DNA from: Sinomonas sp. R1AF57
Lineage (GTDB): Bacteria > Actinomycetota > Actinomycetes > Actinomycetales > Micrococcaceae
DNA: 64,000 nucleotides
Reading direction: 5' to 3'
NCBI RefSeq assembly: GCF_002224485.1
Contig: NZ_CP022463.1
Location: 3,417,816 to 3,481,815, forward strand
A program made the position numbers and the translations under genes. Below the pieces are notes generated by a model that did no database searches, was not told where the DNA came from, and saw only the letters and a list, made by a program, of their open reading frames with translations. Shown here in pieces: positions 1 through 64,000 of the stretch; within the stretch, counting starts at the first letter, position 1; every line of letters begins with the position of its first letter.

Positions 1-1
1 C

Positions 2-1162
2 TCCGTCCCCGCGGCGGCACGGATCAATGCGTTCACCTCGAGCCTCACCGAACTTGCCGACAACGTGTCCGTGCACGCGAACGAGGCCAATATCCCACTG
101 GCCCTTGCCTACGGCGAGCACCACGGGGTGAACGGTGCCGATGTGCTCGTCGCCGTCGTCGTCGGCGCCGAGACAGCCCGCCGTCTGCACGACGTGTACT
201 ACGACGCGAAGAGGCCGGCCAGCGAGTTCCCGGTGGGGATGACGTCGCCACTCAACACGTTCGGCAGCGCGTTCACGGCCGCGCGTCTCATGGGCGCGGA
301 CCCGCAGACGATGCTCGACACCGCAAACGTGTCCTTCAACCTCATCGCCTCCGCTCTGGACGTGACGGTGATGCGCGGCAGCGAGCTCAAGCCCATGCTG
401 TTCAGCGGTTGGCCCAGCGCTTGCGGCTACACCGCGGCGACGTACGCGGCGCACGGTCTCACCGCGGCGCCCGATTCGTTCTTCAGCCCACGGGGCGGTT
501 GGCTCCCGGGCGCGGCGGAGGTGTGGAATGCGGATGAGTTCACCCGCGACCTCGGCACGCGGTGGGAGCTGCAGCGGCCTGATCGCAAGCGCCACGCGGC
601 CTGTGGGTTCTCCCACTCCGCGCTCGACAGCGTGCTGGACCTGACGCGGGACGTGACGGACATGGACCGCATCGAGCGGATTGACGTGGGACTGTTCCCG
701 TTCGGCGCGCAGACCGTCGGCGGGCCGGCAGACGGGATCACGACGAGCACGGCAGCGAAGTTCAACCTGCGCTACCTCATCGCGAGCGCCCTGCGCTGCG
801 GCAGCGTCGTCGCGATCGGGGACACCGCCGAAGGCACGATCCCTGACCGCCTCGCGGACCCGGAGTTCGTCAAGGTCATGGACAAGGTCACTGTGACGGC
901 GAACGAGGAGTACGGTTTCGCGCGGCGGTTCACGTCCGACGTCCGTGTCCGACTGGCCGGCGGAGAAGAGCGAACCGCGGTGCTCGACCACGCCCGCGGC
1001 CGCGGCGACAACCAGCTGACCAAGACCGAGCTGGACGAGAAGTACACGACGCTTGCTGCGCCCGTGCTCGGCGACGAGCGAGCCGAGCAGGTGCGTCGCG
1101 TGGTAGACGAACTCGTGGGGGTTGCCGATGTGACGACGCTCGTCGACCTGCTCGTCGACTGA
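2..1162 (+). CDS. MmgE/PrpD family protein, 5' end outside window
   Basis: The reading frame is open from base 2, so the gene starts before the window and only about 386 C-terminal residues are visible. The visible protein has the MmgE/PrpD layout: a helical part with the motif NTFGSAFTAARLMG, a central segment with KRHAACGFSHSALDS, and a C-terminal lid. The best-known family member, PrpD, is 2-methylcitrate dehydratase; others are isomerases, racemases or hydratases of polar carboxylates. A second family member lies at 4190-5626, so this catabolic island carries two. The exact substrate cannot be read from sequence; a hydration or isomerisation of a ring-cleavage carboxylate is my inference. 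It ends 8 bases before a strong bidirectional terminator shared with the convergent lipoprotein gene. Confidence 0.85.
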   Translation, partial: SVPAAARINAFTSSLTELADNVSVHANEANIPLALAYGEHHGVNGADVLVAVVVGAETARRLHDVYYDAKRPASEFPVGMTSPLNTFGSAFTAARLMGADPQTMLDTANVSFNLIASALDVTVMRGSELKPMLFSGWPSACGYTAATYAAHGLTAAPDSFFSPRGGWLPGAAEVWNADEFTRDLGTRWELQRPDRKRHAACGFSHSALDSVLDLTRDVTDMDRIERIDVGLFPFGAQTVGGPADGITTSTAAKFNLRYLIASALRCGSVVAIGDTAEGTIPDRLADPEFVKVMDKVTVTANEEYGFARRFTSDVRVRLAGGEERTAVLDHARGRGDNQLTKTELDEKYTTLAAPVLGDERAEQVRRVVDELVGVADVTTLVDLLVD

Positions 1163-1170
1163 CCCGACAA

Positions 1171-1211
1171 CGACGAAGGCCGTGCCCTGGTTCAGGGCAC
1201 GGCCTTCGTCG
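1171..1211. terminator. Bidirectional hairpin terminator
   Basis: Perfect 19-bp inverted repeat (1171-1189 and 1193-1211) around a 3-base loop, lying between convergent stop codons at 1162 and 1219. The stem core ACGAAGGCCGTGCCC recurs in the terminator at 5655-5691. Confidence 0.9.
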
Positions 1212-1218
1212 GTCCGGC

Positions 1219-2265
1219 TCAGAGGCCGAGCAGCTTCATGATGTCCGCGGACTCCCCCAGCGCTGCCTTCTGGTCGGCGGGGCTGAGCACCGAGAACCCG
1301 GCGGGGTACTTCTCGGCGTCCATCGCCCCATACGATCCGATCGACACGTCGTTGACCGTGGCGCCACCCTCGGACGAAAGGCTGTAGAGCATGAAGAGGC
1401 GCGCGGCGTTCGGGTGCTGCGCCGCGCCGGCGACCGCGACGCCGACGACCGGGTAGACGGCGGTTGGGGCCGCGGCGAACTCGACCGCCGCGCCCTTGGC
1501 CTTCATCGCGTGGGCGAAGAACTCCGCGCTGTTGAGGCCGAGAGCGCACTCCCCGGAGGCGACCGCCTCGTTCATGGGGATGACGCTGGGGTACCACCGC
1601 GCGATCTTCGAGCCGAGCTTGGACAGCACGCCGTCCCCTCCGGCGTTCCGCAGCGACGCCATGAAGACCATCAGGGACTCGGACGTGTCCGGGGACACGG
1701 CGCAGGTCTTGCCCGCGAGCGGGGAGGCGACGAGGTCCTGCCAGGAGGTCGGGATGTCGGCCGGCGACACCATGCCGGTGTTGTAGATGAACCCCGTCGA
1801 GAGCACCTGGAACATAGGGATGCCGGCGTACTGGTTGAGCTCGGCGGTTGGGGGGAGGCCGTTCAGCATCGCGGGGACGCCGCTGTCCGTGAAGGGGACG
1901 AGCGCACCCTCGTCGGTCGCCTTGAGGAGGAAGTCGAGCGTGGTGGAGAGCAGGACGTCACCCGACGGACTTCCCGCCGCCGTCTCCGACTCGAACCGGG
2001 TCGGCAGGGTCGTCCCGCCGAGACGCAGGGATTCGACCGAAATGCCGTACTTCTCCTGGAATCCTGCGGCGAGCTTCTTCTGGTCGCCTTCCGACAGCGC
2101 GGAGTAGACCCGGACGGAGCCCTCCTTCTGCGCTGCGGCAACGAGGTCTTCGAGCGTGGCGGCGGCCGTATGAGCGGCCGTGGGGGCGGCAGGCGACGCC
2201 GAACAGCCGGTGACGGCCAATGCGACCGCGAGCAGCATGATGGATGCCGAGCGTGCGTACTTCAT
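1219..2265 (-). CDS. ABC transporter substrate-binding lipoprotein (iron/polyamine-type fold)
   Basis: 348-residue exported binding protein. The N-terminus is a lipoprotein signal peptide: positively charged start, hydrophobic core LLAVALAV and lipobox VTGC with the acylated Cys at residue 21. The mature part resembles type 2 periplasmic binding proteins of the Fe3+/spermidine/thiamine group (segments such as LVAAAQKEGSVRVYSA near the N-terminus and a TSWQDLVASPLAGK-like hinge region). Its cognate permease and ATPase are not in the window, so it is either an orphan or its partners lie before base 1. Placement between an MmgE/PrpD gene and a P450 gene suggests uptake of an aromatic carboxylate or another small acid; that is inference. 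It converges on the preceding gene. Confidence 0.8.
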   Translation of the reverse strand: MKYARSASIMLLAVALAVTGCSASPAAPTAAHTAAATLEDLVAAAQKEGSVRVYSALSEGDQKKLAAGFQEKYGISVESLRLGGTTLPTRFESETAAGSPSGDVLLSTTLDFLLKATDEGALVPFTDSGVPAMLNGLPPTAELNQYAGIPMFQVLSTGFIYNTGMVSPADIPTSWQDLVASPLAGKTCAVSPDTSESLMVFMASLRNAGGDGVLSKLGSKIARWYPSVIPMNEAVASGECALGLNSAEFFAHAMKAKGAAVEFAAAPTAVYPVVGVAVAGAAQHPNAARLFMLYSLSSEGGATVNDVSIGSYGAMDAEKYPAGFSVLSPADQKAALGESADIMKLLGL

Positions 2266-2414
2266 GAGACCTCTTCGTCTGGGTGAAGGCAGGGTCGACG
2301 TCTACCCTGCATGGACAGGATTTCGGGCGCGCTCGGATGCCCGCGGACGGACAGGCCGTGGCGGGGCGAGCGCGGCGGACGGCGGCGTTGGCGGCAGAGT
2401 GCCGCAGACGCCCG

Positions 2415-3659
2415 CTAGGGCGCGCCGACCCCGGTGGGCAGAGCCAGCGGAGCGTGGAACGGCCAGTGCTCGAGCGGAAGGTCCGCGCGGTCCACGCTCA
2501 GGTCGAGGTCGCCCGTGCCGGTGATGAGCTCGGTGAGCGCCACCTCCACGATCGCCTTGGCGATCTTGTGGCCCGGGCAGGAGTGGATCCCTACGCCGAA
2601 GGCCAGGTGGGGATTCGGCGAGCGACCGATGCGGAAGGTGTGCGGGTCGTCGAAGTACTTCGGGTCGCGGTTGGCCGCGGGGAAGACAAGGGCGACCGGA
2701 GCGCCGGCCTCTATCGTGCGGCCGCCGATCTCGATCTCCTCGCTCGCAGTCCGCGCGAAGCCCAGCTGAGGCTGGTCCATGCGCAGAAACTCGTCGACCG
2801 ACGCGGCGATCAGATCAGGCTCCTCCCGCAGGCGACGCTGGAGGCCCCGGTCGGTGAGGAGCCGGAGGAACATGTTGGCGAGCGCGTGCGAGGTCGCGAG
2901 CCACACGATGACGAACGGCTGGCGCAGCGCACCGATGAGCTTCGCCTCGTCCGGCGCGCGTCCGTCCGCCTCCAGTGCCACGAGGGCGGTCGCCAGATCG
3001 GTCGCCGGGTCACGGGGCGCGAGCCGGCGATCGTCGAGGAGTCGCTGTGCGACATCCTCCATCCAGCGGTTGTAGGCGAACATCTTGTCGCGGTCCTCGT
3101 CACGGCCGACGACGGCGGCGCTCTGGCCCGACGTCGTGTACTCGTGGACGACGTCGTCGAACTCGTCCCCCGTCACGTCCTCGATGTGGAAGACGGATAC
3201 GATGGCCTGCCCCATCAGGGGCTGGGCGTAGCCACGGCAGAGGTCGCCCGAGCCGTTCGCGACCAGTTCCGCGACGAGGGTGCGGGCGCGGGCCCGGACG
3301 ACATCGACGACCTCCGCGCGGAGTGCTTCCGAGTTGAGCACCTCCTGGATGGGCGTGCGATAGACCGTGTGCTCCGGTTGGTCGACGTGCATGAGGGGGC
3401 GGGTGTTGCTCGTCAGGTTGCCCGGGACGACGTGCCGCGGGAAGTTGCGGAACTGGCCGTGGTTCCGGCCCGCGGCGACCACGTCGTCGCGATTCAGCAG
3501 CGCCCAGAATCCACCCCAGTTGGTCGAGTGGGCGACCGGGCGGGTTGCGCGGAGATCGTCGAGCGCTTCGACGGGACGCGAGATGAATTCCGGCGTCATC
3601 GGATCGAAGTCGGATTCATCCACGGTGGTCAGTCGGCTCGTGTAGTCGTGTGCTGTCAA
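2415..3659 (-). CDS. Cytochrome P450
   Basis: 414-residue soluble bacterial-type P450 (class I size, no membrane anchor). The haem-binding loop FGVGIHSCPG has the thiolate Cys at residue 361, and the K-helix ExxR motif is E290-F-L-R293. The I-helix reads IVWLATSH (251-258): where most P450s have an acid-alcohol pair (D/E-T), this one aligns as Thr256-Ser257, so the acidic proton-relay residue appears missing. Likely role: monooxygenation or O-demethylation of an aromatic or related substrate within this island, with electrons from a ferredoxin/reductase; the PDR-type reductase at 8348-9334 is a possible but unproven partner. The next gene downstream on the same strand (1219-2265) is about 150 bases away. 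The upstream region contains the shared ATGCGCTA motif. Confidence 0.92.
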   Translation of the reverse strand: MTAHDYTSRLTTVDESDFDPMTPEFISRPVEALDDLRATRPVAHSTNWGGFWALLNRDDVVAAGRNHGQFRNFPRHVVPGNLTSNTRPLMHVDQPEHTVYRTPIQEVLNSEALRAEVVDVVRARARTLVAELVANGSGDLCRGYAQPLMGQAIVSVFHIEDVTGDEFDDVVHEYTTSGQSAAVVGRDEDRDKMFAYNRWMEDVAQRLLDDRRLAPRDPATDLATALVALEADGRAPDEAKLIGALRQPFVIVWLATSHALANMFLRLLTDRGLQRRLREEPDLIAASVDEFLRMDQPQLGFARTASEEIEIGGRTIEAGAPVALVFPAANRDPKYFDDPHTFRIGRSPNPHLAFGVGIHSCPGHKIAKAIVEVALTELITGTGDLDLSVDRADLPLEHWPFHAPLALPTGVGAP

Positions 3660-4189
3660 CGTGCAGTCTTCCTTCCCGGCCGCCCCGCCGTCACCTGGTG
3701 TCGGCGAGGCGGTTCTCGGCTATCACATCATTGTGAAATTTAACTAGCGCATCTATGCGTTGCTTTCCGGAATATAGCACCGCGAGTTGCCAATGGGAAA
3801 GGTTCGATTTCGGATAATGCCGCAGCGGGGCACAACGTCACTGACGGCCCACCTGTCCGCTGGCGTGTGCCGTAAATGAATCCCGCGCTCTGGCACGGTT
3901 TTCGGGACCACGCGGCAGATCATGGCGGCGCACCTCTCCGCCCTGGTGCGCGCGCAGCCGGACTTGACGAGTGACGCCGACGGCGTGCGCAGCGAGCACT
4001 GGCGCAAACACAAGAGACTCGCTACGGTACGTGTAAGAAGCGAACAAGTTCCCTTGAAGTCGCTGACTCATCGCCCAATGAGGCGTGGCGGTCCGGCCGC
4101 ATCAGCATGCCCGCCGGCGCTCCGGTCGATCGGCGTGCGGTGGATCCCGCCGTGCTCGTCGGCGGGTTCGATCGACCGGAAGGATCCCG
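3660..4189. promoter_or_regulatory. 530-bp divergent promoter region
   Basis: No convincing gene. An AT-richer patch at 3721-3775 lies about 90 bases upstream of the P450 start. It holds TCACA-N4-TGTGA (3723-3736), an inverted repeat, and on the minus strand ATGCGCTAGT (3743-3752), which matches the motif upstream of the two plus-strand catabolic genes near 10.74 and 11.52 kb. A weaker relative, CGCTACGGTA (4020-4029), lies on the plus strand toward the second MmgE/PrpD gene. The ribosome binding site GGAAGGA (4178-4184) fixes that gene's start at 4190. Confidence 0.55.
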
Positions 4190-5626
4190 ATGGGCAACGA
4201 AGTGCGGACCAATGAGGCGGCAGGTGCGGTGAGTCGGCGGATCGCGGAGTTCGTTGTCGGGTTGCGGGATCAGCCGCCGCCCGCCGCGGTCCTGGCCCGC
4301 ATGCGGCTGCACGTTCTGGACACGCTCGGGTGTCAGCTCGCCTTCGCCACTCTCCCGTGGTCCCGGGACATCTGGGCGTATGTGCGCGCGCGGGACACGG
4401 CGGGCCCCTCGACGGTGGCGTTCTACGGCGCGAAGGTCGCACCGGAGCTGGCCGCCTTCGCGAACGCGGCGTTCACGCACGGCTTCGAGATGGACGACAC
4501 GGACATGGCGTCCACGAGCCACCCCGGCACCGTCGTCGTCTCGTCGGCACTGGCGCTCGGACAGCAGCTCTCGGCATCAGGTCGGGAGTTCCTGACGGCG
4601 GTCGCCGCGGGGTACGAGATCATGATCCGCGTGGCGCTCGGCGGCGTGGGGATGACCGACCGCGGCTACCACTCGACCTCGGTCACCGGACCGTTCGGTG
4701 CGGCCGCGGCCGCGGCGGTGTTGGAGGGGCTCGACGTCGACGTCACGACGCATGCCCTCGCGATCTGCGCGAGTCGCGCCGGCGGCGTCTCTGAATTCGC
4801 TGTCTCCGGGGGCACGGAGAAGCGCCTCCACGGAGCGTACGGCGCGCAGATGGGTCTCGAATCCGTAGGGCTCGCGCGTGCCGGAGTGACGGCGCCCGTC
4901 CGGGCGATCGAGGGCGAGCGCGGACTCCTTCGAGCCGTGACCGACACCCCGGCGCCGGATCTCATCACTGCCGGTCTCGGCCAGGACTTCCTGGGCACGA
5001 GCACGGGGATTAAGCTCCACTGCTGCTGCGGTGGACAACACTCCGTGCTCGACGCCGTCTCGGACCTCGTCTCGGCGAACGACATCCGGCCCGAGCAGAT
5101 CGCCCGGATCGCGGTCCGCCAGAATCCGCGGGAGTTCGACGCGGTCGGCCTCATCCGACGGCCGCAGGACGTCATCTCGTCGCAGTTCAGCGTGGCGTTC
5201 GGCATCGGGCTCCGGCTCGTGGCGGGGGCGAACGGCTTCCGCGACTACATCGAGGCGCGCCTCGATGACCCGCGCATCCTGGAGGTCGCCGACAAGGTGG
5301 TCTGCGAGCGACTGGCCCCGGAGGCGCGCCTCGACGGTGACGGCCCATGCGAGGTGGACATCGCCCTCGTGAACGGGGACGTGCACACCGCGTACGTCAG
5401 CCATCCGCGCGGCTCGTCGCGCTTCCCCGTGGACGAGGACCACGTCGTCCAGAAGTTCCGCGCCCTGGCCGGCGACGTCCTGGGAGAGGCGCGCGCCGAC
5501 CGCATCATCGAGATGGTAGCGAACCTCGACGCACTGCCGGGCGTCGGTCTTCTCGCCGAGCAGCTCGTGCCGCGGGACGACTATCGCCCCGCGGATCACT
5601 CGCGGCTTTTCTCGGGCACGCGATGA
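4190..5626 (+). CDS. MmgE/PrpD family protein
   Basis: 478 residues, full length for the family (usually 440-490). The start is ATG 4190 because GGAAGGA sits 5 bases upstream; an in-frame ATG at 4085 would add 35 poorly conserved residues. Family landmarks are an N-terminal helical domain with HVLDTLGCQLAFA, the motif GFEMDDTDMASTSHPG (conserved Asp and His cluster), and a C-terminal domain with KLHCCCGGQHSVLDA. Members act on small carboxylates (methylcitrate dehydratase, aconitate and iminodisuccinate-related reactions). It is a diverged paralogue of the protein ending at 1162. Likely a hydratase or isomerase of a ring-cleavage product; the substrate is unknown. It ends at a terminator and converges on the minus-strand operon. 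Confidence 0.87.
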   Translation: MGNEVRTNEAAGAVSRRIAEFVVGLRDQPPPAAVLARMRLHVLDTLGCQLAFATLPWSRDIWAYVRARDTAGPSTVAFYGAKVAPELAAFANAAFTHGFEMDDTDMASTSHPGTVVVSSALALGQQLSASGREFLTAVAAGYEIMIRVALGGVGMTDRGYHSTSVTGPFGAAAAAAVLEGLDVDVTTHALAICASRAGGVSEFAVSGGTEKRLHGAYGAQMGLESVGLARAGVTAPVRAIEGERGLLRAVTDTPAPDLITAGLGQDFLGTSTGIKLHCCCGGQHSVLDAVSDLVSANDIRPEQIARIAVRQNPREFDAVGLIRRPQDVISSQFSVAFGIGLRLVAGANGFRDYIEARLDDPRILEVADKVVCERLAPEARLDGDGPCEVDIALVNGDVHTAYVSHPRGSSRFPVDEDHVVQKFRALAGDVLGEARADRIIEMVANLDALPGVGLLAEQLVPRDDYRPADHSRLFSGTR

Positions 5627-5654
5627 CTCTCGCCGTCGCTTGAGCCGACAGACG

Positions 5655-5691
5655 ACGAAGGCCGTGCCCCCGTTCGGGGCACGGCCTTCGT
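5655..5691. terminator. Bidirectional hairpin terminator
   Basis: Perfect 16-bp stem (5655-5670 and 5676-5691) with a 5-base loop between convergent genes ending at 5626 and 5701. The arms share the core ACGAAGGCCGTGCCC with the terminator at 1171-1211. Confidence 0.88.
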
Positions 5692-5700
5692 GGTTACTGT

Positions 5701-7284
5701 TCAGCCCTGCGGTTCGAGGGCGAGTGCGCTGCGGGCGGCGTTGGCGCCGGAGATCATGAACTCCGTCACGTCGCCCATCGAGTTGTAGTACGGACCCCAC
5801 ATCGAGCCGCACTCACCGATCGCGTAGAGCCGCCCGATGGGCTGCTCGTTCGTGTCCAGCACGCGCTGCTCGGCGTCGTGCTTCGGGCCGCCGTGCGTGT
5901 TGATGAACGTCGGGACCATCGGACCGACCGCGTAGAAGGGACCGGAGTCCAGCGGCGTGAGGAAGTCCTTCCGGCCGAACTCCTCATCGAGGCCCGCCGC
6001 GCATGCCGCGTTGTAGTCGCGGATCGTCTGCGCCAAGGTCTCGGGGTCGATGTGACCGCCGCGGTAGGCGCCGGGGTCCGCCGCGAAGGTGCACTTCTCG
6101 GCGAGTTCCTCGATGGTGTCGGCTTTGATGATCCAGCCGTTCTCGAGCTCGGCGATGTTGTCGGCGCTCCACAGCGGCGTACGCGAGTTGAGCGTCGTCA
6201 TCGCGGGACCGGCACGAAAGACCTTCTCGTCGAAGATCTGGAACGCCGGGATGTGTGTGAACTCCGCCGTGTCCGGGTCGATCTGGAACCACTCCTCACG
6301 GTTCGCGTAGCCGTGCCGGAGCGTGCCGATCTCGACCGTCTCGTTGTGGAACCTCTTGCCGTTCTTGTTCACCCAGATCAGGCTTCCGGCCTCCGTGAAG
6401 ACGGGGGAGGAATAGCCGAAGCGTGCGGCGCGCATGAACTCGTAGGTCACGTAGACGCGACCGGCCTCGACCTCGACGCCCCAGTAGAGAGGGCCCGAGA
6501 CAGAGCTCATGTGCCACAGCTTCGCGCCGGCGCGCTGCGCCATGGCAATCCCGTCGCCTGTGAGCAGGGGCGAACCGAGGAACTTCACGGGAGCGTGGCT
6601 AAGGTACTGCCGCCGCATCTCGTCGTTGAACTCGAAGCCTCCCGTAGCGAGCACCGTCGCCTTGCGGCCGCGCACGGCGATGCGACGGCCGTCCGCCGTC
6701 CGGGCGATCGCGCCGAGGATCTCCCCGGTGTCGGGATCCTGGACGAGCCGCTCGGCCGGCGTCTCCAGCCGCACCCGAGCGCCGCGGTTCTCCGCGAGCC
6801 GGGAGATCGCAGTCCACAGGGCGTCGCCGCCCGGGGCCGTGATCACGCTGTGGCCGAGGATGCCGCCGGCGCCAGGGGCGCCCGGCCACTCCGGGTAGAA
6901 CCCGTCGGCGCGGTACGGCTTCGGGTCCTCCTTCATCGGGAAGCCGAGGTGCGACTGGAACTCAGGGATGCCGGCGAGGCCGTCGATGAAGGCCTGCAGC
7001 ACCTCCGCCTCCGTCTGTCCGCCGCACAGCCAGTCGAGGTACTCCAGTGCGCGCTCGTCGTCGTCCGAGTGCAGGATGAGCGAGCCAGCGATGCAGGCGG
7101 AGTTGCCGCCGCCGATCGCGCCCTTCTCCAGCACGAGCACGTCCGCTCCGGTCTCCGCTGCGACAGCCGCGCAGGACGCGCCCGCACCGCCGTAGCCGAG
7201 GATCAGGAGGTCGGCCTCGTCGTCCCAGCGCCCGGGGACTCCGTGCAGCGGGGGCTCCCGCCGGGCGGCCCGGTCATCCGTCAT
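5701..7284 (-). CDS. FAD-dependent dehydrogenase/reductase (fumarate reductase / 3-ketosteroid dehydrogenase type)
   Basis: 527-residue flavoprotein. The N-terminal Rossmann motif is LILGYGGAGASCA, followed by the FAD-binding VLVLEKG (acid at the end of beta-2) and the GGGNSACIAGS loop typical of the succinate dehydrogenase/fumarate reductase flavoprotein superfamily. The C-terminal FAD motif includes RLYAIGECGS and SGANAARSAL. Such enzymes reduce or introduce a C=C bond next to a carbonyl or carboxylate. In this operon it could reduce an unsaturated ring-cleavage acid; that is inference. Its ATG overlaps the stop of the LigJ-like gene by four bases (ATGA), so the two are translationally coupled. 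It is the last gene of the minus-strand operon. Confidence 0.86.
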   Translation of the reverse strand: MTDDRAARREPPLHGVPGRWDDEADLLILGYGGAGASCAAVAAETGADVLVLEKGAIGGGNSACIAGSLILHSDDDERALEYLDWLCGGQTEAEVLQAFIDGLAGIPEFQSHLGFPMKEDPKPYRADGFYPEWPGAPGAGGILGHSVITAPGGDALWTAISRLAENRGARVRLETPAERLVQDPDTGEILGAIARTADGRRIAVRGRKATVLATGGFEFNDEMRRQYLSHAPVKFLGSPLLTGDGIAMAQRAGAKLWHMSSVSGPLYWGVEVEAGRVYVTYEFMRAARFGYSSPVFTEAGSLIWVNKNGKRFHNETVEIGTLRHGYANREEWFQIDPDTAEFTHIPAFQIFDEKVFRAGPAMTTLNSRTPLWSADNIAELENGWIIKADTIEELAEKCTFAADPGAYRGGHIDPETLAQTIRDYNAACAAGLDEEFGRKDFLTPLDSGPFYAVGPMVPTFINTHGGPKHDAEQRVLDTNEQPIGRLYAIGECGSMWGPYYNSMGDVTEFMISGANAARSALALEPQG

Positions 7285-8324
7285 CGCCCGCTCCTCGGCA
7301 GACGCGTGTAGAGGCGTCGTGCGGTCCCCTCCAGGATCAGCGTGCGGTCTGCCTCGTCGAGCCAGTCGTAGCTCTGGATCGATCGCGTGATGTCGTCGTA
7401 CTGGTAGCCCGTCAGCGGGTCGATGGGCGAGCCGCTACCCGGCACCTCGGTGCCGAGCATGACGCGGTCGGCGCCAACGGTCTGCACGAGCAGCGCGAGG
7501 GCTTTGCGGTCGTGCACGAGCGAGTCGAAGTACAGGCGGCGCAGGCTGTCGTCGAACGACTCGATTTCGGGGGGTGCCTCGCCGTCCTTGTTGTCGTACG
7601 CCTCGACCTGCGTGTACTCCAGATACCGGGCGGCGCGCCAGCGGCCGACCTGGTATGGGACCGACCCGCCGCCGTGCGAGACGATGAGCGACAGGTTCGG
7701 GAAGTGCTCGAACACCCGCGAGTTCGCGAGCGAGATGGCCGTGCGGCTCGCCTCGGTGATCATGTGCTCGCTGTAGTTCTCGCGATCCGACCGGCAGCCG
7801 GCCGCGTGGATGAGCGCGGGCACGCCCAGCTCCTCGAGCTTGGCGAACAGCGGGTACCACCACTCGTGGCCGACACGCGGGATGCCGAGCTCCTGGCCTT
7901 CCGCCGGGTCCGGGTTGATCAGTACGCCGATGAAGCCGAGCTCGAGGACGGCGCGCTCCAGCTCGTCGAGCCATGCCTCCGGCTCGGTGCCCACGGCCTG
8001 TGGCAGCGCCGCGACGCCGCGAAACCGCTCCGGGAACGCCTCCACCTGGGCGGCGACTGCGTCGTTGGTGGCGCGGGTCCACCAGTCCACGATCTTGGCT
8101 GGGCTCTCTGCGTGCATGAGCTGGAACGGACGCGGCGAGATGAACTGGACGTCGGTGCCGACGCGGTCAAGCAGCCCGACGTGGCGCTCGGCGGCGCGCA
8201 GCACGGCCTCCGTCTTGAGCTTGATGCCTTCTCGCCCGTGCGCTCCACGGCCGGCGGTGAGGATCGATCGGTACGCGTACAGCTCGGCGGGCGAGCTGAC
8301 GTGGCCGTGGATGTCGATGATCAC
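7281..8324 (-). CDS. ligJ: Amidohydrolase-family hydratase, 4-oxalomesaconate hydratase (LigJ/GalB-like)
   Basis: 347 residues. The start is GTG 8324, with GGAGAC six bases upstream; the open frame extends further, but the upstream part is not protein-like. The metal motif DIHGH is at the extreme N-terminus. Further landmarks are SPRPFQLMHAE, INPDP, LIHAAGCRS, VSHGGGSVPYQ-GRWR and GSPIDPLTGYQYDD, which correspond segment by segment to Sphingobium LigJ, the amidohydrolase-superfamily enzyme that hydrates 4-oxalomesaconate to 4-carboxy-4-hydroxy-2-oxoadipate. RraA-family aldolases (the next step) flank it, and LigAB lies in the facing operon, which supports the call. Related enzymes (ACMSD-like decarboxylases) are the main alternative. 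Confidence 0.78.
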   Translation of the reverse strand: MIIDIHGHVSSPAELYAYRSILTAGRGAHGREGIKLKTEAVLRAAERHVGLLDRVGTDVQFISPRPFQLMHAESPAKIVDWWTRATNDAVAAQVEAFPERFRGVAALPQAVGTEPEAWLDELERAVLELGFIGVLINPDPAEGQELGIPRVGHEWWYPLFAKLEELGVPALIHAAGCRSDRENYSEHMITEASRTAISLANSRVFEHFPNLSLIVSHGGGSVPYQVGRWRAARYLEYTQVEAYDNKDGEAPPEIESFDDSLRRLYFDSLVHDRKALALLVQTVGADRVMLGTEVPGSGSPIDPLTGYQYDDITRSIQSYDWLDEADRTLILEGTARRLYTRLPRSGR

Positions 8325-8347
8325 AGGGATGTCTCCATAGGTGGGTG

Positions 8348-9334
8348 TCAGAGGTCGAGGACGAGGCGTGGCGACTTCGCGCGGGATACGCAAATGAACA
8401 TCGTCTCGTTGGCGTCCTGCTCGGCCTGGGTGAGGATCTGGTCGCGGTGCTCGGCCTGTCCGGCGAGGATGCGGACCTCGCAGGTGCCGCAGAAGCCCTC
8501 CTCGCACGAAGCGGGGACCCCGGGGACGATCGAGCGGACGCACTCGAGGATGCTCTCGTCGGGACCGACGGACACGGTGGTGCCCGTCGTGGACAGCTCG
8601 ACCTCGAACGTGGTGTTCTCCGCCGAGGCGACCGACTCGTCGACGGGCGCGGCGCCAAAGCGCTCGACATGCAGGCCGGGAAGGCCCAGCTCCTCGCAGA
8701 GCTTCTCAACGGCGGTGATGAGTCCGCCCGGACCACAGCAGTAGATCGCGGTCTCCCCGTCCGCGGCGGACAGGATGCCCCGTAGATCGAGGATGCCATC
8801 GCTGTCCTCGGCCACGAAGTTCACCATGCCTCCACGGCCCGACTGGGCGAGGCGCTCGAGGACGCCGGTGAAGGCCATCGACCGACGGGACCGGCCGCCG
8901 TAGTGGAACGACCACTCCGGGTTGGCGTCGCTGCGCGCGACCCGCGACAGCATCGGCACGAGCGGCGTGACACCGATGCCGCCGGCGATGAAGATGTACC
9001 GCGGGGCGTCGACCAGCTCGAACCGGTTGCGCGGGCCGTTGACGGTCAAGGTGCGGCCGACGAGTCCGGTGTCGTGGATCTCCTTGGAACCGCCGCGTCC
9101 GCGGTCTTCGCGCAGCACGCCCACGCGGTAGTGCTGCGGGTCATCCGGATTGCTCCACAGTGAGTACTGGCGGACCAGTCCCGATGGGAGCGTGATCTCC
9201 AGGTGGGCGCCAGCCTTCCACTTGGGCAGGTCGGCGCCGGTGGGGTCGACGAAGCAGACCGACACGACGCCGTCGGCTTCGTAACGGGTCTCGCGGACGA
9301 GCAGGGAAAGGGGTGTGGTGTTGTCCACTGTCAT
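8348..9334 (-). CDS. PDR/VanB-type oxygenase reductase (FMN/NAD/2Fe-2S)
   Basis: 328 residues in the phthalate-dioxygenase-reductase order: flavin-binding barrel with RQYSLWSNP (about residues 55-63), NAD-binding domain starting at FIAGGIGVTPLVPML, and a C-terminal plant-type ferredoxin domain with CEEGFCGTC plus a late ICVSRA Cys that ligate the 2Fe-2S cluster. It passes electrons from NAD(P)H to a terminal oxygenase, most plausibly the Rieske enzyme at 13829-15181, which has no reductase next to it; the P450 is another candidate. The ATG overlaps the stop of the upstream RraA gene (ATGA). The oxygenase and reductase sit in opposite operons that diverge around 10.7 kb. Confidence 0.9.
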   Translation of the reverse strand: MTVDNTTPLSLLVRETRYEADGVVSVCFVDPTGADLPKWKAGAHLEITLPSGLVRQYSLWSNPDDPQHYRVGVLREDRGRGGSKEIHDTGLVGRTLTVNGPRNRFELVDAPRYIFIAGGIGVTPLVPMLSRVARSDANPEWSFHYGGRSRRSMAFTGVLERLAQSGRGGMVNFVAEDSDGILDLRGILSAADGETAIYCCGPGGLITAVEKLCEELGLPGLHVERFGAAPVDESVASAENTTFEVELSTTGTTVSVGPDESILECVRSIVPGVPASCEEGFCGTCEVRILAGQAEHRDQILTQAEQDANETMFICVSRAKSPRLVLDL

Positions 9335-9981
9335 CTCCTGGTCTGGAGCTGGTGGTAACCGGCGCGGGCGCGCGCGTCGCGCAGCGAGGAGCCTGCGAGG
9401 ATGTCGGCGCGAATCTCATCCTCCACGTCGCGGATCATTTCGGAGGTCTCTATGACCTCCTCCGCGCGGTCGGCCGGGATCACGACAACTCCGTTGATGT
9501 CGCCGAGCAGCAGATCGCCCGGGTTGACGCAGATGCCGCCGATCGTGACAGGCACCTCGAGCGCGTCGAGGCGGACGCGGTCCTTGCCCGTGCGCATCCA
9601 ATGCGCGCGGGTGAACAGCGGGTAGTCCATCTCCAGTGCGCGATCGAGGTCACGGCAGACGCCGTCGATGACCGTGCCGCCGAGGCCGCGCTGGGACGCG
9701 ATCGTCGTCATCAGATCGCCCCAGACGGTGGCATCCAGACGGCCGAGGTTGTCGATTACGGCGACCGCGCCGGTCGGGATGTCGTCGATGAAGTCGCCGA
9801 CGCTGCGACCGCGCTCGTCTGCGTAGACGTACCTGACGGTGAAGGCGGGGCCGACGAGACGGAAGTTGTTGTCGAGGGGCATGACGCCCGCGCACTGGCC
9901 GTCGATGCCGAGGCGGTCGAGGGCGTCGCTGACGCAAGGCGTCTCCAGCGCACCAAGGCGCTCGATGAGGGTGGTGGTCAC
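9331..9981 (-). CDS. RraA-family aldolase/decarboxylase (copy 1)
   Basis: 216 residues starting with GTG 9981; the GTGA overlap with the upstream RraA gene defines the start. The fold signature GLGGTVIDGVCRD contains the Arg-Asp pair that binds the divalent metal and substrate in HMG/CHA aldolases of this family. The C-terminal part has GDLLLGDINGVVVIP. Family members are class II pyruvate aldolases or oxaloacetate decarboxylases; RraA itself inhibits RNase E, which is unlikely here given the active-site residues and catabolic context. It is the second gene of a coupled minus-strand operon and one of three paralogues in 2.2 kb; its division of labour with the others is unknown. Confidence 0.82.
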   Translation of the reverse strand: MTTTLIERLGALETPCVSDALDRLGIDGQCAGVMPLDNNFRLVGPAFTVRYVYADERGRSVGDFIDDIPTGAVAVIDNLGRLDATVWGDLMTTIASQRGLGGTVIDGVCRDLDRALEMDYPLFTRAHWMRTGKDRVRLDALEVPVTIGGICVNPGDLLLGDINGVVVIPADRAEEVIETSEMIRDVEDEIRADILAGSSLRDARARAGYHQLQTRR

Positions 9982-10658
9982 GAGTGGGCCACCCTTCCGG
10001 CGAGCTCCTCGTAGGACGCCCCCATGACGGCTGTGATGACCTCGCCCTGGTCGAGAGCGGCCGACATGGCCGACTCGCGCGCGGCGAACTGGCGGGCCCG
10101 CTCGATGACCTCGGCGGCGCGATCGAAGGGGATAAAGACGATGCCGCTGCCGTCGGCGCGGACAAGGTCGCCCGTGGCCACCCGCACGCCGGCGAACGTG
10201 ATGGTCTCGCTCCAGCTGTCTTCGACGAGGCGACCGCGGGCGGTCACTGGCGTCGCGCTGCGGCCGAGGATCGAGTAGCCGAGCGCACGGCTTTCGTCGA
10301 CGTCGCGTACGGGGCCGTCGACGAGCGTGCCGGCAATGCCGCGCAGCGAGGCTGCCTTCGTGAGCAGACCGCCCCAGCCGGCGCATGGAAGGCCGGGGTG
10401 CGCGACGACGATGACCTCCTCTGGTCCGGACGTCGCGACCGCCGCGGTCGCGAGATGCCGTGTGCTCGGGGCCGCTGGGCCCTGCTCTGCACTGACGAGG
10501 TCGACCGTGACGGCGCGCCCGACGACGGGGGCGTCACCGCTCAGTCGAATGAGGTCGGACACCGCGCCCGGCAGGCCCAGAGCGTCCAGCGCATCCGACA
10601 CGACACAGGTATCTAGCTCACGCAGTTGTGCAATCCATTCATGTGATTCATCAACCAT
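9978..10658 (-). CDS. RraA-family aldolase/decarboxylase (copy 2)
   Basis: 226 residues. The start ATG 10658 is preceded by AAAGGAG (minus strand, 10666-10672). It has the RraA-like core GIAGTLVDGPVRD with the metal-binding Arg-Asp and GDLVRADGSGIVFIP near the C-terminus. It is clearly diverged from copies 1 and 3, so it is not a recent duplicate. It is the first gene of the minus-strand operon (copy 2, copy 1, reductase, LigJ-like, flavoprotein), all joined by 4-base overlaps except the 23-base gap between reductase and hydratase. Probable lyase acting on a branched hydroxy-keto acid; the substrate is unresolved. Confidence 0.8.
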   Translation of the reverse strand: MVDESHEWIAQLRELDTCVVSDALDALGLPGAVSDLIRLSGDAPVVGRAVTVDLVSAEQGPAAPSTRHLATAAVATSGPEEVIVVAHPGLPCAGWGGLLTKAASLRGIAGTLVDGPVRDVDESRALGYSILGRSATPVTARGRLVEDSWSETITFAGVRVATGDLVRADGSGIVFIPFDRAAEVIERARQFAARESAMSAALDQGEVITAVMGASYEELAGRVAHS

Positions 10659-10817
10659 CACACCGCTCCTTTGACGTGTGAAAACAAGGGCAAACCTCGC
10701 CGCATTTCGCTGCGAGCAGCGATACACAGAGATGAATTTATGCGCTACTGTAGCCGAGTCTTCAGAGAGTTTGCAAGGAGGCGGGGCCGGGAGTCCGCGC
10801 CGGAAGGATCAGTGGCC
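10659..10817. promoter_or_regulatory. Divergent promoter region of the two catabolic operons
   Basis: 159 bp between oppositely oriented RraA genes. It contains CGCTGC-GA-GCAGCG (10708-10721), a perfect inverted repeat, and TTATGCGCTACTGTAG (10738-10753), almost the same as the element at 11517-11532. GGAAGGA (10802-10808) is the ribosome binding site for the plus-strand gene. One regulator probably controls both directions. Confidence 0.6.
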
Positions 10818-11504
10818 ATGAGCATCGACAATTCCGCAGGGCACGCAGGACGAACGGCGCGGGCGGGCATCCTTGGGGCGGCGACGCTGCATGAGGCGGC
10901 CGGACGGATCGGATCGCTGCCCTCGGGCATCCAGGCGATGTCCCCGACCCTCCCGGTAGCGGGCCGGGCGTTCCCCGTTGCCGTGCCGCCAGGCGACAAC
11001 CTGTGGCTGCACCACGCCATCGTCGCGGCCGCCCCCGGCGACGTCCTCGTGGTGTCCACGGGCGGCGCGCGCGAATTCGGCTACTTCGGCGAGGTCATGG
11101 CGGTCGCCGCCGTGGCGCGCGGCCTCGGCGGCCTCGTCATCGACGGCGGTGTGCGGGACGCGCAGCAGATGATCACCCTCGGCTTCCCGGTGTTCGCGGA
11201 CCGTCGCTGCATCCGCGGCACGATCAAGGATCCGCGCAAGGCCGGCTCCCTCGGGGTCCCGATCACGATCGGCGACGTGCAGATCGAGCCCGGCGACCTT
11301 GTGGTCGGGGACGCGGACGGTGTCGTTGTCATCCCAGACGCGCAGGCGGACGACGTCGTCGCGCTCGGGGAGAAGCGCGAGGCAGCGGAAGCAGAGTACT
11401 TCGCGCGGCTGCGGGCCGGTGAGACGACGCTCGGGATCTACCACCTCCCGACCCCCGCTCAGGTACTCGCGACGCAGGCGGCGACGTTGACAAAAATTGA
11501 TTGA
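10818..11504 (+). CDS. ligK: RraA-family aldolase, 4-carboxy-4-hydroxy-2-oxoadipate aldolase-like (copy 3)
   Basis: 228 residues. ATG 10818 lies 9 bases after GGAAGGA; an in-frame GTG at 10812 is too close to that site. Of the three paralogues this one looks most like LigK/GalC: NLWLHHAIVAAAPGDVLVV near residue 60, GLGGLVIDGGVRD with the metal-site Arg-Asp, GTIKDPRKAGSLGVP and GDLVVGDADGVVVIP. LigK cleaves 4-carboxy-4-hydroxy-2-oxoadipate to pyruvate and oxaloacetate, the step after LigJ. It is the first gene of the plus-strand catabolic operon, although a second promoter at its 3' end serves the following genes. Confidence 0.75.
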   Translation: MSIDNSAGHAGRTARAGILGAATLHEAAGRIGSLPSGIQAMSPTLPVAGRAFPVAVPPGDNLWLHHAIVAAAPGDVLVVSTGGAREFGYFGEVMAVAAVARGLGGLVIDGGVRDAQQMITLGFPVFADRRCIRGTIKDPRKAGSLGVPITIGDVQIEPGDLVVGDADGVVVIPDAQADDVVALGEKREAAEAEYFARLRAGETTLGIYHLPTPAQVLATQAATLTKID

Positions 11505-11532
11505 GAAGTGGTGAAGTTATGCGCTACTATCG
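11501..11532 (+). promoter_or_regulatory. Promoter with shared ATGCGCTACT element
   Basis: TTGAGA (11501-11506), 18 bases, then TACTAT (11525-11530) make a plausible sigma-70 promoter starting inside the end of the aldolase gene. The element TTATGCGCTACTATCG (11517-11532) repeats the one at 10738-10753, and the identity extends beyond the -10 box, which suggests a regulator site. Confidence 0.55.
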
Positions 11533-11631
11533 GTCGCATGAGACAGCGCTGCTCACAACTCGTGCTTCCGCGCATGAGGCCGATGGGAATGGGCGGATGC
11601 TGGGAATCTTTCAAGAGAGTTGGTGCGTGGC

Positions 11632-12849
11632 ATGAAGTATGACGTCGGGGGTGTACTCCTGGATCGGCCGTTTCGGATCCGCCGTCTAGGTCACTTCGGA
11701 GTGAACTGTTACAACATTGAAGAAGCGTATAACTTCTATACTCGACTACTCGGCTTCAAGCTCTCCGACGAGCTTCCGTTCGCGAAGATCCTGCCGCCCG
11801 AGAAGAAGCACATTGCCGAGGGTCCGGGAGGAACGGGCTACTTCCTCCGCTACGGCAGCGACCACCACTCGCTCGTCATCTTCCCGAAGCGCGTGCGCGA
11901 CCAGATGGGCGGCAGCGCTGCCACTCCTGCTGGCATCACGACCAACCAGATCACCTGGCAGGTCGGCAGCCTCCAGGAGGTCGTCGACGGTCACACCTGG
12001 TTCAAGGAGAACAAGCAGGAGATCATCCGAGCCGGCCGTGACATGCCGGGGTCGAACTGGCACGTCTACCTGTTCGACAGCGACTGGCACGTCAACGAGC
12101 TCTACTACGGCATCGAGCAGGTCGGCTGGAGCGGTCAGTCAAAGCCGGGACCGATGCGCGAGCGCGGCTTCCACGTCGTCCCCGAGCTGCCGCAGAAGTC
12201 GGAGCAGCAGGAGGTCGACGACGCGATCGCCGCGGGCATCGACATCAGCGCCGGCCACCGCTCGATCGACGCGTACGACGAGACGTTCGTCGTCGACGGC
12301 GTCTACCTGCAGCGTCCGTTCCGAGTCACCGGGATCGGGCCTGTCCGCCTGTTCACGCCGGACGTCGCCGCGATGGTCGCGTATTACCGCGACGTCATGG
12401 GCATGACGGTCACCGAGGAGATCGACTACCGGGGCCACCGCGCCGTGTTCCTCCGCGTCAACGCCGAGCACCACAGCATGGCGGTGTACGACATCGGCCT
12501 TCGCGAGGTGCTCGGGCTGCGCGAGGACACCACCCTGATGAGCTTCGGCATGAAGGTCGCCAGCTACCGTCAGCTCCGCGACGCCGTCGACTGGCTCAAG
12601 GCCAAGGGCATCGAATTGGTCGAGCTGCCCGGCGAGCTGTTCCCCGGGGTCGCCTACGCGGCGCACATCAAGGACCCGGACGGTCACCTCATCCAGCTGT
12701 ACTTCGGCATGGAGCAGGTCGGATGGGCCGGTGAGCGCAGCGCCGGACGTGCCGCCGCGATCACGAGCGACCCGGCAACCTGGCCCGAGACGATCGAGGA
12801 CAGCGGCACACTGTTCGACGGCGAGGTCTTCATGGGGCCGTGGTCATGA
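11632..12849 (+). CDS. Two-domain VOC-superfamily extradiol dioxygenase
   Basis: 405 residues from ATG 11632 (GTG 11623 and TTG 11620 are in-frame alternatives; AAGAGAG at 11613-11619 is the only Shine-Dalgarno-like stretch). It contains two vicinal-oxygen-chelate modules, about residues 15-165 and 225-370. Module 1 has a complete metal triad by alignment: His21 (LGHFGVN), His79 (GSDHHSLVIF) and Glu156 (HVNELYYG). In module 2 the corresponding places are Arg (GPVRLFTPD), His (AEHHSMAVY) and Gln (LIQLYFG), so that site looks dead. In classic two-domain type I dioxygenases the C-terminal module is the active one; here the order seems reversed. Likely cleaves a catecholic ring beside a hydroxyl; the FAH-family hydrolase that follows with a 4-base overlap would act on the product. 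Confidence 0.83.
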   Translation: MKYDVGGVLLDRPFRIRRLGHFGVNCYNIEEAYNFYTRLLGFKLSDELPFAKILPPEKKHIAEGPGGTGYFLRYGSDHHSLVIFPKRVRDQMGGSAATPAGITTNQITWQVGSLQEVVDGHTWFKENKQEIIRAGRDMPGSNWHVYLFDSDWHVNELYYGIEQVGWSGQSKPGPMRERGFHVVPELPQKSEQQEVDDAIAAGIDISAGHRSIDAYDETFVVDGVYLQRPFRVTGIGPVRLFTPDVAAMVAYYRDVMGMTVTEEIDYRGHRAVFLRVNAEHHSMAVYDIGLREVLGLREDTTLMSFGMKVASYRQLRDAVDWLKAKGIELVELPGELFPGVAYAAHIKDPDGHLIQLYFGMEQVGWAGERSAGRAAAITSDPATWPETIEDSGTLFDGEVFMGPWS

Positions 12850-13832
12850 CCGGCAACGTGGAGAATGCCGTAGCCTGGCGACTGCTCAACTACTCCATTG
12901 ACGGCGGGGCCCCCAGGCCCGGACTCCTCGTCGGCGACCGCGTCATCGACATCGGACACGGAACCGAGATTGACGCGGCATCCCCCATGGACGTGATCGA
13001 CGACTGGGATGCCATGCGGGCGCGGCTCGATGCCATGGCGGATGCCGTCCCGGGGGATGCGCTGGCCCTCGACGCCGTGAGGCTGCACGCGCCGGTCCCG
13101 CGGCCGGGAGCGATCTTCTGCGCCACGTCGAACTATGCCGACCACGTCGCCGAGATGAGTGCGAAGAGGATCGTCCCCAAGGAGTCGACCTTCGGTCCGT
13201 ACATGTTCCTCAAAGCCCCTCAGTCGGTGGCCGACCCCGACACCGACGTGTTCCCGCCCGTGTTGTCCGACGCGCTCGACTGGGAGATCGAGCTGGGGGT
13301 GGTGATCGGCAAGGCCGGTTCCGCCATCGCCCCGGACGACGTGGAGAGCCACATCGCCGGGTACGTCGTGCTCAACGAGCTGTCGGCGCGCGACCTGGCC
13401 CGCATGGATGTGTTCAAGCCCTTCGGAGCGGACACTCTCACATCCAAGAGCTTCGACACCGGGCTCCCGATGGGTCCGTGGCTGACTCCGGCGGATGCCG
13501 TCGCTGACCCGATGGACCTCCGACTGAAGCTCTGGGTCGGTGACGAGCTGATGCAGGACTCGTCGACGAAGTGGATGTACTACGACATCGCCGAGCAGAT
13601 TTCCTACCTCTCGCGTTCGATGACGCTCCGCCCCGGCGACCTCATCGCCACCGGCACCCCGTCCGGTGTCGGCAACCCCAAGGGGCGCTTCCTCCAGGAC
13701 GGCGAAGTCATCGTCGCGGAGATCGAGGGGCTCGGGCGTATCCGCAACACCGTCCGCCACCGCCACGATGAATCGCTTGATGGTGTCGCCTCCGCCCACG
13801 GAGGCGCGCAGCAGAAGGGAATGAAGCCATGA
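12846..13832 (+). CDS. Fumarylacetoacetate hydrolase (FAH) family protein
   Basis: 328 residues from ATG 12846, which overlaps the dioxygenase stop (ATGA); GTG 12840 is an alternative. The FAH fold is shown by FCATSNYADHVAEM, the acidic metal site DWEIELGVVIG (two Glu), the downstream conserved Asp in NELSARDLAR, and the C-terminal GDLIATGTPSGVG signature. Family members hydrolyse C-C bonds of beta-diketo acids or isomerise/decarboxylate hydroxy-dienoates from meta cleavage. Its coupling to the VOC dioxygenase suggests it processes that ring-fission product. A C-terminal tail of about 20 residues after RIRNTVRHRHD is not conserved in style. Confidence 0.88.
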   Translation: MTGNVENAVAWRLLNYSIDGGAPRPGLLVGDRVIDIGHGTEIDAASPMDVIDDWDAMRARLDAMADAVPGDALALDAVRLHAPVPRPGAIFCATSNYADHVAEMSAKRIVPKESTFGPYMFLKAPQSVADPDTDVFPPVLSDALDWEIELGVVIGKAGSAIAPDDVESHIAGYVVLNELSARDLARMDVFKPFGADTLTSKSFDTGLPMGPWLTPADAVADPMDLRLKLWVGDELMQDSSTKWMYYDIAEQISYLSRSMTLRPGDLIATGTPSGVGNPKGRFLQDGEVIVAEIEGLGRIRNTVRHRHDESLDGVASAHGGAQQKGMKP

Positions 13833-15181
13833 TGACCAAAGACGACACCGAGTTTCTCGCGCAGACCGGCCCGGGAACCCCGATGGGCAACCTGTTCCGG
13901 CGCTACTGGCAGCCTGCCCTGCTGTCGAAGGAGATCCCGGCTCCCGACTCGGCACCCGTGCGCGTGAAGCTCCTCGGCGAAAACCTCGTCGCGGTGCGCG
14001 CAACCGACGGCACCCCTGCCCTCATCCAGGAGCGATGCCCCCACCGCGGTGCGAGCCTCTTCTTCGGCCGCAACGAGGAGCAGGGCATCCGCTGCATCTA
14101 CCACGGCTGGAAGTTCGACCTCACAGGCCAGTGCGTCGACATGCCGAACGAGCCGGCGTCCAGCGACTTCCACACGAAGGTCAAGACGGTCGTCTACCCG
14201 ACCGAGGAGATGGGCGGCATCATCTGGGCATACCTCGGCGATCCGGAGCAGATGCCCGAGCTGCCGAAGTTCGAGTGGGCGCAGGTCCCGGAGAGCCACC
14301 GCCACATCACCAAGGTGACGCTGGAGACCAACTACCTCCAGTCCGTCGAGGGCGACATCGACTCGAGCCACACCGCGTTCCTGCACGGCCAGGTCGGCAA
14401 GACCGACCTCGAGGTGTCGAGCAAGTTCTTCGACTCGAACAAGGCGTTGCGCTACCTGTGGGCGCGTGACAAGGCGCCGAAGTTCTTCGTCATCGAGGCG
14501 CCGCACGGGCTCACCATCGGTGCTCGTCGAGACGGCGGCCGAGACCACTACTACTGGCGTATCACGCAGTGGATCGTCCCGTCCGTCTCGATGATCCCAG
14601 GGGAGGTCGGCGGCACGCAGCGGTGCAACTTCCGTGTCCCCATGGGCGACACGGACCACCAGTTCTACCGCATCGACTACATCCCGCAACGTCCGCTGAC
14701 TGAGGGTGAGAAGTACGACTTCGAGACCGGGACCATCCATCCGGAGCTCATCAAGGGGACGTCGAAGCCCGTGCGGAACATGGAGAACGACTTCCTCATC
14801 GACCGTCAGCTGCAGCGCTCGGGCACGTACTCCGGCATCCGCGGAATCGTGGAGCAGGACTACGCGGTCGCCGCAAGCATGGGGGCCATCTCCGACCGCA
14901 GCACCGAGCAGCTCGGCACGAGCGACATGGGAATCATTCGCGCACGCCGTGTGATGATGCGTCTCGCGAAGCACCTCGAGGACGGCGGCGAGGTCGACGC
15001 GCACATGGACGGCGACATCTTCTACATGCGATCTCCCGCGCTGCTCGTGGAGAAGGACGTCCCGTTCGACGTCGGCGCGCGCCGCGCGATGGACGCGGAA
15101 GAGGAGTGGTCGCGCGAGGTCGAGTGGGCGTCGGTCATGCCTGTGCTCGAAGACGAGGATGTTCCCGGTGTCAAGGCCTGA
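13829..15181 (+). CDS. Rieske non-haem iron oxygenase, large subunit (phthalate 4,5-dioxygenase / O-demethylase type)
   Basis: 450 residues. The Rieske 2Fe-2S motif is C70-P-H72 and C89-IY-H92. The mononuclear iron site is in EGDIDSSHTAFLH, with His181 and His186 as ligands and Asp176/178 as bridge to the neighbouring Rieske centre. The overall type matches single-component (alpha-only) oxygenases such as phthalate 4,5-dioxygenase and the biphenyl O-demethylase LigX; no beta subunit follows. It hydroxylates or O-demethylates an aromatic acid, with electrons probably from the PDR-type reductase at 8348-9334. The start overlaps the previous stop by four bases. The substrate cannot be assigned. 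Confidence 0.9.
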   Translation: MMTKDDTEFLAQTGPGTPMGNLFRRYWQPALLSKEIPAPDSAPVRVKLLGENLVAVRATDGTPALIQERCPHRGASLFFGRNEEQGIRCIYHGWKFDLTGQCVDMPNEPASSDFHTKVKTVVYPTEEMGGIIWAYLGDPEQMPELPKFEWAQVPESHRHITKVTLETNYLQSVEGDIDSSHTAFLHGQVGKTDLEVSSKFFDSNKALRYLWARDKAPKFFVIEAPHGLTIGARRDGGRDHYYWRITQWIVPSVSMIPGEVGGTQRCNFRVPMGDTDHQFYRIDYIPQRPLTEGEKYDFETGTIHPELIKGTSKPVRNMENDFLIDRQLQRSGTYSGIRGIVEQDYAVAASMGAISDRSTEQLGTSDMGIIRARRVMMRLAKHLEDGGEVDAHMDGDIFYMRSPALLVEKDVPFDVGARRAMDAEEEWSREVEWASVMPVLEDEDVPGVKA

Positions 15182-15539
15182 GGCAGTCTCCAACGAGATC
15201 ACGCTGCGGCAGCTCATCACCACGCCGTACATCACATACGTCGAGGCGCTGCCGGACTCGGAGGGAATCTGGGTCCGCAGGGCCAGCTGCCCCGAGCTGG
15301 ACGGCTGTTCCGTGACCGCCCCGAAGGCGTGGGACGCGATCGTCGAGCTCGAGCGCTACCTGACGGAGTACCTGGTCGACCGGGTCGCCGCCGGTAAGCC
15401 GGTGCCGCGCCCGCGTCACCGCGACGTTGTGCACGACCTCAGCGCGGAGGAGCTGCTGGAGCGCGCCAAGCGCACCGAGTGGATCCCCAGGCTGGATGAG
15501 CCGATCGCTGCCGTCGACGGAGCGGGGCTGGGTTGCTGA
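15168..15539 (+). CDS. HicB-like-fold small protein
   Basis: 123 residues from GTG 15168, which lies nine bases after GAGG (15155-15158); ATG 15159 is the longer alternative. The segment GIWVRRASCPELDGC followed by a helix WDAIVELERYLTEYL and GKPVPRPR has the strand-strand-helix layout of HicB/DUF1902 proteins (partial RNase H-like fold). No HicA toxin is adjacent and no HTH or ribbon-helix-helix tail is visible, so an antitoxin role is doubtful. The gene overlaps the Rieske oxygenase gene and touches ligA (TGATG), so it is made together with the oxygenases. It may be a small accessory subunit; that is inference. Confidence 0.6.
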   Translation: MSRPEAVSNEITLRQLITTPYITYVEALPDSEGIWVRRASCPELDGCSVTAPKAWDAIVELERYLTEYLVDRVAAGKPVPRPRHRDVVHDLSAEELLERAKRTEWIPRLDEPIAAVDGAGLGC

Positions 15540-15910
15540 TGGGCGAGACCGACCGCATCACCTTCTCCGACATCCCCGGGACCTACGTGTTCGACGGGCG
15601 GCGCTCCCGGCAGGGGCTCGCACTGAACCTGATGTCGGCGGCCCTCAACGACGAAGCGGAGCGTGCGGCGTTCCGCGCCGACGAGGAGGCTTTCATGGAG
15701 CGCTTCCGGCTCACCGAAGCACAGCGCGATGCCGTGCGGCGTCGCGACTGGGCTCGCATGGTCGAGCTCGGCGGCAACATCTATTTCGTCGTGAAGATCG
15801 CCATCGGGGACGGGAAGCACGTGCCCGAGGTGGTCGCCGCCATGACCGGCCAGACCGTGGAGGAGTACACAACCATGATGAAGGAAGGCGGGAGGAATCC
15901 CCGTGGCTGA
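15539..15910 (+). CDS. ligA: Extradiol dioxygenase alpha (LigA-type) subunit
   Basis: 123 residues from ATG 15539 (overlapping TGATG with the preceding stop). It is all-helical and matches LigA, the small subunit of protocatechuate 4,5-dioxygenase: ALNLMSAALNDEAER, then RLTEAQRDAVRRRDW and the loop ELGGNIYFVVKIA, ending in MTGQTVEEYTTMM. LigA caps the active site of the catalytic LigB subunit, whose gene overlaps it by eight bases. Length and order (ligA then ligB) are as in LigAB operons. Confidence 0.88.
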   Translation: MGETDRITFSDIPGTYVFDGRRSRQGLALNLMSAALNDEAERAAFRADEEAFMERFRLTEAQRDAVRRRDWARMVELGGNIYFVVKIAIGDGKHVPEVVAAMTGQTVEEYTTMMKEGGRNPRG

Positions 15911-16745
15911 CATCGTCGCCGGGATCGGCATCTCTCATGTCCCGGCCCTCGCCCCATTCCTCGCCGCGCAGAAGCCGCGGACGCCGGCGGAGCGGGGACC
16001 GGGCGTCCAGGCGTTCTTCGACGCGGGCGACTGGATGCGCGAGCAGCAGGCCGACGTCGCCGTCCTGATCTACAACGATCACGGCGCGGAGATGTCCCTG
16101 GGCCTCGTGCCGGCCTTCGTCGTCGGAGCGGCCGAGGAGTATCCACCGGCCGACGAGGGCAACGGCGTGGACGCATCGCTGCCGCCGTTCCCCGGCGACG
16201 CGGACCTGTCGTGGCACATCATCGACTCGGTCGTACCTGAGGGCTTCGACCTCGCCGTCGCGCAGCAGATGGCGGTCGACCACGGGTTCCGGATTCCGAT
16301 GGGCGTGCTGTTCGGTGCCGAGGCCTCTGCCGTAAAAGTCGTCCCCATCGCGGTCAACGTGGTGCAGCAGCCAACCCCGTCCGCCCGCCGCTGCTTCCAG
16401 CTCGGCCAGGCCATCGGACGCGCGCTGCGCAGCTACCTGGAGGACGTGCGGATTGCCGTCATCGGCACGGGCGGCATGTCGCACCAGCTCCAGGGCGCGC
16501 GCGCAGGTCACATCAACGAGGAATTCGACCGGAGCTTCCTTGACAGGATCGTGACCGCCCCCGAGGAGCTCGCCGACCTGTCCAACGCCGACTACATCAG
16601 CCTCGCCGGCTCCGAAGGGGCGGAGCTCGTGATGTGGCTTGTCATGCGCGGGATCATGAACACCGACGTCGACGCGGTGCTCAGCGGTTACCACGTGCCG
16701 GTCTCCAGCACGGGAGCGGGAGTGGTGGCGATGACGAACCGGTGA
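15903..16745 (+). CDS. ligB: Extradiol dioxygenase beta (LigB-type) catalytic subunit
   Basis: 280 residues from GTG 15903. It carries the whole LigB active-site set at nearly the published Sphingobium positions: iron ligands His12 (GISHVPAL), His60 (YNDHG) and Glu241 (GAELVMW), and catalytic His127 (VDHGF) and His194 (GMSHQ). It cleaves protocatechuate, gallate or a similar catechol between C4 and C5. LigC (semialdehyde dehydrogenase) and LigI (lactonase) are absent from the window while LigJ- and LigK-like genes are present, so a gallate-type reaction that directly yields 4-oxalomesaconate is plausible. It pairs with the overlapping ligA. Confidence 0.9.
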   Translation: MADIVAGIGISHVPALAPFLAAQKPRTPAERGPGVQAFFDAGDWMREQQADVAVLIYNDHGAEMSLGLVPAFVVGAAEEYPPADEGNGVDASLPPFPGDADLSWHIIDSVVPEGFDLAVAQQMAVDHGFRIPMGVLFGAEASAVKVVPIAVNVVQQPTPSARRCFQLGQAIGRALRSYLEDVRIAVIGTGGMSHQLQGARAGHINEEFDRSFLDRIVTAPEELADLSNADYISLAGSEGAELVMWLVMRGIMNTDVDAVLSGYHVPVSSTGAGVVAMTNR

Positions 16746-16873
16746 ACGGCATCCCACGCTCGCATCCGAGCGCCCCGACGACACCTGTACACCCGCGCGG
16801 CGGCCGATCCGCCGGCGCCGTGGCCCCACTCACCGGTGCGGGCCAGCACACTCGATGAGGAGAGACGCTGATC

Positions 16874-18118
16874 ATGAGCGGCAACATTGACACGGTCGAC
16901 GCCGCCGTCGACGAGGCGGCCCCGCCGATCCTGGCCAGTCGCGAAGAGGCCCTGGCGGCCGTGGAGAGGCTGCGCGAGGGCATCGCCGCGCGGGCCGAGC
17001 AAACCGAACGCGACCGCATGGTCCCTGAGGAGACGATCCGGGAGCTGACCGACGCCGGTCTGTTCGGCATAGTCACCCCGCGCCTCTGGGGCGGATCGGA
17101 GCTCGGCTTCGCGACGCTCCTCGAGGTGCAGACGGCAATCGCGAGCGCGTGCGCCTCGACCGGCTGGGTCTACGGCGTGCTCGCCGGACACACCTGGCTC
17201 GTCGCCCTGTTCTCGGAGGAGGCGCAGGCCGAGGTGTTTGCCGACGCGCGGGCTCGCATCGCGTCGCTCATCCGATTCGGTGGCCAGCCGCCGGAGCGCG
17301 TCGAGGGCGGCTTCCGCTGGCGCGGCGGCAGCGGACGCTTCTGCAGCGGCATCGACCACTCGCAGTGGGTCCTGCTCGGCGGCACCGTCACCGAGGATGA
17401 CGGAACAAGTGAGCAGTGGTACATGCTCGTCCCGGCCTCCGAGCTGGAGATCATCGACGACTGGCACTCGGTCGGCCTGAAGGGCACCGGCAGCAAGTCG
17501 ATCGTCATCAAGGACGCCTTCATCCCGGAACATCGTGCCGTCCGCTTCGCCGACCTCGGCAGCGGCCGCGCGCCGGGCTCGGAGCTGCACCCCGGCGGAC
17601 TGTACCGCCTGGCCTACGACTCCGTCTGGCCCCTCTCGCTTGTCGGCGCCGTCGTGGGCGCAGCCCGCGGTGCACTGGCGGAGTTCATCGCAGCAACGTC
17701 GCGACGTCTCGCTTCGCTCTCTTCACTCCAGCAGGCATCGAACGGTCCGGCGCTGGTGCGTCTGGCGAAGGCCGCGGCACAGCTCGATGCGATGACCGGC
17801 TTGCTGTTGAACGATGCCCGGGTCGCGGACAGCGCACCCGAGGGGACCGTATTCAGCCCGCTCGACCGGGCGCAGCGCAGCAGGAATCTGGCGTTCGCGG
17901 CGCAGCAGCTGCGCGCGGCGGTCAACGAGCTCTATGAGTCGGCCGGGGGCAGCGGCGTGTACCTTTCCGCACCGCTGCAGCGATGGTGGCGTGATGTCAA
18001 CACTGCCGCATCACACGTGGCGTTCACCTGGGACCTTGCATCGGTTGCCTATGGGCGCGCCGTGACAGGGGTCAACGCCGTGGCAGGCACCGGGACGGGA
18101 CCCGCCGTCCGTGCCTGA
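16874..18118 (+). CDS. Acyl-CoA dehydrogenase-fold flavin-dependent monooxygenase (HsaA-like)
   Basis: 414 residues with the acyl-CoA dehydrogenase fold: N-terminal helices with VPEETIRELTDAGLFGI, a middle sheet with DDWHSVGLKGTGSKSIVI, and a C-terminal helical bundle with ELYESAGGSGVY. The ACAD catalytic Glu region is not conserved; the pattern is that of group D two-component hydroxylases such as HsaA, which use reduced flavin from a separate reductase to hydroxylate phenols. It lies 128 bases after ligB, with GAGGAGAG upstream of its ATG. Likely an ortho-hydroxylase that makes the catechol cleaved by LigAB or the VOC enzyme. No flavin reductase gene is adjacent. Confidence 0.85.
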   Translation: MSGNIDTVDAAVDEAAPPILASREEALAAVERLREGIAARAEQTERDRMVPEETIRELTDAGLFGIVTPRLWGGSELGFATLLEVQTAIASACASTGWVYGVLAGHTWLVALFSEEAQAEVFADARARIASLIRFGGQPPERVEGGFRWRGGSGRFCSGIDHSQWVLLGGTVTEDDGTSEQWYMLVPASELEIIDDWHSVGLKGTGSKSIVIKDAFIPEHRAVRFADLGSGRAPGSELHPGGLYRLAYDSVWPLSLVGAVVGAARGALAEFIAATSRRLASLSSLQQASNGPALVRLAKAAAQLDAMTGLLLNDARVADSAPEGTVFSPLDRAQRSRNLAFAAQQLRAAVNELYESAGGSGVYLSAPLQRWWRDVNTAASHVAFTWDLASVAYGRAVTGVNAVAGTGTGPAVRA

Positions 18119-18671
18119 GGGACAACATCTTCCTGCCTTCAACGCCGCGCAGGTGAGCGACCGGGGAGAGAACGGGGAGCCGCTCGATCATCGTGCAGCT
18201 TCCCCCGAGGCTCCGGTCGGCCTCATCTGGGGCGTGCGGGCCAGCTTCGTCACGTACATCCGCTCGCTCTCCGACGGGTCTATCGACCTGACGGAAGGCG
18301 CTGTCATGAGCCCGGAAGGCCTCATCCGCTTTCGATTCCTCGGCACGTACGAGGGCAACGGCGGGCAATGGCTGTGCTTCGGCGGTGGGGCCAGGTTCCT
18401 CGGACATGGCGGACTGCTGGAGGTGCCGCTGCGCAACCTCCGCGTACATGTTGTGGGCGATGGCGCCACGCTGTACACCGAGCAGTCTGACGGGTCCTTG
18501 TTCCCGCTCGGCGCCGTGGCACTGCCCGAGCCGAGCCTCACTGAAGGCACTCTCGTCTGGGATGCGGCGCCCGTCGCGCTTGACGAGGCCGGTGCCCGGT
18601 TCTTCGGGTCGCACTACCGACCCGGTACAGGAATGGATCCGCTATGGCTGAGACTTCCAATCGGGCGCTGA
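18111..18671 (+). CDS. HtaA-domain protein without export signal
   Basis: 186 residues from GTG 18111, overlapping the monooxygenase gene by eight bases. From about residue 40 it follows the HtaA domain pattern: LIWGVRASFVTYI, a Gly/Ala turn, IRFRFLG, then FGGGARFLGHGGLLEV and LRNLRVHV with a following GATLYTE. HtaA domains are known from corynebacterial surface haem-uptake proteins, which are secreted and anchored. This protein has no signal peptide, membrane segment or cell-wall anchor, and is translationally coupled to a catabolic monooxygenase. A cytosolic ligand-binding or structural role in aromatic metabolism is my inference; no such function is established. Confidence 0.7.
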   Translation: MPEGQHLPAFNAAQVSDRGENGEPLDHRAASPEAPVGLIWGVRASFVTYIRSLSDGSIDLTEGAVMSPEGLIRFRFLGTYEGNGGQWLCFGGGARFLGHGGLLEVPLRNLRVHVVGDGATLYTEQSDGSLFPLGAVALPEPSLTEGTLVWDAAPVALDEAGARFFGSHYRPGTGMDPLWLRLPIGR

Positions 18672-18752
18672 TCCGGTAGCCGGAAGGGGCGAGCTGCGAT
18701 GCTCGCCGCACCGATCCCGGATCCGCCCCCGCATCGCAGCGTCTCGAGACCC

Positions 18753-18810
18753 TTGACGTCCATGTGACCCACGTTATACCGTCAGATCAATCCAGAATGC
18801 TGATTCTAGA
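18753..18810 (+). promoter_or_regulatory. Promoter and palindromic operator of the mhp transporter gene
   Basis: TTGACG (18753-18758), 16 bases, TATACC (18775-18780). About ten bases further lies TCCAGAAT-GCTG-ATTCTAGA (18791-18810), an inverted repeat with 8-base arms and one mismatch. The same operator occurs at 20389-20406. Its place just after the -10 box suggests repression. The rest of 18672-18960 shows no gene. Confidence 0.7.
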
Positions 18811-18960
18811 ACGAACGTAGCAGTCTGGCCATCAATAACACCGCAGTCCCAGAACCAATCGCTCCGAGACGCCGCATTAGCGTATGGCTGTAGCGCAGCC
18901 GCGAAGAGGCGGCACTGAGCACGCCGCGTCGAACGAGCGGGCTTGTGCAGAGAGGCACCC

Positions 18961-20331
18961 ATGAAGGTCACTGAATTGATTGCCGGTTCAAAGATGAGCC
19001 GGTTCCAGATCCTCGCCGTCGTCACCGCCATCGTGCTGACGGTCCTCGAGGGTTACGACGCGGCCATGATGGCCTTCGTCGCCCCCTACGTCACCAAGGA
19101 GTTCACTTCCTCGGCCAGCATGATCGGCGTGGTGCTCTCGGGCGCTCTCATCGGCATGGTCGTCGGCTCGGTCATCGTCGCACCCATTGCCGACAAGGTC
19201 GGCCGGCGGCGCATCGCGATCGTGGGGACCGTCATCGTCGCCGTCGGGATGCTCGCCTCGCCTTTCGCGACCGATATGGCAGGCATGATGTGGGCGCGGA
19301 TCGTGACCGGCCTCGGCGTCGGCGCACTCATCTCAGTCGTCGGCGTCATCGCCGCCGAGTACTCGAACCGGCGCGTGTACCCAGTGGTCATGGCGGTCTA
19401 CTCCGCCGCCATCAACATCGGAGCCGTGCTGGGCGCCGTCATCATCGGACCGCTGCTGCCGGTCCAGGGCTGGCGGTTCGCGTTCTGGGTCGGCGTCGCG
19501 CTGTCCGTCATCGCCATCGTGCTCGCCGTCGCGCTCTTCCCCGAGTCGATCGCCTGGCTCGCCGCGCGGCGGAAGCCGGGCTCGCTCGAGCGCCTCAACA
19601 GCACACTCGCCCGAATGGGCCACGATCCCCTGCCCGGGCTGCCCGAGAGCCAGCTGCCGGCACGCGAGGGCAGCAACGCGCTGCGCACCGTCTTCTCGAA
19701 GCAGCTGGTCGGCCAGACGCTGCTCATGATCATCGGCTACATTTCCTTCCTCCTCGTGTTCTACTTTGCCAACAGCTGGGCTCCGAACACCCTCGCCGCT
19801 GCGACGAAGAACCCGGCGCTCGCGGCTCCGACCACACTGTCGCTGGGCCTCGGCGGAATCATCGGGGCCTTGGTCTTCGGCTTCATCTCCACCCGGGTGA
19901 ACCCCCGCGTCCTCACCCCCGCTTTCCTCATCGTCGGCGCCGTCGGCCTCGCGCTGTTCGGCTTCATCGAGACCAACCTGCCGGCTTCGCTGATCGAGCT
20001 CTTCGCGGCCTCCTTCTTCTTCAGCGCGGGGGTGACGGGCTTCTACCAGATCATCCCCAAGCTGTACCCGACTCTGGCCAGGGCCACCGGCTATGGCATC
20101 GTCGCCGGAGCTGGCCGCGCCGGCGGCATCGCCTCGCCGATCCTCGCCGGCGCCGCGTTCGACGCCCACATGCCGGTGCCGACCGTGTTCGTGATCTTCG
20201 CGCTGCCGCTGGTCGTCTCGGCCCTCTCCATCGTCGGCCTCAGCGCCCTCGAGTCCGCGCAGCGAAAGCGGCTGACGGCGTCGGAGGGCGCCGGCGCGGC
20301 AAGCGAGCCACTCACTTCACCGGCCAAGTGA
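18961..20331 (+). CDS. MFS aromatic acid:H+ symporter (AAHS type)
   Basis: 456 residues, 12 predicted membrane segments in two halves of six. The first helix carries the aromatic-acid symporter signature VLEGYDAAMMAF (Asp in helix 1), and the loop between helices 2 and 3 has GPIADKVGRRR-like ADKVGRRR. ATG 18961 is preceded by AGAGAGG; a TTG at 18943 would only add six residues. It stands at the head of the mhp genes and likely imports 3-(3-hydroxyphenyl)propionate or a related aromatic acid (MhpT-like). It has its own operator-controlled promoter and terminator, so it can be transcribed separately from mhpB onward. Confidence 0.87.
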   Translation: MKVTELIAGSKMSRFQILAVVTAIVLTVLEGYDAAMMAFVAPYVTKEFTSSASMIGVVLSGALIGMVVGSVIVAPIADKVGRRRIAIVGTVIVAVGMLASPFATDMAGMMWARIVTGLGVGALISVVGVIAAEYSNRRVYPVVMAVYSAAINIGAVLGAVIIGPLLPVQGWRFAFWVGVALSVIAIVLAVALFPESIAWLAARRKPGSLERLNSTLARMGHDPLPGLPESQLPAREGSNALRTVFSKQLVGQTLLMIIGYISFLLVFYFANSWAPNTLAAATKNPALAAPTTLSLGLGGIIGALVFGFISTRVNPRVLTPAFLIVGAVGLALFGFIETNLPASLIELFAASFFFSAGVTGFYQIIPKLYPTLARATGYGIVAGAGRAGGIASPILAGAAFDAHMPVPTVFVIFALPLVVSALSIVGLSALESAQRKRLTASEGAGAASEPLTSPAK

Positions 20332-20332
20332 C

Positions 20333-20378
20333 CCTTCCCTTCCGGGCGTCCTGCTCCAGGGGCGCCCGGAAGGGAAGG
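20333..20378 (+). terminator. Hairpin terminator after the transporter gene
   Basis: Perfect 16-bp stem (20333-20348 and 20363-20378) with a 14-base loop, starting immediately after the transporter stop codon and before the next promoter. Confidence 0.8.
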
Positions 20379-20388
20379 CGATTCACTA

Positions 20389-20406
20389 CTAGAATGAAGA
20401 TTCTAG
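20389..20406 (+). promoter_or_regulatory. Palindromic operator upstream of mhpB
   Basis: CTAGAAT-GAAG-ATTCTAG, perfect 7-base arms with a 4-base spacer. The left arm includes TAGAAT, a good -10 hexamer, 38 bases before the mhpB ATG. It is nearly identical to the operator at 18791-18810, so one regulator should act on both units. Confidence 0.72.
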
Positions 20407-20432
20407 AAAAGCAGTTCTTGAAAGGAAATGCC

Positions 20433-21374
20433 ATGACATTAGCGGTGGCAGCACTGTCCCACGCTCCGTCCTTCGGAAACGTCGACCCCGGTGGCGGCAC
20501 CTTCGCCGAGATCGAGTCTGCAATCGACGAGGTCAGGGCCTTCGTGAAGGACTACGATCCCGAGGTCGTCGTCGTCTTCGGCCCAGACCACTTCAATGGC
20601 CAGCTCTACTCGCTCATCACGCCGTGGGCGGTGGGGGCCCAAGCTGAAGGCGTCGGCGACTACAACACCACCGAGGGCCCACTCCCGGTGGACAGCGCCG
20701 CTGCCCGCGCCCTGCACGCCCACGTGCTCGAGCAAGGGATCGAGATCGGCCGCTCGGAGCGCATGAAGGTCGACCACGGGGTCGTCCAGCCGCTCGACTT
20801 CGTGTTCGGCAAGGACTTCGCGCAGCCGATCGTCCCGGTGTTCGTGAACTCGCTCGGCATGCCGCTGACCCCGATGCGCCGCGTCCGTGAGATGGGCGAG
20901 GCCTTCGGCAAGGCCGCTCAGGCGCTCGACAAGCGAGTGCTCTTCGTCGCCTCCGGGGGCATTTCGCACAACCCGCCGATCCCACGATGGGAGGGGGCCC
21001 CCGGGACCATGCAGGAGCGTCTCATTGCCTACGCCCCCACCCGCCAGGAGCGCCTGGAACGCGAGCGGAAGATCGTTCAAGGGATCCAGGCGATCGCCGA
21101 CGGCAATGCCCCGAGCGATCCCCTGAACGAGGAGTGGGACCAGCTGCTCCTGGACACGTTCCGCTCCGGGGACCTGAGCGAAGTGGACGGCTGGGCGAAC
21201 GACTGGTTCCTGGCCGAGGGCGGATCGGCCGCGCATGAGATGCGGAGCTGGATCGCAGCCTATGCCGCGCTCTCCACCGCCGGGACGTACCGGGTCGCCG
21301 TCGACCACTACTGGCCGGTGAAGACCTGGGGAGCCGGCTTCGGCATCCAGGCCGCGATCACGGTGGCTCCATGA
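20433..21374 (+). CDS. mhpB: 2,3-dihydroxyphenylpropionate 1,2-dioxygenase
   Basis: 313 residues, the usual length of MhpB. ATG 20433 follows AAAGGA at 20421-20426. It is a type II (LigB superfamily) extradiol dioxygenase: ALSHAPSFG at the N-terminus, VVVFGPDHFNG, His115 in KVDHGVVQP and His179 in GGISHNPP, the same positions as the acid-base pair described for E. coli MhpB. It cleaves the catechol ring of 2,3-dihydroxyphenylpropionate, giving 2-hydroxy-6-ketonona-2,4-dienedioate. It is first in the mhpB-C-D-NTF2-aldolase-A operon and overlaps mhpC by four bases. Confidence 0.95.
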   Translation: MTLAVAALSHAPSFGNVDPGGGTFAEIESAIDEVRAFVKDYDPEVVVVFGPDHFNGQLYSLITPWAVGAQAEGVGDYNTTEGPLPVDSAAARALHAHVLEQGIEIGRSERMKVDHGVVQPLDFVFGKDFAQPIVPVFVNSLGMPLTPMRRVREMGEAFGKAAQALDKRVLFVASGGISHNPPIPRWEGAPGTMQERLIAYAPTRQERLERERKIVQGIQAIADGNAPSDPLNEEWDQLLLDTFRSGDLSEVDGWANDWFLAEGGSAAHEMRSWIAAYAALSTAGTYRVAVDHYWPVKTWGAGFGIQAAITVAP

Positions 21375-22270
21375 GCGCCCCCGCCTACGCCCCCGTCCCA
21401 GACCGGAGCCCTGAACAGGTCACCTTCTGGGAGGCCGTGGCGGATCTTCCCCACCGGCTGGAATACGTCCAGGTCGGAGCGTGGCGCACCCGCGTGCTGC
21501 ACGTGGGCCACGGCGAGCAGACGATCGTTCTGCTCAATGGCACCAGCGGACACATCGAAGCCTTCACACAGAACATCCGCGCCCTCGCGGGCCGCTACCA
21601 CGTCATCGGCTACGACTACCCAGGGCACGGCTTCACGACCCTGAGCGACCACGATCTCGAGATCCCCGAGTACGAGGCACACCTGCTCGCACTGCTCGAC
21701 GCCCTCGGCCTCGACCAGGTCCACCTCATCGGTGAATCCCTCGGCGGCTGGATCGCGATCAAGTTCGCCGCCCACCACCCCGAGCGCCTGCGCACCGTCG
21801 TGCTGAGCGCTCCCGGAGGCAGGGTCGTGGGCGAGCAACGGGTCGACCGGGCCCAGTCGGTGAGCGCACAGGCAGTCGCCGACCCCAGCTACGAGAACGT
21901 CAAGAAACGACTCCAGGTTGTCATCCACGACCCGGAGAAGATCACCGACGAGCTGGTCAAGGTCCGCCAGTCCATCTACTCGCGGCCCGGGTTCGAGGAA
22001 TCCATGCGCCACATTTCCGTGCTGCGCCAGCCCGAAACGCGCTGGCGCAACCGGGTCACCGTCGAGGACTACGCGGCGATTCCGGTGCCCGCGCTGCTGG
22101 TCTGGACGGACCACGAGCCGACCGGCGGTCCGGAGGTCGGCGAGCAGCTGGCGGCGGCCATCCCGGACGGCGAGTACCTGCTCGTGACCGACGCCGCGCA
22201 CTGGCCGCAGTGGGAGGGCTCCGAGGCCTTCAACGAGCACACGCTCGACTTCCTGAGGAGGAAAGGGTGA
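21371..22270 (+). CDS. mhpC: 2-hydroxy-6-oxononadienedioate hydrolase (meta-cleavage C-C hydrolase)
   Basis: 299-residue alpha/beta hydrolase. The nucleophile elbow GESLGG holds Ser123; DAAHWPQWE near the C-terminus supplies the catalytic His, and the oxyanion-side motif is LLNGTSGH. It hydrolyses the ring-fission product of MhpB to 2-hydroxypenta-2,4-dienoate and succinate. ATG 21371 overlaps mhpB (ATGA) and its own stop overlaps the GTG of mhpD, so the three are translationally coupled. Confidence 0.92.
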   Translation: MSAPAYAPVPDRSPEQVTFWEAVADLPHRLEYVQVGAWRTRVLHVGHGEQTIVLLNGTSGHIEAFTQNIRALAGRYHVIGYDYPGHGFTTLSDHDLEIPEYEAHLLALLDALGLDQVHLIGESLGGWIAIKFAAHHPERLRTVVLSAPGGRVVGEQRVDRAQSVSAQAVADPSYENVKKRLQVVIHDPEKITDELVKVRQSIYSRPGFEESMRHISVLRQPETRWRNRVTVEDYAAIPVPALLVWTDHEPTGGPEVGEQLAAAIPDGEYLLVTDAAHWPQWEGSEAFNEHTLDFLRRKG

Positions 22271-23070
22271 CCAGCACAGCAAGCGAGCAGACCATCGAGG
22301 AGATCGCGAACGAGATCTACCTTGCGCGCCGCGGGACGTACACGATCGACTACGTCAGCCCCCGCCTGCCCGACCACGACCTCGAGTCTGCCTACCGGAT
22401 CTCCGAGATCGTCGCCGGCCGTCGAGAGGCCGAGCTCGGCGTGAAGCGCGCAGGCCGCAAGGTCGGGCTCACCAACCCGCTCGTCCAGCAGCGCGTTGGC
22501 GTCTTCGAGCCGGACTACGGGATCATCCACGACGACATGGTGTTCCCCTCCGGCACCAGGCTCGCCCAGTCGCGCTTCAACTTCCTGCGCATCGAGGCGG
22601 AAGTCGCTTTCGCCTTGAAGGAGGACATCCTCGACACCCGGCTCGAGGCCATCAGGGAGTCGATCGACTACATCACCCCGGCGTTCGAAATCGTCGACTT
22701 CCGCTTCCCCGGCAACGTCGGCGCGATCGTCGACACCATCGCCGACAACGCCGGGTGCGGGGGGCTGGTGCTCGGCGAGGAGAGACACGCCTACGGTGAG
22801 GTGGACCTGACGGCCGCGGAGATGGTCATCACGACCGCCGAGGGCCTCGAAATCACCCGCGGCATCGGCAGCAACGTGCTCGGCGACCCGATCAACGCGG
22901 TCCAGTGGCTCGCCGAGACCGCGATGCGCATCGGCCAGCCTCTGCGCGCCGGCGAGCTGCTGCTCTCCGGCTCGATCGGCTACATCGAGCCCTGGCCAGC
23001 CGACGTCGAGTGCATCGCCACCATCACAGGACTGGGCCGCGTGACTGCGACCCTCGACTCGAACAGCTAA
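22267..23070 (+). CDS. mhpD: 2-keto-4-pentenoate hydratase
   Basis: 267 residues from GTG 22267, which has an excellent AGGAGG site inside the end of mhpC. It belongs to the MhpD/HpcG hydratase family: GRKVGLTNPLVQQRVGV, the acidic metal site RIEAEVAFAL, and IGSNVLGDP with LLSGSIGY at the C-terminus. It adds water to 2-hydroxypenta-2,4-dienoate to give 4-hydroxy-2-oxovalerate. The next step in the operon is the HpcH/HpaI-type aldolase at 23551. Confidence 0.92.
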   Translation: MTSTASEQTIEEIANEIYLARRGTYTIDYVSPRLPDHDLESAYRISEIVAGRREAELGVKRAGRKVGLTNPLVQQRVGVFEPDYGIIHDDMVFPSGTRLAQSRFNFLRIEAEVAFALKEDILDTRLEAIRESIDYITPAFEIVDFRFPGNVGAIVDTIADNAGCGGLVLGEERHAYGEVDLTAAEMVITTAEGLEITRGIGSNVLGDPINAVQWLAETAMRIGQPLRAGELLLSGSIGYIEPWPADVECIATITGLGRVTATLDSNS

Positions 23071-23080
23071 GGACAGAGGG

Positions 23081-23554
23081 ATGACCGAGAGAACATACGG
23101 CGTCGACATCGAGACCCGAATCGAGATCGAGCAGCTCATCTCCGAACTGCTCTACCGCCTCGACCACAACCAGGCTGACACCACCTGGGAGCTCTACACC
23201 GAGGACGCCGTCACCGTAGGACCGCTCGGCACCATGACGGGCCGCGACGCGATCAGGGCCTGGGGAGCGAGGCGCGCCCAGCAGACCGACGTCGTCGGAC
23301 GGCATGTGATCGGTGGGATCCGCCTCGCGTGGGAGGGTGACATCCTGGCCGGCACGGTCACGTACCTGACCTTCCGTGATGCCGCCGAGGACGTGCTGAA
23401 GCCCGCGAGTGTCGGCGAGTTCCGCGAGCAGTACCGCAAGGTCGACGGCGCGTGGTGCTTCGCGCGTCGCGAGATCGTCCCAGTCTTCGGGGGCGCGAAC
23501 GCGGCAGCGCACGCGAAGCGCCTCGCCGAGGCTGCACACGCGGGGCCACGGTGA
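23081..23554 (+). CDS. NTF2-like (SnoaL-type) protein
   Basis: 157 residues with the cone-shaped NTF2/SnoaL fold pattern: helix ETRIEIEQLISELLYRLD, WELYTEDAVTVGP, GRDAIRAWGARR and an antiparallel sheet ending in FREQYRKVDGAWCFARREI. Such proteins are small hydratases, isomerases or hydroxylating-dioxygenase beta-like subunits. It lies 10 bases after mhpD and overlaps the aldolase gene by four bases, so it belongs to the mhp operon, but classic mhp operons lack it. An accessory isomerase or a small-molecule binder are possibilities. Confidence 0.78.
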   Translation: MTERTYGVDIETRIEIEQLISELLYRLDHNQADTTWELYTEDAVTVGPLGTMTGRDAIRAWGARRAQQTDVVGRHVIGGIRLAWEGDILAGTVTYLTFRDAAEDVLKPASVGEFREQYRKVDGAWCFARREIVPVFGGANAAAHAKRLAEAAHAGPR

Positions 23555-24333
23555 AGCAGGCTGCCCTGGCATCGGGGTCGCACGCCCCTGCGCTGCTGCA
23601 TCAGGCGCTCGCCTCGCAGGCCGTCGCCGAATTCGTGCTGGCATCCGGCTATGACGGCGTGATCGTGGACCTGCAGCACGGCGAGATCGGACTCGACGAC
23701 GCGTGCCGGATGCTTCGCGCGCTTCCCCGCGAGAAGAGCGAGTACGCCTACGCCCGTGTCGGCTCCATTGATGCGGCGGTGATCCTGCGGCTCCTCGACT
23801 CCGGTGCACGCGGCATCATCGCACCCACGGTCGAGACGGCGGAACAGGCTTCCCGGCTCGTCGCTGCCACCAAGTACCCGCCGCTGGGCAGCCGCAGCCT
23901 CGGACCCTCCCGCCCCGCCCTCTACCCGGGTCAGAACTACACCGCAGCCGGCAACAGCGCCGTCTCGACGGTGGTCCAGATCGAGACATGTGCCGGCCTG
24001 GAGAACGCCGACGCGATCTTCGCCGTCGAGGGAATCGACTCCGTGTACATCGGGCCGGCAGACCTCGCCGTGAGCTACGGGCTTCCCGGCCGCGGCGACT
24101 GGGACGACGGACCCGTTCGCGACGCGGTCGTCGAGCTGTCCGCGAAGGCGCGCACGGCCGGCCTCACCCTCGGGATCTACTGCGCCTCCGCAGAGTATGC
24201 GAGGGGGCTCCTCGACGACGGGCTGGTCGACTACGTCGGCCTCGGCATCGACCTCGTATTTCTGAACACCATGGCACGGTCTGCCATCAAGGCGCTAAGG
24301 AGCGAACAATGGGCTACGACACCGACGTCGTGA
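23551..24333 (+). CDS. HpcH/HpaI-family class II aldolase
   Basis: 260 residues from GTG 23551 (GTGA overlap). The family core is visible: SGYDGVIVDLQHGEIGLDD with the catalytic-site Gln-His, RVGSIDAAVILRLLDSGARGII, VVQIETCAGLEN with the metal-binding Glu, and VYIGPADLAVSYG with the metal-binding Asp. It cleaves 4-hydroxy-2-oxo acids to pyruvate and an aldehyde. Here it stands where MhpE (a different fold) normally acts on 4-hydroxy-2-oxovalerate. No acetaldehyde dehydrogenase (MhpF) follows. It overlaps mhpA by 25 bases. Confidence 0.86.
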   Translation: MKQAALASGSHAPALLHQALASQAVAEFVLASGYDGVIVDLQHGEIGLDDACRMLRALPREKSEYAYARVGSIDAAVILRLLDSGARGIIAPTVETAEQASRLVAATKYPPLGSRSLGPSRPALYPGQNYTAAGNSAVSTVVQIETCAGLENADAIFAVEGIDSVYIGPADLAVSYGLPGRGDWDDGPVRDAVVELSAKARTAGLTLGIYCASAEYARGLLDDGLVDYVGLGIDLVFLNTMARSAIKALRSEQWATTPTS

Positions 24334-26024
24334 TCATCGGGGCGGGCCCTGTCGGCCTGACTCTGGCCAACCTGCTCGGCCTGCGGGGAATCGACGTCGT
24401 CCTGCTCGAGGCGGGCCACGAGTTGATCGACTACCCGCGGGCGGTCGGCATCGACGACGAGGCCATGCGGGTCATGCAGGGCATCGGCCTGGTCGAGGAG
24501 GTGCTGCCGCACACGGTGCCCGACCAGCAGATCCGGATGGTCAACGGGCGGGGCAAGGTCATCGGCGTCATCGACCCGACAACCCGAGTGTTCGGCTGGC
24601 CCAGACGCAACGGCTTCGTCCAGCCCCTCGTCGACCGGGTGCTGCTCGACGGCTTGGACCGCTTCGCCAACGTCAGGGTCCAGTTCGACACCCGGATGAC
24701 GCAGCTGAGGCAGGACGGCGAAGGCGTGACCGTGCAGTACTCCGCGCCCGGCGGCCAGGAGCGCGCGGTGCGCGCGAAGTGGGTGGTGGCGGCCGACGGC
24801 GGGAGCTCAGGCACGCGAAAGGCGCTCGGCATCAGCTTCGAGGGAGAGACCCGCAAGACCCCCGGCCTGGTCATCGACGTCGCGAACGATCCGATCGGGA
24901 CACCCCACGCCGTCTTCGGCGGCGACCCGAAGCGCGGCTGGGCCACGCTTTCGCTTCCGCACGGCATCCGCCGCTGGGAGTTCAATGTCCTCCCCGGCGA
25001 GGAAGACCGCGCGGAGACCGATGCCTTCGTCCACGAGATGCTGGCTGACCACGTCCCCGATCCGAGCGCGCTGAACATCATCCGGCGGAGGGTCTACACC
25101 TTCAACGCCCGCATCGCCGGAACCTTCCGGAAGGGCCGGGTGCTGCTGGCCGGCGACGCCGCGCACGTCATGCCCGTGGTCGCAGGCCAGGGCTGGAACT
25201 CCGGCATCCGGGACGCGGTCAACCTCGGCTGGAAGCTCGCCGCCGTCGTCGACGGCCGTGCGGACGCCGGGCTTCTCGACACCTATGACCAGGAGCGCCG
25301 GGACCACGTTGCGGCCATGATCGGCCTGTCCCTGAACATGTCCCGGCTGATGACGAACCGGAGCCGCCTGGCCTCGGCCGCGCGGGACCTGAGCGCCGCA
25401 GTGATCTCCAAGCTGCCGAAGCTCAAGGCACAGGTCTCGTCGCAGGGCTTCAAGCCGATGCCGCAGTACGAACGCGGCGTCGTCGTGCCGTCGTCGCTCC
25501 CCCGCTCGAAGTCGGTGCCGATCTCCGCCGACTCTCCCCTCTCGGTCGGCACACTGTTCCCACAGCCGCGGGTGCGCACGGCGGACGGAGCCGAGAAGCT
25601 GCTCGACGACGCGACCGGCACCGACTGGCGCGTCATTGTGTGGAACAACGACCCAGCCGCGCTGCTCCGCCCCTCCACCGCCGAGCTGCTGCCCGTCCTC
25701 GGCGCCACGCTCGTGCACATCGTGCCCGCTGCGCAGCTCCCGTGGGCGAGCGCGCAGGCGGCCGCCGGTGTCACTGTCGTCGGTGACCCTGCAGGGGAGG
25801 TGAAGCGCTGGTTCGATGTTCGGCCGTTCTCCGCGCTGGTGGTCAGACCCGACCATGTGATCGCGGCGGAGTGCCTGGCCCAAGAGCTCGATGAGACCCT
25901 GCAGAAGGTCCTCACCGCCGCCCGCGTCATTCGGCCGGCGGCAGCCGACCTCGGCCCCGCCGCGGATGCAGCTCGTCTCGTCGAGCTGGCCCCTGACACC
26001 CCCGAGGCCGCGCCTGTCGGATGA
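24309..26024 (+). CDS. mhpA: 3-(3-hydroxyphenyl)propionate hydroxylase (FAD monooxygenase)
   Basis: 571 residues from ATG 24309, with AAGGAG just upstream inside the aldolase gene. Class A flavoprotein hydroxylase motifs: VIIGAGPVGLTLA (FAD Rossmann), VVAADGGSSGTRKALG (DG motif) and GRVLLAGDAAHVMPVVAGQG (GD motif), followed by the C-terminal thioredoxin-like domain of the longer MhpA/phenol hydroxylase group. It hydroxylates 3-(3-hydroxyphenyl)propionate at C2 with NADH and O2, making the substrate of MhpB. It is the last gene of the operon rather than the first, as in E. coli. Confidence 0.9.
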   Translation: MGYDTDVVIIGAGPVGLTLANLLGLRGIDVVLLEAGHELIDYPRAVGIDDEAMRVMQGIGLVEEVLPHTVPDQQIRMVNGRGKVIGVIDPTTRVFGWPRRNGFVQPLVDRVLLDGLDRFANVRVQFDTRMTQLRQDGEGVTVQYSAPGGQERAVRAKWVVAADGGSSGTRKALGISFEGETRKTPGLVIDVANDPIGTPHAVFGGDPKRGWATLSLPHGIRRWEFNVLPGEEDRAETDAFVHEMLADHVPDPSALNIIRRRVYTFNARIAGTFRKGRVLLAGDAAHVMPVVAGQGWNSGIRDAVNLGWKLAAVVDGRADAGLLDTYDQERRDHVAAMIGLSLNMSRLMTNRSRLASAARDLSAAVISKLPKLKAQVSSQGFKPMPQYERGVVVPSSLPRSKSVPISADSPLSVGTLFPQPRVRTADGAEKLLDDATGTDWRVIVWNNDPAALLRPSTAELLPVLGATLVHIVPAAQLPWASAQAAAGVTVVGDPAGEVKRWFDVRPFSALVVRPDHVIAAECLAQELDETLQKVLTAARVIRPAAADLGPAADAARLVELAPDTPEAAPVG

Positions 26025-26104
26025 GCGTCCACCGGGCACGCTGAAGCTATAACTGTGCATGGGACGTCCCGGCGGGCACACACTCGTCGGGGCCTCCATC
26101 TCAG

Positions 26105-26490
26105 CTAGACGTGGGTGACGAGCGGGTCCGGCGCCTCCTGCGTGACGTGGTTCGCCCGTTCGACGGCGAACCCGTTCCGCACCCAGTACTCGTACCCGCC
26201 GATCATCTCGCGGACGTCGAAGCCCTCGAGCAGCAGCCGTTGCGCGGTGAAGGTCGCACCATTGCACCCCGGCCCCCACCCGTAGACGATGAGCGTCCGG
26301 TCATCAGGCAGCCACCCCAACGGCGCGTCCAGGGCGTCCTTGGGAAGGTGGAGGGCACCCTCAACGTGGCCCTGATCCCACGACGACTGCCGCCGGGTGT
26401 CGACGATGACAGCCGTGCCGTGGGCCTGAGCTTCAGCGGCCGCGACGACAAAAAAAAAAGCACGTCGCCCCGGGAGGCCATGGCTACCGC
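26105..26490 (-). pseudogene. Rhodanese-domain gene remnant
   Basis: The minus-strand frame ending at 26105 encodes a recognisable rhodanese C-terminal half: AVIVDTRRQSSWDQGHVEGA, LIVYGWGPGCNGA with the active-site Cys loop, and MIGGYEYWVRNGF. Upstream the frame runs into a ten-base A tract (26450-26459, giving Phe-Phe-Phe) and then into unrelated KDPG-aldolase-like sequence, so the proper N-terminus is lost. Probably non-functional; a short rhodanese from an internal start cannot be excluded. Confidence 0.65.
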
Positions 26491-27060
26491 CCCGCCGAGA
26501 CAGCCCGATCGGCTGTCCCGAGGAGCGCCGCGAGCGCGGGCAGCTGGGACGGGTCCTCGAGGGCGGATCCGACGGCGACGACACGTGCGCCGGCGCGCAG
26601 GAAGTCACCGGCATTCGAAGCGCTCATACCGCCCGTCGTGACGAACGACTTTGGCCAGGAGCGTCCCGGGGCCCGGCAGCAGGACCCGCACATCGTCGGG
26701 CGTCGCGCAGCCCCACAGCGCCTGCGCCTCGTCGAGCCACACGAAGACGAGGTCCGCCCGGTTCGCGAGTTCCACCGTAGCGCCCGTTTGACTTTCCATG
26801 GCCGCCGGCTGATCGCCCAGCGGCATCAGGCCGGCTGGAAGCAGGCCCACATCGTCCTGGTCGGGCGACGGGCGTTCTGCCCGGAACATCAGGTCCCCGA
26901 TCAAGGGTTCCCTTAACGAGGCACTGTCCCCAGGTGGTCCATTGGCCTGAGCAGCGGACGAGCGTCGTCGCCCGAAGCCCCCATGGTTGGAAGGCCGGCG
27001 TTCGGGTACCGGGCCACCAGCGAGAAGGTCGTGCTGCTCGAACGGCACCTCCGTCCTCGG
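26484..27060 (-). pseudogene. KDG kinase / KDPG aldolase remnants fused by deletion
   Basis: Minus-strand pieces in several frames. One piece reads ANRADLVFVWLDEAQALWG and VRVLLPGPGTLLAKVV, typical of the C-terminal half of a PfkB-family 2-keto-3-deoxygluconate kinase. It then switches frame into TTGGMSASNAGDFLRAG and ARVVAVGSALEDPSQLP, the C-terminal part of a KDPG/KHG aldolase (Eda). The kinase N-terminal part (GLRATTLVR and similar) is split among frames. The order fits a former kdgK-eda operon that lost its middle and collected frameshifts. Confidence 0.6.
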
Positions 27061-27114
27061 TCAGGGATGGGGTCATCGTGGGAAGCACAGGCGAGCGGGC
27101 ACGGAAGGTGGGTG

Positions 27115-27587
27115 TCAGGTAAGGCGGCGTTTCCGCAAGGCCTTGAGCGCGGCGGCGGCGAGTCCGCCGGCCGCCAGCGCCCACGGGCCGGCAACGATGA
27201 TGGGATCGATCCACTGGTGGGACAGGTCGGCACGCTTCTTGCCCAGCCTCGAAGAGAGCCCGTGGCGGGAGAACTCGCTGCGCACGCCCGTTTCCGTCAG
27301 GGGGTTGTCTGGGTGGAGCGTCAGGAAGGACCTCGCATGGCTCCCCCACGCGTCAACGCGGTCTGCCGCCATCAGGACCAGCCAGTGGGCCGCACGGCCC
27401 TCGCTGTACTTGGCGTAGGCGAACTTGCGCATCACCCCGGACAATCCCTTCGGCGGGCAGGAAGTGCCGAATGCCGGGGTGAGGAACTTGTGTTCGATGG
27501 ACCGCTCGCGCGGCCATTTCTCCTCTTGGCGCTCGGGGAAGTCCCAGTGCGCGCCGGAGGCGCCCGGATCGAAGCGTTCCCGGGGCA
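27115..27587 (-). pseudogene. Interrupted gene of unknown function with C-terminal membrane helix
   Basis: The open minus-strand frame from just after a TAG (27588-27590) to 27115 codes about 157 residues: an N-terminal soluble part (LPRERFDPGASGAHWDFPE, KFLTPAFGTSCPPKG) and a C-terminal helix WALAAGGLAAAALKAL with a basic tail RKRRLT. No good start codon or ribosome site opens the frame, and the frame before the TAG also reads as protein, so the gene looks broken by a nonsense mutation. I do not recognise the family. Confidence 0.4.
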
Positions 27588-27702
27588 GCTAACCATTCCA
27601 GTGGCGCAGGAGGAAGACCGGCTGGAGGTGGACAGGCGGGCGGATGCGGTGTCTCGACGTCGAGTTCGATCATGTTCCGCCGTCTAACGATCTTCGGCTG
27701 GC

Positions 27703-28215
27703 TCAGACCGCTCCACGGCCGACATCCAGCCAGACGTCTGCCTTTCCTGTACCGCTTCGGTGGAATGACAAGTGCCAGCAGCCGGGCTGGTCGGCCACCA
27801 TGCCGGTGCCGTATTCGTCGCCCGGTCGGTCGTAGTTGCTGGAGCTGTGGTGTTCAGGACCCCAGGCCAGCGACGTGGTGGTTCCGTCCGGCTTGGAAAC
27901 GGTGACGGTGAGGTCCCCCGAACCTCCGATGCGCCACACGAACTTCTTTATGTCTGTCGAGCCCACCAGCGGGTACGGTTCCGTCTGAACCAACCCATGC
28001 AAGGTCGTCCCGTCCACGGAGGCAGCCGCGACTTCCAAGCCATTGCTAGTCTCGCCGACCTTGGACGCCGACACGCATTCCGCGCCGGAACCTGTTGGTT
28101 TCGACGGATTCACGCTTGAGCGGGTGTCCGTACATGCGGTGAGCAACGCCGCCAGCAGAGTGAGGACAGTGCCGACAGTAGGAAGCCTCTCCGAAAGACG
28201 ATGGTCCTCCGCCAT
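27703..28215 (-). CDS. Putative secreted lipoprotein of unknown function
   Basis: 170 residues. The N-terminus has charged residues, a hydrophobic core TVLTLLAALL and lipobox LTAC with Cys28, so it should be a membrane-anchored extracytoplasmic lipoprotein. The mature part is beta-rich, with a terminal segment ADQPGCWHLSFHRSG and VWLDV. It contains no known catalytic motif I can name. It is divergent from the ECF sigma gene, with about 200 bases between starts, which suggests it could be part of that sigma factor's regulon (inference). Confidence 0.6.
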   Translation of the reverse strand: MAEDHRLSERLPTVGTVLTLLAALLTACTDTRSSVNPSKPTGSGAECVSASKVGETSNGLEVAAASVDGTTLHGLVQTEPYPLVGSTDIKKFVWRIGGSGDLTVTVSKPDGTTTSLAWGPEHHSSSNYDRPGDEYGTGMVADQPGCWHLSFHRSGTGKADVWLDVGRGAV

Positions 28216-28421
28216 CGAGGCCCCTTCCTTGCCGGGGCCAACGGCACACTGCGACAGTCAACGGCCCCAAACGCTCTGCTTGCGGATGAGCCTATAAGCA
28301 CACGCCGACTCCAGAAAGGGATCCCTCAGCGGGCCAGCGGACGTTGGACACAGAGCTCGATTCCCGGACCGAACCTGCCTGGCTGCGACACACTTGGTCG
28401 AATGGCAGACAGGTACGGGGC

Positions 28422-28988
28422 ATGAGGCACCCTGCACAGGCTTCCGACCGGGAGCACACCTTCAGATCCCTGTATGAGGTGGTCTATCCGGACCTCGTCA
28501 GATTCGTTCAACGCCGCGCACACCCCGACCATGCTGAAGACGTAGTTGCCGATGCTTTCCTTGTCGTGTGGCGCCGCCTCGATGAGCTGCCGAGGCGCCA
28601 TGAGGACGCGCGGGCATGGACTTTCGGCATCGCGCGGAACCTTCTTCTGAACGCTCACCGGGGAGAGCAGCGTCGTGTGGCACTCGGTGTGCGACTCGCA
28701 GACGCCGCCGCTCTGGTGCCCCTGGGCGACGACGCCGACGCGATCGTGAGCCGGGTGGATTTGGCCAGGGCCTGGCGCATGCTCTCTGAAGTCCATCAGG
28801 AGGCGCTGGGCCTGGCTGTGTTCGAAGACCTCGATGCCCCGCGGGCGGCAGCCGTTCTTGGAATCTCACCGGTCGCCTTCCGCCTGCGCCTGAGCCGTGC
28901 CCGCCGGGCACTTCGCACCCTCCTCGAACACCTGCCTCGGCCCTCCCGAACACACGCTGCTCCCCTTGGAAGGACAACCGCGCCATGA
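28422..28988 (+). CDS. ECF-type RNA polymerase sigma factor
   Basis: 188 residues from ATG 28422; the longer open frame from 28344 lacks protein-like sequence. Region 2: FRSLYEVVYPDLVRFVQRRA, then HAEDVVADAFLVVWRRLDELP and the promoter-melting WTFGIARNLLLN. Region 4: ALGLAVFEDLDAPRAAAVLG and SPVAFRLRLSRARRALR, the -35 recognising helix-turn-helix. Only sigma2 and sigma4 are present, as in ECF factors. The stop overlaps the next start (ATGA), so it is coupled to its likely anti-sigma factor. Confidence 0.9.
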   Translation: MRHPAQASDREHTFRSLYEVVYPDLVRFVQRRAHPDHAEDVVADAFLVVWRRLDELPRRHEDARAWTFGIARNLLLNAHRGEQRRVALGVRLADAAALVPLGDDADAIVSRVDLARAWRMLSEVHQEALGLAVFEDLDAPRAAAVLGISPVAFRLRLSRARRALRTLLEHLPRPSRTHAAPLGRTTAP

Positions 28989-29812
28989 CCAGTAATCACG
29001 AGATCGACTCCCTGCTCCTATCGCTGGACGCCGCTGACCGCCGCAGCGACGCCAGGACTCCACGCGCACGCGCCGACCTGGCCCGCATCCTGTCCACCGA
29101 CCCAGCGCCGGCTCCAGCACAGCGCGCCATCGTGAACCCGGCCACTGGGAAGGTGCGGAGCCCCGGCCGGAAGGGCCGCCGGGCCGTGCTCGTCGGGGGA
29201 CTCGTGGCGGCGCTCACGGCCGGGCTGGTTGTCATTCCGTCCCTGTCCGGTGGGGACCCGGCATTTGCCAGCTGGACCCCCATTCCCACCGGCATGAGCC
29301 AGGCGGACAGTGACAGCGCCGCAGCTGAATGCCGTGCGTCGAAGAAGGGTGTCGGTGACGGAATGTACGCCGACGACATCAACTCCTCCGAGGTAGCGAT
29401 CGCTGAGCGGCGCGGAGTGTGGACCACGGTCGTGCTCACGGGCGCGGGAGGGTTCACCGCACTGTGCATCACCGATGACGCCGCCACCTGGTTCAACAAG
29501 GGCATGATCGGTTCGGTGGGCAAAGCCGCCGGAAACAGCCGCCCCGGACCGCGCGGGCTGACCGCCTCGGCTTTGGGAACCGGCAGCATGAGCGCCGGCG
29601 ACATTTCCATCGCGGCCGGTGCCACGGGCTCCGACGTCCTCGGAGTCGTCTACAGGAGCCGGAACCACCAAGACGTGACGGCGACGGTCGCCAGAGGACA
29701 GTTCGCCCTGTGGCTGCCAGGCGACGAGCTGCGGAACGCGTCAGGCAAAGGCATCGAAGTCGAGGTGACCTACACCGACGGCAGCACCGGCAAGATCCGG
29801 CTCACCCTCTGA
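28985..29812 (+). CDS. Putative membrane anti-sigma factor
   Basis: 275 residues. A short cytoplasmic N-terminal region (1-65, with the HEIDSLLLSLDAAD stretch that could bind sigma) is followed by one transmembrane segment, AVLVGGLVAALTAGLVVIP (about 67-85), and a large extracytoplasmic domain. The domain has two Cys (AAECRAS and TALCITDD) that could form a disulphide. Position directly after and overlapping an ECF sigma gene, plus this topology, is the usual anti-sigma arrangement. No zinc-binding HxxxCxxC motif is present. The sensing role of the outer domain is unknown. Confidence 0.72.
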   Translation: MTSNHEIDSLLLSLDAADRRSDARTPRARADLARILSTDPAPAPAQRAIVNPATGKVRSPGRKGRRAVLVGGLVAALTAGLVVIPSLSGGDPAFASWTPIPTGMSQADSDSAAAECRASKKGVGDGMYADDINSSEVAIAERRGVWTTVVLTGAGGFTALCITDDAATWFNKGMIGSVGKAAGNSRPGPRGLTASALGTGSMSAGDISIAAGATGSDVLGVVYRSRNHQDVTATVARGQFALWLPGDELRNASGKGIEVEVTYTDGSTGKIRLTL

Positions 29813-30150
29813 AGCAACCCCCGCGGTGAATCGGAGCACGCCAACGACCAACCAGGCTGAGCCTCCAACCAGAAACACGGTGGGACGTTCTGCTCCATCA
29901 CGTCTCCAACAACACATGCCATGTATCGCTTCTTAGCTCCCAGATCACCGGCACACTGCGCTAAAACCCACACTCGTACCTCGAGAATCGCCAACCGCCG
30001 GCGGACGGTAGAAGCGCAACGCCCGCCAGCCGATCGACTCACGGGTACCTCCCGCCGCGTCGGCACTGACTGGTAACGGTTTGGCTCCGCCGCTCTCCGG
30101 CACGTGCCGTAAGGCTTAGAGTCTGAGGATCGAGAATTGGGGGATTCATC
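29813..30150. other. Gene-free 338-bp interval
   Basis: No convincing reading frame on either strand and no clear hairpin after the anti-sigma gene. The last 60 bases are likely the promoter and leader of the following membrane-protein gene, but I see no strong hexamers. Confidence 0.4.
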
Positions 30151-30645
30151 GTGAACAAAGTGGCCAGCCAGGACAGAATGAGCACAGCATCCGGTCCTCG
30201 ATGGGCGTCATCCATCCTCATTGCTGTTGCAGGGCCCATAGTGGTCGTCCTTTTGGCCGGCTACATCACCATGCAGTTGCAACTGGCGGAGGCCCACGGC
30301 TACTTGGGTTTCAACGACCGGATCGTCGGCGTCGAAGGTGACTGGCCGCGGTACGTGTGGCCGGCGCTTCTCATCGCTCTCGCTGCAGCAGCAGTTCTGG
30401 TTTACCGGGTGGCAGTGCACGGCACCGCGGCCCGTCTCATTACACTTGGGATATTGGTGTTGGTGGCCCTGCTCGCTATCCCGATGGCATCCGGGCCGCG
30501 GCTCAACCCGGATGAGCATTATCCTTTGATGATTTATATTGCGGTCGAGGGTGCGAAGTCGCCCCTGGTTTTAGCCCTGATTGGTGCGCTTGTTGTTGAT
30601 TTCATTGCTAGCCGCCGGAGGCTTTCCGGGCGGACCCGGGTCTAA
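30151..30645 (+). CDS. Small multi-pass membrane protein, unknown
   Basis: 164 residues from GTG 30151. Four hydrophobic segments at about 22-42, 70-88, 96-113 and 133-152 predict a four-helix membrane protein with a basic C-terminal tail (SRRRLSGRTR). The loop between helices 1 and 2 contains Asp/Arg/Glu residues. Codon use near the end (TTGATGATTTATATT) is clearly less GC-rich than its neighbours, which hints at acquisition or weak selection. No family recognised. Confidence 0.6.
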   Translation: MNKVASQDRMSTASGPRWASSILIAVAGPIVVVLLAGYITMQLQLAEAHGYLGFNDRIVGVEGDWPRYVWPALLIALAAAAVLVYRVAVHGTAARLITLGILVLVALLAIPMASGPRLNPDEHYPLMIYIAVEGAKSPLVLALIGALVVDFIASRRRLSGRTRV

Positions 30646-30660
30646 GTACAGTCCTGAACT

Positions 30661-30990
30661 TTGGCATCGGCGGCGACGTTCGAGCCATTCGCAGGCGGAA
30701 CGGCCGTTGAGGGAGGCTTCCCGGTCGCGGAGCTCTGTCAGACACCACATGCCTTGGCGGCAGCTGCCTGTGTGGGCTCGGCGTTAGCGGATGGTCCGGA
30801 GCACACGGCCTTCACCTGCATTCGCACCAGCACAGACGGAAAGAATCTCCTCGGCGGGAGTGTTTCGATGGTCTTCCTCGGCGACCCTGCTGTGCAGGCG
30901 GTGGTTGGCACGAACGAAACTGGCTTCGTGCCCCAGGCCGAGACCGGTGCACGAAGGATTACTGCGGAGGCGCGCCGACGCACGCCGTGA
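30661..30990 (+). pseudogene. Probable gene fragment, unknown
   Basis: A 109-codon open frame that begins with TTG without a ribosome site. Its middle (FTCIRTSTDGKNLLGGSVSMVFLG and following) reads like the soluble part of an exported protein, but the N-terminus lacks a signal and the C-terminus turns into Arg-rich out-of-frame-like sequence. Most likely a decayed fragment; low confidence. Confidence 0.25.
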
Positions 30991-31067
30991 AGTCGTACGG
31001 CTTCGCCAAGACTTAGCAATCCCTGACATACCGCGGGGCGTCAGCCCGAAGGAGATTGAGGCAGACA

Positions 31068-31337
31068 ATGGGATTCCTGCGCAAGCTCTTCAAGAGCAGA
31101 GTGAGGCCCATCGACATCGGAGTACCACCAAACATCGTGGTCAGTGCAGAGGAATCACATGCCGCGCCCTCGGCCTCTTCGCAGCCCCATGCATCTAACC
31201 CAGACATCCTTGGCCTGCCAGGACTGCTTCCGCAACCGTGTCCCCACTGCGGCGCGCAGCCCAAGCTGGTCCCGACCGGGGGCCACGCGACTTTCCAGAT
31301 CCATCACCAGCCGAACTGTCCCCAAGCCCTCGACTAG
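31068..31337 (+). CDS. Small zinc-ribbon-like protein
   Basis: 89 residues from ATG 31068, with AAGGAG about 14 bases upstream. A basic N-terminus (FLRKLFKSR) precedes a low-complexity Ser/Ala/His linker. The C-terminal part has CPHCG followed 15 residues later by HHQPNC, a possible Cys2-His/Cys zinc site. The IS3 element begins 20 bases after the stop, so the transcript's natural 3' region has been replaced. Function unknown. Confidence 0.45.
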   Translation: MGFLRKLFKSRVRPIDIGVPPNIVVSAEESHAAPSASSQPHASNPDILGLPGLLPQPCPHCGAQPKLVPTGGHATFQIHHQPNCPQALD

Positions 31338-31357
31338 ACAGTACGGAGGTGACGGGA

Positions 31358-31384
31358 TGAAGCGCCCTGGGTCTGATGGAGACT
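31358..31384. repeat. IS left terminal inverted repeat
   Basis: Begins TGAAGCGCCCTG and matches the inverted 32681-32707 at 22 of 27 positions. It lies downstream of the orfB stop. Confidence 0.88.
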
Positions 31385-31388
31385 CGCG

Positions 31389-32276
31389 CTATTTGATTCC
31401 GGCCAGCTGTTCGCGGCCGGTTTGGACAGCATAGAACGCGTTCTCGAACTCGGCGGGCGGGATGTCGCCGAGATAGCCGTGGAGCCGCTGGGTGTTGTGC
31501 CAGTGGACCCATCCGAGCGTCGCGAGCTCGAGGTCCTCGACCGTTTTCCACGGCCCGGATCGGGCAGGCCCGCGGACAAGCTCGGCCTTGTAGTACCCGT
31601 TCACCGTCTCGGCCAGGGCATTGTCATACGAGTCCCCGACGGTCCCGACCGACGGGGTCGCGCCGATCTCCGCGAGCCGTTCGCCGTAGCGAATCGATGT
31701 GAACTGGGATCCTGCGTCGGAGTGGCACCGCAGGTCGTCGTGGTGATGGCCACGGGACCAGCGCGCCATCTCGATCGCGTCGAGGACCATCTCGGTGCGC
31801 ATGTGCGACGCGACCCGCCACCCCACGATCATGCGGGAGAACGCGTCGATGACGAAGCACACGTAGGCCACGCCGGCCCACGTCGCCACGAACGTCAGGT
31901 CGGTCACCCACAGCCGGTTCGGCGCGGCCGCGGTGAACTGCCGCCGCACCAGGTCCGGGTGCCTCGCCGATGCTGGGTCCGGCCTCGTGGTCTTCACCCG
32001 CTTCGAACGTCTCGCACCCTCGATCCCCGCGACGCGCATCAGCCTCGCGGTCTGGTCCCGCCCGATCGCGATCCCGGCGCGGCGGGCCGCCTTCCACAGC
32101 TTGCGGACCCCGTAGACGCGGTAGTTGGCCTCCCAGAGTTCGACCAGCTGCGGGACCAGTTCCCCGTCCCGGACCGCACGCGCTGACGGGGTGCGGGCCT
32201 TGGCGGCATAGTAGGTGCTCGGAGCCACCTGCAGCAGCCTGCAGATGAGCTCGACTCCGAGCCGGCGCCCGTCCAC
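31389..32276 (-). CDS. IS3-family transposase OrfB (DDE integrase core)
   Basis: 295 residues if read from GTG 32276. The frame is open further upstream, where EVVAFIDANKDD continues the usual OrfAB fusion, so the active protein is probably made by a -1 shift near the end of orfA. An HTH_21-like part (VYGVRKLWKAAR) precedes the rve integrase core with catalytic Asp in VTDLTF, Asp in CHSDAGSQF and Glu in NALAETVNGYY, 35 residues apart as in DDE enzymes. The C-terminus has HWHNTQRLHGYLG. All catalytic residues are present. Confidence 0.92.
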   Translation of the reverse strand: MDGRRLGVELICRLLQVAPSTYYAAKARTPSARAVRDGELVPQLVELWEANYRVYGVRKLWKAARRAGIAIGRDQTARLMRVAGIEGARRSKRVKTTRPDPASARHPDLVRRQFTAAAPNRLWVTDLTFVATWAGVAYVCFVIDAFSRMIVGWRVASHMRTEMVLDAIEMARWSRGHHHDDLRCHSDAGSQFTSIRYGERLAEIGATPSVGTVGDSYDNALAETVNGYYKAELVRGPARSGPWKTVEDLELATLGWVHWHNTQRLHGYLGDIPPAEFENAFYAVQTGREQLAGIK

Positions 32277-32308
32277 GACGTCGTCCTTGTTCGCGTCGAT
32301 GAACGCGA

Positions 32309-32653
32309 CTACTTCCGGTAGTGGCGGTCGAGCTCCGCCCCGAAGAAAGACGCGGCCCGCTTGAGCACCTCGTTGGCGCGTCGAAGCTCCCGGTTCTCCT
32401 GCTCCAGCTCCCGGATCCGCTGTGCCTCGCTGCTGCTCACGCCCGGGGCGAGACCGTCATCGATGTCGGCCTGCTTCACCCACATCCGCACCGACTCGAC
32501 CCCGTAGCCGAGCTGCGTCGCCACGCGCTGCACCGTCCCCTGCGTGACACCGAGCTCGGCGCGCAGCGTCCTCACCATCCGCACCGCGGCCGCCTTCTCC
32601 TCATCCGAGTAGCGACGCGTCGTCGGCTTCCCCGACGCCAGTTCCTTCGGCAT
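32309..32653 (-). CDS. IS3-family transposase OrfA
   Basis: 114 residues from ATG 32653. HTH domain of the IS3 OrfA type: RRYSDEEKAAAVRMVRTL, QRVATQLGYGVESVRMWVKQ, then a leucine-zipper-like coiled coil RIRELEQENRELRRANEVLKRA for dimerisation. The end FFGAELDRHYRK followed by TAG overlaps the orfB frame. It binds the terminal repeats and regulates transposition. Confidence 0.9.
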   Translation of the reverse strand: MPKELASGKPTTRRYSDEEKAAAVRMVRTLRAELGVTQGTVQRVATQLGYGVESVRMWVKQADIDDGLAPGVSSSEAQRIRELEQENRELRRANEVLKRAASFFGAELDRHYRK

Positions 32654-32680
32654 AACTCCATCCTCGTTTCCAAGGCCAGG

Positions 32681-32707
32681 AGCCTCCAAGAAACTCAGGG
32701 CGCTTCA
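32681..32707. repeat. IS right terminal inverted repeat
   Basis: Complement begins TGAAGCGCCCTG; it pairs with 31358-31384. It lies just upstream of orfA and probably overlaps its promoter. Confidence 0.88.
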
Positions 32708-33299
32708 CTCCGCCCTCCTCGACAAGATCTCTTGGGGAATGGGGCAGGCGCCGACCGTCACCGGCTCGCCCCAGCGACTGGCCGCCGGCGGGGGCTTTGT
32801 GGTTCGATCTTCGTTGAACCTGTCGATCCCGAGACGGAGCTCGCCGGCGCCGTCGCCGCTGCCCGCGCCGTGTCCCACGCCAGCCACCCGTCGATGTCCG
32901 AAACTGCCGAAGTCGTGGGCCCGCGAAGTCGTCGCTGCCGTCCCTTCCTCCTACGACGGGTCGAGGTGCCGCTGAGGGTCACCCCGCTCGCAGTGATCGG
33001 CGGCCTCGCACCAGGTGGGGGCCGCAGCCATGGTTGACCGTAGACGCTAGTGAGTCGTTTTTCGGAACTAACTCCGGTGTAACGACGCGGAAACGGCCGG
33101 CCAATCCGGCGACCCCCGGTCACCCCACTATTCAGACCTCCTATCCCTGTGGGGAGCCGGGGACTCGTTCCCACTGCTCTACAGCCGCGCTGCGGTCGAG
33201 TCCGCGACTGGGCAGCGGATGATCCTCCGCGCATCTGTCCAAACGAGGGAATGAGCTGTGCCGAATCCACGCCACCACATCGGCGTTCATCCCCGGCCA

Positions 33300-33526
33300 C
33301 GGTATCGGGCAGGAGGTCATACCACCCGCAATTGTCGGCACCGGACATCGCAGGGAAGGGCATCGCCAACCCGATCGGTGCGATGTGGTCCACGTCCATG
33401 ATGCTCGACCACCTCGAACACTCCGAAGCAGGAGCTGACATTCTCTCCCGGCAAATCCGGAGTGTGCTCGCTGAAGGGCAAGTTAGGACCCGCGACATGG
33501 GCTGGCTCTGCTGGTACCAGAATTAA
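33300..33526 (+). pseudogene. C-terminal fragment of an isocitrate/isopropylmalate-type dehydrogenase
   Basis: The plus frame ending at 33526 contains SAPDIAGKGIANPIGAMWS and MMLDHLEHSEAGAD, then RTRDMGW. SAPDIAGKGIANPIG is the hallmark C-terminal motif of the tartrate/isopropylmalate/isocitrate dehydrogenase family. The sequence before it does not encode the catalytic N-terminal part in any frame. Only the last 75 residues or so survive, so it is a truncated remnant. Confidence 0.72.
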
Positions 33527-33789
33527 CCCGAGCCGTCCTCGACAGGATTTCGTGAGAGCTGATCTGGGATATCGATGCGTCTGTTTCGAGTCGCCCACAC
33601 GAGTGCGGGGATTCTCGGTGCCGCGGCGAACATCCCAAGGTAGTCCTCGCCAAGTTCAAGATCTCGGCCGGAGAAGCCGAGAAGACTTGAGCAACTGATG
33701 GCTTCTCCATAACCCGTCCGGGTTGGGGGTATGTGAGAAGAGGGGGCGGGACGTAACACGCCAGAAGCCGAGGCTGCTCGTGCAGGCCT

Positions 33790-33952
33790 GCAGTTCGGCG
33801 ATTTGGGAAGCGCTGCTGAACCGAAGGTGCCCGAGCTGGGGCTTCTGGCCCCCGATGCGGCCACGGGCCCTGGCCGGGGCGAAGCCGCCACTGGTCCGCT
33901 CCGACGTCAGGGAGTGCTCGAACTCGCCGATGGTTCGGCGGCGGCTGGGCAT
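33790..33952 (-). pseudogene. Serine recombinase (resolvase/invertase) fragment
   Basis: The minus frame starting near 33952 reads RTIGEFEHSLTSERTSGGFA and ARARGRIGGQKPQL. This corresponds to the end of the resolvase catalytic domain (AEFERDLIRERT-like E-helix) and the start of the DNA-binding arm (ARARGRKGGRP-like). The catalytic N-terminal Ser region and the HTH are missing. It indicates that an earlier mobile element decayed here. Confidence 0.6.
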
Positions 33953-34023
33953 CCTCTCAATCGCTGCTCATCCGGGCCACGGCCTCCCTCCCGGGCGGTT
34001 GAGTCCCTCGAAGTCCGAGGGCG

Positions 34024-35109
34024 TCAACCGGCTGGCAGGCTGCTGTCGTCGAGATCGCTGGGCAGGACTCCGCCGACAACGACGGAGCGGTGGAGCGAGC
34101 GCCCGTCCGCGTCGAGCAGTACGCCCATCCGCTTGGCGATACGGAGCATCACGAGGCTCTCGATGAGCTCGATGCCTGGAATCTTCTCCTGCAGTGCCAG
34201 TTCGGCGTTCATGACCTCCGCGACTGACCGGAGCCACATCGTGACGATGAAGTTGGCCTGTCCGGTGACCGAGGCGGCCAGCCGGACCGAGCGGAGCGAG
34301 CGGACCGCCACCGCGGCGGCGGCGTGCTTTCCGGGCGGGACTTTGGCGTACCAGGTGCAGGTGACGGGGAAGCCGACCAGGCCGTGGGCGACGTCGCACC
34401 TGAAGGACATCAGGCCCGAGCCGAGCACGCGTGCGAGCTGGCGCTGGACGGTCGAGGCGTTCCGGTCGAGGATCTTGGCCATCTGCGCAGCTGTGGCCCG
34501 CCCGTCCCGCATGAGCAGCGGCAGCAGGTCCTGGCACGCTTCGGGGAGCGGTCCGGGGGCGGGCCGGGGGGCGGGAAGCGCGGCGAATGCCGCTGCCTTG
34601 GCCGGGTCGAGGGCAGACAGGCGCCACGAGTGCCCCGCGAGGTGCAGGCGGCTGCCCAGGGAGGTCTGGGTGCGTTCGACCCCCGGCACCCGGAGGATCG
34701 CCGGGCCGGTAGTGCGGGCGTAGTCGGTCACGGTGGGCGTGAACACGGTCAGCAGGAGGTCGTGGTGTCCGGCCGGAAGCTCGACGGACTGCACTTCGGG
34801 GATCTCGCAGAGGGCGTCGGCGACCTCGCCCACGCGGCCCGGCTCGCAGTCCACGTCGACGAACGCGAGGTTCATGGCGGTGGGGTCGCCGATGCTGTAC
34901 CCGGTGATCCACGCGACGCCGCTGCGCCGGATCCGCTCCCACCGCACGGCGAGCGTCGCCGGCCGCACGCCGAGGATGCGGCCGGCGTCCTGCCACGTCG
35001 CGCGGGGCGCGATCTGGAGGGCATTGATGAGCTCGAGGTCGGCCTCCGTGAGGACGTGTTCCAGACCACTCGATGCATGATCACTACCAATACCGGCATC
35101 CGTTTGCAT
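34024..35109 (-). CDS. Lrp/AsnC-family regulator with duplicated architecture
   Basis: 361 residues from ATG 35109; the in-frame extension to 35442 is antisense to the next gene and is ignored. Two winged HTH units are visible: LTEADLELINALQIAPRATW near residue 20 and LLPLLMRDGRATAAQMAKIL near residue 190, each followed by an Lrp-type ligand/oligomerisation (RAM) domain (segments VDCEPGRVGEVADAL and FIVTMWLRSVAEVM). Such double-length AsnC proteins are known in actinobacteria. It is divergent from the M20 amidohydrolase gene (88 bases apart) and most likely controls that gene, the following transporter and itself in response to an amino acid or conjugate. Confidence 0.88.
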   Translation of the reverse strand: MQTDAGIGSDHASSGLEHVLTEADLELINALQIAPRATWQDAGRILGVRPATLAVRWERIRRSGVAWITGYSIGDPTAMNLAFVDVDCEPGRVGEVADALCEIPEVQSVELPAGHHDLLLTVFTPTVTDYARTTGPAILRVPGVERTQTSLGSRLHLAGHSWRLSALDPAKAAAFAALPAPRPAPGPLPEACQDLLPLLMRDGRATAAQMAKILDRNASTVQRQLARVLGSGLMSFRCDVAHGLVGFPVTCTWYAKVPPGKHAAAAVAVRSLRSVRLAASVTGQANFIVTMWLRSVAEVMNAELALQEKIPGIELIESLVMLRIAKRMGVLLDADGRSLHRSVVVGGVLPSDLDDSSLPAG

Positions 35110-35197
35110 GATAATGACGAGTTTACGCTCAGAGGCCACCGCTGCCTGACACTTGAAGGCGACCAGCAGATAATAGCCACCCCATAGGAAGGCAGCC

Positions 35198-36415
35198 GTG
35201 ACGCTTCTCCAGGATGCCCGCGACCTCCAGGGCGAGATCGCCGCCCTCCGGCACGACCTCCACCGCGAGCCGGAGATCGGCCTCGACCTGCCCCGCACCC
35301 AGGAGAGGGTCCTCGCCGCGCTCGACGGCCTCGGCTTCGAGGTCACGACCGGCACCGAGACGACCTCCGTCACCGCGGTCCTCCGCGGAGGGGCGCTCCC
35401 CCGCGAGGCGACGCGGCCCGTCGTGCTGCTGCGCGCCGACATGGACGGCCTCCCCGTCCAGGAGCGCTCGGGCGTGGACTACACCTCGCGGATCGACGGC
35501 GCGATGCACGCCTGCGGCCACGACCTGCACACCGCGATGCTCGTGGGCGCCGCGACCCTCCTGGCCGACCGCCGGCACACCCTCGCCGGCGACGTGGTCC
35601 TCATGTTCCAGCCCGGCGAGGAGGGCTTCGACGGGGCCGCGCACATGGTCCGCGAGGGCGTCCTCGACGCCGCCGGGCGCCGGGCCGACGCCGCCTACGC
35701 CCTCCATGTCTTCTCGTCGCTGGCCCCGCACGGCCAGTTCGTGACCCGTCCCGGCGTGATGATGAGCGCCTCGGACGGCCTCTTCGTCACCGTCCACGGC
35801 GCCGGAGGCCACGGGTCCGCACCGCACCTGGCCAAGGACCCCGTGACCGTCGCCGCGGAGATGGTCCTCGCCCTGCAGACCATGCTCACGCGCCAGTTCG
35901 ACATGTTCGACCCGACCGTCATCACGGTGGGCAGGCTCGCGGCCGGCGCCAAGCGCAACGTCATCCCCGACACCGCGGAGTTCGACGCGACGATCCGCAC
36001 GTTCTCGGACGCGCACCGGGCGCGCATGCAGCAGGCCGTCCCCCGGCTGCTGGAGGGCATCGCCTACGCGCACGGGCTCGAGGCCGAGGTCCGCTACGAG
36101 GCCGAATACCCGCTCACCGTCACCGACCTGGCGGAGACCGACTTCGCCGAGGGCTCCATCGCGGAACTGTTCGACGGCCGCCACGCCCGTCTCGCCCAGC
36201 CGCTGAGCGGGTCGGAGGACTTCTCGCGCATCCTCGCGGAGGTCCCCGGAAGCTTCATCGGCCTCAGCGCCGTCCCGCCCGGGACGGATCCGGCGACCAC
36301 CGCGTTCAACCACTCCCCGTTCGCGACCTTCGACGACAGCGTGCTCGCCGACGGCGCCGCGCTCTACGCCCACCTCGCGCTCACCCGCTCAGCCGAACTC
36401 GCCCCACGCCTGTGA
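35198..36415 (+). CDS. M20-family amidohydrolase (hippurate / N-acyl amino acid hydrolase type)
   Basis: 405 residues from GTG 35198, after AGGAAGG. M20D peptidase landmarks: LRHDLHREPEIGLD at the N-terminus, RADMDGLPVQE, the metal-binding MHACGHDLHTAMLVGAA, FQPGEEGFDGA with the catalytic Glu, and a dimerisation insert GHGSAPHLAKDP. Enzymes of this group split N-acyl amino acids, hippurate or auxin conjugates into acid and amino acid, with a di-metal centre in the cytoplasm. The MHS-family transporter 50 bases downstream probably imports the substrate. Confidence 0.9.
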   Translation: MTLLQDARDLQGEIAALRHDLHREPEIGLDLPRTQERVLAALDGLGFEVTTGTETTSVTAVLRGGALPREATRPVVLLRADMDGLPVQERSGVDYTSRIDGAMHACGHDLHTAMLVGAATLLADRRHTLAGDVVLMFQPGEEGFDGAAHMVREGVLDAAGRRADAAYALHVFSSLAPHGQFVTRPGVMMSASDGLFVTVHGAGGHGSAPHLAKDPVTVAAEMVLALQTMLTRQFDMFDPTVITVGRLAAGAKRNVIPDTAEFDATIRTFSDAHRARMQQAVPRLLEGIAYAHGLEAEVRYEAEYPLTVTDLAETDFAEGSIAELFDGRHARLAQPLSGSEDFSRILAEVPGSFIGLSAVPPGTDPATTAFNHSPFATFDDSVLADGAALYAHLALTRSAELAPRL

Positions 36416-36467
36416 ACCCCGTCCCCGACCCCACGCCCCGACCCCACCGACGCCCCCGGAGAACACC

Positions 36468-37760
36468 ATGACCACCTCCACCCCCGGATCGACCACCGCG
36501 AAAGGCGCCCCGTCGACGCAGCGCACCCTCATCGGCACCGGCATCGGCAACGCCGTCGAATGGTACGACTGGGCCATCTACGCGACCTTCGCCCCGTACT
36601 TCGCGGCCCAGCTCTTCAGCAACACCGACCCGACCTCGGCGATCCTGAGCACGCTGGCGATCTTCGCCGTCGGCTTCGTGGCCCGCCCGTTCGGCGGCTT
36701 CATCTTCGGCTGGATCGGCGACCGGATCGGCCGCAAGTCCTCCATGACGCTCGCGGTCGGCCTCGCAGCCCTGGGCAGCCTGCTGATCGGCATCTCCCCG
36801 ACCTTCGGCGCCGTGGGCGCCTGGGCGTCCCTGCTGCTGCTCGTGGCCCGCCTCATCCAGGGCCTGGCGCACGGCGGCGAGCTGCCCTCGTCGCAGACAT
36901 ACCTCTCCGAGATGGCCCCCCGCGAGAAGCGTGGCCTGTGGTCCACGCTCATCTACACCTCCGGGACCGTCGGCATCCTCGGCGGGACGCTGCTCGGCGC
37001 GGTCCTCTCGGGCGTCCTGAGCAAGGCGGACATGGCCGCGTGGGGCTGGCGCATCCCGTTCCTCATCGGTGCCGCCTTCGGCCTGTACGCGCTCATCATG
37101 CGCGCCCGCCTCAAGGAGACCGACGCATTCGAGCACGAGACCGTCCAGGAGCGCCACGAGCCGATGTGGCCGCAGATCGTGCGCCACCGCAGGCAGGCAC
37201 TCCAGGTCATCGGGCTGACCGTCGGCCTCACCGTCTCCTACTACATCTGGGGCGTCGTCGCCCCCACCTATGCCTCCACCACCCTCGGCATGGACCGCGG
37301 CGAGGCCCTCTGGGCATCCAGCATCGCCCTCGTCGTCTTCATCGCCGTCCTGCCCCTGTGGGGCAGGGCAGCAGACCGGTTCGGCCGCAAGCCCATCATG
37401 TGGGCCTCCGCACTCGGCGCCGCCGCCATGCACTACCCCATGATCTGGCTGCTCAGGGACTCGCCCTGGCAGCTCACCGTCTCGATGTCCGTCATGCTGT
37501 TCTTCATCGCCGGCTCGGCCGCGATCGTCCCCGCCGTGTACGCCGAGCTCTTCCCGACCAAGATCCGCACCGTCGGAGTCGGCGTGCCCTACTCGATCTG
37601 CGTTGCAGTGTTCGGCGGCACCGCGCCCTACCTCCAGCAGTGGCTCACGGGGATCGGCTCCGCCGGCCTTTTCAACCTCTACTCAGTCGCCCTGCTCGTC
37701 GTCAGCGCCGTCGTCGTGCTCTCTGTCCCCGAGACCAAGGGCAAGGACCTCAGCCACTGA
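36468..37760 (+). CDS. MFS transporter, metabolite:H+ symporter (MHS) family
   Basis: 430 residues and 12 predicted helices. The first helix begins IGTGIGNAVEWYDWAIYATFA, the MHS signature (also in ProP, KgtP, ShiA), with the loop motif GWIGDRIGRKSSM between helices 2 and 3 and WGRAADRFGRKP between 8 and 9. It should be a proton-coupled importer of a carboxylate or an amino-acid-like compound. It is cotranscribed with the M20 amidohydrolase, so an acylated amino acid is the likeliest cargo (inference). A terminator hairpin follows. Confidence 0.88.
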   Translation: MTTSTPGSTTAKGAPSTQRTLIGTGIGNAVEWYDWAIYATFAPYFAAQLFSNTDPTSAILSTLAIFAVGFVARPFGGFIFGWIGDRIGRKSSMTLAVGLAALGSLLIGISPTFGAVGAWASLLLLVARLIQGLAHGGELPSSQTYLSEMAPREKRGLWSTLIYTSGTVGILGGTLLGAVLSGVLSKADMAAWGWRIPFLIGAAFGLYALIMRARLKETDAFEHETVQERHEPMWPQIVRHRRQALQVIGLTVGLTVSYYIWGVVAPTYASTTLGMDRGEALWASSIALVVFIAVLPLWGRAADRFGRKPIMWASALGAAAMHYPMIWLLRDSPWQLTVSMSVMLFFIAGSAAIVPAVYAELFPTKIRTVGVGVPYSICVAVFGGTAPYLQQWLTGIGSAGLFNLYSVALLVVSAVVVLSVPETKGKDLSH

Positions 37761-37775
37761 GACCCGGCACCCACC

Positions 37776-37832
37776 CCCCACCCCGCAGTCCGTCGCCCCC
37801 CGGCCGTTTCCCGCCGGGAACGCGGGGTGGGG
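37776..37832 (+). terminator. Terminator-like hairpin
   Basis: 11-bp perfect arms (37776-37786 and 37822-37832) enclosing a 35-base loop that itself can fold (CCGGC/GCCGG). It lies 15 bases after the transporter stop. The remaining 200 bases before the LysR gene hold nothing recognisable. Confidence 0.6.
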
Positions 37833-38041
37833 CCCGGGCGCAGGCAGGTGTCCTGCGCGTCCATCCCAGCGAGGGAACCGGCGCCGCAGGCAGAGACGGT
37901 TCGCCTGCCTTCAGTCCCGTACTGGCCGAGGCCCGCTGCGAGGGGACCGCCCGGACAGGAACCGCGGGTGGGATGCCCATCGCCTCCCGCTCGGCCCGAC
38001 GCGCGCCCAGCCCGGGCCTGCCATTCCCCTAGCCTGTCACC

Positions 38042-38925
38042 ATGGAACTGCGCTGGCTCGCCTCGTTCGTTGCGGTCGCCCATGAGCTCAACTACAGCCG
38101 GGCCGCCGAGTCGCTCCACCTGAGCCACCCTGCGGTGAGCCAGCACATCCGCCAGCTCGAGGCCAGCGTGCGGGTCAAGCTGGTGGAGCGGAGCACCCGC
38201 GCCGTGGCCCTGACCCGGGCAGGACTGGCGTTCCTGCCCCTCGCCCAGGATGTCCTCGCCCGGACAGACCAGGCAATGCGCGCCGCACGGAACTCAGAGC
38301 GCAACAGCCACGGGATCGTGCGCATCGGGTTCGCCGGAGGCATGGACGCCCCGGCCGTCGCGGACATCTCCCGGCTCGTCCGCCGCCGGCATCCCGGGAT
38401 CGAGCTGCGCTTCACGGCCCACCTCGGCAGCGCCCAGGTGATGGACCTGCTCACAACCGACGCGCTCGACATCGGCTTCACCGCAGGCCAGCGCACAGTG
38501 CACGGGCTCCGCGCGCGGGTCGTCGCTGACGACGCACTGGGCATCGCCGTCGCCACAGACCACCCGCTCACCGCGGCCCCGTCCGTGGAGCTCGCCTCGC
38601 TCGCGGACGAGCCGTTCGTGCTCGTCGACGCAGCCAGCGGGCTCCGCCTGCGGGAGGAAGCGATCGAGGCGTGCATCGACGTCGGCTTCCCGTCCGCGCA
38701 TCGCCCAGGAGGCGCGGGACACCGCTACCGCGTTCGCCCTCGCCGCCGCCGGGGTCGGGGTCGGGATCACCATCGCGACCCGCCTCTTCGCCCAGTCCTT
38801 CCCCGGCACGGCATTCGTCCCGCTGACCGACGTCAGGCGGCGCCTGCGCACCTCGGTGGTCTGGCGGGACGACCCCGGCTTCGGCGCCCTGCGGCTCGTC
38901 GTCGCCGCGGCCGACGAGGCGATCG
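38042..38925 (+). pseudogene. LysR-type regulator, frameshifted
   Basis: ATG 38042 opens a normal LysR protein: HTH ASFVAVAHELNYSRAAESLH with LSHPAVSQHIRQLE, then a ligand-binding domain (GFAGGMDAPAVADISRLVRR, LGIAVATDHPLT). After ACIDVGF the frame is lost at a CCC run (38689-38691); removing one C restores RPRIAQEARDTATAFALAA and VWRDDPGFGALRLVVAAADE, a standard LysR C-terminus. The restored frame then runs without a stop into membrane-protein sequence. The insertion may be a real mutation or a sequencing error. Confidence 0.82.
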
Positions 38926-39438
38926 CCGCCTACCTCGCCCTCGCCCTGGTCGGCCTGGGCAGCCATGATGACTTCCTCGTGCGCGCCGCCGACGCCGGGC
39001 TGGAGCCGGTCGGCTGGTTCGTCATCCTCCCGCTGCGCCTGGCCTCCCTCGCGACCGGGCTCGTGTCCTCCCTCGGCAGCCCTTGGGGCCTGTTCCGGCA
39101 CTGGTGGGTCGTGATCAAGCTCGTCATCAATGTCCTGTGCACCCTGGCGCTCCTGATGCACCTCGGGGCGACCAGCCGGCTCTCCACGGAAGCTTTGGCC
39201 CCGACCTGGTGCCGGTACGTTCGCCGGGCTCAGAGGCGACCTCGCCCTGAAGGCCGCAGCCGCCATCGCCGTGCTGCTCGTCGCAACCGTGCTCGCTGTG
39301 TACAAGCCGCGCGGCCTCACACCCTACGGGCAGCGCCGACAGGCCATCCCGAAGCAACCGAAGGCCGCCACGCCAGGCACCCCCGTCCACAAAGCGTCCA
39401 CCCGCGCCAGGACAGCGCAACCTCCGAGCACCCCCTGA
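38926..39438 (+). pseudogene. Truncated, frameshifted integral membrane protein
   Basis: Continuous with the LysR C-terminal frame: YLALALVGLGSHDDFLVRAA, GWFVILPLRLASLATGLVSS, GSPWGLFRHWWVVIKLVINV, matching a small four-helix actinobacterial membrane family (possibly DUF2269-like; name not certain). The first helix is absent. Near 39190-39230 the frame shifts again, after which LALKAAAAIAVLLVATVLAV and YKPRGLTPYGQRRQ give the last helix and tail up to a TGA at 39436-39438. Two lesions plus the missing N-terminus indicate a dead gene. Confidence 0.7.
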
Positions 39439-39605
39439 CCGCGGAGCCGTCGACCTCTGCAGGATCCCGTCCTCAACCTCTCCGCCCCCGGCCGTCCGGA
39501 AGGAGCCGCCAGGACCCGCTTCCGCCGAAGGCCCCCTCGGCAGACGCACCAGAAGACCGGCCGCCCGCCCTCTTGCCGGCTTGACATTCCCCATTGAGAT
39601 TCCTT

Positions 39606-39637
39606 ACCCGGGGCCACAGCCCGAACGCAGCGAGGAC
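39606..39637 (+). repeat. 32-bp direct repeat, copy 1
   Basis: Starts ACCCGGGGCCACAGCCCGA and ends CGCAGCGAGGACC. It is the same as 43071-43102 except for one base. The two copies bound the XRE-ImmA/PIN module and the small genes after it. Confidence 0.75.
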
Positions 39638-39667
39638 CACATGCCAGGACGCAGCCCTGGCATGTGG
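39637..39667. repeat. Perfect 12-bp inverted repeat
   Basis: CCACATGCCAGG (39637-39648), 7-base loop, CCTGGCATGTGG (39656-39667), directly abutting the end of direct repeat copy 1. It could be a terminator or a recombination/replication-type palindrome. Confidence 0.7.
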
Positions 39668-39777
39668 CCGCCCCTCTGTCGCTCAGATGATGTCTAACGA
39701 AGCTCTCTGCGGCCGCATGCTCCGCAAGGCGAGGGTCCAGAGCCACGGCGGCAGGAGCGCTTGCGGCGCGAGGGTAG

Positions 39778-39808
39778 TTGGGAAATTCCCAAGCCGATCA
39801 AGTAGACT
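39778..39808 (+). promoter_or_regulatory. Promoter with palindromic operator of the XRE-ImmA gene
   Basis: TTGGGAA-A-TTCCCAA (39778-39792) is a perfect 7-base-arm palindrome covering the -35 region (TTGGGA). The -10 is TAGACT (39803-39808), 19 bases on. The ATG at 39815 is only 6 bases after the -10 box, so the transcript is probably leaderless. The XRE domain of the protein is the obvious autoregulator. Confidence 0.68.
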
Positions 39809-39814
39809 TGAAGC

Positions 39815-40894
39815 ATGGAGAGCATAGGTGCCCGCGTTGCTTCTCTGTTGCCGGAAGGCCGAACGCACAAGACGATCGCATCTGAAGTCGGAATGACTCC
39901 GGATGCCTTTTCGCGAGCTCTGCGGGGTGAGCGCGGATTCGCGGCCATCGAACTTGCCCGCCTCGCGGACCTACTAGGCGCCGACCTCCACTTCCTGATC
40001 ACGGGTGAACCCGACCCTGCCCGGCTGGTGATTGCAGCGCGCCACGAATACGATCCAGCGACAGGGCGGCGCCATGTACCCGGGGCTGATGACGACAGCC
40101 AAGGGCTGGCTGACGTCGAGTTGGCCTATCGACAGGCCGAGCTCTCGCATCTAGCCAAGTCGCAGCTTCCTACCTCAACCGAGCAAGCTCGTGAGCTACT
40201 CGGAACGGACTTCATTCGACCGTTCGTAGACCGGCTGGAGTCGCTTGGGATCGATGTCGTGCGACTGCCAGGACTCTCTACCGCATATTCGTTCACGGTG
40301 GCGGGGAGGGCCGTCATAGTAGTTCCCGGGAGTGGGAACTGGTTCAGGGAGAACTGGAGTCTCGCCCACGAACTCGGGCATCTTGTCTTAGATCATACTG
40401 ATCCGAACTCCATGAGAGCAGCCCGAGACCGTCATGAACGGGCAGCGAACGCGTTCGCCGCCGATCTCCTCCTCCCCGAGGACATCGTTCGTGGCTTCGA
40501 TTGGACAGGTCTCACTCCATCGGATTTAGCCAGCCGAGTCTGGGACCTTGGCATCTCGACCGATGCACTGGCTAACCGCCTTGCGAGTCTGCGCATCCCA
40601 ACGTCACCGATTGTTGGCGAGTGGGCCGGGAGCCCGACGCAACGTCTCCTCCGGCGGCATTGGATTCCTACCGAGGACGGAGACCCGATCACCAAGCGGA
40701 TGGATGCGGCATCAACGCGCCGGTTCCCCCTTGCTCTTCAAGATGCCCACCTGGCGCTTATCGCAGAAGGGGTTCTACAGAAGGACACTCTCGCTTGGAT
40801 GCTCGGCGTAGAACCGGAAAGCCTCGAGGTGGATGAGCCGACACCGGCATCATCATTGCCCCCAGCGGACTTGGCCGCCGTCCTCGGCATCTGA
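39815..40894 (+). CDS. XRE-HTH / ImmA-IrrE metallopeptidase fusion
   Basis: 359 residues. N-terminal XRE helix-turn-helix (about 8-60: HKTIASEVGMTPDAFSRALR), then an ImmA/IrrE (COG2856) zinc peptidase domain with HELGH (His185, Glu186, His189) and a following HERAANAFAADLLLP that supplies the third ligand region. The C-terminal 100 residues are helical and of unknown role. Such proteins cleave or control a partner regulator in phages, ICEs and toxin-antitoxin-like pairs. The PIN-like gene nine bases downstream is the presumed partner. The base composition is visibly less GC-rich than flanking genes, suggesting transfer. Confidence 0.87.
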   Translation: MESIGARVASLLPEGRTHKTIASEVGMTPDAFSRALRGERGFAAIELARLADLLGADLHFLITGEPDPARLVIAARHEYDPATGRRHVPGADDDSQGLADVELAYRQAELSHLAKSQLPTSTEQARELLGTDFIRPFVDRLESLGIDVVRLPGLSTAYSFTVAGRAVIVVPGSGNWFRENWSLAHELGHLVLDHTDPNSMRAARDRHERAANAFAADLLLPEDIVRGFDWTGLTPSDLASRVWDLGISTDALANRLASLRIPTSPIVGEWAGSPTQRLLRRHWIPTEDGDPITKRMDAASTRRFPLALQDAHLALIAEGVLQKDTLAWMLGVEPESLEVDEPTPASSLPPADLAAVLGI

Positions 40895-40903
40895 GGCCTG
40901 TAC

Positions 40904-41461
40904 GTGGCACTGCTTCTCTTCCCGGACAACACGGTGTTGATCAATTTTGCATACTTGCATCGCATGGACCTCTTGCAGAAGCTCGCGCGCAATCCGGTCT
41001 GGTGCGGCACCGTGGCATCTGAATGTGCCCGTTCCTCTATGGAGCCTGATCTTGAAGATCTGACTCTTGCCGACGGCATCTTCGGCGAGCCGCTACGACC
41101 TGCCAATCCTGCGGAGCATCTCGCTGTGGCCACCTACAAGACCAGACTCGACAAGCCAGGCGACGGACGATACAAGAACCTCGGCGAGGCTGAAACTTTG
41201 GCCCTCATCGACTGCCGGTCCTTGCAGGCGCTCTTTGTGACGGATGACCAAGGCGTAGCCCAAGTGGTCAGCCAACAGGGGAGCGCAGCTCCACAAGTTA
41301 CTGTCGTGACCACATGGGAACTACTGCGCGTCGCAGCACGCTCGGCATTCGTGGACCACGACACCCTTTGGTCCTACGTGCACGTCCTAAGAAACAAGAA
41401 GCGGCACCAGCCACCGTGCCGGTATGAGCGCGAGGCCTTCGAAGCTTGGCTCGGTCAATAG
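40904..41461 (+). CDS. PIN-like nuclease, putative toxin
   Basis: 185 residues from GTG 40904. N-terminal strand with acidic residue LLLFPDNTVLINFA (Asp8), a middle LGEAETLALID (Glu pair) and a C-terminal FVTDDQGVAQV (Asp-Asp), the spacing expected of the three to four acidic residues of PIN-domain ribonucleases. Together with the upstream XRE-ImmA/IrrE gene it forms a two-gene unit resembling toxin-antitoxin or defence modules in which a COG2856 protein restrains a nuclease. Composition is as low in GC as its partner. No terminator is evident after it. Confidence 0.7.
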   Translation: MALLLFPDNTVLINFAYLHRMDLLQKLARNPVWCGTVASECARSSMEPDLEDLTLADGIFGEPLRPANPAEHLAVATYKTRLDKPGDGRYKNLGEAETLALIDCRSLQALFVTDDQGVAQVVSQQGSAAPQVTVVTTWELLRVAARSAFVDHDTLWSYVHVLRNKKRHQPPCRYEREAFEAWLGQ

Positions 41462-41716
41462 CATCCCTAGGCTAGGCCGACTAGTCGATTTGGCGACTGC
41501 CCATTCACGTTGGCTCGTAAGATGTCGTCTCAGCAAACGTTCCTTTGAACGGGACAGGGGCACGACAGCTCCAAACCCTCTGCGGGCGCTGGGCGCTCCC
41601 GTGGAAACTCAGCAAAGTCCTACAGCTTCGTCTGTCCCAGCAATGTGTCCCACTCGCGTTTTGTGACTCGTGGAGAAGAGGGACCTTTGCTGGGACCGGA
41701 GGCGCGCTCCGGTCTG

Positions 41717-42028
41717 TCATGCCTCATCGGCGGTTGCGGTGAGGTGTGGGCGGAGTCTGGCGCGCAGCGCCCGTGAGTCGGTGAGGAAGCGGTGGTTCGT
41801 GCGCCAGAGCTTGTCGCCGATCTCAGCCCGGGGCTCGGTGTCCCAGGCTGTCGCTGTCCGCTCGAGGTCGGCGAGGAGTTGGTCCGCGCTGCCGAGCTTC
41901 TCGGGGGTCCAGGCGGCCAGGTCCTCGTCGGTGGCCTCACCGACCGCGGCCATGGCCGCAGCGGTCTCCTCGATCCTGGACGGCTCGGGAAGGCGGCGGG
42001 GCCGGGCGGTGCCTTCAGGAGTGTGCAT
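41717..42028 (-). CDS. Hypothetical protein
   Basis: 103 residues from ATG 42028, with GAAAGG upstream on the minus strand. Acidic and helical (SRIEETAAAMAAVGEATDED, KLGSADQLLADLERTATAWD), no membrane segment. Ends in RPHLTATADEA. I do not recognise it; the size and location between plasmid-like sequences suggest an accessory-element gene. The 255 bases before it (41462-41716) contain nothing recognisable. Confidence 0.5.
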   Translation of the reverse strand: MHTPEGTARPRRLPEPSRIEETAAAMAAVGEATDEDLAAWTPEKLGSADQLLADLERTATAWDTEPRAEIGDKLWRTNHRFLTDSRALRARLRPHLTATADEA

Positions 42029-42387
42029 GGTGCCTTTCTTGGTCCTTGTCGTTGATGTGGGGCGATGGGAGCAAGAGCGGGATGGCAGGGGTTTACACAG
42101 ACCGCACGGCCCTCCCGGCCTCCGTCTTCCCGAACCCAGGGAAACCCTCGGGGGCGTGCGTCCGTATCGCTGGCGGTGCCCTGGTGGCGAGCCTAGCGGT
42201 GCCGGGTGCCGCGCCGGAGGGGCGGAAGGCGCTATGTGGGGTGACACGCCGACGGCCAGCAGGCAGCGCACGGGTAGCGCGCTGTCCGCCGGCCGGAGCT
42301 CTGCGGAGGCCGGCCGCGCCGCCAACCCAAGGGAGGCGCTGGCGCGGCGGGCAGGTGCTCTAGTCGAGAAACCCCTGTGAAGGGCCC
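42029..42387. other. Interval without recognisable gene
   Basis: Between two minus-strand small genes. Open frames occur on both strands, but with Arg/Ala/Pro-rich chance composition and no start signals. It should hold the promoter of the 41717-42028 gene. Confidence 0.4.
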
Positions 42388-42411
42388 GGGGCCGTCCCGG
42401 AGGACGGCCCC
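42388..42411 (-). terminator. Hairpin terminator of the 42420-42749 gene
   Basis: GGGGCCGTCC - CGGA - GGACGGCCCC, perfect 10-bp stem with a tetraloop, nine bases beyond the stop codon of the minus-strand gene. Confidence 0.75.
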
Positions 42412-42419
42412 CACCTTGG

Positions 42420-42749
42420 CTACCGGTGCCGCGCCCGCTCCCATTCCTTGGCCTCCTGCACCGCGAGCCACAGCCCGAAGGCTCCGCCCCAGCACGCGGG
42501 GTCATTGGCGTAGCGCTCCCACTTGGCCTTCTTCTTGCCCCTGCGCTCCTTCAGGCGGGCGATGGCGGCGGCCTCGGCGCTGGCGATCGCGCGCAGCTTC
42601 GCGCTCACGGTCCGCCCGATCGGCTCCCCGTGGGAGTCCCGAGGGGGCAGGAACTTCTCCCGGTTCCGGTTGGCCTTCTTCAGCGCCTCGCTGTACTCCT
42701 GCAGCTCCGCGGCGAGCTTCTCGCGCCCGCCCCTGTACACATAGCCCAT
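42420..42749 (-). CDS. Hypothetical basic helical protein
   Basis: 109 residues from ATG 42749, with AGGAGA upstream (minus strand). Strongly charged and helical: REKLAAELQEYSEALKKANR, then AEAAAIARLKERRGKKKAKW, suggesting a coiled coil or nucleic-acid binding. The C-terminus has DPACWGGAFGLWLAVQEAKE. No known domain. Located within the 32-bp-repeat-bounded segment, so probably element-borne. Confidence 0.55.
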   Translation of the reverse strand: MGYVYRGGREKLAAELQEYSEALKKANRNREKFLPPRDSHGEPIGRTVSAKLRAIASAEAAAIARLKERRGKKKAKWERYANDPACWGGAFGLWLAVQEAKEWERARHR

Positions 42750-43257
42750 ACCGGTCTCCTGTTCGGTGGGCCGGGAGGCCGCGGTGACCAGCCGGGCCTC
42801 CCCTCCCCCGTTCGTTTTTCGGCTGGCGAACTTGTTCGCCGGCACCTGGCCGGGACCGGCTACCCGAAGGGCGGCACCGACGGGAAATCTGCGCAGGAAA
42901 CAAGCGAGCGAAGCGAAGCGCCGGAGCAGAATTCTCGGCGCGTGGCGGCCCCGACGAAGGAGGGGCTAGCCGGTTCCGGGCGGGTGCGTACAATCCGCAG
43001 GACAGCCGAAAGACGATCAAAGGCCCCGGGGCATCGACGGGGCCGGAGCGAAGCGCAGGCAACGGCCAGGACCCGGGGCCACAGCCCGAGCGCAGCGAGG
43101 ACCGGATGTGCCCGCAGGGCAGCGGAGGGCACCAGCCGGCGCGGGCCGGCGATCACGGCGGGGCGGAGGCCGGGGCCTCGCAGGGCCCTGCCCCGGACGC
43201 CGCCCTTGCAAGAGGTCCCTGGCGAAGCCCCGCCGGGTCACCGTCGCCCGCTCTCCC
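42750..43257. other. Repeat-word-rich interval
   Basis: No gene recognised. The words GAGCGAAGCG/GCGAAGCG occur repeatedly (near 42904 and 43045), next to the 32-bp repeat copy 2. This kind of short iterated word is common around plasmid control regions, but I see no defined origin. Confidence 0.4.
43071..43102 (+). repeat. 32-bp direct repeat, copy 2
   Basis: One mismatch to 39606-39637 (GAG instead of GAA at position 20-22). Same orientation, 3465 bases apart. Confidence 0.75.
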
Positions 43258-43276
43258 TGTCTAAGATGTCCAGACA
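43258..43276 (+). promoter_or_regulatory. GntR operator upstream of the regulator gene
   Basis: TGTCCAGACA (43267-43276) preceded by a half-site TGTCTA (43258-43263) and followed by GGTTGAGTG. The same arrangement, TGTCTAGACAGGTTGGAGTG, stands before dctA, so the regulator probably represses itself and the dctA-lyase operon. Confidence 0.68.
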
Positions 43277-43306
43277 GGTTGAGTGAAGAGTGAGGGGGCC
43301 CGCGAG

Positions 43307-44053
43307 ATGGCACTGAGGTACAGGACGATTGCCGCAGATCTTGCGGGGAGGATCCAGCACGGGCAATGGGAGATCGGAGCCTTCCTCCCATCCGAGCCGG
43401 ACCTCGCCGCCGAGTACGGGTGCTCGCGCGAGACGGTGCGTGCCGCGCTGAAGCGCCTCGAGGACCTCGGCCTGATCTCCCGGAGGAAGGGCCAGGGCAC
43501 CAAAGTCATCCGCACCGTCCCGGCCGAGCAGTTCCATTCCCGGCTGGGCTCCATCGAGGAGCTGACCCAGTACGGGCAGAGCGCCAGCAGGAGCATCCAG
43601 GCTGTCGAGCGCGTCCGGGCCCACGGCGCGGTCGCTGCCCTCTTCGGGAAGGACGAGGGCACCGAACTGGTGCGGCTGACCACTCTCCGCCGCAACCCCG
43701 AGGCGGAATCGAGCCCCGTGGCGCGGTCCGAGGTGTTCCTCTCACCCGAGGACTTCCAGCTCGTGGAGGGCGAGCTGGAGGACAGCCAGCGCCTGGTCGC
43801 AGACCTGGTCGCCGAACGCAGCGGCCGCCGCCTCGTCCGGGTCCTCCAGAGCATCCAGGCCGTCCCGCTGGACGAGGAGACCGCGCCGGCCCTGAACCGC
43901 GCCGCCGGAGACATCGGCCTGCGGCTGAGCAGACGGTACATCGACGAGGAAGGCAAGGTGTTCGCCCTGGTCATCAGCACCCACCCCGGGGACGCCTTCG
44001 TCTACGAATCAGTGCTCGAGCGGGGCACCCTGCCCGCCGAAGCCGGCGCATAG
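43307..44053 (+). CDS. GntR-family regulator, HutC subfamily
   Basis: 248 residues from ATG 43307 (GTG 43283 is an in-frame alternative). N-terminal winged HTH: YRTIAADLAGRIQHGQWEIG, FLPSEPDLAAEYGCSRETVR and ALKRLEDLGLISRRKGQGT. The C-terminal UTRA effector domain includes SIEELTQYGQSASR and VARSEVFLSPEDF, then ALVISTHPGDAFVYES. It probably senses the substrate of the following transporter and lyase. Palindromic TGTCTAGACA sites precede this gene and dctA. Confidence 0.9.
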   Translation: MALRYRTIAADLAGRIQHGQWEIGAFLPSEPDLAAEYGCSRETVRAALKRLEDLGLISRRKGQGTKVIRTVPAEQFHSRLGSIEELTQYGQSASRSIQAVERVRAHGAVAALFGKDEGTELVRLTTLRRNPEAESSPVARSEVFLSPEDFQLVEGELEDSQRLVADLVAERSGRRLVRVLQSIQAVPLDEETAPALNRAAGDIGLRLSRRYIDEEGKVFALVISTHPGDAFVYESVLERGTLPAEAGA

Positions 44054-44125
44054 GAGGGCGTGAACGCCTCTGCCGGAGGACCGAGTGCCGGCAGGGTTGA
44101 CACCGGGGGTGCCATGCCTCACATT

Positions 44126-44152
44126 TGTCTAGACAGAAAATGTGTCTAGACA
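44126..44152 (+). promoter_or_regulatory. Tandem GntR operators upstream of dctA
   Basis: Two identical perfect palindromes TGTCTAGACA at 44126-44135 and 44143-44152, centres 17 bases apart (under two helical turns). The second ends 15 bases before the dctA start, so binding would block the promoter or early transcription. Confidence 0.75.
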
Positions 44153-44167
44153 GGTTGGAGTGCGTCG

Positions 44168-45562
44168 ATGAAGTCGCAAGAGCAGCTGCTGGCCTCGGCC
44201 AGCGCCAAGAAGGGCAGGAAGGCCTGGCACCGGGGCCTGGGTGCGCAGGTGATGGTCGCGATGGCCCTGGGCATCGTCGTCGGGTTCGCGTTCCCGGAGT
44301 TCTCTGCGCAGCTGAAGGTCGTCGGCGACCTCTTCCTGGCCCTGATCAAGACCGGCATCGCCCCGCTCGTGTTCCTCACCGTCGTCACGGGCATCCTCTC
44401 CGCGGGCAACCTCAAGCGCGCCAGCCGCATCGGCTTCGCGGCGCTGGTCTACTTCGAGGTCGTCTCCACGATCGCCCTCGCTGTCGGGCTCCTCGCCGGG
44501 AACCTGCTCGGCGTCGGCCAGGGCGCGGGTGCCCTCACGTCGTCAGCGGGCAAGCCTCCTGCGACGGACGGAGACCACACGGTCGCCGGGTTCCTGACCC
44601 AGATCTTCCCCAGCAGCTTCGTCGGCGCCTTCACGTCCACCCAGCTCCTGCAGGTCGTGATCCTCGCCGTCGTCTTCGGCGCCGGCCTCCTGACCCTCAG
44701 GCCCTCGATCCTGGCCAGGATCAGCTCCGGCCTGGACACGGTCTCCGAGGCGTTCTTCGGCTTCGTCAACGTGGTCATGAAGCTCGCCCCGATCGGCGCC
44801 TTCGGCGCCATCGCCTACTCCGTGGGCACCAACGGCTCGAAGATGCTCGTGGCCCTGGCAACGCTCGTGGTCGAGTACTGGGCCGTCGTGGCGCTGTTCA
44901 TCACCGTGATCATGGGCCTCATCGGCCTGATCGCCGGGTTCAACATCTTCCGCCTCCTGAACGTGGTGCGCGACGAGATGTCCATGGTCCTGGGCACGGC
45001 CTCATCGGAGTCGGCCCTGCCCGGCCTGCTGCGCAAGCTGCCGGCGATGGGCATCTCCCAGCAGAGCGTGGGCCTGGTCGTGCCGACCGGGTACGCGTTC
45101 AACCTGGACGGCACGAGCCTCTACATGGCGATCTGCACGCTCTTCCTCGCCAACGCCTACGGGATCCACATGGGCCTGCCCGAGCAGATCGGGCTCCTGC
45201 TTATCATGCTCCTGACCTCCAAGGGCGCCGCGACCGTCTCCGGCGGGACCTACGTCGTCTTCGCCTCCACCGTGGCCGCGACCGGCTACCTCCCCGTGGA
45301 GGGCGTGGCCATCCTGTTCGGCGTCTACCGCTTCATGTCCATGGCCACCGCATTCTGCAACACCTTCGGCAACGTCGTCGCGACCCTCGTCGTCTCGCGC
45401 TTCACCAAGGAGATGGACGTGCCCCGCGTCCGCTGGGCCCTCGCGCAGCCGAAGGAGTTCCAGGCCGAGCTCGCCGCCGCCCAGGCCGAAGGCGAGGCCA
45501 GGGACGTCGCCCCCCACGGCGATGCGCCCGTCGCCGCCGGGCAGCTCGCCACCAGCAAGTGA
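44168..45562 (+). CDS. dctA: C4-dicarboxylate:cation symporter (DctA type)
   Basis: 464 residues of the DAACS family. Signature pieces: LIKTGIAPLVFLTVVTGI, the serine-rich hairpin loop TASSESALPGLLRKLPAMG, the NLDGTSLYMAICTLF substrate/cation motif, and LLTSKGAATVSGG with ATGYLPVEGV. About eight membrane helices and two re-entrant loops. It imports succinate, fumarate, malate or aspartate-like dicarboxylates with protons or sodium. It is followed 43 bases later by a fumarase/aspartase-superfamily lyase and controlled by the GntR operators at 44126-44152. Confidence 0.9.
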   Translation: MKSQEQLLASASAKKGRKAWHRGLGAQVMVAMALGIVVGFAFPEFSAQLKVVGDLFLALIKTGIAPLVFLTVVTGILSAGNLKRASRIGFAALVYFEVVSTIALAVGLLAGNLLGVGQGAGALTSSAGKPPATDGDHTVAGFLTQIFPSSFVGAFTSTQLLQVVILAVVFGAGLLTLRPSILARISSGLDTVSEAFFGFVNVVMKLAPIGAFGAIAYSVGTNGSKMLVALATLVVEYWAVVALFITVIMGLIGLIAGFNIFRLLNVVRDEMSMVLGTASSESALPGLLRKLPAMGISQQSVGLVVPTGYAFNLDGTSLYMAICTLFLANAYGIHMGLPEQIGLLLIMLLTSKGAATVSGGTYVVFASTVAATGYLPVEGVAILFGVYRFMSMATAFCNTFGNVVATLVVSRFTKEMDVPRVRWALAQPKEFQAELAAAQAEGEARDVAPHGDAPVAAGQLATSK

Positions 45563-45605
45563 CCGTCCCACAGGCCACCCCACGATCCACCAGAAGAAGG
45601 CACCC

Positions 45606-46958
45606 ATGAGCAGCACCGTGTACGACTCCCTCCTGTTCCGCGACATGTTCGGCACGCCTCAGATGCGCGAGGTCTTCAGCGACCGCGCCTATGTCAGCCG
45701 CATCATCGACACCGAGACGGCCCTCGCCCGGGCCGAGGCCGCCGTCGGGCTCGTGCCCGCCGACGCCGCGCAGCGGATCACGTCTGCCGCGGGCTTCGAC
45801 GCCCTGGACCAGGAGCGCCTGCGCCGCGAGACCGACATCGTCGGCTACCCCATCCTGCCGATCGTCGAGCAGCTCGCGGAGCAGTGCGGGGACGACGGCG
45901 GGTACATCCACTGGGGCGCGACCACCCAGGACATCATGGACACCGCCACGATGCTCCAGTGCAAGGCCGGTGTCGACCTCGTCCGCGACCAGCTGGACGG
46001 GGTGCGCAGGGCCCTGGCGGCCCTGTCCGAGGCGCACCTGAACACCATCACGGCAGGGCGGACACACCTCCAGCACGCCCTGCCCGTGACCTTCGGGTTC
46101 CGCGCCGCGGTGTGGCTCTCGGCGCTGGACAGGCACGCCGAGCGGCTCGACCAGGCCGCACAGCGCGCGCTCATGGTCCAGTTCGGCGGCGCCGCCGGGA
46201 CGCTCGCCTCGCTCGGCCACGGCCCCGAGGGCCTGCAGGTCCGGGCCGCCCTCGCCGCCGAGCTCGGGCTGCGCGACCCCGAGATCACCTGGCACGTCGC
46301 CCGGGACGGCCTCGCCGAGCTCGTCTCCCTGCTCGCCGCGATCGGCGCGTCGCTGGGGAAGATCGCACTGGACGTGATGCTCATGTGCTCCTCCGAGTTC
46401 GGCGAGGTCGCGGAGCCGTTCGTGATGGGCCGAGGCGCCAGCTCGACCATGCCCCAGAAGCGCAACCCGATCTCGTGCGAGCTCATGCTCGCAGCGGCCA
46501 AGATGCTCCGCGACAAGTCCTCCACGATGCTGGACGCGATGGTCCAGGACTTCGAGCGCGCCACCGGCCCGTGGCACCTCGAGTGGGCCACCGTGCCGGA
46601 GGCGTTCCTCCTCGCCTCGAGCTCGCTGCACCAGGCGGAGTTCATGCTCTCCGGACTCGAGGTCAACGTGGACCGGATGCGGGCGAACACCAACCTGACC
46701 GGCGGGCTCATCGTGGCCGAGGCCGTCATGATGGCCGTCGCGCCCAAGCTCGGCAGGCAGCGCGCCCACACCATGGTCTATGGCGCATGCAAGGCAGCAA
46801 TCGAGACCGGCTCGACCCTCGAGGACGAACTCCTGCACCACGACGACCTCGTCGAGCAGCTCGGCACCGCCCGCATCCACGAACTCTGCGACCCCTCCGG
46901 CTACCTCGGCAGCGCAGGAGAGATGACCAAGCAAGTCCTCGCCCAGCACCCACGCTGA
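45606..46958 (+). CDS. Fumarase/aspartase-superfamily lyase (PcaB/adenylosuccinate lyase-like)
   Basis: 450 residues from ATG 45606. Superfamily regions: C1 AGRTHLQHALPVTFGF with the conserved Thr-His, IHWGATTQDIMDTA, and the mobile signature loop GASSTMPQKRNPIS with the catalytic Ser. Length and pattern are nearest to 3-carboxy-cis,cis-muconate cycloisomerase and adenylosuccinate-lyase-like enzymes that eliminate fumarate from N- or C-substituted succinates. Its operon partner is a C4-dicarboxylate carrier rather than protocatechuate genes, so an aspartate or succinate-adduct lyase is more likely than PcaB; I therefore assign no symbol. Confidence 0.85.
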   Translation: MSSTVYDSLLFRDMFGTPQMREVFSDRAYVSRIIDTETALARAEAAVGLVPADAAQRITSAAGFDALDQERLRRETDIVGYPILPIVEQLAEQCGDDGGYIHWGATTQDIMDTATMLQCKAGVDLVRDQLDGVRRALAALSEAHLNTITAGRTHLQHALPVTFGFRAAVWLSALDRHAERLDQAAQRALMVQFGGAAGTLASLGHGPEGLQVRAALAAELGLRDPEITWHVARDGLAELVSLLAAIGASLGKIALDVMLMCSSEFGEVAEPFVMGRGASSTMPQKRNPISCELMLAAAKMLRDKSSTMLDAMVQDFERATGPWHLEWATVPEAFLLASSSLHQAEFMLSGLEVNVDRMRANTNLTGGLIVAEAVMMAVAPKLGRQRAHTMVYGACKAAIETGSTLEDELLHHDDLVEQLGTARIHELCDPSGYLGSAGEMTKQVLAQHPR

Positions 46959-46964
46959 CCGCAC

Positions 46965-47005
46965 AAGGGCGCAGCGTCCCACGCTCCGTGGAACGCTGCG
47001 CCCTT
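46965..47005. terminator. Bidirectional hairpin terminator
   Basis: 13-bp perfect arms AAGGGCGCAGCGT / ACGCTGCGCCCTT (46965-46977 and 46993-47005) between convergent genes ending at 46958 and 47037. Confidence 0.85.
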
Positions 47006-47036
47006 CAGCGGCACAGCCATGTCGGCCGCCTGGTGC

Positions 47037-47891
47037 TTACTTGCCGCTGTACACCGGGAAGGCCGAGTCCTTGCCGTAGTCGCGGATCTGCAGGCCGAGG
47101 AGTTCCTGCATGTCGTTGTCCGCGATGGTGAAGTCGAGCTCGGCGTTGCTGCGCATGTGGTCCGGGTTGGCGGTCTTGGGCAGCGGCACCGTTCCGAGCT
47201 GGAGCGCATAGCGGAGGCTGAGCTGCGGGACGGTCACCCCGTACCGCTCCGCCATCGCCTGGAGGTCCTGGTCCTTCAGGATGGCTCCGTGCCCGATGGG
47301 CGAGTAGGCCTGCACGAGGATGTCCCTGCTCTCGCAGTAGGCGAGCAGCCCGCGGGGGGTGTTGCCCACGTGCACCAGCAGCTGGTTCACCCGGGGGGCG
47401 ACCGTGGCGGTCCGCAGGATGTTCTCGACGTCCTCCTGCTCGAAGTTGCTGACGCCGATGGCGCGCAGCCTCCCGGCCCTGTAGGCGTCCTCGAGTGCGC
47501 GCCAGGCCTCGCGGTTGCCCTCGGCGTAGTCGCCGCCGCGGAAGTCGTCCCACGGCTGGGGGCTGTGGATCAGCATCAGATCGATGTACTCCAGCCCCAA
47601 CGCCGCGAGCGAGCCGTCGATTGCAACGGCGGCGCCGTCGTAGTCCTTGATCTCGGCGGCAAGCTTGGTGGAGACGAAGACCTCCTCGCGCGGGACGCCG
47701 CTGGCGCGGATTCCTTCGCCGACGCCGCACTCGTTGCCGTAGGCCTGGGCGGTGTCGATGTTGCGGTAGCCGAGGGCGAGGGCGTCCTTGACGGCCTGGG
47801 CGGCCTTGTCGTCGTCGATGAACCAGGTCCCCAGGCCCAGCTTCGGGGTCTTCACCCCGTTGGACAGCGTGTACGTCTCGTCCAGGATCAT
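47037..47891 (-). CDS. Aldo/keto reductase
   Basis: 284 residues, the usual size of microbial AKR5-type reductases. The catalytic tetrad is visible: Asp and Tyr in NIDTAQAYGNE, Lys in FVSTKLAAE, and His in LMLIHSP. The cofactor loop VPLPKTANPDHMRSN binds NADPH. It reduces aldehydes or ketones in the cytoplasm. It is last in a three-gene minus-strand operon with a carboxymuconolactone-decarboxylase-family and a DUF2255 protein. Confidence 0.9.
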   Translation of the reverse strand: MILDETYTLSNGVKTPKLGLGTWFIDDDKAAQAVKDALALGYRNIDTAQAYGNECGVGEGIRASGVPREEVFVSTKLAAEIKDYDGAAVAIDGSLAALGLEYIDLMLIHSPQPWDDFRGGDYAEGNREAWRALEDAYRAGRLRAIGVSNFEQEDVENILRTATVAPRVNQLLVHVGNTPRGLLAYCESRDILVQAYSPIGHGAILKDQDLQAMAERYGVTVPQLSLRYALQLGTVPLPKTANPDHMRSNAELDFTIADNDMQELLGLQIRDYGKDSAFPVYSGK

Positions 47892-47894
47892 GGT

Positions 47895-48239
47895 TCAGTT
47901 CTCCTTCTGGTCGTCGGGTGCGAAGAGGGTCTTCGCGATGGTCATGGACGACATGGCCTTGGGCCATCCGGCGTAGAAGGCCAGGTGGGTGATCGCCTCG
48001 ACGAGCTCCTCCTCGGTGGCGCCGTTCTGCTTCGCGAAGGCCAGGTGGAAGTTCAGCTGCTCGGCGCTGCCCCCCGCCAGGAGCGCTGCGACGGTGACCA
48101 GGCTGCGGTCGCGTTTGGACAGCTGCGGCCGTTCCCACACCTGGTCGAAGAGGACCCGGTCGGTGTAGTGGACCAGGCCGAGGGCGAAGTCCCCGAAGGC
48201 CCGCTGTCCGCCGGTCCAGCCAGTGGTCTCGTTCGTCAT
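47895..48239 (-). CDS. Carboxymuconolactone decarboxylase (CMD) family protein
   Basis: 114 residues. Typical all-helical CMD unit: LSKRDRSLVTVAALLAGG, QLNFHLAFAKQNGATEEELV and THLAFYAGWPKAM. The CxxC pair of AhpD-type peroxidase members is absent, so it is of the decarboxylase/unknown branch. Three bases separate it from the AKR gene and 12 from the DUF2255 gene. Such CMD-AKR pairs are common in actinobacterial redox or detoxification operons; the substrate is unknown. Confidence 0.85.
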   Translation of the reverse strand: MTNETTGWTGGQRAFGDFALGLVHYTDRVLFDQVWERPQLSKRDRSLVTVAALLAGGSAEQLNFHLAFAKQNGATEEELVEAITHLAFYAGWPKAMSSMTIAKTLFAPDDQKEN

Positions 48240-48251
48240 GCCGCGTTCCTT

Positions 48252-48626
48252 TCAGCGGGGGCCGACGCGCACGGTTGCGGCGCGGACCCGGTCGGTGAGC
48301 ATCGGTGCCAGGTACGGGCTGCCGGCGTACTTGCTCCGGTATGCGGCGTCGATCAGGGCGTCGAGCCGTTCATCCCGGACCGGGGTGAAGGCGACGTCCT
48401 TCCCGATGCCGCCGGCGGTGATCCGGCCGGCGCGCTGGGCGGCGGCCGAGCCGTACCAGCGCGAGGCGGTGCCGTTGTAGGCGCGCACGTACACGGCGCC
48501 CTCCACGACCACGGACCAGATCCAGGTCGGGGTGCCCAGGGCCACGCCGTCGGCGCGGAACGGGGAGATGTGGAAGTCGTCGGCTGAGGCGATGGCCGCC
48601 AGCTCGTAGGGTGTCCAATCGTTCAT
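48252..48626 (-). CDS. DUF2255-family protein
   Basis: 124 residues, beta-rich, with the family-like segments ADDFHISPFR, PTWIWSVVVEGAVYVRAYNG and SRWYGSAAAQRAGRI. These resemble the flavin-reductase/nitroreductase-like split barrel used by DUF2255 and DUF385 proteins, but no cofactor motif is certain. First gene of the minus-strand AKR operon and divergent from the XRE regulator (104 bases between starts). Confidence 0.75.
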   Translation of the reverse strand: MNDWTPYELAAIASADDFHISPFRADGVALGTPTWIWSVVVEGAVYVRAYNGTASRWYGSAAAQRAGRITAGGIGKDVAFTPVRDERLDALIDAAYRSKYAGSPYLAPMLTDRVRAATVRVGPR

Positions 48627-48730
48627 GCCTTCCAGTCAACGCCGCACCCGTCCACGGGTGGGAGGCCCTGCTGATAGGGGTACTGGCAGAGACTCCCGGC
48701 GGCCCGGATCCCGGACGTAGCGTGAAAGGC

Positions 48731-49597
48731 ATGGACAACCGCAGCGAGATCCGCGAGTTCCTCGCCACCCGGCGGGCGAAGCTCACTCCCGAGCAGGCCG
48801 GGCTGCCGGCCTTCGGCGGCAACCGCCGCGTGCCCGGGCTTCGCCGGGAAGAGGTCGCGCTGCTTGCTGGCGTCTCGGCCGAGTACTACACCAAGCTCGA
48901 ACGCGGCGCCCTCGCAGGCGTCTCCGAGAGCGTCCTCGAGGCCCTCACCCGGGCCCTTCAACTCACCGACGCCGAGACCGCGCACCTCTACGACCTGGCC
49001 CGCGCCGCCTCCCGGTCGTCCCGGCCCCGCCGCAGGCCGGCTCCCGCGGTCACACCGAGCATCCAGCGCCTCCTGGACTCGATGGACGGAGTGCCCGCGT
49101 TCGTCCGCAACGGCCGCCTCGACATCCTCGCCATCAACGACCTCGGCCGCGCCCTCTACTCCGAGGCGTACGCCAGCGGGTCCAGGCCGGTGAACCTGGC
49201 GCGGTTCCAGTTCCTCGACCCGCGCTCCCACAACCTCTACCCCGACTGGGAGAAGGCCGCCGACACCGCGGTCGCGATCCTGCGCACCGAAGCCGGCCGC
49301 GACCCCTACGACAAGTCCCTGACCGACCTGGTCGGCGAACTCTCCACCCGCTCGGACGAGTTCCGCACCCGCTGGGCAATGCACGACGTCCGCCTCCACC
49401 GGGGCGGCTACAAGGACTTCCGCCACCCCGCCGTCGGGGACCTGCACTTGGCATTCGACGCCCTCGACATCCCCAACGCCCCCGGCCTGACCCTCACCGC
49501 CTACACCGCCGACCCCGGCACCCCGTCGGAGGACGGGCTGCGCCTGCTCGCATCCTGGGCGGCCACCGAGACCGCAACCACCAAGGAGAACGCATGA
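48731..49597 (+). CDS. XRE-family regulator with MmyB-like ligand domain
   Basis: 288 residues from ATG 48731, with GAAAGG just upstream; the frame before it is not coding. N-terminal HTH: FLATRRAKLTPEQAGL, then RRVPGLRREEVALLAGVSAE and YYTKLERGAL. The C-terminal PAS-like MmyB ligand-binding domain has SMDGVPAFVRNGRLDILAIN and FQFLDPRSHNLYPDWEKAA. This family is frequent next to reductase operons. It likely controls the divergent DUF2255-CMD-AKR operon and its own operon with the cupin and MFS genes. Confidence 0.9.
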   Translation: MDNRSEIREFLATRRAKLTPEQAGLPAFGGNRRVPGLRREEVALLAGVSAEYYTKLERGALAGVSESVLEALTRALQLTDAETAHLYDLARAASRSSRPRRRPAPAVTPSIQRLLDSMDGVPAFVRNGRLDILAINDLGRALYSEAYASGSRPVNLARFQFLDPRSHNLYPDWEKAADTAVAILRTEAGRDPYDKSLTDLVGELSTRSDEFRTRWAMHDVRLHRGGYKDFRHPAVGDLHLAFDALDIPNAPGLTLTAYTADPGTPSEDGLRLLASWAATETATTKENA

Positions 49598-50004
49598 ACA
49601 TCGAGCCCACCCGCGAGACGACCCTCAACCCCGAAGCGCAGTTCCCCGGCGGGGTGTACCTCGACCTCATCGCCGTCCCCCACGGCCCCGAGCAGCGCAC
49701 CACCGTCGCGAAGGTCCGCTTCCTGCCCGGCGCACGCACCGCCTGGCACTCCCACGCCCGCGGCCAGTACCTCCACGTCACCGACGGCGTCGCCCGCTTC
49801 GGGGACCGTGCCGGCAACATCATCGAAGTCCACGCCGGCCAGACCCTCTACACCCCGCCCGGCGAGGAGCACTGGCACGCCGCCGCACCCGGCTGCATGA
49901 TGGAGCACCTCGCGATCCTCGAAGCCGACGACGGAGCCGACATCGCCTCCTGGTGGGGCGAGCAGATCACCGACGACGAGTACAACGGCACCGCACGGAA
50001 CTGA
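49594..50004 (+). CDS. Cupin-domain protein
   Basis: 136 residues, ATGA overlap with the regulator. Cupin motif 1: RTAWHSHARGQYLHVTDG (two His, one potential Gln/Glu ligand); motif 2: GQTLYTPPGEEHWHAA. Metal-binding single-domain cupin of the (R)-mandelonitrile-lyase-like or carboxymuconolactone-associated type. Likely a small metalloenzyme that works with the AKR/CMD proteins. Confidence 0.86.
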   Translation: MNIEPTRETTLNPEAQFPGGVYLDLIAVPHGPEQRTTVAKVRFLPGARTAWHSHARGQYLHVTDGVARFGDRAGNIIEVHAGQTLYTPPGEEHWHAAAPGCMMEHLAILEADDGADIASWWGEQITDDEYNGTARN

Positions 50005-50073
50005 CCCCCTCCTCCGCCGGACACGAGCCCCGCAACCCGCCAGGTTCCGGGGCTCACGACACCCAGGACGCCC

Positions 50074-51273
50074 ATGACTGCCACCACCGGCCACGCGCCC
50101 GCGCGGGCCCGGGAGACATCCCGCGGCTTCATCACCGCCGCCGCCTCGTTCGTCGCGGTCTTCGCTGCCGGCGCGACCCCCTTACCGCTCTACGACACCT
50201 ACGCCCGCGCAGACGGCCTGACCAGCGACCAGTTCTCGCTCGTCGCGGTCGCCTACTTCGCCTGCGCCGTCTTCGCACTCCTCGTGCTCGGCAGGCTCTC
50301 CGACCACCGCGGACGGCGCCCGGTGTCGATCGCCGCACTGCTCATCGCGGCCACGGGATGCGTCACGCTGCTATTCGTGGACGGCTTCCCCACGCTGCTG
50401 CTCGGCCGCGCCCTCCAGGGCCTCGCCGCGGGCCTCGCATCGAGCGCCATCGGCGCCTATGCCGTCGACACCGCCGGCCGGCGCCCCCGCTGGGTCGTCG
50501 CGATGGTGACGACCGCCGCGTCCACCGTCGGCCTCGCGATCGGCGTGTTCGTCTCCGGCGCCCTCGTCGAGTCGGGCCCCGCACCGCGGCAGCTCGCCTA
50601 CCTCGTCTTCGCGCTCCTCCTGGCCGGATGCGCCGCCGCGCTCGCCACCCGTCCCGAGACGGTCGACCGCACCCCGGGCGCCTGGTCGTCCCTGATCCCC
50701 CAGTTCAGCGTCCCGGCTGCCACGCGCCCTCGTCTGCCGGTGGCGGCTGCGGTCTTCGTCGCCACCTGGGCCTTCGGCGGCTACTTCAACTCCTTCGGCC
50801 CCACCATCGCCTCCCAAGACCTGGGATCGCACAGCCCGCTGGTGGCCGCCGCCGTGTTCGCCTCGTACATGGCCCCCAGCGTCCTCGGGGGCTTCGCCGC
50901 CGGCCGATTCCAGCCGGCGACAGCCCAGCGCATCGGAATGACCCTGGTCGCCGCCGCCGGCCTCGGCCTGGCGCTCGCGAGTTCGGCAGGGGTACTGGCG
51001 CTCTTCATCCTCGCCGGCGTCATGGGCGGCATCGGAATGGGCATCGCCACCTCAGGCAGCATGAATGCGCTGCTGCCGCGGGCGGAACCCGCCGAGCGCG
51101 CGGGACTGCTCGCCGTGGTCTATGCGATCTCCTACGCCGGATCCGCCGTCCCGAGCCTCGTCGCCGGACAGCTCAGCCGTGTCATCGCCCTCCCAGCGAT
51201 CACCGTCGGCTACGCCGGCCTCGCAGCACTCGTCTGGGTCATCACGCTCGTGGCAGCCCGAAACCCCAGATGA
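50074..51273 (+). CDS. MFS transporter (drug/metabolite efflux-like)
   Basis: 399 residues, 12 predicted helices. Motif A between helices 2 and 3: LGRLSDHRGRRPVS. The N-terminal helix PLPLYDTYARADGLTSDQFS resembles efflux-type members. Last gene of the XRE-cupin-MFS operon, 69 bases after the cupin gene. It probably exports a toxic compound or takes up a small metabolite handled by the divergent reductase operon. Confidence 0.85.
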   Translation: MTATTGHAPARARETSRGFITAAASFVAVFAAGATPLPLYDTYARADGLTSDQFSLVAVAYFACAVFALLVLGRLSDHRGRRPVSIAALLIAATGCVTLLFVDGFPTLLLGRALQGLAAGLASSAIGAYAVDTAGRRPRWVVAMVTTAASTVGLAIGVFVSGALVESGPAPRQLAYLVFALLLAGCAAALATRPETVDRTPGAWSSLIPQFSVPAATRPRLPVAAAVFVATWAFGGYFNSFGPTIASQDLGSHSPLVAAAVFASYMAPSVLGGFAAGRFQPATAQRIGMTLVAAAGLGLALASSAGVLALFILAGVMGGIGMGIATSGSMNALLPRAEPAERAGLLAVVYAISYAGSAVPSLVAGQLSRVIALPAITVGYAGLAALVWVITLVAARNPR

Positions 51274-51590
51274 TCCAAGGCCCTCCACCCGCCCCGCACC
51301 CCAGGCTTCCCCGGAGCAACCCGCTGTGCCAGGACGACTCCTTGACGATGCTGTGGAGAAGGCCAGAGGTGGGTGATCGCTGCGATGGGCTTCGTCAATG
51401 CGATGACGCGATTCGGTGATGATGCGCGTGCATCCAAGCCACTGTGCTGGTGGCGGTTGACGCGTCCTCCTTTCGGGGAACTCGCGCGGGTGCCAACCAG
51501 TGGGGATCCCTCTGATCGACAGGTCTCCTACCGCATACTGTGGTCGCGGCGGTGGGAGTCGTCCTCGCCGTCTTGTGGTCCCTGGAATCA
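51274..51590. other. Convergent intergenic region
   Basis: 317 bp between the MFS gene and galK. No gene, no perfect hairpin. A GC-poorer stretch (51370-51430) has scattered GATG words without a clear pattern. Confidence 0.4.
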
Positions 51591-52766
51591 CTACGCCAGC
51601 CTCCGCGCACCGTCGGATGGGTTGACGGTGAAGAGGCGTGGTGCCTTGAAGCCGCGCCGGGCGAAGGCGTTCAGCACGGCTTCCCGGACCCTTTCCTGGT
51701 GGTGGATGGGGACGAGTGCGATGGCCGAGCCGCCGAAGCCTCCTCCGGTCATGCGCGCGCCGATGGCTCCGGCACCCCGGCTGGCCTCGACGGCGGTATC
51801 GAGCTCTTCGCAGGAGATCTCGAAGTCGTCCCGCATCGAGGCGTGGCTCGCGTCGAGGAAGGGGGCGACGGCGGCGGCACCGGAGGCAGCCAGCGCTTCG
51901 GCGCTGTCGAGCACGCGCTGGTTCTCGGTCACGACGTGCCGCACTCGGCGGAACGTGACTTCGTCGAGGACCTGGTGCGCCTTGTCGAGGTCGGCCACGG
52001 AGACATCCCGGAGGGCCGCGACGCCGAGCTTCTGGGCGCCCAGCTCGCACGCCTGTCGTCGGTCTGCGTAGCCGCCGTCGGCGTGGGAGTGGGCTACGCG
52101 GGTGTCCACGACGAGGGTCACGAGCCCCGCGGCCGCGGCGTCGAACGGGACGAGCACGGTGCTCTGGTCCCGGCAGTCGAGGAAGAGCGCGTGTCCCGAG
52201 CGGCCGCGGAGCGAGGCGGACTGGTCCATGATGCCCGTCGGCGCGCCGACGAACGCGTTCTCGGCCCGCTGGGTGATGAGTACGAGTTCCTCTGCGCTGA
52301 AGCCCGCGCCGGTGAGCTCGTTGAGGGCCGTCGCCACGGCGCACTCGATGGCGTGCGAGGAGGAAAGCCCCGCCCCGAGGGGCACATCCGAGTCGAGGGC
52401 GAGGTCGAGGCCGGGGACCTCGATCCCTCGTTCCTGGAAGGCCCAGACGACCCCGGCCGGGTACACGCTCCACCCGGGCGCGTGCCCGGGCTTCAGCGTG
52501 TGCGTCGAGAGCTCGACGACGCGGCCCTCGCCCAGGGTGGAGAGCAGGCGGAGGGCGCCGTCGTCGCGCGTCCGGATTGCGGCGCGGGCGGCGAGGTCGA
52601 TCGCGAAGGGCAGGACGAAGCCCTCGTTGTAGTCGGTGTGCTCACCGATGAGGTTCGCCCTGCCCGGTGCGGTCCACACACCGTTCGCCCTTGAGCCGAA
52701 GGCCTCGTCGAAGGCTGCGGTGACCCGTTCCAGGCCGGGGTCGGTGTCCATCGTCTTCGCGCTCAT
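51591..52766 (-). CDS. galK: Galactokinase
   Basis: 391 residues. GHMP-kinase landmarks: the galactokinase signature GRANLIGEHTDYNEGFVLP near residue 40, the ATP loop PLGAGLSSSHAIE near 135, catalytic Asp in GIMDQSASL and the C-terminal ARMTGGGFGGSAIAL. It phosphorylates galactose at C1 with ATP. The ATG overlaps the galT stop by four bases. Last gene of the galE-galT-galK operon. Confidence 0.96.
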   Translation of the reverse strand: MSAKTMDTDPGLERVTAAFDEAFGSRANGVWTAPGRANLIGEHTDYNEGFVLPFAIDLAARAAIRTRDDGALRLLSTLGEGRVVELSTHTLKPGHAPGWSVYPAGVVWAFQERGIEVPGLDLALDSDVPLGAGLSSSHAIECAVATALNELTGAGFSAEELVLITQRAENAFVGAPTGIMDQSASLRGRSGHALFLDCRDQSTVLVPFDAAAAGLVTLVVDTRVAHSHADGGYADRRQACELGAQKLGVAALRDVSVADLDKAHQVLDEVTFRRVRHVVTENQRVLDSAEALAASGAAAVAPFLDASHASMRDDFEISCEELDTAVEASRGAGAIGARMTGGGFGGSAIALVPIHHQERVREAVLNAFARRGFKAPRLFTVNPSDGARRLA

Positions 52767-53884
52767 CGGGCCGCCGTCCTCATCACCTCGCGCAGGCTGG
52801 CTGCGACGTCCTCCGCCCGTGTGTCGTTGATGAATGCGCCCATGGCGGCCTCTGACCCTGCGAGGTACTTGAGCTTGTCGGCCGCGCGGCGTGGCGAGGT
52901 GAGCTGGAGGTGGAAGCGCGCGGCCGGCCGGAGCACGGGATCAAGGGGTGCCTGGAACCAGGCCGCGATGTACGGGGTGGGCGTGTCGTAGAGCGCGTCG
53001 AGGCAGCGGAGCAGGCGGGGGTAGGCCTCTGCGAGCTCGTCCTTCTCCTGCCCGGTCAGGCCAGCGAAGTCGGCGACCTGCCGGTGCGGGACGAGGTGGA
53101 CCTCGATCGGCCAGCGTGCGGCGAAGGGCACGTAGGCGCTGAAGTGCTCGCCCTCGAGGACCATGCGGGCCCCGTCGGCGCGCTCGCGCTCGAGGAGGGC
53201 GCCGAGCAGGGCCTGCGCGCCTCCGGTGGCGTCGAAGTGCCGCCGTGCGGCCTCTGCGAGCTGTGCCGCGCGCGGGGTCAGGTAGGGGTAGGCGTAGATC
53301 TGTCCGTGTGGGTGGTGCAGGGTCACGCCGATCTGGGCGCCGCGGTTCTCGAACGGGAAGACCTGGCGGATCCCGGGGAGCGCGCTCAGCTCCGCCGTCC
53401 GGTGTGCCCATGCCTCGATCACGGTCCGTGCCCTCTGGTATGGGAGCGCGGCGAAGGAGCCGGCGTGCTCGGAGGTGAAGGAGACGACCTCGCAGCGGCC
53501 TGCGGCGGGCACGGTCTCGCCCCAGGCCAGCGAGTCGGGCAGCTGCGCGAGCACCGGGCCGAGGGACGGGAACCGGTTCTCGAACACCACAGCGTCGTAG
53601 TCCGGGTCCGGGATCTCGGAGGCGAACGACGGCGAGCTCGGACACAGCGGGCATGCGTCCGCGGGCGGGAGGTGGGTGCGCGACTGGCGGTGGGCGGCGA
53701 CGGCGATCCAGTCGCCGGTGAGCTCGTCGTAGCGAAGCTCGCCCGGCTCCGGCCGGGCGGCAAGGTCGCGGGTGTCGGGCACCGGAATCCTCTGGGCGGC
53801 GCCGGCGTCGTCGAAGTAGAGGAGCTCGCGGCCGTCCGCGAGGATGCTCCGGGTGACAGCGGACAGGTGGTGTGCGGTGACCAT
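52763..53884 (-). CDS. galT: Galactose-1-phosphate uridylyltransferase
   Basis: 373 residues from ATG 53884, preceded by GGAGGAG; a longer frame exists but is not coding. HIT-superfamily features: zinc site CPLCPSS, ENRFPSLGPV, and the catalytic LHHPHGQIYAYP with the uridylylated His. It exchanges UMP between UDP-glucose and galactose-1-phosphate. It lies 32 bases after galE and overlaps galK. Confidence 0.96.
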   Translation of the reverse strand: MVTAHHLSAVTRSILADGRELLYFDDAGAAQRIPVPDTRDLAARPEPGELRYDELTGDWIAVAAHRQSRTHLPPADACPLCPSSPSFASEIPDPDYDAVVFENRFPSLGPVLAQLPDSLAWGETVPAAGRCEVVSFTSEHAGSFAALPYQRARTVIEAWAHRTAELSALPGIRQVFPFENRGAQIGVTLHHPHGQIYAYPYLTPRAAQLAEAARRHFDATGGAQALLGALLERERADGARMVLEGEHFSAYVPFAARWPIEVHLVPHRQVADFAGLTGQEKDELAEAYPRLLRCLDALYDTPTPYIAAWFQAPLDPVLRPAARFHLQLTSPRRAADKLKYLAGSEAAMGAFINDTRAEDVAASLREVMRTAAR

Positions 53885-53916
53885 GGGGACTCCTCCGTTG
53901 GCTCTTGGGTGGCGCA

Positions 53917-55197
53917 TCATCGTCCCTGGACGCTCTCGTCGCGTTCGAGGGTGGTTCCGAAGGGGACGATCCGGCTCAGTTCCACTGTGTAGGTGCACGG
54001 ACTGCGGCGGGTGACCAGGACTCCCCGGGTCCCTTCCATGAGCGCCTGGGCGATCGCGGCTTCCACTGCCCGGTTCAGCGCCTGCTCGAGCGAGGGCGGA
54101 TCCCCTGCCGTCACGTCGATGCGATAGGGGGCGGGATGGGGGCTCATGGACGGCCTCGCCTGGGGCTCCTCCCCTGCTTCGAGGGAGAGGGCGTAGCCCA
54201 TGGGGTTGTTCTTCTGCCAGCGCCAGTGGTCCTCGCACATGGCCTCGACAGTCCTGGTGGTGGACCAGCCGAGGTCGGCGAGGGCGGCCGAGGGGTCGGC
54301 CCAGAAGGCGGGGAGGTCGCCGGCGCGGCGGGGGGCGATCTCGTAGGGGATGGGGGAGCCGACGGCCTTTTCGAAGGCGGCGTGCATCTGGAGCACGCTG
54401 GTGCCGTGTCCGGAGCCGAGGTTCCAGCGGTGGACACCGTCGTGGCCCTGGAGGTAGTGCAGGGCGGCGGCGTGGCCTTCGGCGAGGTCCATGACGTGGA
54501 TGTAGTCGCGCAGGCAGGTCCCGTCGGGGGTGTCGTAGTCGCCGCCGAAGACCATGAGCTTCTCGCGCCGACCCACGGCGACCTGGGCGATGAAGGGCAC
54601 GAGGTTGTTGGGGATGCCCTGCGGGTCCTCGCCGATGCGGCCGGAAGGGTGCGCGCCGACGGGGTTGAAGTAGCGCAGCAGTGCTATGCGCCAGGCGGGG
54701 TCCGAGGCGCCGAGGTCGGTGAGGATGTCCTCGATCTGCTCCTTGGTGCGCCCGTAGGGGTTCATCGCCCCGATCTCCATCTTCTCCACGTAGGGGGTGG
54801 GGTTGTGCTCGCCGTAGACGGTGGCGGAGGAGGAGAAGACGATGGTGCGCACGGCGTGGCGTTCCATGGTGCGCAGGAGGGCGATGGTGCCGGCGACGTT
54901 GTTGAAGTAGTAGTCCAGCGGGATCGTCACGGACTCGCCGACGGCCTTGAGGCCGGCGAAGTGGATGACCGCCTCGGGGGCGTGCTCGGCGAAGGCGGCG
55001 TCGAGGGCGGCCTCGTCGGTGATGTCGGCCCGGACGAACGCGGCCTCGCGGCCGGCGAGCTCGCCGACGCGGCGCAGCGCCTCCTCGCTGGAGTTGGACA
55101 GGTTGTCCACCACGACGACGTCGTGGCCTGCCTCGAGGAGGGTCAGGACCGTGTGTGAGCCGATGTAGCCGGTGCCACCGGTGACGAGGATGCGCAT
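53917..55197 (-). CDS. galE: UDP-glucose 4-epimerase with C-terminal extra domain
   Basis: 426 residues, about 85 more than standard GalE. Residues 1-340 are a normal epimerase: MRILVTGGTGYIGSHTV (NAD), SSSATVYGE (catalytic Ser/Thr region), NPYGRTKEQIE (catalytic Tyr-Lys) and LLRYFNPVGAHPSG. Normal GalE would end near NPMGYAL. From about residue 350 an unrelated unit follows (APYRIDVTAG, LEQALNRAVEAAIAQAL, TRGVLVTRRSPCTYTVELS, VPFGTT), which looks like a small free-standing actinobacterial protein fused in frame. An LacI-type operator and a TAGAAT -10 lie upstream. Confidence 0.92.
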   Translation of the reverse strand: MRILVTGGTGYIGSHTVLTLLEAGHDVVVVDNLSNSSEEALRRVGELAGREAAFVRADITDEAALDAAFAEHAPEAVIHFAGLKAVGESVTIPLDYYFNNVAGTIALLRTMERHAVRTIVFSSSATVYGEHNPTPYVEKMEIGAMNPYGRTKEQIEDILTDLGASDPAWRIALLRYFNPVGAHPSGRIGEDPQGIPNNLVPFIAQVAVGRREKLMVFGGDYDTPDGTCLRDYIHVMDLAEGHAAALHYLQGHDGVHRWNLGSGHGTSVLQMHAAFEKAVGSPIPYEIAPRRAGDLPAFWADPSAALADLGWSTTRTVEAMCEDHWRWQKNNPMGYALSLEAGEEPQARPSMSPHPAPYRIDVTAGDPPSLEQALNRAVEAAIAQALMEGTRGVLVTRRSPCTYTVELSRIVPFGTTLERDESVQGR

Positions 55198-55362
55198 GGG
55201 TGCCTTCCATTCGGGACAGTCTTGGTGCCGCTGCCCCGCGTACCGGGACGGGGGGCCAGGGCCCGGGCCGTTCCGGCGCCTTTCGCGTCGGGTCTTCCGG
55301 GCAGGCGGTGCGCGTGTGGGCAGGTTGCGACGCCTCTGCCGGGAGCGACAAGCGCCGGTCCG

Positions 55363-55434
55363 ATTCTACTCGTGTAACTATATGCCTGTACAGACCCCTA
55401 TATTGCCGGGTGGGTCTTGGTTACCCGAGTCGAA
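55363..55434 (-). promoter_or_regulatory. galE promoter and two LacI-type operators
   Basis: Minus-strand -10 TAGAAT (55363-55368) overlaps operator TAGTTACACGAGTAGA (minus, 55365-55380). A second site, GGTTACCCGAGTCGAA, lies on the plus strand at 55419-55434. Both share the core TTACNCGAGT with the sites at 57784-57799 and 57861-57876. Central CG and half-palindromic arms are typical of LacI-family operators. Confidence 0.72.
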
Positions 55435-55491
55435 TGGTGAGCGAGAACGGGTTGTTGTGCCGCCGGTTCTTGGCGGTGAGCTTCGGTCTTC

Positions 55492-56502
55492 TCAGCAGCC
55501 GCAGGAGGTGCGGCGGATGAGGGCTGGCGGGAAGGTGCGGTTGCGCCGGTGCCCCCCGTCGCCCACGAGGGCCTCGACAGCGGCGCGGGCCATCTCCTCG
55601 ACGGGCTGGGCCACCGTGCTCAGCGGCGGCCAGCTGTACTCGGCTTCGGGGGAGCCGTCGAACGAGACGATCGCGAGGTCTTCCGGCACGCGGACCCCGG
55701 CTTGGTGGCAGGCCAGCAGCAGGCCGACGGCCTGCAGGTCCGAGCTTGCGAAGACGGCGGTGGGCCGGTCGGCTTCGTTGAGGAGCCACCTGCCGGCCTG
55801 GTAGCCGCCCTCGCGGCTGAACGGTCCCCGCATCACCGGGCCGGCCTGGAGGCCGGCCGCCTCGATCGCCTCGCGCCATCCGACCTCCCGGGCGTCCAGG
55901 TCTCCTCCGGTGTTGGTGCCCATGATGAGCCCGATCTTGCGGTGGCCGTGTTCCACGAGATGCTCGACGGCGAGCTTGGCTCCGCCTCGGAGGTCGACGC
56001 CGACGGAGTCGAAGCCCGGGCTCTCGGTGCTGTGGTTGAGGAGCACGGCCGGGATCTCGGCGGCCTCGAGGTCCCTGAGGTCGGGCTCGAACAGCACGCT
56101 CGAGAGGAAGACCCCGTCCAGGCGCCGGCCGGCGAAGTTCCCGAGATGGCGGCGCTCGGTGGCGAGAGAGCCCGCGGAGTTCGCGATGAGCAGGGCATAG
56201 CCCCGCTCGGCGGCGACGACCTCGACCGCGTGGGAGAGGGCCGCGAAGAAGGGGTTGGTGGCATCGGGGACGATCATGCCGAGCATTTCGCTCGAGCCGA
56301 GCTTGAGGGCGCGCGCGGCAGCGTTGGGGCGGTAGCCGAGCACGGCGATCGCGTCGCGCACTTTCGCGGCGGTCGCCGGCGAGACGTTCTTGGAGCCGTT
56401 GACGACATAGCTCACGACGGCGGTGCTCACCCCGGCGAGCCGCGCCACGTCCTTGCGGGTGGCGGTCGGCTTGGGGGCGGAGGGGTGCGGCATGGCCATC
56501 AT
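55492..56502 (-). CDS. LacI-family transcriptional regulator
   Basis: 336 residues from ATG 56502 (56499 and 56493 are alternatives). The HTH begins ATRKDVARLAGVSTAVVSYV with the hinge NGSKNVSPATAAKV, then the periplasmic-binding-protein-like sensor domain (LGMIVPDATNPFFAALSHAV, VFASSDLQAVGLLLAC). It ends in RRTSCGC. One base separates it from the upstream oxidoreductase gene, so the two form an operon. The four operator-like sites around gal and ABC promoters are its probable targets, with galactose or an alpha-galactoside as inducer. Confidence 0.9.
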   Translation of the reverse strand: MMAMPHPSAPKPTATRKDVARLAGVSTAVVSYVVNGSKNVSPATAAKVRDAIAVLGYRPNAAARALKLGSSEMLGMIVPDATNPFFAALSHAVEVVAAERGYALLIANSAGSLATERRHLGNFAGRRLDGVFLSSVLFEPDLRDLEAAEIPAVLLNHSTESPGFDSVGVDLRGGAKLAVEHLVEHGHRKIGLIMGTNTGGDLDAREVGWREAIEAAGLQAGPVMRGPFSREGGYQAGRWLLNEADRPTAVFASSDLQAVGLLLACHQAGVRVPEDLAIVSFDGSPEAEYSWPPLSTVAQPVEEMARAAVEALVGDGGHRRNRTFPPALIRRTSCGC

Positions 56503-56503
56503 G

Positions 56504-57763
56504 CTATCGGCGCCCGTCGGCGGCTGCCGCCGAGGGCTGGCCCGGCGGGGGCGCGGCCGGGTCCGGGGCATCGCCGAAGTCGGGCACGGGCAGGCGTTCG
56601 CCGCCGCGCAGCGCTGACTGGTGGGCGACGATGCCGGGAAGGGTGTAGCGGGCGGCCTCCCAGGCGTTCACGGGCGGCTGTGTTCCGTCGGCCACGGCGC
56701 GGGCGAAGTCGTCGACGAGGAACTGGTGGCTTCCTTCGTGGCCCGTCGGGAGGTGGAGCAGCTCCCGGGGCAGTCGTGAGGCGTCCTGCACGGGGGCGAG
56801 GCCGGAGACGAAGGCGTCCCGGAGGGCGGGGGCGACGTCGGCGAGGGAGGGGTCGTCGGCGTCCAGCGTCGCGGTCGTGCGCAGCAGAGCCGAGACGTCG
56901 GTGACGCTCTCCTTGTCCTGCCACACGGCGGCGTCGACGAGCTGCTCGAAGCTGCCCTCGGTCCCGAAGTACCGGAAGCGGCTCTCGCGCAGGTGTGAGG
57001 GGTACCCGACGCGGCGGAACTCGTTGATCCGCATGGATCCGCCGCCCGCGAGCTCGAAGAGCGCTGTGGCGTTGGAGAAGTCGTTGGCGAACATGCTGAC
57101 CTCGCGGTCGAAGACGCCGTCCCCGCGCTCGTCGCGGACCCCGATGCAGCTCACGCTCACAGCATGTCCGCCGATGGCGCCGAGCACCCCGCCGACCGAA
57201 TGCGTCGGGTAGAGCATCGGCGGGTAGCTTGCCGTCCTCTTCCAGTCGGCACCGCCGCTGTACTGGTAGGCCTCGTAGAAGCCAAGGTCCATGTCGTGCA
57301 CGTAGTCGCCCTCGGCGTAGAAGATCCGGCCGAAGGCCCCCTCGGCACGGCGCTGGCGCCCATACACGGTGGCGGGGTTGTAGTAGCTCGTCTCGCCCAT
57401 CATGTAGGTCAGCCCGGTCTCGCGAACGGCCTCGATGATTGCCTCGATCTCCGCGACGCTGATGGCCATCGGCACCGCCGAGTAGACGTGCTTGCCGGCC
57501 CGGAGCGCCTGGACGACGAGGGGGCCGTGGGTCCAGCGCTGGGTGAAGACCGCGACCGCGTCGACGTCGCTCTCGAGCAGGGCCTCGAAGCTCGGGACCG
57601 TCCCTGTCAGGCCCAGCCGCCCGACGAGGGCCTCGGCCCGCTCGGGAAGTACGTCGGCCACGCGGACCGACGACACCCTGGGGTGGGCGTCGAAGAGCTT
57701 GGCGAACTGTCCGGAGAACTGTCCCGCGCCGACGATGCCGAGGGAGAAGGATGGGAGTGTCAC
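56504..57763 (-). CDS. Gfo/Idh/MocA-family oxidoreductase
   Basis: 419 residues from GTG 57763. N-terminal NAD(P) Rossmann fold LGIVGAGQFSGQFAKLF, then the EKP-motif region RAGKHVYSAVPMAISV, where the usual Glu-Lys-Pro is replaced by Ser-Ala-Val-Pro. The C-terminal sheet domain includes GDYVHDMDLGFYEAYQY and YPTHSVGGVLGAI with the conserved His. Members oxidise or reduce sugars and inositols. The missing EKP lysine is odd for a classical dehydrogenase. Cotranscribed with lacI and divergent from the sugar ABC genes. Confidence 0.85.
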   Translation of the reverse strand: MTLPSFSLGIVGAGQFSGQFAKLFDAHPRVSSVRVADVLPERAEALVGRLGLTGTVPSFEALLESDVDAVAVFTQRWTHGPLVVQALRAGKHVYSAVPMAISVAEIEAIIEAVRETGLTYMMGETSYYNPATVYGRQRRAEGAFGRIFYAEGDYVHDMDLGFYEAYQYSGGADWKRTASYPPMLYPTHSVGGVLGAIGGHAVSVSCIGVRDERGDGVFDREVSMFANDFSNATALFELAGGGSMRINEFRRVGYPSHLRESRFRYFGTEGSFEQLVDAAVWQDKESVTDVSALLRTTATLDADDPSLADVAPALRDAFVSGLAPVQDASRLPRELLHLPTGHEGSHQFLVDDFARAVADGTQPPVNAWEAARYTLPGIVAHQSALRGGERLPVPDFGDAPDPAAPPPGQPSAAAADGRR

Positions 57764-57783
57764 GCAGGACAGTGTCGCACCGC

Positions 57784-57878
57784 TAGTTACCCGAGTCAAT
57801 CGATCCCACTGATCTCTCCGTTCAAAGCGGCGGTGGCGGAAGAGACCTCTTGCCAACGTCTAGTTACTCGCGTAGATT
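57784..57878. promoter_or_regulatory. Divergent promoter with two LacI-type operators
   Basis: Plus-strand promoter TTGCCA (57850-57855), 17 bases, TAGATT (57873-57878), with operator TAGTTACTCGCGTAGA (57861-57876) between and over the -10. A second operator TAGTTACCCGAGTCAA (57784-57799) overlaps TTGACT, a minus-strand -35, for the oxidoreductase-lacI operon. Confidence 0.75.
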
Positions 57879-57917
57879 CATTTCCCAGTTGTTAGACACG
57901 TCACAATGGAGGATTCA

Positions 57918-58874
57918 ATGGCGACCACCTCACTGGGGGAACGCAGGCCCTCGCGTCGCTCCGGCGAAGCAGGCTCGGTCGGGGGCAGGCGTGAGCGCCG
58001 GTGGCGGGGGCGGAGCGACCTGCGGGTCGCGCTGGTCTTCGTCGCGCCGGCCCTCTTGGGCTTCGTGCTCTTCTACCTCGTCCCGACGGTCCGCGGCGTG
58101 TACCTGAGCTTCACGAAGTACAACATCCTCGGGAACCCGGTCTGGATCGGGATCGACAACTACACCAAGATCTTCCAGGACAAGCTGTTCTGGAACGCGA
58201 TGGGCGTCACGGCGGAGTACGTCGTGCTCAACATCGCCTTCCAGACCGTGATCGCGCTCGGGCTCGCGCTCCTGATGTACCACGTGGCCAAGTCCACCGT
58301 GATCCGCGGGATCCTGCTCATGCCGTACCTCGTGGCGAACGTGATCGTCGCGCTGCTGTGGTTCTGGATGCTCGACTACCAGATCGGGATCGTCAACCAG
58401 ATCCTGCAGTGGATGGGCGTCCCCAGGGTGGCGTTCTTCGGCAACGAGTTCTGGGCCGTCCCCACCATCGCCTTCGTGAACGTCTGGCGCCATATGGGCT
58501 ACACCGCCCTGCTGATCTTCGCCGGGCTCCAGGCGATCCCCGGCCACCTGTACGAGGTGGCGAACCTGGACGGGGCGAACCGCTGGCAGACCTTCTGGAG
58601 AGTCACCATGCCGCTCCTGCGCCCGGTGCTGCTCTTGGTCATGGTCGTCACGGTCACCGGCTCGTTCCAGATCTTCGACACCGTCGCCGTCACCACCCAG
58701 GGCGGCCCGGTCAACGCCTCGCGCGTCATCCAGTACTACATCTACCAGCGCGCCTTCAGCCAGCAGGACTTCGGCTACGGCTCCGCCCTGAGCGTGATCC
58801 TGTTCATCATCCTGGCGGTCATCGCCTTCCTGCAGATGAAGTTCCTGCGCGGCAACGAGAACGACCTGACCTGA
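57918..58874 (+). CDS. Sugar ABC transporter permease (MalF type)
   Basis: 318 residues from ATG 57918; GGAGGA lies between it and the upstream in-frame ATG 57906, so the later start is preferred. Six helices (first VALVFVAPALLGFVLFYLV), with the EAA loop EVANLDGANRWQTFWRVTMP that contacts the ATPase. CUT1-family inner-membrane permease, partner of the MalG-type protein that follows 11 bases later. Likely imports raffinose, melibiose or another alpha-galactoside. Confidence 0.92.
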   Translation: MATTSLGERRPSRRSGEAGSVGGRRERRWRGRSDLRVALVFVAPALLGFVLFYLVPTVRGVYLSFTKYNILGNPVWIGIDNYTKIFQDKLFWNAMGVTAEYVVLNIAFQTVIALGLALLMYHVAKSTVIRGILLMPYLVANVIVALLWFWMLDYQIGIVNQILQWMGVPRVAFFGNEFWAVPTIAFVNVWRHMGYTALLIFAGLQAIPGHLYEVANLDGANRWQTFWRVTMPLLRPVLLLVMVVTVTGSFQIFDTVAVTTQGGPVNASRVIQYYIYQRAFSQQDFGYGSALSVILFIILAVIAFLQMKFLRGNENDLT

Positions 58875-58885
58875 GAGGAATCGCC

Positions 58886-59797
58886 ATGACCACCCTCACC
58901 TCTTCCCCCCGCACTGCTGCGCGCAGGATCGACTGGGGCAAGATCGCAGGCCGGGCTGCCCTCGCCCTCGCCGTCATCGTCACGATCGGCCCGTTCCTCT
59001 GGATGCTCCGGACGGCCCTGTCGAACAACCACGCCCTCGCCTCCCACTCCAGCGACCTGCTGCCTGCCGACTTCACCTGGGGCGGCTTCGCCCGGGTGCT
59101 CGGCCTCCAGTCCACGGCCGACGCGCAGGCCGAAGGCGGATCGGGCGCCGCCATCAGCTTCTGGCAGTACCTTCTCAACTCGCTCATCGTCTCGACGATG
59201 ATCACCGTCTCCCAGGTGTTCTTCAGCGCCCTCGCCGCGTACGCGTTCGCACGGCTGCAGTGGCGGGGCCGGGACAAGGTCTTCGCCCTGTTCCTCGCAA
59301 CGCTCCTGGTCCCCGGGATCTTCACCGCGCTGCCGAACTTCCTCCTGGTCAAGAACCTCGGCCTCCTGAACACCTATCTGGGCATCGCCCTGCCAACTAT
59401 GCTCATGACCCCGTTCGCGGTGTTCTTCCTGCGCCAGTTCTTCCTCGGCATGTCCCGCGAGGTCGAGGAGGCAGCGATGCTCGACGGGGCCAGGCACGGG
59501 CGGATCTTCTTCCAGATCGTGCTGCCCAACGCTGTGGGGCCGCTCGCCACCCTGTGCCTGCTGACCTTCATCGCCGCATGGAACGACTACTTCTGGCCGC
59601 TCCTGGTCGGCAACGACCCCGCCGTGCGCGTCCTCACCGTGGGCCTCGGCGTCTTCAAGTCGCAGTCGCCCCAGGGCGCCCCGGACTGGTCCGGCCTCAT
59701 GGCCGCCACGCTCGTCTCGGCCCTGCCGATCCTGCTGCTGTTCATCGCCTTCGGGAAGAAGATCGTGAACTCGATCGGCTTCTCAGGCATCAAGTAG
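58886..59797 (+). CDS. Sugar ABC transporter permease (MalG type)
   Basis: 303 residues from ATG 58886, preceded by GAGAGGA. Six predicted helices and the EAA loop EVEEAAMLDGARHGRIFFQI, followed by LPNAVGPLATLCLLTFIAAW, typical for the second CUT1 permease. A periplasmic-side insert (LQSTADAQAEGGSG) is present after the first helix. No ATPase gene follows, so a shared MsiK-like ATPase elsewhere must energise the importer. Confidence 0.92.
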   Translation: MTTLTSSPRTAARRIDWGKIAGRAALALAVIVTIGPFLWMLRTALSNNHALASHSSDLLPADFTWGGFARVLGLQSTADAQAEGGSGAAISFWQYLLNSLIVSTMITVSQVFFSALAAYAFARLQWRGRDKVFALFLATLLVPGIFTALPNFLLVKNLGLLNTYLGIALPTMLMTPFAVFFLRQFFLGMSREVEEAAMLDGARHGRIFFQIVLPNAVGPLATLCLLTFIAAWNDYFWPLLVGNDPAVRVLTVGLGVFKSQSPQGAPDWSGLMAATLVSALPILLLFIAFGKKIVNSIGFSGIK

Positions 59798-59887
59798 CCC
59801 ACCCGCCCCCCGGAAGGGCAACACCACCCCACCAGGCACCCGGCATCGGCCGGAGGCCATCGCACCCCTGTCCCGAAAGGACCCCCG

Positions 59888-61240
59888 ATGAAGAAAGCAC
59901 TCGGCGCCGTCGCCGTCGCGGCCGCCGCGGCGATCGCCCTCTCCGCCTGCACGAGCGGCGGAAACCAGTCCGCCTTGAGCACCGGCAGCGCGAGCGGGAC
60001 CATCAGCTACTGGCTCTGGGACGCCAACCAGCTCCCCGCCTACAAGCAGTGCGCCGACGACTTCCACAAGGCGAACCCGGACATCACGGTCAACGTCACC
60101 CAGACCGGCTGGGACGACTACTGGACCAACATCACCAACGGCTTCGTCGCCGGCAACGGCCCGGACGTGTTCACCGACCACCTCTCCAAGTACGGCGACT
60201 TCGTCAAGAACAGCCAGCTCCTCTCCCTCGACGACGCGGTCAAGAACGACAACATCGACCTCAACCAGTACCAGAAGGGCCTCGCCGACCTCTGGGTGGG
60301 CCAGGACGGCAAGCGCTACGGCCTGCCGAAGGACTGGGACACCATCTCCCTGTTCTACAACAAGGACATGCTCGCCAAGGCCGGCCTCACCGTCGACCAG
60401 ATGGGCACCCTGAACTGGGACCCCCAGAGTGGTGGCAGCTTCGAGAAGACGATCGCGCACCTGACCGTGGACAAGAACGGCAAGCGGGGCGACGAAGCCG
60501 GCTTCGACAAGAACAACGTCGCCGTGTACGGCCTCGGACTCGCCGGCTCGGGCGCCTCCGAAGGACAGACCGAGTGGAGCTGGCTGACCGAGACCACGGG
60601 CTGGAACCACACCGACAAGAACCCCTGGGGCACCCACTACAACTTCGACGACAAGAAGTTCCAGGACACGATCACCTGGTTCCACTCGATGATCGACAAG
60701 GGGTACCTGCCCAAGCTCGAGACGACCGTCGGAGCCTCCATGCCCGACGCGTTCGGCGCCGGGAAGGCCGCGATCAACGCCAACGGCTCGTGGATGATCG
60801 GCCAGTACTACGGCTACAAGGGCATCAACGTCGGCATCGCCCCGACCCCCACCGGCCCGGACGGCAAGCGCGCCTCGATGTTCAACGGCCTGGCCGACTC
60901 GATCAACGCGGCAACCAAGAACCCGGCCGCTGCCACCAAGTGGGTGGAGTACCTCGCCTCCCCCGCATGCCAGGACGTCGTGGCGTCCAAGGCCGTCGTC
61001 TTCCCGGCCATCTCCGAGGCCACCGACAAGGCCGCCGAGGCGTTCAAGGCCAAGGGCATCGACGTGGCTCCCTTCACCCAGCAGGTCAAGGACAACACCG
61101 CGTTCCTGTTCCCGATCACGGAGAACGCTGCCAAGGTCGACGGCATCATGAAGCCCGCGATGGACGCCGTCTTCTCCGGCCAGGCACCCGCCAGCTCCCT
61201 GACCGACGCCAACAGCCAGGTCAACGCCCTCTTCCAGTAG
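59888..61240 (+). CDS. Sugar ABC transporter substrate-binding lipoprotein
   Basis: 450 residues. Lipoprotein signal: KKALGAVAVAAAAAIALSAC with the acylated Cys21. Family 1 extracellular solute-binding protein: ISYWLWDANQLPAYKQCADD, then GNGPDVFTDHLSKYGDF and YGLPKDWDTISLFYNKDML, a conserved hinge motif. It captures the oligosaccharide outside and delivers it to the two permeases just upstream. It ends before a strong terminator. The third gene of the operon rather than the first, which is less common but known. Confidence 0.92.
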   Translation: MKKALGAVAVAAAAAIALSACTSGGNQSALSTGSASGTISYWLWDANQLPAYKQCADDFHKANPDITVNVTQTGWDDYWTNITNGFVAGNGPDVFTDHLSKYGDFVKNSQLLSLDDAVKNDNIDLNQYQKGLADLWVGQDGKRYGLPKDWDTISLFYNKDMLAKAGLTVDQMGTLNWDPQSGGSFEKTIAHLTVDKNGKRGDEAGFDKNNVAVYGLGLAGSGASEGQTEWSWLTETTGWNHTDKNPWGTHYNFDDKKFQDTITWFHSMIDKGYLPKLETTVGASMPDAFGAGKAAINANGSWMIGQYYGYKGINVGIAPTPTGPDGKRASMFNGLADSINAATKNPAAATKWVEYLASPACQDVVASKAVVFPAISEATDKAAEAFKAKGIDVAPFTQQVKDNTAFLFPITENAAKVDGIMKPAMDAVFSGQAPASSLTDANSQVNALFQ

Positions 61241-61257
61241 GCCGCCCAGCCTGACCC

Positions 61258-61288
61258 CCGCAGGGCCCGGCCTCGCCGGGCCCTGCGG
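61258..61288 (+). terminator. Hairpin terminator after the ABC genes
   Basis: Perfect 13-bp stem (61258-61270 and 61276-61288) with loop CCTCG, 18 bases after the binding-protein stop. Readthrough would be needed to express the alpha-galactosidase gene from the same promoter. Confidence 0.85.
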
Positions 61289-61336
61289 ACCCGTCCCGCC
61301 CCTCCGCTGCACATCCCGTCACGAAAGCGTGTCTCC

Positions 61337-63517
61337 ATGGATCCCCTGCATCTCCGCTCCGCCGGCACCAGCCTGCTCGTCGCCTTCGACTCCGGCGAGG
61401 CCGAGATCGTTCACTGGGGCGCCGACCTCGGCGACTCCCTCCCCGACCTCGGCCTGCTCCGGCCCCCCGTCCCGCACTCCGCGCTGGACGTGCCCGTCGT
61501 CGCCGGCCTGCTGCCCCAGACGTCGTCGGGCTGGCTCGGCCGGCCGGGCCTCCGGGGGCACAGGGCAGCCGCGGACGGCGTCCCCGGCTTCGCGTTCTCG
61601 CCCGCCCTCCGCATCGTCTCGGCCGAGGCGACGACGGACGGCCGGGGGGCGCGCATCGTCCAGGCCGACCCAGAGGCGGGAGTGAGCATCGCCTCCGAAC
61701 TGGTCCTGCACGAGGGAGGGCTCCTCGCGCTCTCCCACGAGCTGACCAACACCGGGGCCACCCCCTACTTCCTCGACGAGCTCGGCGCCGTGCTCCCGGT
61801 GCCGGGCGACGCCGTCGAGCTCCTGGACCTCACCGGCCGCTGGTGCCGGGAGAACCACCCGCAGCGGCGCCGGATCGTCCAGGGCACCTGGGTCCGCTCG
61901 GGCCGGCACGGGCGCACGGGCCACGACTCCTCGCTCCTCGTCGCCGCCGGCACCGGAGGGTTCTCGAACCGCTCGGGCCGTGTCTGGGCAGCGCATTTCG
62001 GCTGGTCCGGCAACCACGAGCAGTACCTCGACTCGCTCGCGGACGGCCGGCGCATGCTCGGAGCCGCTGAGCTCCTGGGCCCCGGCGAGGTCGTCCTGGG
62101 CCCGGGCGAGAGCTACCGGACCCCTGCCCTCTACGCGGCCTTCTCGGACCGGGGCCTCGACGGGGTCACGGAGGCGTTCTACCGCTGGTTCCGCCGACGG
62201 CCACAGCACGTCACGTCCACGGCGAAGCCCGGCTACCGCCCGCGCCCCGTCGTGCTCAACACCTGGGAGGCGGTCTACTTCGACCACCGGCTCGAGCCCC
62301 TGATCGAACTCGCGGAGTCAGCAGCCGAGCTCGGCGTGGAGCGCTTCGTGCTCGACGACGGCTGGTTCCGCGGCCGACGGGACGACCACGCCGGTCTCGG
62401 AGACTGGTACGTGGACGAGGCCCTGTGGCCGGAAGGACTGACGCCGCTGATCGAGAAGGTCAACGGCCTCGGCATGGAGTTCGGGCTCTGGGTCGAGCCC
62501 GAGATGGTCAACCTCGACTCCGACATCGCCCGGGCGCACCCCGACTGGATCGTCCGGGCCTCCGCCGCCTCGCACAAGGACGGCGGCCGCCTCCCCCTCG
62601 AATGGCGCCACCAGCACATCCTCGACCTCGCGAACCCCGAGGCCTGGCAGTACATCTACGACCGCATCGACGCGCTCCTGAGCGAGAACGACATCGCCTA
62701 CCTCAAGTGGGACCAGAACCGCGACCTCACCGAGCACGGCCACGCGGGCCGGCCCTCGGTGCACGAGCAGACCGTGGCCGCGTACCGGCTCTTCGACGAG
62801 CTCAAGGCGGCCCATCCGGGCGTCGAGATCGAATCCTGCTCCTCCGGCGGGGCCCGCGTGGACCTGGGAATCCTGGCACGCACGGACCGCGTGTGGGCCT
62901 CGGACTGCAACGACGCCCTCGAACGCCAGACCATCCAGCGCTGGACCGAGGCCGTCCTGCCCCCCGAACTCGTCGGCGCGCACGTAGGCCCGACCCACTC
63001 GCACACCACAGGCCGCGTCCACGACATCTCGTTCCGCGCCATCACCGCCCTCTTCGGCCACTTCGGCATGGAATGGGACATCCGCCAGGCCACCCCTGCC
63101 GAACGTGGGACCCTCCGGAAGGCGATAGGCCTCTACAAGCAGCACCGCGGGCTGATCCACTCTGGCGCACGGGTGAATGCGGACCTCGGAGAACCGAACC
63201 TGACGCTGCACGGCGTCGTGGCGCATGACGGCACCGAAGGCCTCTTCGCAGCCGTCGCACTGGGCACTCTGGCGGCAGAGATGCCCGGCCGGGCAGGCCT
63301 CCCCGGCCTCGACCCAGAGCAGACCTACCGAGTCGAGGTCGTCCTCCCGACCCCAGAGGACGCCGACTGGAACGACAGCTTCGTCCAGACGTCCCCTCCC
63401 GCCTGGCTCTCCGAGGGCGCGACGGCAACCGGACGGTTCCTCGCCGAAGTGGGCCTGCCGCTGCCCATCCTCCGCCCCGAACACGCGATCCTGCTGCACG
63501 CCACGGCAGTGGCCTGA
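61337..63517 (+). CDS. GH36 alpha-galactosidase
   Basis: 726 residues, no signal peptide, so intracellular. N-terminal beta-sandwich, then the catalytic barrel: FVLDDGWFRGRRDDHAGLGD, FGLWVEPEMVNLDSD, nucleophile Asp459 in YLKWDQNRD, ESCSSGGARVDLGIL and acid/base Asp523 in VWASDCNDALERQ. It hydrolyses terminal alpha-1,6-galactosyl residues (melibiose, raffinose type), feeding galactose to GalK/T/E. It follows the sugar ABC importer and is separated from it by a terminator, so it may have its own promoter in 61289-61330, which I cannot define. Confidence 0.95.
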   Translation: MDPLHLRSAGTSLLVAFDSGEAEIVHWGADLGDSLPDLGLLRPPVPHSALDVPVVAGLLPQTSSGWLGRPGLRGHRAAADGVPGFAFSPALRIVSAEATTDGRGARIVQADPEAGVSIASELVLHEGGLLALSHELTNTGATPYFLDELGAVLPVPGDAVELLDLTGRWCRENHPQRRRIVQGTWVRSGRHGRTGHDSSLLVAAGTGGFSNRSGRVWAAHFGWSGNHEQYLDSLADGRRMLGAAELLGPGEVVLGPGESYRTPALYAAFSDRGLDGVTEAFYRWFRRRPQHVTSTAKPGYRPRPVVLNTWEAVYFDHRLEPLIELAESAAELGVERFVLDDGWFRGRRDDHAGLGDWYVDEALWPEGLTPLIEKVNGLGMEFGLWVEPEMVNLDSDIARAHPDWIVRASAASHKDGGRLPLEWRHQHILDLANPEAWQYIYDRIDALLSENDIAYLKWDQNRDLTEHGHAGRPSVHEQTVAAYRLFDELKAAHPGVEIESCSSGGARVDLGILARTDRVWASDCNDALERQTIQRWTEAVLPPELVGAHVGPTHSHTTGRVHDISFRAITALFGHFGMEWDIRQATPAERGTLRKAIGLYKQHRGLIHSGARVNADLGEPNLTLHGVVAHDGTEGLFAAVALGTLAAEMPGRAGLPGLDPEQTYRVEVVLPTPEDADWNDSFVQTSPPAWLSEGATATGRFLAEVGLPLPILRPEHAILLHATAVA

Positions 63518-63732
63518 GGAACAGCCGGCCCCCACGGCCGACAACACATATCGCCGTCCCGCCCTTGCACTGCGCACACAGCCGAGGCCGACTGACGACG
63601 ACCGCCGGCCGGAAGCACCGGAAGCCACCCGCATCCGGGCCCCTGACCAAGGGCTTCGGGGGATGCCCCATCCCCCGAAGCCCGCGGGTTCCCCCCGGTC
63701 CACTTGGCGCTCGAATCCGAGGAGGAATCGCC

Positions 63733-63966
63733 ATGAACGAGGCGCTCCCAGCCGTCCGAGACCGCAACGCCCCAAGCCCAGGCGCCAGCAGCGGACCGCT
63801 CTACCTGCTGATCGCCAGCGAGGCTTCCGCATGCTACGAACTCGACACCATAGCGAAGCTGGTCGAAAGCATCGCGAAGCTCGCGCACGCCGGGGAGCAC
63901 CGGGAAGACAGGCGCCACCGCCCGAGGCCAAGGCTCCAGGCAGAGGAAGAAGACGTCTTCGAATGA
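63733..63966 (+). CDS. Small hypothetical protein
   Basis: 77 residues from ATG 63733, with a strong GGAGGA eight bases upstream; the longer frame is not coding. A central helix LYLLIASEASACYELDTIAK is followed by VESIAKLAHAG and a highly basic, then acidic tail (RRHRPRPRLQAEEEDVFE). No membrane segment. No family recognised. The 215 bases before it hold nothing else recognisable. Confidence 0.5.
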   Translation: MNEALPAVRDRNAPSPGASSGPLYLLIASEASACYELDTIAKLVESIAKLAHAGEHREDRRHRPRPRLQAEEEDVFE

Positions 63967-64000
63967 GTGCTGCACGACCTGCGATTCCCCTCGGCACCCG

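Follow-up and report, generated by a model that had tools for sequence, protein, structure and literature searches.

A two-module vicinal-oxygen-chelate protein of Sinomonas with a putative His-Gln-Glu site in its first module

Genetic composition of the locus

The window analyzed here is a stretch of 64,000 nucleotides from Sinomonas sp. R1AF57 and belongs to a one-contig genome of 3.94 Mb. It carries a genuine gene for a two-module vicinal-oxygen-chelate (VOC) protein, here referred to as the VOC gene (Table 1). An in-frame TTG at position 11620 is a possible alternative start. Sinomonas cellulolyticus KCTC 49339 carries a near-identical copy (99.5-100%) on one of its contigs.

Table 1. Positions of the genes, modules and pocket residues in the window (fractions refer to full-length rows of the two-module family)
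Feature	Position	Strand	Basis or remark
Two-module VOC gene, 405 aa and stop	11632-12849	+	start ATG 11632
Module 1, residues 13-175	11668-12156	+	putative catalytic module
His21, first metal-ligand position (BphC His146; GloA His5)	11692-11694	+	alignments; 97/97
His78-His79; His79 at the BphC acid/base His195 position, non-ligand	11863-11868	+	alignments; 97/97; His79 codon 11866-11868
Gln106, second metal-ligand position (BphC His210; GloA His74)	11947-11949	+	alignments; 97/97
Gly135-Arg136-Asp137; Asp137 at the place of BphC His241	12034-12042	+	alignment; 97/97
Tyr146, place of BphC Tyr250	12067-12069	+	alignment; 97/97
Glu156, third metal-ligand position (BphC Glu260; GloA Glu122)	12097-12099	+	alignments; 97/97
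Module 2, residues 227-372	12310-12747	+	metal-ligand positions lost
Pro237, at the place of His21	12340-12342	+	alignments; 97/97
Ser304, at the place of Gln106	12541-12543	+	Ser 73, Ala 16, Gly 7, Thr 1 of 97
Gln355, at the place of Glu156	12694-12696	+	Gln 83, Glu 4, His 1 of 97
Fumarylacetoacetate-hydrolase-family (FAH) gene	12840-13832	+	Pfam PF01557, 6.6e-67; overlaps the VOC gene end
Class III (LigB-type) ring-cleavage enzymes, two	15903-16745; 20391-21374		

The VOC gene and the overlapping FAH-family gene are part of an aromatic-catabolism cluster. Its other members are a FAD oxidoreductase, an amidohydrolase, a ferredoxin reductase, three RraA-like aldolases, a LigXa-type Rieske oxygenase, the LigA and LigB subunits, an HsaA-like monooxygenase, an HtaA-domain protein, an MFS transporter and the second LigB-type enzyme. 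Of the three adjacent aldolase genes (9331-11504), two are encoded on the minus strand and the third on the plus strand. The HtaA-domain protein (18111-18668) is short and adjoins the HsaA-like monooxygenase within this cluster. A frame of 126 aa between the Rieske oxygenase and ligA (15159-15539) gave no hit in Pfam or NCBIfam at E 0.01. Two MmgE/PrpD-family frames (1-1159 and 4082-5623) are located near a solute-binding protein, and in four loci frames clustering with them are no more than 3 kb away from the VOC gene.

The neighbourhood was compared among 83 loci of the two-module family, the window included. In 23 of them the VOC gene had a FAH-family gene as its direct neighbour in the same orientation, and in 26 such a gene was present anywhere in the sequence of the locus. 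It was missing or non-adjacent in 60 of the 83, where some loci are short and only 64 extend 1.5 kb or more to either side of the VOC gene. Within 3 kb we found alpha/beta hydrolases (10 loci), amidohydrolases and 2-hydroxyacid dehydrogenases (8 each), luciferase-like proteins (7), zinc dehydrogenases (6) and LigXa-type oxygenases (4). Solute-receptor-like proteins, a label given after one sequence, were present in 27. In the Rhodococcus koreensis locus, which is unannotated, according to Pfam the FAH gene adjoins the VOC gene and a FAD monooxygenase and an alpha/beta hydrolase are nearby. The Leisingera cluster contains xanthine-dehydrogenase-type genes, a FAH gene and an acetoacetate-CoA ligase. 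The FAH-type neighbours, together with the LigAB, RraA-like aldolase and Rieske oxygenase genes of the window, point to aromatic ring cleavage.

The two-module genes of Sphingobium CFD-1 and Sphingobium CFD-2 are 99.8% identical. In both strains they are accompanied by FAH, alpha/beta hydrolase, enoyl-CoA hydratase, CoA-transferase and acyl-CoA-dehydrogenase-family genes; the last of these is an HsaA-like monooxygenase in CFD-2, where a FAD monooxygenase is present as well. In the otherwise similar CFD-1 locus an IS6100 element is inserted between the acyl-CoA-dehydrogenase-family gene and the FAH gene. A 2021 review lists strain CFD-1 as a carbofuran degrader, mentions "CdfE" of Novosphingobium KN65.2 as a dioxygenase that cleaves the ring, and gives the steps beyond 4-hydroxycarbofuran phenol in CFD-1 itself as unknown (PMC8292978). 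The genome note of KN65.2 adds CfdE to the glyoxalase/bleomycin/dioxygenase family as a new member and calls CfdI a TfdB-type monooxygenase (PMC4498121). Synteny provides the lead that the two-module protein of CFD-1 may be CfdE.

Predicted fold and pocket of the two modules

Pfam Glyoxalase (PF00903) matched the VOC protein in two stretches at 2.5e-23, and the strand and helix order of the VOC fold is present in the predicted model. The full-length AlphaFold2 model (46 aligned sequences) had a mean pLDDT of 87.6. With Foldseek it matched two-domain extradiol dioxygenases, with 3lm4 as the best hit (E 3.1e-16). The initial annotation had proposed a superposition on BphC. In VIA-align six BphC entries took ranks 1-6 (Z 25.6-26.0, 262-268 residues, 2.9-3.0 A), covering both domains; among them were 1eil (Z 26.0, 268 residues, 3.0 A, 18% identity) and 1han (Z 25.6). 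Of this annotation, the open frame with its 405 aa and two VOC modules is confirmed, and the predicted fold matches BphC over both domains at Z about 26.

In PcpA, motif 1 pairs with motif 4 and motif 2 with motif 3. The model superposes on BphC, a protein with sequential motif pairing. Structures of PcpA, LinE and TxDE were absent among the 50 structure matches listed, which says nothing about kinship.

Modelled alone (pLDDT 84.8), module 1 gave its best fit with BphC, namely with the C-terminal domain, which is the catalytic one there (1kmy 134-275, Z 13.6, 137 residues, 2.6 A, 23% identity), with N-terminal domains of other dioxygenases only about 1-2 Z units behind. The best NCBIfam match of the whole protein was TIGR03211 with 62.4 bits, which does not reach the dioxygenase family cut-off of 320.2. 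This match is located on module 2 (residues 232-369) and not on module 1, and in the NCBIfam dioxygenase models it is the N-terminal domain that matches module 2.

To assign the residues of the pocket, module 1 was aligned with three proteins. In BphC (1han, residue numbers being the chain index plus one) the metal ligands are His146, His210 and Glu260, and His195, His241 and Tyr250 are second-sphere residues. E. coli GloA has the metal ligands His5, Glu56, His74 and Glu122. With a profile of 30 module-1 sequences, the LGH of 1han fell on LGH21 and the HH of its NERHHTL on DHH79. For 1han, a profile mixing module 1 and single-module relatives gave an alignment over the entire catalytic domain (domain i-Evalue 1.1e-17). 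Here the RIHH stretch, in which His210 is the second His, fell on Asn105-Gln106, Glu260 on Glu156, His241 on Asp137 and Tyr250 on Tyr146. Asn142 is not proposed as counterpart of BphC Asn243, since the mixed-profile alignment gives no support for it.

With two alignment programs GloA His5 was placed on His21, His74 on Gln106 and Glu122 on Glu156. GloA Glu56, which ends the first glyoxalase motif, corresponds to Phe84, five residues past His79, and the fourth glyoxalase ligand is thus missing in the VOC protein. The Mn(II)-bound structure 3b59 has LNH where the two-module family has Asn-Gln. As the frames of 1han, GloA and 3b59 agree, we consider 106 and not 79 to be the ligand position. In the predicted model His79 is located in the loop before strand 4.

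The initial annotation had read His21, His79 and Glu156 as a complete 2-His-1-carboxylate triad. All three residues are present, but His79 pairs with BphC His195, the second-sphere acid/base His of type I extradiol dioxygenases, and the ligand position is occupied by Gln106. The three ligand places thus read His21-Gln106-Glu156 in module 1 and Pro237-Ser304-Gln355 in module 2. Since the site of module 1 is His21-Gln106-Glu156, the triad defining type I extradiol dioxygenases was looked for and found incomplete, and for this reason we do not class the VOC protein among them.

For module 2, Arg, His and Gln had been proposed at the corresponding places. The alignments give Pro237 as the counterpart of His21; Arg239 is situated two residues further on and was rejected. 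The loss itself stands, as an equivalent of His21 is absent throughout and one of Glu156 in 93 of 97 rows. A catalytic site in the C-terminal domain would need ligands that module 2 lacks in its first place (Pro, 97/97) and its second (Ser, Ala, Gly or Thr, 97/97). Positions 304, 345 and 355 drift among the rows, in contrast to the invariant pocket of module 1. The His280/His281 pair is kept in all 97 rows; a His-His pair that is equally invariant in the ligand-poor module 2 therefore marks no metal site. Judged from these alignments, module 2 is without a plausible metal site.

Conservation, distribution and origin of the two-module family

His21, His78, His79, Gln106, Asp137, Asn142, Tyr146 and Glu156 were invariant in 83 sequences and then in all 97 full-length rows, which share 45-55% identity with the query and 54% on average with each other (1500 sampled pairs). 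The presence of His21, His79 and Glu156 in 97 of 97 rows is hence no chance. The main search for relatives used the patterns [YA]G[IM]EQ[VI]GW and [YF]FLR[HY][GN][SA]DH, and the best 80 of 291 confirmed relatives formed its sample. Since the search pattern contains DH, this sample favours members with that DH. However, 17 of the 97 rows were obtained without a pattern, two of them (L004 and L175) being near-copies, and these also keep His21, His78, His79, Gln106 and Glu156. On this comparison of sequences, the family has a fixed putative His-Gln-Glu site in its first module.

The two-module family is a scattered, little-studied group of bacterial proteins. Within the host order a full-length match was found in one of 396 genomes, the window's own. 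The same was true for the host phylum (1/396), where any match was found in 63 of 396 genomes, the others being partial only. In Burkholderiales, the order of Pigmentiphaga kullae, 12 of 300 genomes had a full-length match (E under 1e-170), and in the class of a Rhizobiales genome 11 of 385 (E up to 1e-60), the centre genome being included in both counts. Among the best 80 of 291 relatives one was the Sinomonas gene and the rest were mostly from Proteobacteria, with a minority from Chloroflexota, Rokuibacteriota and Deltaproteobacteria. Sinomonas probably obtained its gene from a donor of another phylum.

Single-module relatives, a status judged from profile matches on stop-to-stop frames, have the common framework H..DHH..NH/HH/EH..E. 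Of 26 rows scored, the fragment L170 was left out. In 24 of the remaining 25 a His was found at the 106 position, with the exception of L129 (Gln). In one row, L171, the His21 position is taken by Ala. The L129 frame (1492-1977, minus strand, 162 aa) carries Gln at both the second and the third ligand position and adjoins the two-module gene of L008 in divergent orientation.

A further single-module VOC protein, L142 (1195-2040), shows H..HH..NQ..E and thereby the His-Gln-Glu pattern outside the two-module family. It is from the same genome as the two-module locus L033 (Pigmentiphaga kullae), scored lower and stands outside the 25, and its place in the tree is unsure. Two frames, L144 (294 aa) and L146 (301 aa), resemble two-domain extradiol dioxygenases with His-His-Glu motifs in both halves and are possible double-site enzymes. 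An intact N-terminal site therefore has a precedent at the level of motifs.

In a module tree of 64 rows, modules 1 and 2 of the family were sisters (support 90/92). The same grouping was found in a tree of 61 rows (93/97), from which L141_edoN, L142 and L089 had been removed as long branches; it was starred in neither tree. Both modules branched apart from the N- and C-domains of dioxygenases, and the C-domains cohered poorly in the 61-row tree (42/8). None of the alternative groupings was rejected, neither with N-domains (p-AU 0.22 for module 1, 0.29 for module 2) nor with C-domains (0.19 and 0.09, respectively). By profile matches module 1 is nearest to the C-domains of BphC and HsaC, and module 2 to the N-domains of catechol and homoprotocatechuate dioxygenases. 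These matches give a hint of a swapped domain order, which is what module 1 with C-domains and module 2 with N-domains would mean if true. A separate duplication of its own is favoured for the two-module architecture, though not shown.

Putative function and comparison with known systems

The reversed arrangement proposed initially, with a functional N-terminal and a vestigial C-terminal module, is well supported. Module 1 best fits the C-terminal domain of BphC and has an invariant pocket, and the ligand places of module 2 hold Pro, Ser/Ala/Gly/Thr and mostly Gln. In catechol 2,3-dioxygenases the active site is stated to be in the C-domain in all known cases (PMC3943285).

Our reading of the whole, to which we assign a probability of roughly 0.55, is a VOC metalloenzyme for O2-dependent ring cleavage. 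A single metal pocket would be formed in the N-terminal module with His21, Gln106 and Glu156 as first shell. Here His21 and Glu156 would bind a divalent metal, presumably Fe(II) or Mn(II), and Gln106 may serve as a weak or hydrogen-bonded third ligand. His79 would act as acid/base beside the pocket, and the C-terminal module as a structural partner without ligands. A dihydroxylated aromatic may be chelated and its ring cleaved with O2, and the neighbouring FAH-type enzyme would then process the ring-opened product. The protein probably works much like a type I extradiol dioxygenase.

With BphC, catechol 2,3-dioxygenase and homoprotocatechuate 2,3-dioxygenase the protein shares the two-domain VOC fold over the whole length and the aromatic gene neighbourhood, and with BphC also the acid/base His and the Tyr at the place of Tyr250. 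It differs from the BphC types by its pocket in module 1, Gln for the second His, Asp at the place of His241 and a ligand-free module 2. The other VOC dioxygenase lineages that have been described are the PcpA/LinE lineage and a class of one-domain enzymes (AromaDeg paper, PMC4250580). The one-domain enzymes IppB, BphC2 and BphC3 (lineage 2) are unlike the VOC protein, which has two modules and Gln where those have His.

IppB of Rhodococcus D-6 has His29, His92 and Glu140 as ligands, and the change of each to Ala abolishes activity (PMC12442392). Compared through residue numbers only, with the spacings of the single-module relative L135 counted by hand on the alignment, its ligand spacings (63 and 48) resemble the NH and E places of L135 (64 and 50) and not those through the DHH pair (46 and 68). 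The ippB gene adjoins a FAH-type gene and an acetoacetyl-CoA synthetase gene, and the Leisingera two-module cluster holds both kinds as well.

That IppB becomes inactive after the Ala change of the matching His speaks against ring cleavage by the VOC protein, as do the incomplete canonical triad, the frequent lack of an adjacent FAH-type gene and the location of the best NCBIfam dioxygenase matches on module 2. Furthermore, two LigB-type enzymes are already present in the cluster, so that a further oxygenase is not obligatory. The same N-terminal His-Gln-Glu site might therefore belong to an enzyme that no longer uses O2 and converts a ring-cleavage product or another oxo-acid as an isomerase, tautomerase, hydratase or lyase. 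The VOC superfamily includes such non-O2 enzymes as glyoxalase I and methylmalonyl-CoA epimerase, and a Fe(II)/O2 site that is short of one His would be expected to be weaker. The variable neighbours would fit here too. In glyoxalase I Gln33 occupies the first ligand position, whereas Gln106 is at the second. A Gln ligand is known from this non-oxygenase, Gln33 being a zinc ligand of the human enzyme (PMC8849047). Against such a function, His79 and Tyr146 are invariant at the places of ring-cleaving enzymes, the fourth glyoxalase ligand is replaced by Phe84, and the closest fold matches are extradiol dioxygenases. We consider it rather unlikely, while giving it more weight than the two alternatives that follow.

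His195-type residues are close to the metal in extradiol dioxygenases. One could accordingly keep His21, His79 and Glu156 as the metal triad of a dioxygenase and move Gln106 to the second sphere, and all three residues are indeed invariant. But the location of His79 before strand 4, at the place of BphC His195 and five residues ahead of the glyoxalase Glu56 position, argues against this, and so does the equally invariant His-His pair in module 2, where the other ligand residues are missing; we regard this assignment as improbable. Even less credit is given to a metal-free binding or scaffold protein that has lost catalysis. The incomplete triad of module 1 and the absence of one in module 2 would be explained, but a pocket that is invariant in 97 rows from several phyla, while the module 2 places drift, would not be expected.

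Ring cleavage at a His-Gln-Glu site would have a partial parallel in the toxoflavin-degrading enzyme TxDE. This O2-dependent VOC enzyme has Mn(II) and a first shell of one His and two Glu (PMC3143149). Both proteins are VOC enzymes with four motifs and a non-canonical first shell, putative in the VOC protein, the O2 dependence being that of TxDE. TxDE pairs motif 1 with 4 and 2 with 3, and has Glu and not Gln (PMC3143149). Most subscription papers lay outside the coverage of our literature search, in which no VOC dioxygenase with a His-Gln-Glu site was found described.

As a tentative proposal, to which we would give clearly less than even odds, the two-module proteins would form a family of dioxygenases that use an N-terminal His-Gln-Glu metal site for O2 activation and ring cleavage, and the family would have arisen by its own duplication or with a swapped domain order. 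The 2-His-1-carboxylate triad is the accepted signature of extradiol dioxygenases. If the proposal is true, a neutral Gln breaks this rule and the roles of the two domains are reversed. The fixed Gln in an otherwise kept pocket would allow a direct test of what the ligand His does for metal affinity, redox tuning and substrate chelation. The case also illustrates that an assignment of catalytic residues by motif only can misplace a ligand. The family offers a concrete candidate for the VOC enzyme that accompanies FAH-family hydrolases in clusters of aromatic catabolism, among them possibly those of pesticide degraders.
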